Shown one piece after another: positions 1-10,918 of a stretch of 10,918 nt of DNA. Source of the stretch: Thermoflexales bacterium (lineage in GTDB: Bacteria; Chloroflexota; Anaerolineae; Fen-1058); NCBI GenBank assembly GCA_030834835.1, contig JAUQXD010000486.1, positions 1 through 10,918 of the forward strand, written 5' to 3'. Made by a program: the position numbers and the translations under genes. Each line of letters opens with the position of its first letter. The first letter of the stretch is position 1. The notes under the pieces were generated by a model. The model saw nothing but the letters and a program-made list of their open reading frames with translations, searched no databases and was not told the DNA's origin.

Positions 1-240
1 CCCGATCCCGGCGAGGGCGTCGTGGGTGTCTCGGCGCGCGTGTTCGACCTGATCAACGGCAATTTGCTGGCGCAGGGGCTGACCAATGAAACCGGCCGCG
101 TGAACTTTACGGTGACGGCCGCGGGAGCGGTCCAACTGGTAGTCCCGTACTTCAACTTCAGCCGCATTATCCTGCCCGAATCAGGCGGCGCGGTCACGAT
201 CCGAATCAGTCCGCACGAACTCCCACGTTCGATCCCATAA
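1..240 (+). CDS. C-terminal fragment of an exported beta-sandwich (carboxypeptidase-regulatory-like) protein, 5' end outside window
   Basis: The frame is open from base 1 and ends at TAA 238-240, so only the last 79 residues are visible. The stretch 'GVSARVFDLINGNLLAQGLTN' followed by 'ETGRVNFTV' has the pattern of a carboxypeptidase regulatory-like or Cna-B-like beta-sandwich: a small domain with 'what-is-X, modifier, T(N/D)..G...F' strands, often repeated in surface or secreted proteins. It ends in hydrophobic beta strands ('VQLVVPYFNFSRIIL') with no C-terminal anchor. No catalytic residues are visible. The next gene follows after 75 bases on the same strand and also encodes an exported protein, so the pair may be functionally linked. 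The fold is inferred from pattern only, and the full product cannot be named. Confidence 0.6.
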   Translation, partial: PDPGEGVVGVSARVFDLINGNLLAQGLTNETGRVNFTVTAAGAVQLVVPYFNFSRIILPESGGAVTIRISPHELPRSIP

Positions 241-315
241 CAGGAGCAAACGCCGGAGTCTGTGTTAGAGGCGGAAGAGGTGCGTTCGCCGTCGCCAGAC
301 CCGACCTAATTGATT

Positions 316-1596
316 ATGCGTAACCGTTTGAAAGCTTCGTGGACTGATCCCGCGCGACGCCCGGTATTGCTGTTAGGCCTTGGGGCAGTGGCGCTGTCGA
401 TTGTACTGCTCGTCGTGGCGCTGACCCAGCTATCGCCCAAACCGCCCGAGGTCAAGCCAACCCCCACTCAGGCCGTCTCCCAGGCCATTCCCAAGACGTT
501 GCGACTGCGCAGTCGATCTAAATCGCTGGTGCCAGTCAATGTCACCAAGGGCGATTGGAAGCCCACGGCCGAGATCGAGCAGGCCGAATGGGTGTATGGC
601 ACGCTGGTCAACTATGTCATCGGTCTGCCGGCCTCGCAGGAAAACAGCGACATGCTGCAGGCGATGAGCGAAGCGGACGAGATTGTCATCGACCTGTCCA
701 ACGGGCAGTCGTTGATCTTCCGGTACGCGGGACGACAGTTTGTTTCGACGGGCAGCACGGATGTTTTCGCGCAGACGCGGCCAGGCCTGACATTGATCTT
801 GTTGGGTGATAACACCGATCAGCGGGTGGTGGTCAACGCCAATTACGTGCCCGATAGCGAAGTTGGCAAAGCCGTGCCCAGCAGCCTGGCGCAGATCAAC
901 ACCCCGGTCGAACTGGGCGGCGCGAAGGTGACCGTGATCTCGGCCCGGCTTGTCGTCAATGCGCCAGGCGTACAGGTGGGTAGCGCCTTCTATATGGTGG
1001 ACTTCATCGTCGAAAACATCGGCGCGGATGCGCTGGATGCCGCCAACTTCGTCGTCGAACTGCAAGATTACGCCAATCAAAAGTACCGGGTGTCGGAAGC
1101 CGCCAGCGCGCTCGGACCGAACCCGGCGCCGAAAGGTCAGATTTTGCCCGGCATTGCCGTGCCCTTCACGACGGGCTTCGATGTGCCGGCCAACGTCACC
1201 GGCCCGGTGCTGGTCTGGAACTTCAAGCCCAACGCGCAGTTCAAAGCACAGGCCAGCGTGGCGGTGCCGCTTGTCGGACCCACGCCCACGCCCGATCCAC
1301 GCACGAAGTTGGTCGTCCAGATCACGCAGGCCTACTTCAACACCGAGCAGACCGAGATGATTATCGTGGGCGGGGTGGGCAACACGACCGGCGTGCCCGT
1401 GTCGATCAACGCGTCCGACATCAGCCTCAGCACGCCTGAAGGCGTCCTTGCTGCAATTCGCGGATCGGAACCGCCGCTGCCTTTCAACGTCGGGCCGGGT
1501 CAGACGCTCGCCTTCTCACTGCGTTTCAGCCGGCTGCCGGGCACGTCGGCAATTTTGAAGGTACTGCTGACTTCCTTCCAGTTGAACATGCAGTAA
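316..1596 (+). CDS. Membrane-anchored protein with DUF4352-like extracytoplasmic domain
   Basis: Protein of 426 residues from ATG 316. A TTG two codons earlier (310) is also open, but neither start has a clear ribosome-binding site. Residues 1-15 are basic, and about 16-36 (VLLLGLGAVALSIVLLVVAL) form one transmembrane segment, so the remainder should lie outside the cytoplasm. A Pro/Thr-rich stretch follows. About residues 190-310 ('PVELGGAKVTVISARLV', then 'FYMVDFIVENIGADAL') read like a DUF4352/telokin-like immunoglobulin fold: variable strands, a conserved 'V.F.v.N.g' strand, and a late 'PG' plus 'VW.F.P' strand. After a 'PTPTPDPR' linker, a second beta domain (about 325-426) ends the protein. 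No enzyme motif is visible, so a structural or ligand-binding envelope role is inference. A terminator follows directly. Confidence 0.8.
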   Translation: MRNRLKASWTDPARRPVLLLGLGAVALSIVLLVVALTQLSPKPPEVKPTPTQAVSQAIPKTLRLRSRSKSLVPVNVTKGDWKPTAEIEQAEWVYGTLVNYVIGLPASQENSDMLQAMSEADEIVIDLSNGQSLIFRYAGRQFVSTGSTDVFAQTRPGLTLILLGDNTDQRVVVNANYVPDSEVGKAVPSSLAQINTPVELGGAKVTVISARLVVNAPGVQVGSAFYMVDFIVENIGADALDAANFVVELQDYANQKYRVSEAASALGPNPAPKGQILPGIAVPFTTGFDVPANVTGPVLVWNFKPNAQFKAQASVAVPLVGPTPTPDPRTKLVVQITQAYFNTEQTEMIIVGGVGNTTGVPVSINASDISLSTPEGVLAAIRGSEPPLPFNVGPGQTLAFSLRFSRLPGTSAILKVLLTSFQLNMQ

Positions 1597-1621
1597 TCGG
1601 TCCGGCGCAGTTGAACCATCG

Positions 1622-1667
1622 ACCACGGATGACGCGGCTCTCGCCGGGATGTCCGTGGTTCGTTTTT
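1622..1667 (+). terminator. Rho-independent terminator after the DUF4352-like gene
   Basis: ACCACGGA (1622-1629) pairs perfectly with TCCGTGGT (1652-1659). Inside the loop, CGGC (1635-1638) pairs with GCCG (1643-1646). Three bases after the stem comes TTTTT (1663-1667). It starts 25 bases past the upstream stop codon and lies before the lipoprotein's ribosome-binding site, so the two genes are probably separate transcription units. Confidence 0.8.
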
Positions 1668-1672
1668 CCATG

Positions 1673-1677
1673 AAGGA
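1673..1677 (+). promoter_or_regulatory. Ribosome-binding site of the lipoprotein gene
   Basis: AAGGA lies six bases before ATG 1684, and supports that start together with the complete lipoprotein signal peptide that follows it. Confidence 0.75.
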
Positions 1678-1683
1678 TAGGTC

Positions 1684-2535
1684 ATGGCCTGGCGGCGAGC
1701 GTTCATTTTCTGGCTGGCTAGCGTACTGCTGATCGCGTGTGGAGCGCCTGCGCCCACGCCAACAGCGATCTCGCCGACGACGCTCGGTGTGCCAGCCACC
1801 ACTCAGCCTGCGGCTGCCCCCACACCCCGATCGGTGCGAAGCATGCCGCCCCCGACGATTGCTGTAGCGGTCGTGCCCACGCTGCCACCCATCATCGTGA
1901 CGAATCCATTGCCCAGCGTCACGCCGTGGCCAACGCCCACGCCAGACTTCACCCTCACGGCGATCGCGTTGGATGGTACGGCCACCGGCATGGCATGGAG
2001 TGCCACCGCGACGATTGCCTCGTTCAACACGCCGATTGCAGTCACGGTTGTGGCGGTACCGACGTGTATGGCGACGTGGCCCACACCCACCATCGAAACG
2101 ACTTCGGCGGCGATTCAGCACTTTGAATCGGGGCTGATGTTCTGGCTGCAATCGCGCAATGAAATCTGGGTACTGATCGCTTCGCCTACGCCGAATCAAT
2201 TCTACTGGCGCACGCTGCCCAATCAATGGAGCGAAGGCATCGCCGAATCCGATCCGAACCTCACGCCGCCGCCTGGTCGCTATCAGCCGGTGCGCGGCTT
2301 TGGTTATGCGTGGCGCGTCGGCAGCGGCTCGATGGAGACGCAGCGTCCCGATCTGGGTTGGGCGACCGACGAAGAAGCAGGCTTTGCCGCATCGCTGATC
2401 TATTATCCGCAGGGCTACTTCAGCCCCGATTGTGCGTGGATGCCGAAGTCGGGCATCTATGAACTGCGCGATAATCGCGGCAAGGTGTATCAGTTTGTGG
2501 GCGAGGGGGGCGTGGCGAATCTGGTAACGCCGTAA
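1684..2535 (+). CDS. Lipoprotein with Thr/Pro-rich linker and Chloroflexota-type C-terminal domain
   Basis: Protein of 283 residues. Residues 1-19 are a lipoprotein signal peptide: 'MAWRR', a hydrophobic core, then lipobox LIAC with Cys19 as the expected lipidation site. This places the protein on the outer face of the cytoplasmic membrane. Residues about 20-140 are a low-complexity Thr/Pro/Ala linker with repeated 'PTPT' and 'TPTP'. The folded part runs from about 144 to 283: 'FESGLMFW', 'IWVL', 'PVRGFGYAWR', 'LGWATDEE' and a C-terminal 'GKVYQFVGEGG'. From memory this combination recurs in uncharacterised exported Chloroflexota proteins; its function is unknown. The stop codon TAA is the first three bases of a heptad repeat that leads into the next gene. 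Confidence 0.85.
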   Translation: MAWRRAFIFWLASVLLIACGAPAPTPTAISPTTLGVPATTQPAAAPTPRSVRSMPPPTIAVAVVPTLPPIIVTNPLPSVTPWPTPTPDFTLTAIALDGTATGMAWSATATIASFNTPIAVTVVAVPTCMATWPTPTIETTSAAIQHFESGLMFWLQSRNEIWVLIASPTPNQFYWRTLPNQWSEGIAESDPNLTPPPGRYQPVRGFGYAWRVGSGSMETQRPDLGWATDEEAGFAASLIYYPQGYFSPDCAWMPKSGIYELRDNRGKVYQFVGEGGVANLVTP

Positions 2536-2567
2536 TGCGTACTGCGTGGTGCGTGTTGAATGATGAG
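2533..2567 (+). repeat. Degenerate heptanucleotide array, 5 units
   Basis: Five consecutive 7-base units, all starting with T: TAATGCG, TACTGCG, TGGTGCG, TGTTGAA, TGATGAG. The first includes the lipoprotein stop codon and the last runs into the ribosome-binding site of the dehydrogenase. The same unit family (TAATGCG, TGTTGCG, TRATGAG) recurs at 8921-8983. Confidence 0.7.
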
Positions 2568-2570
2568 GGA
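2565..2570 (+). promoter_or_regulatory. Ribosome-binding site deciding the dehydrogenase start
   Basis: GAGGGA lies six bases before ATG 2577. The upstream in-frame ATG at 2535 overlaps the previous stop codon, has no such site, and would add 14 residues encoded by the heptad repeat. Confidence 0.75.
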
Positions 2571-2576
2571 CAATAC

Positions 2577-3539
2577 ATGATCAACGTTCACATGCTTGAA
2601 GATTTTGAAGCAGAGACGCTGGCGGAGTTGCGCGCGCAGTTGGATGAGCGTGTGTGTTTAACGCAGGGCGAGTTGCCAGCGGATACGCACATCTTGATCG
2701 GCGGGCGGCCTACGCGCGAACAATTGCTGGCATGTCCGCAGGTGCGCGCTATTATCGTGCCGTGGGCGGGCGTGCCGGATAGCACGCAAACGCTGCTGCA
2801 CGAGTTTCCACACATCACCGTGCACAACCTGCATCACAATGCCGCTGCCACCGCCGAATATGCTATCGCGCTGATGATGGCCGCCGCTAAATTCATCGTG
2901 CCGGCGGATCGACACCTGCGCTTGAATGATTGGACGCCGCGTTATGCGCCCGCCCGATCGATCGGGCTGGCGGGCAAAACAGCGCTGATCGTGGGCTACG
3001 GACAGATCGGCCAGCGGGTAGGGCGGGTGTGCGCGGCGCTGGGCATGACCGTGATCGCCACGCGGCGCAATCGGGTGGAGAAGGACGCCATTGCCGAGGT
3101 TTATGTGACGAGCGAACTATCTGAACTGTTACCGCGTGCGGACGTGCTCATCATTACCGCGCCGCTGACGCCGGAGACGAAAGGCTTGATCGGAGAGAAG
3201 GAACTGGCGTTGCTGCCGCGTGGATCGATATTGGTTAATGTGGGGCGCGGTTTGATCGTGGCTGAAGCCGCGCTGTTTTCAGCCCTAAAATCAGGCCATC
3301 TGGCGGCAGCGGGTCTGGATGTGTGGTATCAGTATCCGCGTGATGAGGCGACACGCTCAAACACGCCGCCGTCGCAGTGGCCGTTTCACGAACTCGATAA
3401 TGTTGTCATGAGTCCGCATCGCGGCGGGGATGAAGTGGGCATTGACACGCAGCGCATGACGGAGTTGGCGGAGTTGCTCAACGCTGCCGCGCGCGGCGAG
3501 GTGATGCCCAATCGGGTGGATGTTAACGCGGGCTATTAA
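2577..3539 (+). CDS. D-2-hydroxyacid dehydrogenase-family NAD(P)-binding protein
   Basis: Protein of 320 residues from ATG 2577, near the usual length of the family. These enzymes interconvert 2-hydroxy and 2-keto acids with NAD(P). The N-terminal part is a substrate-domain half ('HNLHHNAAATAEYAIALMMA' resembles the family's conserved region before the Rossmann fold). The nucleotide-binding motif is G140-Y-G-Q-I-G145 ('IVGYGQIGQRVG'). 'PLTPETKGLIG' and 'LVNVGRG' follow, with Arg224 at the substrate-binding Arg position, and 'MSPHRGG' carries the catalytic His281. Oddity: 29 residues after Arg224, where the catalytic Glu usually lies just before Pro in an 'EEEP'-like motif, the sequence is 'DVWYQYP' with Tyr253. 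The His/Glu relay is therefore incomplete, or Glu is supplied from elsewhere (Asp256/Glu257 are close). Substrate is unknown. A large hairpin follows the stop codon. Confidence 0.85.
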   Translation: MINVHMLEDFEAETLAELRAQLDERVCLTQGELPADTHILIGGRPTREQLLACPQVRAIIVPWAGVPDSTQTLLHEFPHITVHNLHHNAAATAEYAIALMMAAAKFIVPADRHLRLNDWTPRYAPARSIGLAGKTALIVGYGQIGQRVGRVCAALGMTVIATRRNRVEKDAIAEVYVTSELSELLPRADVLIITAPLTPETKGLIGEKELALLPRGSILVNVGRGLIVAEAALFSALKSGHLAAAGLDVWYQYPRDEATRSNTPPSQWPFHELDNVVMSPHRGGDEVGIDTQRMTELAELLNAAARGEVMPNRVDVNAGY

Positions 3540-3540
3540 G

Positions 3541-3600
3541 ACCGGTCAGGTGGCGCAGACTGTGCCTGTTTTCAGGCCTTTGGTGCGTCATCTGACGGGT
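3541..3600. repeat. Large imperfect hairpin in the spacer between dehydrogenase and methyltransferase genes
   Basis: Bases 3541-3557 pair with 3584-3600 at 14 of 17 positions (ACCGGTCAG... against ...CTGACGGGT). A perfect inner stem GCCTG (3564-3568) / CAGGC (3573-3577) closes a TTTT loop. It fills almost the whole 71-base spacer. There is no T-run after the outer stem, so it is not a classical rho-independent terminator. It may be a palindromic repeat element, an RNA-processing site or a weak terminator. Confidence 0.5.
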
Positions 3601-3610
3601 CTCAACCACG

Positions 3611-4780
3611 ATGAATTATTACACCTGGCAGCAGTCTAAGATCGCCGTGCGCGGGCGTGAGTTCACCATCGCCACCAAACCCGGTCTGCCGGATACGGTG
3701 ATGGCCGAACGTCTGCTGGCTGACGCCATCGACGTTGAACCCGGCGAGCGCGTGGTCGATCTGCGCTGCGGCACGGGCCTGGTCGGTGTGGCGCTGCTGG
3801 CGCGTGGTGCAGACGTGACGCTGTATGACGATAACATCGTGGCGGTGGAAGCGACTAAGCGCACGCTGGCGGCTAACCGAACGGCTGGTGTCATTCCCGC
3901 ACGTTTTTGGCGGGAATCCACTGAGGGTGTGGGCGTGGATGCCCGACAAAAACACTCGGGCATGACGGTCTCTCCCAGTTATGATGTGGCGATCATCAAC
4001 GCGCCCAAAGGACGAGAAGTCGGCCATCGGCTTATCCGATCGGCGATCGGCGCCCTGAAGGCCGGGGGGCGGCTGTACATCGGCGGGGCGAATCGCGGCG
4101 GCGTAAAGAGTCTGATCGACGATGCGAGTGACCTCATCGGGTCAATGAACGTCGTTAAGATCAAGGCCGCGCATCGGGTGGCCGTCGGTGTCCGTGGCGA
4201 ATCGATCGGCCTGAGTGACGATCCAGATTTTACGGAACACACGATCACCGTGCGCGATCAGACGTGGCGCTATGCGGCGTGCCCCGGCGTATTCGCTTGG
4301 GATCGATTGGATGACGGCAGCCGGGCGTTGATCGAAACGATGCAGTTGAAGCCCACGGATTCAGTACTGGATTTGGGTTGTGGTAGCGGCTTAGTCGGTC
4401 TGGTAGCGGCCACGTTGGCCGATCGCGTGGTGAGTGTAGACGCCAGCGCGCTGGCCGTCGAGGCGACCCGTCGGACGTATGAGATCAACCGGGTATTGAA
4501 GGCCGAAGTGCTGTTCAGTGATTGCGCCTCCGCCGTATTCGATCGCGCGTTTGACACGGTCGTGACCAATCCGCCGTTTCATCAGGGTGTGGGCACGGAC
4601 TATGCGGTGGCGCGGCAATTCGTGATCGATGCGGCGCGCGTGCTGAAGCCGGGTGGGACGTTGTGGCTGGTGGCGAATCGGTTCTTGCGCTATGAACGCG
4701 AGCTGGCCGATCGATTTGCCGACGTCCGCATGGCGTATGAGGATAATCGGTTCCGGGTGTTGATGGCGATCAAGGGATAA
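3611..4780 (+). CDS. RsmC/RlmG-like two-domain class I SAM-dependent methyltransferase
   Basis: Protein of 389 residues with two Rossmann methyltransferase halves, as in the 16S/23S rRNA guanine-N2 methyltransferases RsmC and RlmG (about 340-380 residues). The C-terminal half is intact: motif I V252-L-D-L-G-C-G-S-G binds SAM, acidic 'VVSVDAS' follows, and N320-P-P-F-H-Q-G matches the catalytic NPPFH(Q/x)G signature. It ends with 'LKPGGTLWLVANRFLRYE'. The N-terminal half is degenerate: 'VVDLRCGTGLVG' (48-59) is kept, but N130-A-P-K replaces NPPF, as expected for the substrate-recognition half. Residues about 94-119 are encoded by a palindromic insertion (3890-3966) and should form an extra loop. 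No strong ribosome-binding site precedes ATG 3611. The target base is inferred only; another N2-guanine or small-molecule substrate is possible. Confidence 0.85.
   Translation: MNYYTWQQSKIAVRGREFTIATKPGLPDTVMAERLLADAIDVEPGERVVDLRCGTGLVGVALLARGADVTLYDDNIVAVEATKRTLAANRTAGVIPARFWRESTEGVGVDARQKHSGMTVSPSYDVAIINAPKGREVGHRLIRSAIGALKAGGRLYIGGANRGGVKSLIDDASDLIGSMNVVKIKAAHRVAVGVRGESIGLSDDPDFTEHTITVRDQTWRYAACPGVFAWDRLDDGSRALIETMQLKPTDSVLDLGCGSGLVGLVAATLADRVVSVDASALAVEATRRTYEINRVLKAEVLFSDCASAVFDRAFDTVVTNPPFHQGVGTDYAVARQFVIDAARVLKPGGTLWLVANRFLRYERELADRFADVRMAYEDNRFRVLMAIKG
3890..3966. repeat. Inverted pair of REP-like hairpins inside the methyltransferase coding frame
   Basis: Two 31-base units in opposite orientation (3890-3920 and 3936-3966) are separated by 15 bases. 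Unit 1 folds as ATTCCCGC (3893-3900) / GCGGGAAT (3910-3917) around a 9-base loop. Unit 2 folds as ATGCCCGA (3939-3946) / TCGGGCAT (3956-3963), also around 9 bases. Unit 1 matches the reverse complement of unit 2 at 25 of 31 positions. Two of the differences are paired changes that keep the stem (T-A versus G-C, and C-G versus A-T). GGT flanks both ends (3887-3889, 3967-3969), which may be chance or a short target duplication. The outer GTCAT...ATCCA ends resemble REP-type repeats known from other bacteria. Confidence 0.8.
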
Positions 4781-4805
4781 ACGCTGCTACGTCAACACCG
4801 ACCTG

Positions 4806-4872
4806 CCACAAAAGAACGCAGAGATCGCACAGGCAGCCGATTTTCTTTCGTGCGCTTTGTGGTCTTGTGCGG
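4806..4872. repeat. Degenerate ~9-base repeats in inverted arrangement between convergent genes
   Basis: CCACAAAAG, AACGCAGAG and ATCGCACAG run consecutively from 4806 to 4832. On the other strand, the 4845-4872 segment contains CCACAAAG followed by CGCACGAAAG, of the same flavour. CCACAAA (4806-4812) is perfectly complementary to TTTGTGG (4856-4862). The periodicity is weak and the unit boundaries of the right half are uncertain. It fills the 102-base gap between the + strand methyltransferase and the - strand transporter, where a two-way terminator would be expected. Confidence 0.4.
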
Positions 4873-4882
4873 CGACCTGGCA

Positions 4883-5821
4883 TTATTTGCCAATCGGGGG
4901 CGCGGCGGGCTGCGGATTGCGCGCCTTGCGTGCGAGAAGGTTCAGCCCGCCCATGCCCGGCTCAAACAGCATCAGCAAGAGACTGCAAATCAGAATCACC
5001 GCGCCGATCCACTGGCGCAGCACCAGTTGTTCGCCCAGGGTGGCGATTGCCAGGAAGACCGCCACCAGAATCTCGGTCACGCCCAGCAGCGCGGTTTGAA
5101 CACTACCCAGCTGCTTGACGCCCATGAACATCATCAAGCGCGAGAAGACCGTAATCGCGCCCAGGGCAAACATCGGCGGCAGGCCGGCCACGGTCACATC
5201 GCCGGGGCCGTGAATCAGGAAGGCCACCCACACCACCGCCGTCATCGCCGTCAGGACGTACAACGCCACGGTTTGCGGCGGCATTTCATACAGCACGCGC
5301 TGGCTCACCGCCAGGTGCAGCGCGTACATGAAGCCCGCGCCCAACATTAGGCCCGCGCCCACCGGGTCGATCTGGCCGCTGCCCACCTGCACCAACAACG
5401 CCACCGCGATCAGCGCCATCACCAGCCGCACTTTGGTCCAATTGGAAATCGCCTGGCCGTCGAGCCGCCGCACGACGACGACGAACAGCGGATACAGCGC
5501 GTACAACATCTGGCCGATGCCGGCGTCGATGCGGGTGAGGCCGTTGTAGTACAGCAGCGAACTGAAGCCATTGAGCGCGCCGGCGGCGAAGGAGATCAAG
5601 ATGCCGGCCGGATAGATGAAGATGAATTTGCGGCGGCGTTTGCTGGAGAGAAAAATAGCCCACAGCACCAGCGCCGCGGCCAGCGTGCGGAGCGCCGTCA
5701 GACTGTACGCGTCCATCCCGGCCAGGTAGGCCTGTTTGCCCAGGATGGGCGTGGTGCCCAGCACCAGCGCCGAGAGCAGCGCCGCGCGGATGCCATTGCG
5801 TTGATTGCGGGACGGAGACAT
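4883..5821 (-). CDS. EamA/DMT-superfamily transporter
   Basis: Integral membrane protein of 312 residues with about ten hydrophobic segments, starting at about residue 12 ('AALLSALVLGTTPILGKQAY') and ending at about 288, in two tandem EamA halves. Family features are visible: the 'ALRTLAAALVL' segment of TM2, 'ALYPLFVVVVRRLDGQ' in the first half, and the late 'LGVTEILVAVFLAIATLGEQLV' segment typical of EamA proteins (usual length about 280-310). The tail after the last segment is short, basic and Pro-rich. DMT exporters move amino acids, nucleosides or other metabolites by proton antiport; the substrate cannot be read from sequence. The gene starts 60 bases after the histidine kinase stop on the same strand, so co-transcription is plausible. 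The spacer holds a possible weak hairpin (5832-5840 with 5865-5872, one bulge). Location next to a threonine-synthase-like enzyme makes an amino acid a reasonable guess, nothing more. Confidence 0.88.
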   Translation of the reverse strand: MSPSRNQRNGIRAALLSALVLGTTPILGKQAYLAGMDAYSLTALRTLAAALVLWAIFLSSKRRRKFIFIYPAGILISFAAGALNGFSSLLYYNGLTRIDAGIGQMLYALYPLFVVVVRRLDGQAISNWTKVRLVMALIAVALLVQVGSGQIDPVGAGLMLGAGFMYALHLAVSQRVLYEMPPQTVALYVLTAMTAVVWVAFLIHGPGDVTVAGLPPMFALGAITVFSRLMMFMGVKQLGSVQTALLGVTEILVAVFLAIATLGEQLVLRQWIGAVILICSLLLMLFEPGMGGLNLLARKARNPQPAAPPIGK

Positions 5822-5881
5822 ACGTCACTTCGGTTCCGGGCTGAAAACGCGCTCATACCGTCGCCCCGGACCACGGCTGAA

Positions 5882-7150
5882 TTACTTGCTGTCGGGCTGT
5901 CGGGGCGGCGGCGGTGTCAGCGGCAGCAGAATGTGAAAGCGGCTGCCCGGCAGACGGGTGGCATCCAGCCCTTCGCTCTCCACCCAGATGCGGCCGCCAT
6001 GCGCGCGAATGATCCCATGCGCCACGGCCAAGCCCAGCCCGAAGCCGCCGCCCAGAAAATTGTTGCGATGGGTGGAATGAAAGTCGGTGTCTTCCAGCAC
6101 GTAAAACTTGTCGAAGATGCGTTCTTGCTCGGCCCGATCGATCCCGATGCCCGTATCGGCCACCACCAGGTGGATGGCCTCCTCCTCTGGCACGGCGTCC
6201 AGGCTGACCGTGCCGCCATCGGGCGTGTACTTGATCGCGTTGTCGAGCAGGTTGGTGATGGCGCGACGCAGGTAGTTGGGATCGGCCGACAGCGTCGGCA
6301 CGCGCGATAGATCGCCGACGACCAGCTGGAGATTGCGCTGCTTCACAATCGGTTGCAAGTCCGCGACAATGGCCTGCGTCATCGCCGCCAGGTCCACTGG
6401 CTTGAAGACCAACTCCAGTTGCTCGGAATCGATCAGCGACACATTGATGACCGCATCGACGACTTCGTTGAGCCGCCGGGTCGCGCCTGTGATGCGATCG
6501 ATCACGTCATTCAGGTGATCGTCGGCGCTGCCGCGCTGCTGCATCTCCATCTTCAGCAGACTGGTATAGCCGTAGATCAACGTGGTCGGCGTGCGCAGTT
6601 CGTGCCCTGCCAGGATCACAAAGTCCTTCTTCATCTTGTCCATGCGGCGCAGTTCGGCGTTGGCCTTCTGCAACTCAGCCACGGTCTTCTCCAACCGCGC
6701 GCCCAGTTCGTTGCGATATTCCTCCAGCCGCTGGACCTTGACATCTTCCGACACTTTCTCGCGCGCGCCGGCCAGGAACTTGTGGATGATGCGCGGTAGC
6801 GCATCCACGTCGATGGGTTTGGTGATGTAGCCATCGCAGCCGGCCACTAAGGCCCGATCGCGATCGGTGGCGAGGGTGGCGGCCGTCAGGGCAATGACGG
6901 GCACGTGGCGGGTTTCCGGCATTTCTTTGAAGCGCGTGGCGACTTCGTGGCCGGTCATGCCGCTGATATTGATGTCGGTCAAGATCAGGGCCGGCCGCAC
7001 CTGGCGCGCCAGTTCCAGCCCGCTCAGGCCGTCTTCGGCCACCGTCACGTGAAAGCCTTCGGCCTCCAGCAAGCGCTGCACCAGCCGGCGGCTGCTGGGA
7101 TCGTCTTCGATGTACAAAATCTTGATCGGGCCTAATGGTTGAGTGGGCAT
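5882..7150 (-). CDS. Soluble histidine kinase with N-terminal receiver domain (REC-HisKA-HATPase_c)
   Basis: Protein of 422 residues from ATG 7150. REC domain, about 9-126: acidic E15/D16/D17, phospho-acceptor Asp59 ('ILTDINISG'), Thr89 and Lys111 ('ITKP'). About 130-175 is a charged, heptad-like linker ('LEKTVAELQKANAELRRMD') that probably forms a coiled coil. HisKA begins at about 172, with phospho-acceptor His183 in 'GHELRTP'. The HATPase_c domain has an N box ('LLDNAIKYTPDGG'), G1 ('VADTGIGI'), F box ('IFDKFY') and G2 ('GGFGLGLAVAHGIIRAHGG'). There is no transmembrane segment and no PAS, GAF or other sensor, so input probably comes through the REC domain from another kinase. An alternative start at 7204 would add 18 residues encoded by repeat DNA and is disfavoured. 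The neighbouring PLP-enzyme gene 111 bases upstream ends in a REC domain and is a candidate partner. Confidence 0.92.
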   Translation of the reverse strand: MPTQPLGPIKILYIEDDPSSRRLVQRLLEAEGFHVTVAEDGLSGLELARQVRPALILTDINISGMTGHEVATRFKEMPETRHVPVIALTAATLATDRDRALVAGCDGYITKPIDVDALPRIIHKFLAGAREKVSEDVKVQRLEEYRNELGARLEKTVAELQKANAELRRMDKMKKDFVILAGHELRTPTTLIYGYTSLLKMEMQQRGSADDHLNDVIDRITGATRRLNEVVDAVINVSLIDSEQLELVFKPVDLAAMTQAIVADLQPIVKQRNLQLVVGDLSRVPTLSADPNYLRRAITNLLDNAIKYTPDGGTVSLDAVPEEEAIHLVVADTGIGIDRAEQERIFDKFYVLEDTDFHSTHRNNFLGGGFGLGLAVAHGIIRAHGGRIWVESEGLDATRLPGSRFHILLPLTPPPPRQPDSK

Positions 7151-7155
7151 AGTAG

Positions 7156-7159
7156 CCTC
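7156..7159 (-). promoter_or_regulatory. Ribosome-binding site deciding the histidine kinase start
   Basis: On the - strand GAGG lies five bases before ATG 7150, which begins 'MPTQPLGPIKILYIEDD', a normal lead-in to a REC domain. Confidence 0.65.
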
Positions 7160-7166
7160 GTGCGTC

Positions 7167-7258
7167 GGTAGATTGGTAACCGGTAGATTAGTAAATTGGT
7201 CCAATCGGCTGATTGACCCAGCTACTAACTTACCAATCTACCAATTTACTGGTTGACC
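7167..7258. repeat. Long imperfect palindrome built from degenerate octanucleotides
   Basis: On the + strand the left arm reads GGTAGATT, GGTAACC, GGTAGATT, AGTAAATT, GGTCCAATC (7167-7206). The right arm, read on the - strand, gives AGTAAATT, GGTAGATT, GGTAAGTT, AGTAGCTG, GGTCAATC. The arms meet at a 4-base centre GGCT (7207-7210). Perfect inverted matches include GGTAGATTGGTAA (7167-7179 with 7230-7242) and AGTAAATTGGT (7190-7200 with 7240-7250). The element occupies nearly all of the spacer between the PLP-enzyme/REC gene and the histidine kinase gene. It could attenuate or process a joint transcript. Confidence 0.75.
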
Positions 7259-7261
7259 AAG

Positions 7262-8911
7262 TCACTGCTTCAGTACTTCCAGCATCTTATCCACAATGTC
7301 CTGTTCGTTGAACGCGCCCTTCTGCATCAGGGACTGGGCTTTGCCGGACAGGCGCTGTTTCTCGATCGCCGTGAGTTCCTTGGCGGTCACCACGATGACG
7401 GGAATCCGGCTCAGTTCGCGATCGGTGCGCAGCACATCGAGCACGGCGAAGCCGTCCATCTCCGGCATCATCAGATCGAGCAAGATCAGATCGGGCGGCT
7501 GGGCGCGCACCATCTCCAGCCCGATGCGGCCGTTGACGGCCTCGCGGACCGAATATTTGCCGTGCGCCTGCAGGATGCGGCGCAAGAGTAGCGACGCTTC
7601 CGGCGTATCGTCCATGATCAGGATGTCGCGCATCCGATCGTCCAACCGCTCCAACGCGGACAACAGGCCTTCCTGCGGCGCGGCGGGCGACTTCGGCGCT
7701 TCGATGCTGCTCGACCATTCCTCGCCGAGCAATTCTTTCTCCACCGGGAACGTGTGGCCGGAGCAGTTGACGACTACGACCTCATCCCGCTTGATGGTCT
7801 GTTGGCCGATCAGTTTGAACAGGCCCGCGAAGGCGACACCGGTCGCCGTTTCCACCGACAACCCATCCATCTTGGCCATGACGTGCATCGCGCGGAAGGC
7901 TTCTTCGTCGGACACCATCTCCATAGCGCCGCCGGTCTGCTGGATGATGCGGCGCAGTTCGGTGTAGGCCAGGCCGGGATTGCCCGTCGCCAGCGTGGCG
8001 ATGTGCGTCTGCGGATCGGTCACGATGTCGGCCGTGTCGCGGCCGGCCTTGAAGGCGGTGACCATCGGCGCGCAGCCGCTGGACTGCACGATGGCGATCT
8101 TCGGCAGCTTATCGATCAGACCCATCGCGTACAGTTCCTCGAAACCGCGCCACGTCCCGATCGGTCCCATGCCGCCGCTGACGGCCTGGATGTACCAATC
8201 GGGTGCGCGCCACTTACCGTAGCCGTCGAGCATGCAGCCGAGTTGATCGCACACTTCGTAGGCCAGCGTTTTCATGCTCTGCCGGGCGCTGATCGATTTC
8301 AAGCCTTTGTCCAGAAACAGGCCGCGATGCTGTGCGAAGGAGGCCGCGATCTCTTTGCATTGATCGTACGTGCCCGTGATCTTGACGACCTCGGAGCCAT
8401 ACAGGGCCACTTCGCGCATTTTGTCGGCGGGCACCAGGCTGGTGAGGAACGCCCACAGCTTGATGCCCGCGCGCGCGCAATAGGCCGAGTACGAAATGGC
8501 GACGTTGCCGGTGGAGGCGACGACGGCCTCGGTGATGCCCGCTTCCTTCATCGAACTGATCGCCAGCGAGGCCTGCCGGTCTTTGAACGAGCCGGTGGGG
8601 CCTTGCCGCTCATCCTTGATGTAGATGTGATCGTGCCCCAGCATGGTGCCGACGTTGACGGAGCGCAGCAACGGCGTACCGCCCTCACCCATCGTGATGA
8701 TGTTGTCGGCATTGCGCAGCGGCAGCAGTTCGCGATAGCGCCACAGGCTGAACGGCCGCTCCGGCCAGCGGGGCAGGGCGTCACGCTTGATCGCCTCGAG
8801 GTCGTACTGAACTTCGAGGTAATCGTACTTGCAGTTGGGGCAGGCATTGGGCGCCTGGGTAAACGTCAAGCGTTGGCCGCAGCGCGGGCATTCTAAGATC
8901 GGATCGTGCAT
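7262..8911 (-). CDS. Threonine-synthase-like PLP enzyme fused to a C-terminal response-regulator receiver domain
   Basis: One uninterrupted 549-residue frame. Residues 1-30 are a zinc ribbon (Cys8, Cys11, Cys24, Cys27: 'CPRCG', 'CPNCKY'), as in many archaeal-type threonine synthases. Residues about 55-399 are a fold-type II PLP enzyme: 'GEGGTPLLRS', 'IYIKDERQGPTGSFKDRQ' with Schiff-base Lys110, 'ASTGN' (133-136), 'AVSGGMGPIGTWRGF' and the glycine-rich phosphate-binding region. The family makes threonine from O-phosphohomoserine. Here 'FKDRQ' replaces the more usual 'FKDRG', and the C-terminal PLP-region motif reads 'NCSGHTFPVEKE', so a related beta-replacement or elimination reaction is possible and no gene symbol is assigned. 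After a linker (about 400-427) comes a full REC domain (428-549): D434/D435, phospho-acceptor Asp479 in 'LLDLMMPEMDG', Thr509, Lys531. All REC key residues are present. The fusion is the notable point of this window. A histidine kinase gene follows on the same strand. Confidence 0.9.
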   Translation of the reverse strand: MHDPILECPRCGQRLTFTQAPNACPNCKYDYLEVQYDLEAIKRDALPRWPERPFSLWRYRELLPLRNADNIITMGEGGTPLLRSVNVGTMLGHDHIYIKDERQGPTGSFKDRQASLAISSMKEAGITEAVVASTGNVAISYSAYCARAGIKLWAFLTSLVPADKMREVALYGSEVVKITGTYDQCKEIAASFAQHRGLFLDKGLKSISARQSMKTLAYEVCDQLGCMLDGYGKWRAPDWYIQAVSGGMGPIGTWRGFEELYAMGLIDKLPKIAIVQSSGCAPMVTAFKAGRDTADIVTDPQTHIATLATGNPGLAYTELRRIIQQTGGAMEMVSDEEAFRAMHVMAKMDGLSVETATGVAFAGLFKLIGQQTIKRDEVVVVNCSGHTFPVEKELLGEEWSSSIEAPKSPAAPQEGLLSALERLDDRMRDILIMDDTPEASLLLRRILQAHGKYSVREAVNGRIGLEMVRAQPPDLILLDLMMPEMDGFAVLDVLRTDRELSRIPVIVVTAKELTAIEKQRLSGKAQSLMQKGAFNEQDIVDKMLEVLKQ

Positions 8912-8916
8912 GATTG

Positions 8917-8921
8917 TCCTT
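8917..8921 (-). promoter_or_regulatory. Ribosome-binding site of the PLP-enzyme/REC fusion gene
   Basis: On the - strand AAGGA lies five bases before ATG 8911. It directly abuts the heptad repeat array, which fills the rest of the leader. Confidence 0.75.
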
Positions 8922-9026
8922 GATCAGTAATGAGTGACGAGTTATGAGTAATGCGTGTTGCGTGTTGCGTGACGAGTGATCACTCCTGGTCTGATTCATT
9001 GAGCATTGTTAATTGTGCATTACTGA
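8921..9026. repeat. Degenerate heptanucleotide arrays, 9 + 5 units
   Basis: From 8921 to 8983 nine gapless 7-base units follow each other: TGATCAG, TAATGAG, TGACGAG, TTATGAG, TAATGCG, TGTTGCG twice, TGACGAG, TGATCAC. After an 8-base break, five more units follow from 8992 to 9026: TGATTCA, TTGAGCA, TTGTTAA, TTGTGCA, TTACTGA. The last unit contains the SDR gene's stop codon (TAA on the - strand). GAGTGATCACTC (8974-8985) is a perfect 12-base palindrome at the break. The first block shares units with the array at 2533-2567. The whole SDR-to-PLP-enzyme spacer, including the leader of the fusion gene, is made of this repeat; no clear promoter is visible in it. Confidence 0.8.
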
Positions 9027-9790
9027 ATCGTCCAACCTCCGTCGACCATCAACGTCTCGCCCGTGATGAGCGAAGCAGCGGGCGAAGCCAAAAACACGAC
9101 CGGACCTGCCACGTCCATCGGATCGCCGATGCGACCAAGGGGAATCCGCTGGCGCACAGAGGCGCGAAAAGCCGGATCGTCCAGCCACTTCCTCGTTCCC
9201 GGCGTGGCGATGAAGGTGGGCGCGACTGCATTTACCGTGATGTTGTACTGCGCCCACTCCAGGGCCAGGCACTTCGTCAAATGCGAGATGGCCGCCTTGG
9301 TCATGCAATAGACCGATTCGGTGGGCAGCGCCACGAAACCAGCCTGCGAACTAATGTTGATGATACGTCCGCGCCGCTGCTTGATCATCACTTTGCCCAC
9401 AGCCTGCGCCGTAAAGAACGTGCCCTTGAGATTGACGGCCAGCGTCGCGTCGAAGTCCTGTTCGGTGACGCGCTCGGCCGGGTTGGGCGCACCGATGCCG
9501 GCGTTGTTCACCAGAATATCGATACGCTTGAAATGTCGCACACCCGCCTGAACGGCATCGTTGATTTCGTCGAGGCGGGTGACATCCATCTGCACTGGCA
9601 GGACTTCCCGGCCCAGTTTCTGGATGCGCCTGACCAACGTTCGTGCACTGGATACTTGCCTCAAGCCCAGGATGATGTCGGCTCCGGCTTGAGCCAAGGC
9701 CAGCGCACAGGCACGGCCAATGCCTTTGGATGAAGCGGTGACCAGGGCTACTTGACCTTGCAGGGTGAATGAGGGTTGCGTGTTGGTCAT
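9020..9790 (-). CDS. Short-chain dehydrogenase/reductase (classical SDR)
   Basis: Protein of 256 residues from ATG 9790; a GTG three codons upstream (9799) is also open. This is the usual classical SDR length. The cofactor motif is T18-A-S-S-K-G-I-G25, with Ala in place of the first Gly of TGxxxGxG. Asp69 ('MDV') contacts the adenine ring, N95-N-A-G98 stabilises the sheet, and the catalytic set is Asn120, Ser148, Tyr161 and Lys165 ('YCMTK'). The C-terminal part has 'NAVAPTFIATPGTRKW' and 'VVFLASPAASLITGETLMVDGG', typical of SDRs that reduce keto groups or oxidise sugar acids and alcohols. The substrate is not readable; BLAST labels for this kind range from 3-oxoacyl-ACP reductase to gluconate 5-dehydrogenase. 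It starts 22 bases after the upstream hypothetical gene, and its stop lies inside a heptad repeat. Confidence 0.93.
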   Translation of the reverse strand: MTNTQPSFTLQGQVALVTASSKGIGRACALALAQAGADIILGLRQVSSARTLVRRIQKLGREVLPVQMDVTRLDEINDAVQAGVRHFKRIDILVNNAGIGAPNPAERVTEQDFDATLAVNLKGTFFTAQAVGKVMIKQRRGRIINISSQAGFVALPTESVYCMTKAAISHLTKCLALEWAQYNITVNAVAPTFIATPGTRKWLDDPAFRASVRQRIPLGRIGDPMDVAGPVVFLASPAASLITGETLMVDGGWTIQ

Positions 9791-9812
9791 GTCTTCCACT
9801 TCTATCCGTGCT

Positions 9813-10171
9813 TTAGTCAGCCGCTTGAGTGAGCTTAACGCCTGCCACGTACAGATGACCGTTGTCGAGTTCGCCTGCTATGTCAGGGATTAACTTCCGC
9901 AAATTTTTGGCGTAGTTGGTCTGCCAGAATGCCATCAACTTGCTGCGCGCCGCCTCATTGATGTGAATGGCGTCTTGATCATCGATTAACAGCATGGCGA
10001 CGTCATTGATGTGCTCGGTGACGGCGAAGAAATAATCATCGTTGTCGTCACGCTTCGATTGCAGGTACTCCGCGATGTGCTCCTGCAATTCAAATTCAAA
10101 CAGGGCCAGCGTCAATGGGCCATCTTCAGCAGGGCTTTCTTTAGGTTCTTCTCGATGATCTTCTTGCGCAT
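9813..10171 (-). CDS. Hypothetical protein, apparently interrupted by a frameshift
   Basis: The convincing protein sequence is 'LTLALFEFELQEHIAEYL' to 'GVKLTQAAD', about 100 residues, acidic and helical, including 'YFFAVTEHINDVAMLLIDDQD'. The longest open frame for it goes back to 10223, but that extension ('HAQEDHREEPKESPAEDG') looks non-coding and overlaps the upstream gene by 47 bases. A better N-terminus lies in another frame: GTG 10180 or ATG 10171 gives 'MRKKIIEKNLKKALLKMAH' and then stops (TGA 10112-10114). That stop overlaps a TTG (10113-10115) of the downstream frame. One extra base near the CCC at 10117-10119 would join the two into a smooth protein of about 120 residues. It may be a true frameshift, a sequencing error, a -1 ribosomal slip, or a small ORF coupled to a TTG start. 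I do not recognise the family. Confidence 0.55.
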
Positions 10172-10176
10172 GGGTT

Positions 10177-10437
10177 TCACGGCTGCTTGTCCTCACTGTA
10201 CTCCGCCCAGTACAGCACATCACGATAATCTAGTCTGGCGGCGGTCACGTACTGCAGGAGTTTGTCCACGTCGCCTTCGCTGAGTTTGAGTACCGCGATC
10301 TGGACTCGTTCGCGCTCGCGTTCGTAAGGCTCGGTGCTGTAGGCGTCCAGCACGGCCAGCACGCTGGCTGTATCCTCATCGGGTAGCCACTGCCTGACGG
10401 CCGCCAGCACATCTTCGCGTGAATATGGCACAGACAT
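10177..10437 (-). CDS. Small hypothetical protein, about 86 residues
   Basis: Starts at ATG 10437 ('MSVPYSREDVLAAV'), four bases after the adenylate cyclase stop; another ATG at 10449 overlaps that stop and would add four residues. The protein is helical and charged. The C-terminal half, 'VQIAVLKLSEGDVDKLLQY' followed by 'AARLDYRDVLYWAEY', matches a recurring small-protein pattern I recall from Chloroflexota and cyanobacteria without known function ('AILKL..GD...L......A..DYRDVL'). No signal peptide, membrane segment or metal motif is visible. Tight spacing on both sides (its TGA overlaps GTG 10180 of the next gene) indicates translation in one operon with the adenylate cyclase and the following hypothetical gene. 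Confidence 0.75.
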   Translation of the reverse strand: MSVPYSREDVLAAVRQWLPDEDTASVLAVLDAYSTEPYERERERVQIAVLKLSEGDVDKLLQYVTAARLDYRDVLYWAEYSEDKQP

Positions 10438-10441
10438 ACTC

Positions 10442-10918
10442 TTACGCATGAGTTTGTGCCAGGCCGCCGGCCTCTGTGGCTTGCTCAATTGGATAGACAG
10501 TCAAAGGCTCTGGCTTGCCCTTGACTGTGATCTCGCGTTTTGCGCCAGGCAGTATATCCTGGTGGGATGCCAATTGAACACTATCTGAAATCAGGATTTC
10601 GCCGCCTTGGGCGCTGGATTCGATTCGCTTGGCTACGTTCACCACGTCGCCGATGACGTCATAGAACTTGACGGCCGAACTACCCAGTAGTCCTTCCATC
10701 ACCACCCCGGCGTGCAAGCCAATCCCGACGCCAAGATTCTGTTCGGCCAACTTCTGATTGATTTGCCTGCGCAGTTGGATCGCGGCGTCGATCGCGTTCC
10801 CGGCCGTCGCATAAACGGCGAGTAGTTCATCGGCAGAAAATTTGAGTTTGATCGGGCGATAGTTGGCGCAAATACCTTCGGCCAGGCCGTAATACCGGTT
10901 AAGCAGCGTCGCCACTTG
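10442..10918 (-). CDS. Class III adenylate/guanylate cyclase, C-terminal part (5' end outside window)
   Basis: The frame is open to the window edge, so only about 158 residues are seen, most of a class III cyclase catalytic domain. 'LLNRYYGLAEGI' is the early helix. 'KLKFSADELLAVY' carries the adenine-selecting Lys and a metal-binding Asp, with Ala where most relatives have Gly before the Asp. 'VGIGLHAGVVMEGLLGSS' is the central strand, and 'FYDVIGDVVNVAKRIESSA' carries the transition-state Asn and Arg. 'GEILISDS' and the 'VKGKPEPLTVYPI' tail complete the domain. The Lys and Asp (VIGD) favour ATP over GTP. The first metal Asp and any sensor domains lie outside the window. It heads a probable operon with two small hypothetical genes and perhaps the SDR gene. 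Confidence 0.92.
   Translation of the reverse strand, partial: QVATLLNRYYGLAEGICANYRPIKLKFSADELLAVYATAGNAIDAAIQLRRQINQKLAEQNLGVGIGLHAGVVMEGLLGSSAVKFYDVIGDVVNVAKRIESSAQGGEILISDSVQLASHQDILPGAKREITVKGKPEPLTVYPIEQATEAGGLAQTHA

What the first reader, a model, noticed from the sequence alone, without database searches (positions are those of the whole stretch)
7262..8911. Threonine-synthase-like PLP enzyme fused to a complete response-regulator receiver domain
One open frame joins a zinc ribbon plus fold-type II PLP enzyme (Lys110, 'ASTGN') to a full REC domain with every key residue (D434/D435, D479, T509, K531). REC domains normally control DNA binding, diguanylate cyclases, methylesterases or kinases. 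A REC domain attached to an amino-acid biosynthetic enzyme would mean direct phosphorylation control of a metabolic step. The motifs are visible; the regulatory role is inference.
Basis: partly seen in the sequence, partly recalled or inferred. Interest (0 to 1): 0.87.

Follow-up and report, generated by a model that had tools for sequence, protein, structure and literature searches.

The report
Receiver domain on threonine-synthase-like enzyme
A vitamin-B6 enzyme resembling threonine synthase is joined in one protein to the on/off switch of a bacterial signalling system and usually sits beside a kinase that could flip that switch, so these bacteria may control one metabolic step directly by phosphorylation.

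Summary
One 549-aa MINUS-strand frame (8911..7262) carries a zinc-ribbon-like N-terminus, a PALP domain (211 bits) and a complete receiver domain (70.7 bits). It is no assembly accident: in 301 Chloroflexota genomes, 44 full-length fusions occur in 34 genomes, among them Herpetosiphon aurantiacus; a profile search put 7179 of 7999 scored candidates at E<=1e-130.

The setting is stronger evidence than the architecture. A same-strand histidine kinase is the direct neighbour of 45 of 49 fusion genes, against 1 of 33 stand-alone relatives; a same-strand EamA transporter follows within two genes in 32 of 49 against 0 of 33.

It is probably not the cell's threonine synthase. The window's genome has a separate protein far above the ThrC cut-off, the fusion is below it, and a substrate-loop motif found in 39 of 42 stand-alone relatives is in 0 of 278 listed homologues and 0 of 49 locus fusions.

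Best reading: a response regulator whose output is an amino-acid PLP enzyme of unknown substrate. Receiver-enzyme fusions are a known kind; I found this output type in none of my paper searches. Phosphorylation and activity are untested.

The parts
7262..8911 (-). Fusion gene: zinc-ribbon-like N-terminus + PALP (fold-type II PLP enzyme) + receiver domain, 549 aa
   Evidence: Open frame; Pfam; 119 of 120 listed homologues, the window's own included, with the same two domains
8831..8890 (-). Four-cysteine zinc-ribbon-like segment (Cys8, 11, 24, 27)
   Evidence: All four cysteines in 60 of 60 aligned fusions; zinc binding itself not tested
7760..8698 (-). PALP catalytic domain (residues 72-384); PLP lysine Lys110 at 8582-8584
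7625..7759 (-). Linker, residues 385-429, with the recurrent EGLLSALE..D segment next to REC
   Evidence: pLDDT under 50 at 387-425 in the model; segment visible in alignment A1
7289..7624 (-). Receiver domain (residues 430-541); phospho-acceptor Asp479 at 7475-7477
   Evidence: 70.7 bits; D435/D479/K531 in 60 of 60
5882..7204 (-). REC-HisKA-HATPase_c histidine kinase, next gene downstream (57-base gap); candidate phosphodonor
   Evidence: Pfam; H-box GHELRTP and N-box NLLDNAIKYT; a same-strand kinase is the direct neighbour in 45 of 49 loci
4883..5821 (-). EamA/DMT transporter, two genes downstream; candidate carrier of substrate or product
   Evidence: EamA 94.9 bits; TIGR00950 51.9 bits, below its cut-off 230.2; same-strand EamA within two genes downstream in 32 of 49 loci
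9020..9799 (-). SDR dehydrogenase, upstream same strand, 108-base gap; membership of the unit uncertain
   Evidence: adh_short_C2 229.1 bits; no homologue of it among the ORFs of the 50 other loci at the settings

Best explanation
The protein is a response regulator whose output domain is a PLP-dependent amino-acid enzyme of the threonine-synthase/cysteate-synthase branch. A histidine kinase encoded next door (here the REC-HisKA-HATPase protein; in most relatives a large upstream kinase) phosphorylates Asp479. The phosphorylated receiver changes shape or pairs with another receiver and, through the flexible linker, alters the PALP domain (dimeric in known threonine synthases, recalled), so that a beta- or gamma-replacement or elimination on an amino acid is switched by a signal directly rather than through transcription. 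The substrate is probably not O-phosphohomoserine as such, because the ThrC substrate loop is replaced. In the branch that includes the window, the EamA transporter probably moves the product or substrate across the membrane. Shown: domain order, conserved residues, one side of the tree, co-varying domains, kinase and transporter neighbours. Inferred: phosphotransfer, effect on activity, chemistry, transport role.
For: Complete, invariant REC pocket. Same-strand kinase directly adjacent in 45 of 49 anchored fusion loci; controls 0 of 20 stand-alone relatives elsewhere in the phylum and 1 of 13 stand-alone relatives in fusion-bearing genomes. Gaps are mostly a few to some tens of bases. In the second-copy and Herpetosiphon groups a stand-alone receiver gene follows in all 11 loci with an anchored kinase. 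Some relatives carry two or three receivers. PALP and REC distances co-vary (r 0.956, 0 of 999 permutations as high, 60 proteins). Fusion PALP domains lie on one side of a branch, 50 against 26 stand-alone rows, support 100/100. PLP-binding residues invariant. A separate protein over the ThrC cut-off in 5 of 7 fusion genomes. Loop motif P...EG.[KA][TSIV] in 0 of 278 listed homologues and 0 of 49 locus fusions against 39 of 42 stand-alone relatives.
Against: No biochemical evidence. The loci are related, so 45 of 49 is not 45 independent events. Four loci (L013, L103, L104, L135) show no full adjacent kinase in my ORF choice, and one of 13 same-genome controls (L176) does have a kinase neighbour. 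In the window the neighbouring kinase has no recognised sensor and carries its own N-terminal receiver. One of the eight fusion rows (G208) passes a ThrC cut-off, 309.1 against 303, and in G208 and in Herpetosiphon no other protein passes it. The interdomain placement in the model is not reliable (pTM 0.68, linker below 50).
Confidence: 0.58

Rival explanations
1. It is a true threonine synthase (O-phosphohomoserine to threonine) that gained a receiver, as an extra, signal-controlled isoenzyme.
For: Closest curated family is PRK08197 threonine synthase, 268.7 bits; one fusion (G208) passes the cut-off at 309.1 and is the only protein of its genome to do so; five anchored second-copy loci have a stand-alone PALP gene two genes downstream, and the two tested score about 577 bits as threonine synthase; the model aligns best with plant ThrC.
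Against: Window protein below both ThrC cut-offs (268.7 of 303; 154.4 of 167.1). The loop aligned with T. thermophilus residues 154-166, some of which I recall as phosphate ligands, is replaced in 278 of 278 listed homologues and 49 of 49 locus fusions.
Confidence: 0.2
2. The PALP part no longer makes a metabolite but serves as a PLP- or amino-acid-binding sensor or scaffold that works with the receiver, as fold-type I domains do in MocR-type regulators (recalled comparison).
For: The gene lies in signalling loci (kinases, stand-alone receivers, dCache-HAMP-GAF proteins, ParA-like ATPase), and a separate ThrC over the cut-off is present in 5 of 7 genomes.
Against: Catalytic lysine and many pocket residues invariant; an EamA transporter is close by in 32 of 49 loci; no DNA-binding domain is attached.
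Confidence: 0.14
3. The receiver serves another purpose than controlling catalysis: it docks the enzyme to the kinase complex or acts as a phosphate sink.
For: Linker is long and of very low model confidence; 32 of 44 upstream kinases carry receivers of their own.
Against: The residues of the phosphorylation switch, including T/S509 and K531, are conserved.
Confidence: 0.07
4. Frame or assembly artefact joining two genes.
For: The source assembly is fragmented (1452 contigs, 7.03% contamination).
Against: 44 full-length fusions in 34 genomes, three of them on contigs of 3.3 to 4.4 million bases and one on 6.3 million; thousands of scored homologues.
Confidence: 0.01

Closest known systems
Threonine synthase ThrC (NCBIfam NF006050/PRK08197, TIGR00260; structures 2c2b, 2zsj, 2d1f, 1uim)
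   Same: Fold, PLP lysine, STGN-type loop; alignment to NF006050 begins at residue 6, so the N-terminal segment is shared with that family; 25-34% identity with bacterial ThrC structures in the fold alignments
   Different: C-terminal receiver; loop P...EG.[KA] absent; SGGxGPxG and [ST]GHT in place of the loops of the stand-alone relatives; window protein below curated cut-offs
Cysteate synthase (TIGR03844; CapA2, 9k3c)
   Different: 105.3 bits against a cut-off of 324.9; no receiver
Response regulators with enzymatic output domains, including REC fused to metabolic enzymes (class described in PMC5847659, section 14 read)
   Same: REC in one chain with a metabolic-type enzyme; lineage-limited
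   Different: [quoted passage not shown] here the enzyme is N-terminal and REC C-terminal, and the family is spread over one phylum
PorX (REC plus PglZ-type domain; search listings only, domain make-up partly recalled)
   Same: A response regulator with an enzyme-like output that is no classical DNA-binding domain
   Different: Unrelated output domain and phylum

Membership tests
Two-component response regulator (PF00072 receiver) | Receiver domain above the curated score | tested here: met
   70.7 bits, cut-off 30.2
Two-component response regulator (PF00072 receiver) | Acidic pair, phospho-acceptor Asp, T/S and Lys | tested here: met
   434 D/E, D435, D479, 509 T/S, K531 in 60 of 60
Two-component response regulator (PF00072 receiver) | Candidate partner kinase encoded alongside | tested here: met
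   Window: kinase at 5882-7204, 57 bases away; same-strand kinase adjacent in 45 of 49, controls 1 of 33
Two-component response regulator (PF00072 receiver) | Phosphotransfer, and phosphorylation changes output | not testable with these tools
   Needs purified proteins
Threonine synthase (ThrC) | Curated equivalog score | tested here: not met
   Window: 268.7 of 303 (NF006050), 154.4 of 167.1 (TIGR00260); two other fusions below too; of eight fusion rows one, G208, passes at 309.1
Threonine synthase (ThrC) | PLP lysine and STGN loop | tested here: met
   60 of 60
Threonine synthase (ThrC) | Substrate loop P...EG.[KA][TSIV] (motif drawn up here from stand-alone relatives; its phosphate role is recalled) | tested here: not met
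   0 of 278 listed homologues and 0 of 49 locus fusions; 39 of 42 stand-alone relatives
Threonine synthase (ThrC) | O-phosphohomoserine turnover | not testable with these tools
   Assay needed
Cysteate synthase (TIGR03844) | Curated equivalog score | tested here: not met
   105.3 of 324.9; two other fusions 120.1 and 133.3
Response regulator with enzymatic output | REC and enzyme domain in one conserved chain | tested here: met
Response regulator with enzymatic output | Enzyme activity under control of the receiver | not testable with these tools
   Assay needed

The most novel reading that the evidence does not exclude
A phylum-wide, undescribed class of response regulators in which a kinase directly gates a PLP enzyme with a new amino-acid reaction, and kinase, enzyme and EamA transporter form a dedicated signal-to-secreted-metabolite circuit, with receiver number (one to three) tuning the response. 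The product might even be an intercellular signal.
Probability: 0.3. Interest if true: 0.82.

Novelty: new variant of a known kind. Interest (0 to 1): 0.62.

Why it matters
If the receiver gates catalysis, a two-component system here ends in flux through an amino-acid enzyme rather than in transcription, in a family with thousands of scored sequences, those with a printed organism name being Chloroflexota. The label 'threonine synthase' that many of them bear probably misleads metabolic reconstructions. Herpetosiphon aurantiacus, a cultured species, carries a copy beside an 1877-aa kinase, so phosphotransfer and enzyme assays are practical. The neighbouring genes (kinase, enzyme, transporter) give a direct route to the substrate.

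Tried and rejected
Artefact or split gene: rejected by 44 fusions in 34 of 301 genomes and 119 of 120 listed homologues.

Amino-acid-sensing dCache motif (recalled pattern, written as Y, 3-5 residues, R.WY) near the kinase: not found in 44 members of cluster c1, 41 of c2 or 3 of c17; the shorter R.WY occurs in 5 of 44 of c1 only. No support for amino-acid sensing by that motif.

Fusion outside Chloroflexota: among 43 genomes reached through loci of other labels, one (G320, behind L045, labelled Pleurocapsa minor MAG) has two fusions. It has no PsaA/PsaB match while the two cyanobacteria checked beside it have, so I treat its label as doubtful rather than as a cyanobacterial case. The sample is biased (genomes picked because a REC matched).

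Narrow loop motif: my first pattern, P[YFH][RYS].EG.K[TSIV], was drawn up from the alignment and gave 26 of 26 in much the same stand-alone rows, after three long-branch rows had been left out. On 13 further stand-alone relatives from fusion-bearing genomes it held in only 5. The wider P...EG.[KA][TSIV] holds in 27 of all 29 earlier rows and 12 of the 13 new ones; the misses are L128_2011, L150_4769 and L172. I use the wider one. [ST]GHT occurs in 1 of 42 stand-alone relatives (L175), outside the aligned place.

Riboswitch or RNA element: no Rfam match in the window at gathering score. Promoter- and terminator-like sites in 4780-10918: no more than in shuffles. EamA against solved structures: no match. 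PHROGs: six families of unknown function, matching the REC or PALP parts.

First tree contained wrong ORFs picked by my script for L162 and L163 and several long rows. I rebuilt it without those two, without S_L150_4769, S_L128_2011 and S_L147_15959, and without the own stand-alone rows L002 and L003. Both trees put the fusions on one side; both carry the program's warning that long branches meet.

In print: searches showed no paper on a PALP-REC protein; I saw listings and abstract starts there and opened few. Find-passages were read in PMC3368417, PMC5847659, PMC1183210 and PMC7090099 (there thrC is only an expression target), and section 14 of PMC5847659. Subscription papers are not in that library, and I did not read references 5 and 6 of that section, so an earlier mention is possible. 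The three other paper searches were on other points.

Full report

IT IS A REAL, LARGE FAMILY. A single-sequence search listed 120 best hits, the window's own protein among them. 119 carry both Pfam domains, and one is a 403-aa fragment on a 1270-base contig. In 301 Chloroflexota genomes, 72 had a match at E<=1e-60. Of the places listed, 44, in 34 genomes, are full-length fusions (E<=5.8e-161, 47-100% identity, matched to residue 544 or beyond), and 10 of these genomes have two. The other 45 places, at 34-38% identity, match only to about residue 380-415 and are taken as stand-alone enzymes (only four candidates per genome were scored, so further copies may be missed). By the listing, 26 of 37 other genomes of the same class have a fusion. 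Outside the class it is in seven genomes, six of them in one family. One of those lies on a contig of 6,346,587 bases, the published chromosome length of Herpetosiphon aurantiacus 114-95T, and a protein named from Herpetosiphon giganteus is 96% identical to that copy. Where the printed name of a listed homologue shows an organism, it is one of Chloroflexota (that Thermoflexales belongs there is recalled).

PROBABLY ONE ORIGIN, INHERITED TOGETHER. The 50 fusion PALP domains fall on one side of a branch from 26 stand-alone PALP proteins, support 100/100, with a warning about long branches. Pairwise distances of PALP and REC correlate at 0.956 over 60 proteins, with 0 of 999 permutations as high. 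This fits a single old fusion. Of the 120 best profile hits, 13 are 693-844 aa long. Three of these were tested and have two or three receivers, and a fourth shows two by eye.

THE SETTING. I fetched 40 fusion regions of the 44 places (the window's was in hand, three of the family of Herpetosiphon were left out) and had 10 from a contig scan, plus the window: 51 loci. My script anchored 49; L127 and L137 were not anchored. In 45 of 49 a same-strand histidine kinase ORF is the direct neighbour, in 44 of them upstream. The four misses are L013 (a REC piece only), L103, L104 and L135. Controls by the same criteria: 20 of the 45 stand-alone places, only one of them in the window's class: 0 of 20 with a kinase neighbour, 0 of 20 with EamA. 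Since those come mostly from other classes, I added 13 stand-alone relatives lying in fusion-bearing genomes: 1 of 13 with a kinase neighbour (L176), 0 of 13 with EamA. Same-strand EamA lies within two genes downstream of the fusion in 32 of 49. The loci are related, so these are not independent events. L127, the second copy in the window's own genome, has by eye a 1226-aa kinase directly upstream and two receiver ORFs downstream, then a GNAT acetyltransferase. Of the 44 upstream kinases, 32 carry a receiver of their own; the 11 of the second-copy and Herpetosiphon groups do not, and in those 11 a stand-alone receiver gene follows the fusion. One main-branch kinase tested by Pfam (L109) is a PAS/GAF hybrid with two receivers. 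In the window the order is SDR, fusion, REC-HisKA-HATPase kinase, EamA. The 62%-identical relative in L101 has a kinase on each side, the downstream one of the window's type.

WHAT THE ENZYME PROBABLY IS NOT. The window protein misses the curated ThrC cut-offs (268.7 of 303 and 154.4 of 167.1) and cysteate synthase (105.3 of 324.9). A second-copy fusion and the Herpetosiphon fusion miss them too. Against this, of eight fusion rows the G208 one passes at 309.1. The window's genome has a separate protein at 571 bits (G000:C835). Of seven fusion-bearing genomes, five have a stand-alone protein over the cut-off; in G208 the only hit over it is the fusion, and in Herpetosiphon (G110) nothing passes, other ThrC-like proteins scoring 207.7 or less. 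The loop motif P...EG.[KA][TSIV] is in 39 of 42 stand-alone relatives, and in 0 of 278 listed homologues (all three searches, window's own protein and one fragment included) and 0 of 49 locus fusions; SGGxGPxG is in 278 of 278, 49 of 49 and 0 of 42. A narrower form of the loop motif that I first drew from the same rows held in only 5 of the 13 added relatives, so the stand-alone set is itself mixed. By the alignments this loop covers T. thermophilus ThrC residues 154-166. That Asn154, Ser155 and Arg160 hold the substrate phosphate is my recollection, not a tool result. The PLP lysine and STGN loop are invariant in 60 of 60.

MECHANISM. Best supported: kinase to Asp479, then a receiver change, then altered activity of the PALP part; product or substrate carried by EamA in the main branch. 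The first arrow rests on conserved residues and gene neighbourhood. The second and third are inference from established receiver biology. The transport role is inference from gene order only; the transporter scores far below any specific family. The SDR gene upstream may or may not belong, since no homologue of it turned up in the other loci at the settings.

KNOWN OR NEW. That receivers are attached to metabolic enzymes, placing them under environmental control, is stated for bacteria and archaea in PMC5847659, section 14. My paper searches on this point showed no account of a PALP-REC protein, but the library lacks most subscription journals. I therefore rate it a new variant of a known kind: a large, lineage-wide output class, probably of one origin, that databases label 'threonine synthase', 'pyridoxal-phosphate dependent enzyme' or 'hypothetical protein', with a kinase gene next door.

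Noticed in passing
L127:6967-13966: The window's own genome carries a second fusion (G000:C1425) in the order kinase (1226 aa), fusion, two receiver ORFs, GNAT acetyltransferase; the Herpetosiphon locus L140 has a GNAT gene just before its kinase too.
   Followed up: partly
P0121, P0122, P0153, P0156: Longer relatives with two or three tandem receivers after the PALP domain.
   Followed up: partly
L109:9661-16210 and similar loci: Many main-branch loci carry, upstream of the kinase, a ParA/MinD-like AAA_31 ATPase (cluster c5, 20 loci) and proteins of cluster c1 (33 loci; the one tested is dCache-HAMP-GAF), in the same order; no role known to me.
   Followed up: no
L129, L130, L132, L135, L136: Second-copy fusions have a stand-alone PALP gene two genes downstream (two tested, about 577 bits as threonine synthase against a cut-off of 303).
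   Followed up: partly
L045 (genome G320): MAG labelled Pleurocapsa minor has two fusions but no PsaA/PsaB match; the label may be wrong.
   Followed up: partly
window 10442-10918 (-): Adenylate/guanylate cyclase catalytic domain cut off by the contig end, followed by two small ORFs (10177-10488, 9813-10223) without Pfam match.
   Followed up: no
window 3611-4780 (+): Methyltransferase-small-domain protein (MTS 212 bits, two stretches), perhaps of the RsmC/RlmG type; that type name is recalled.
   Followed up: no
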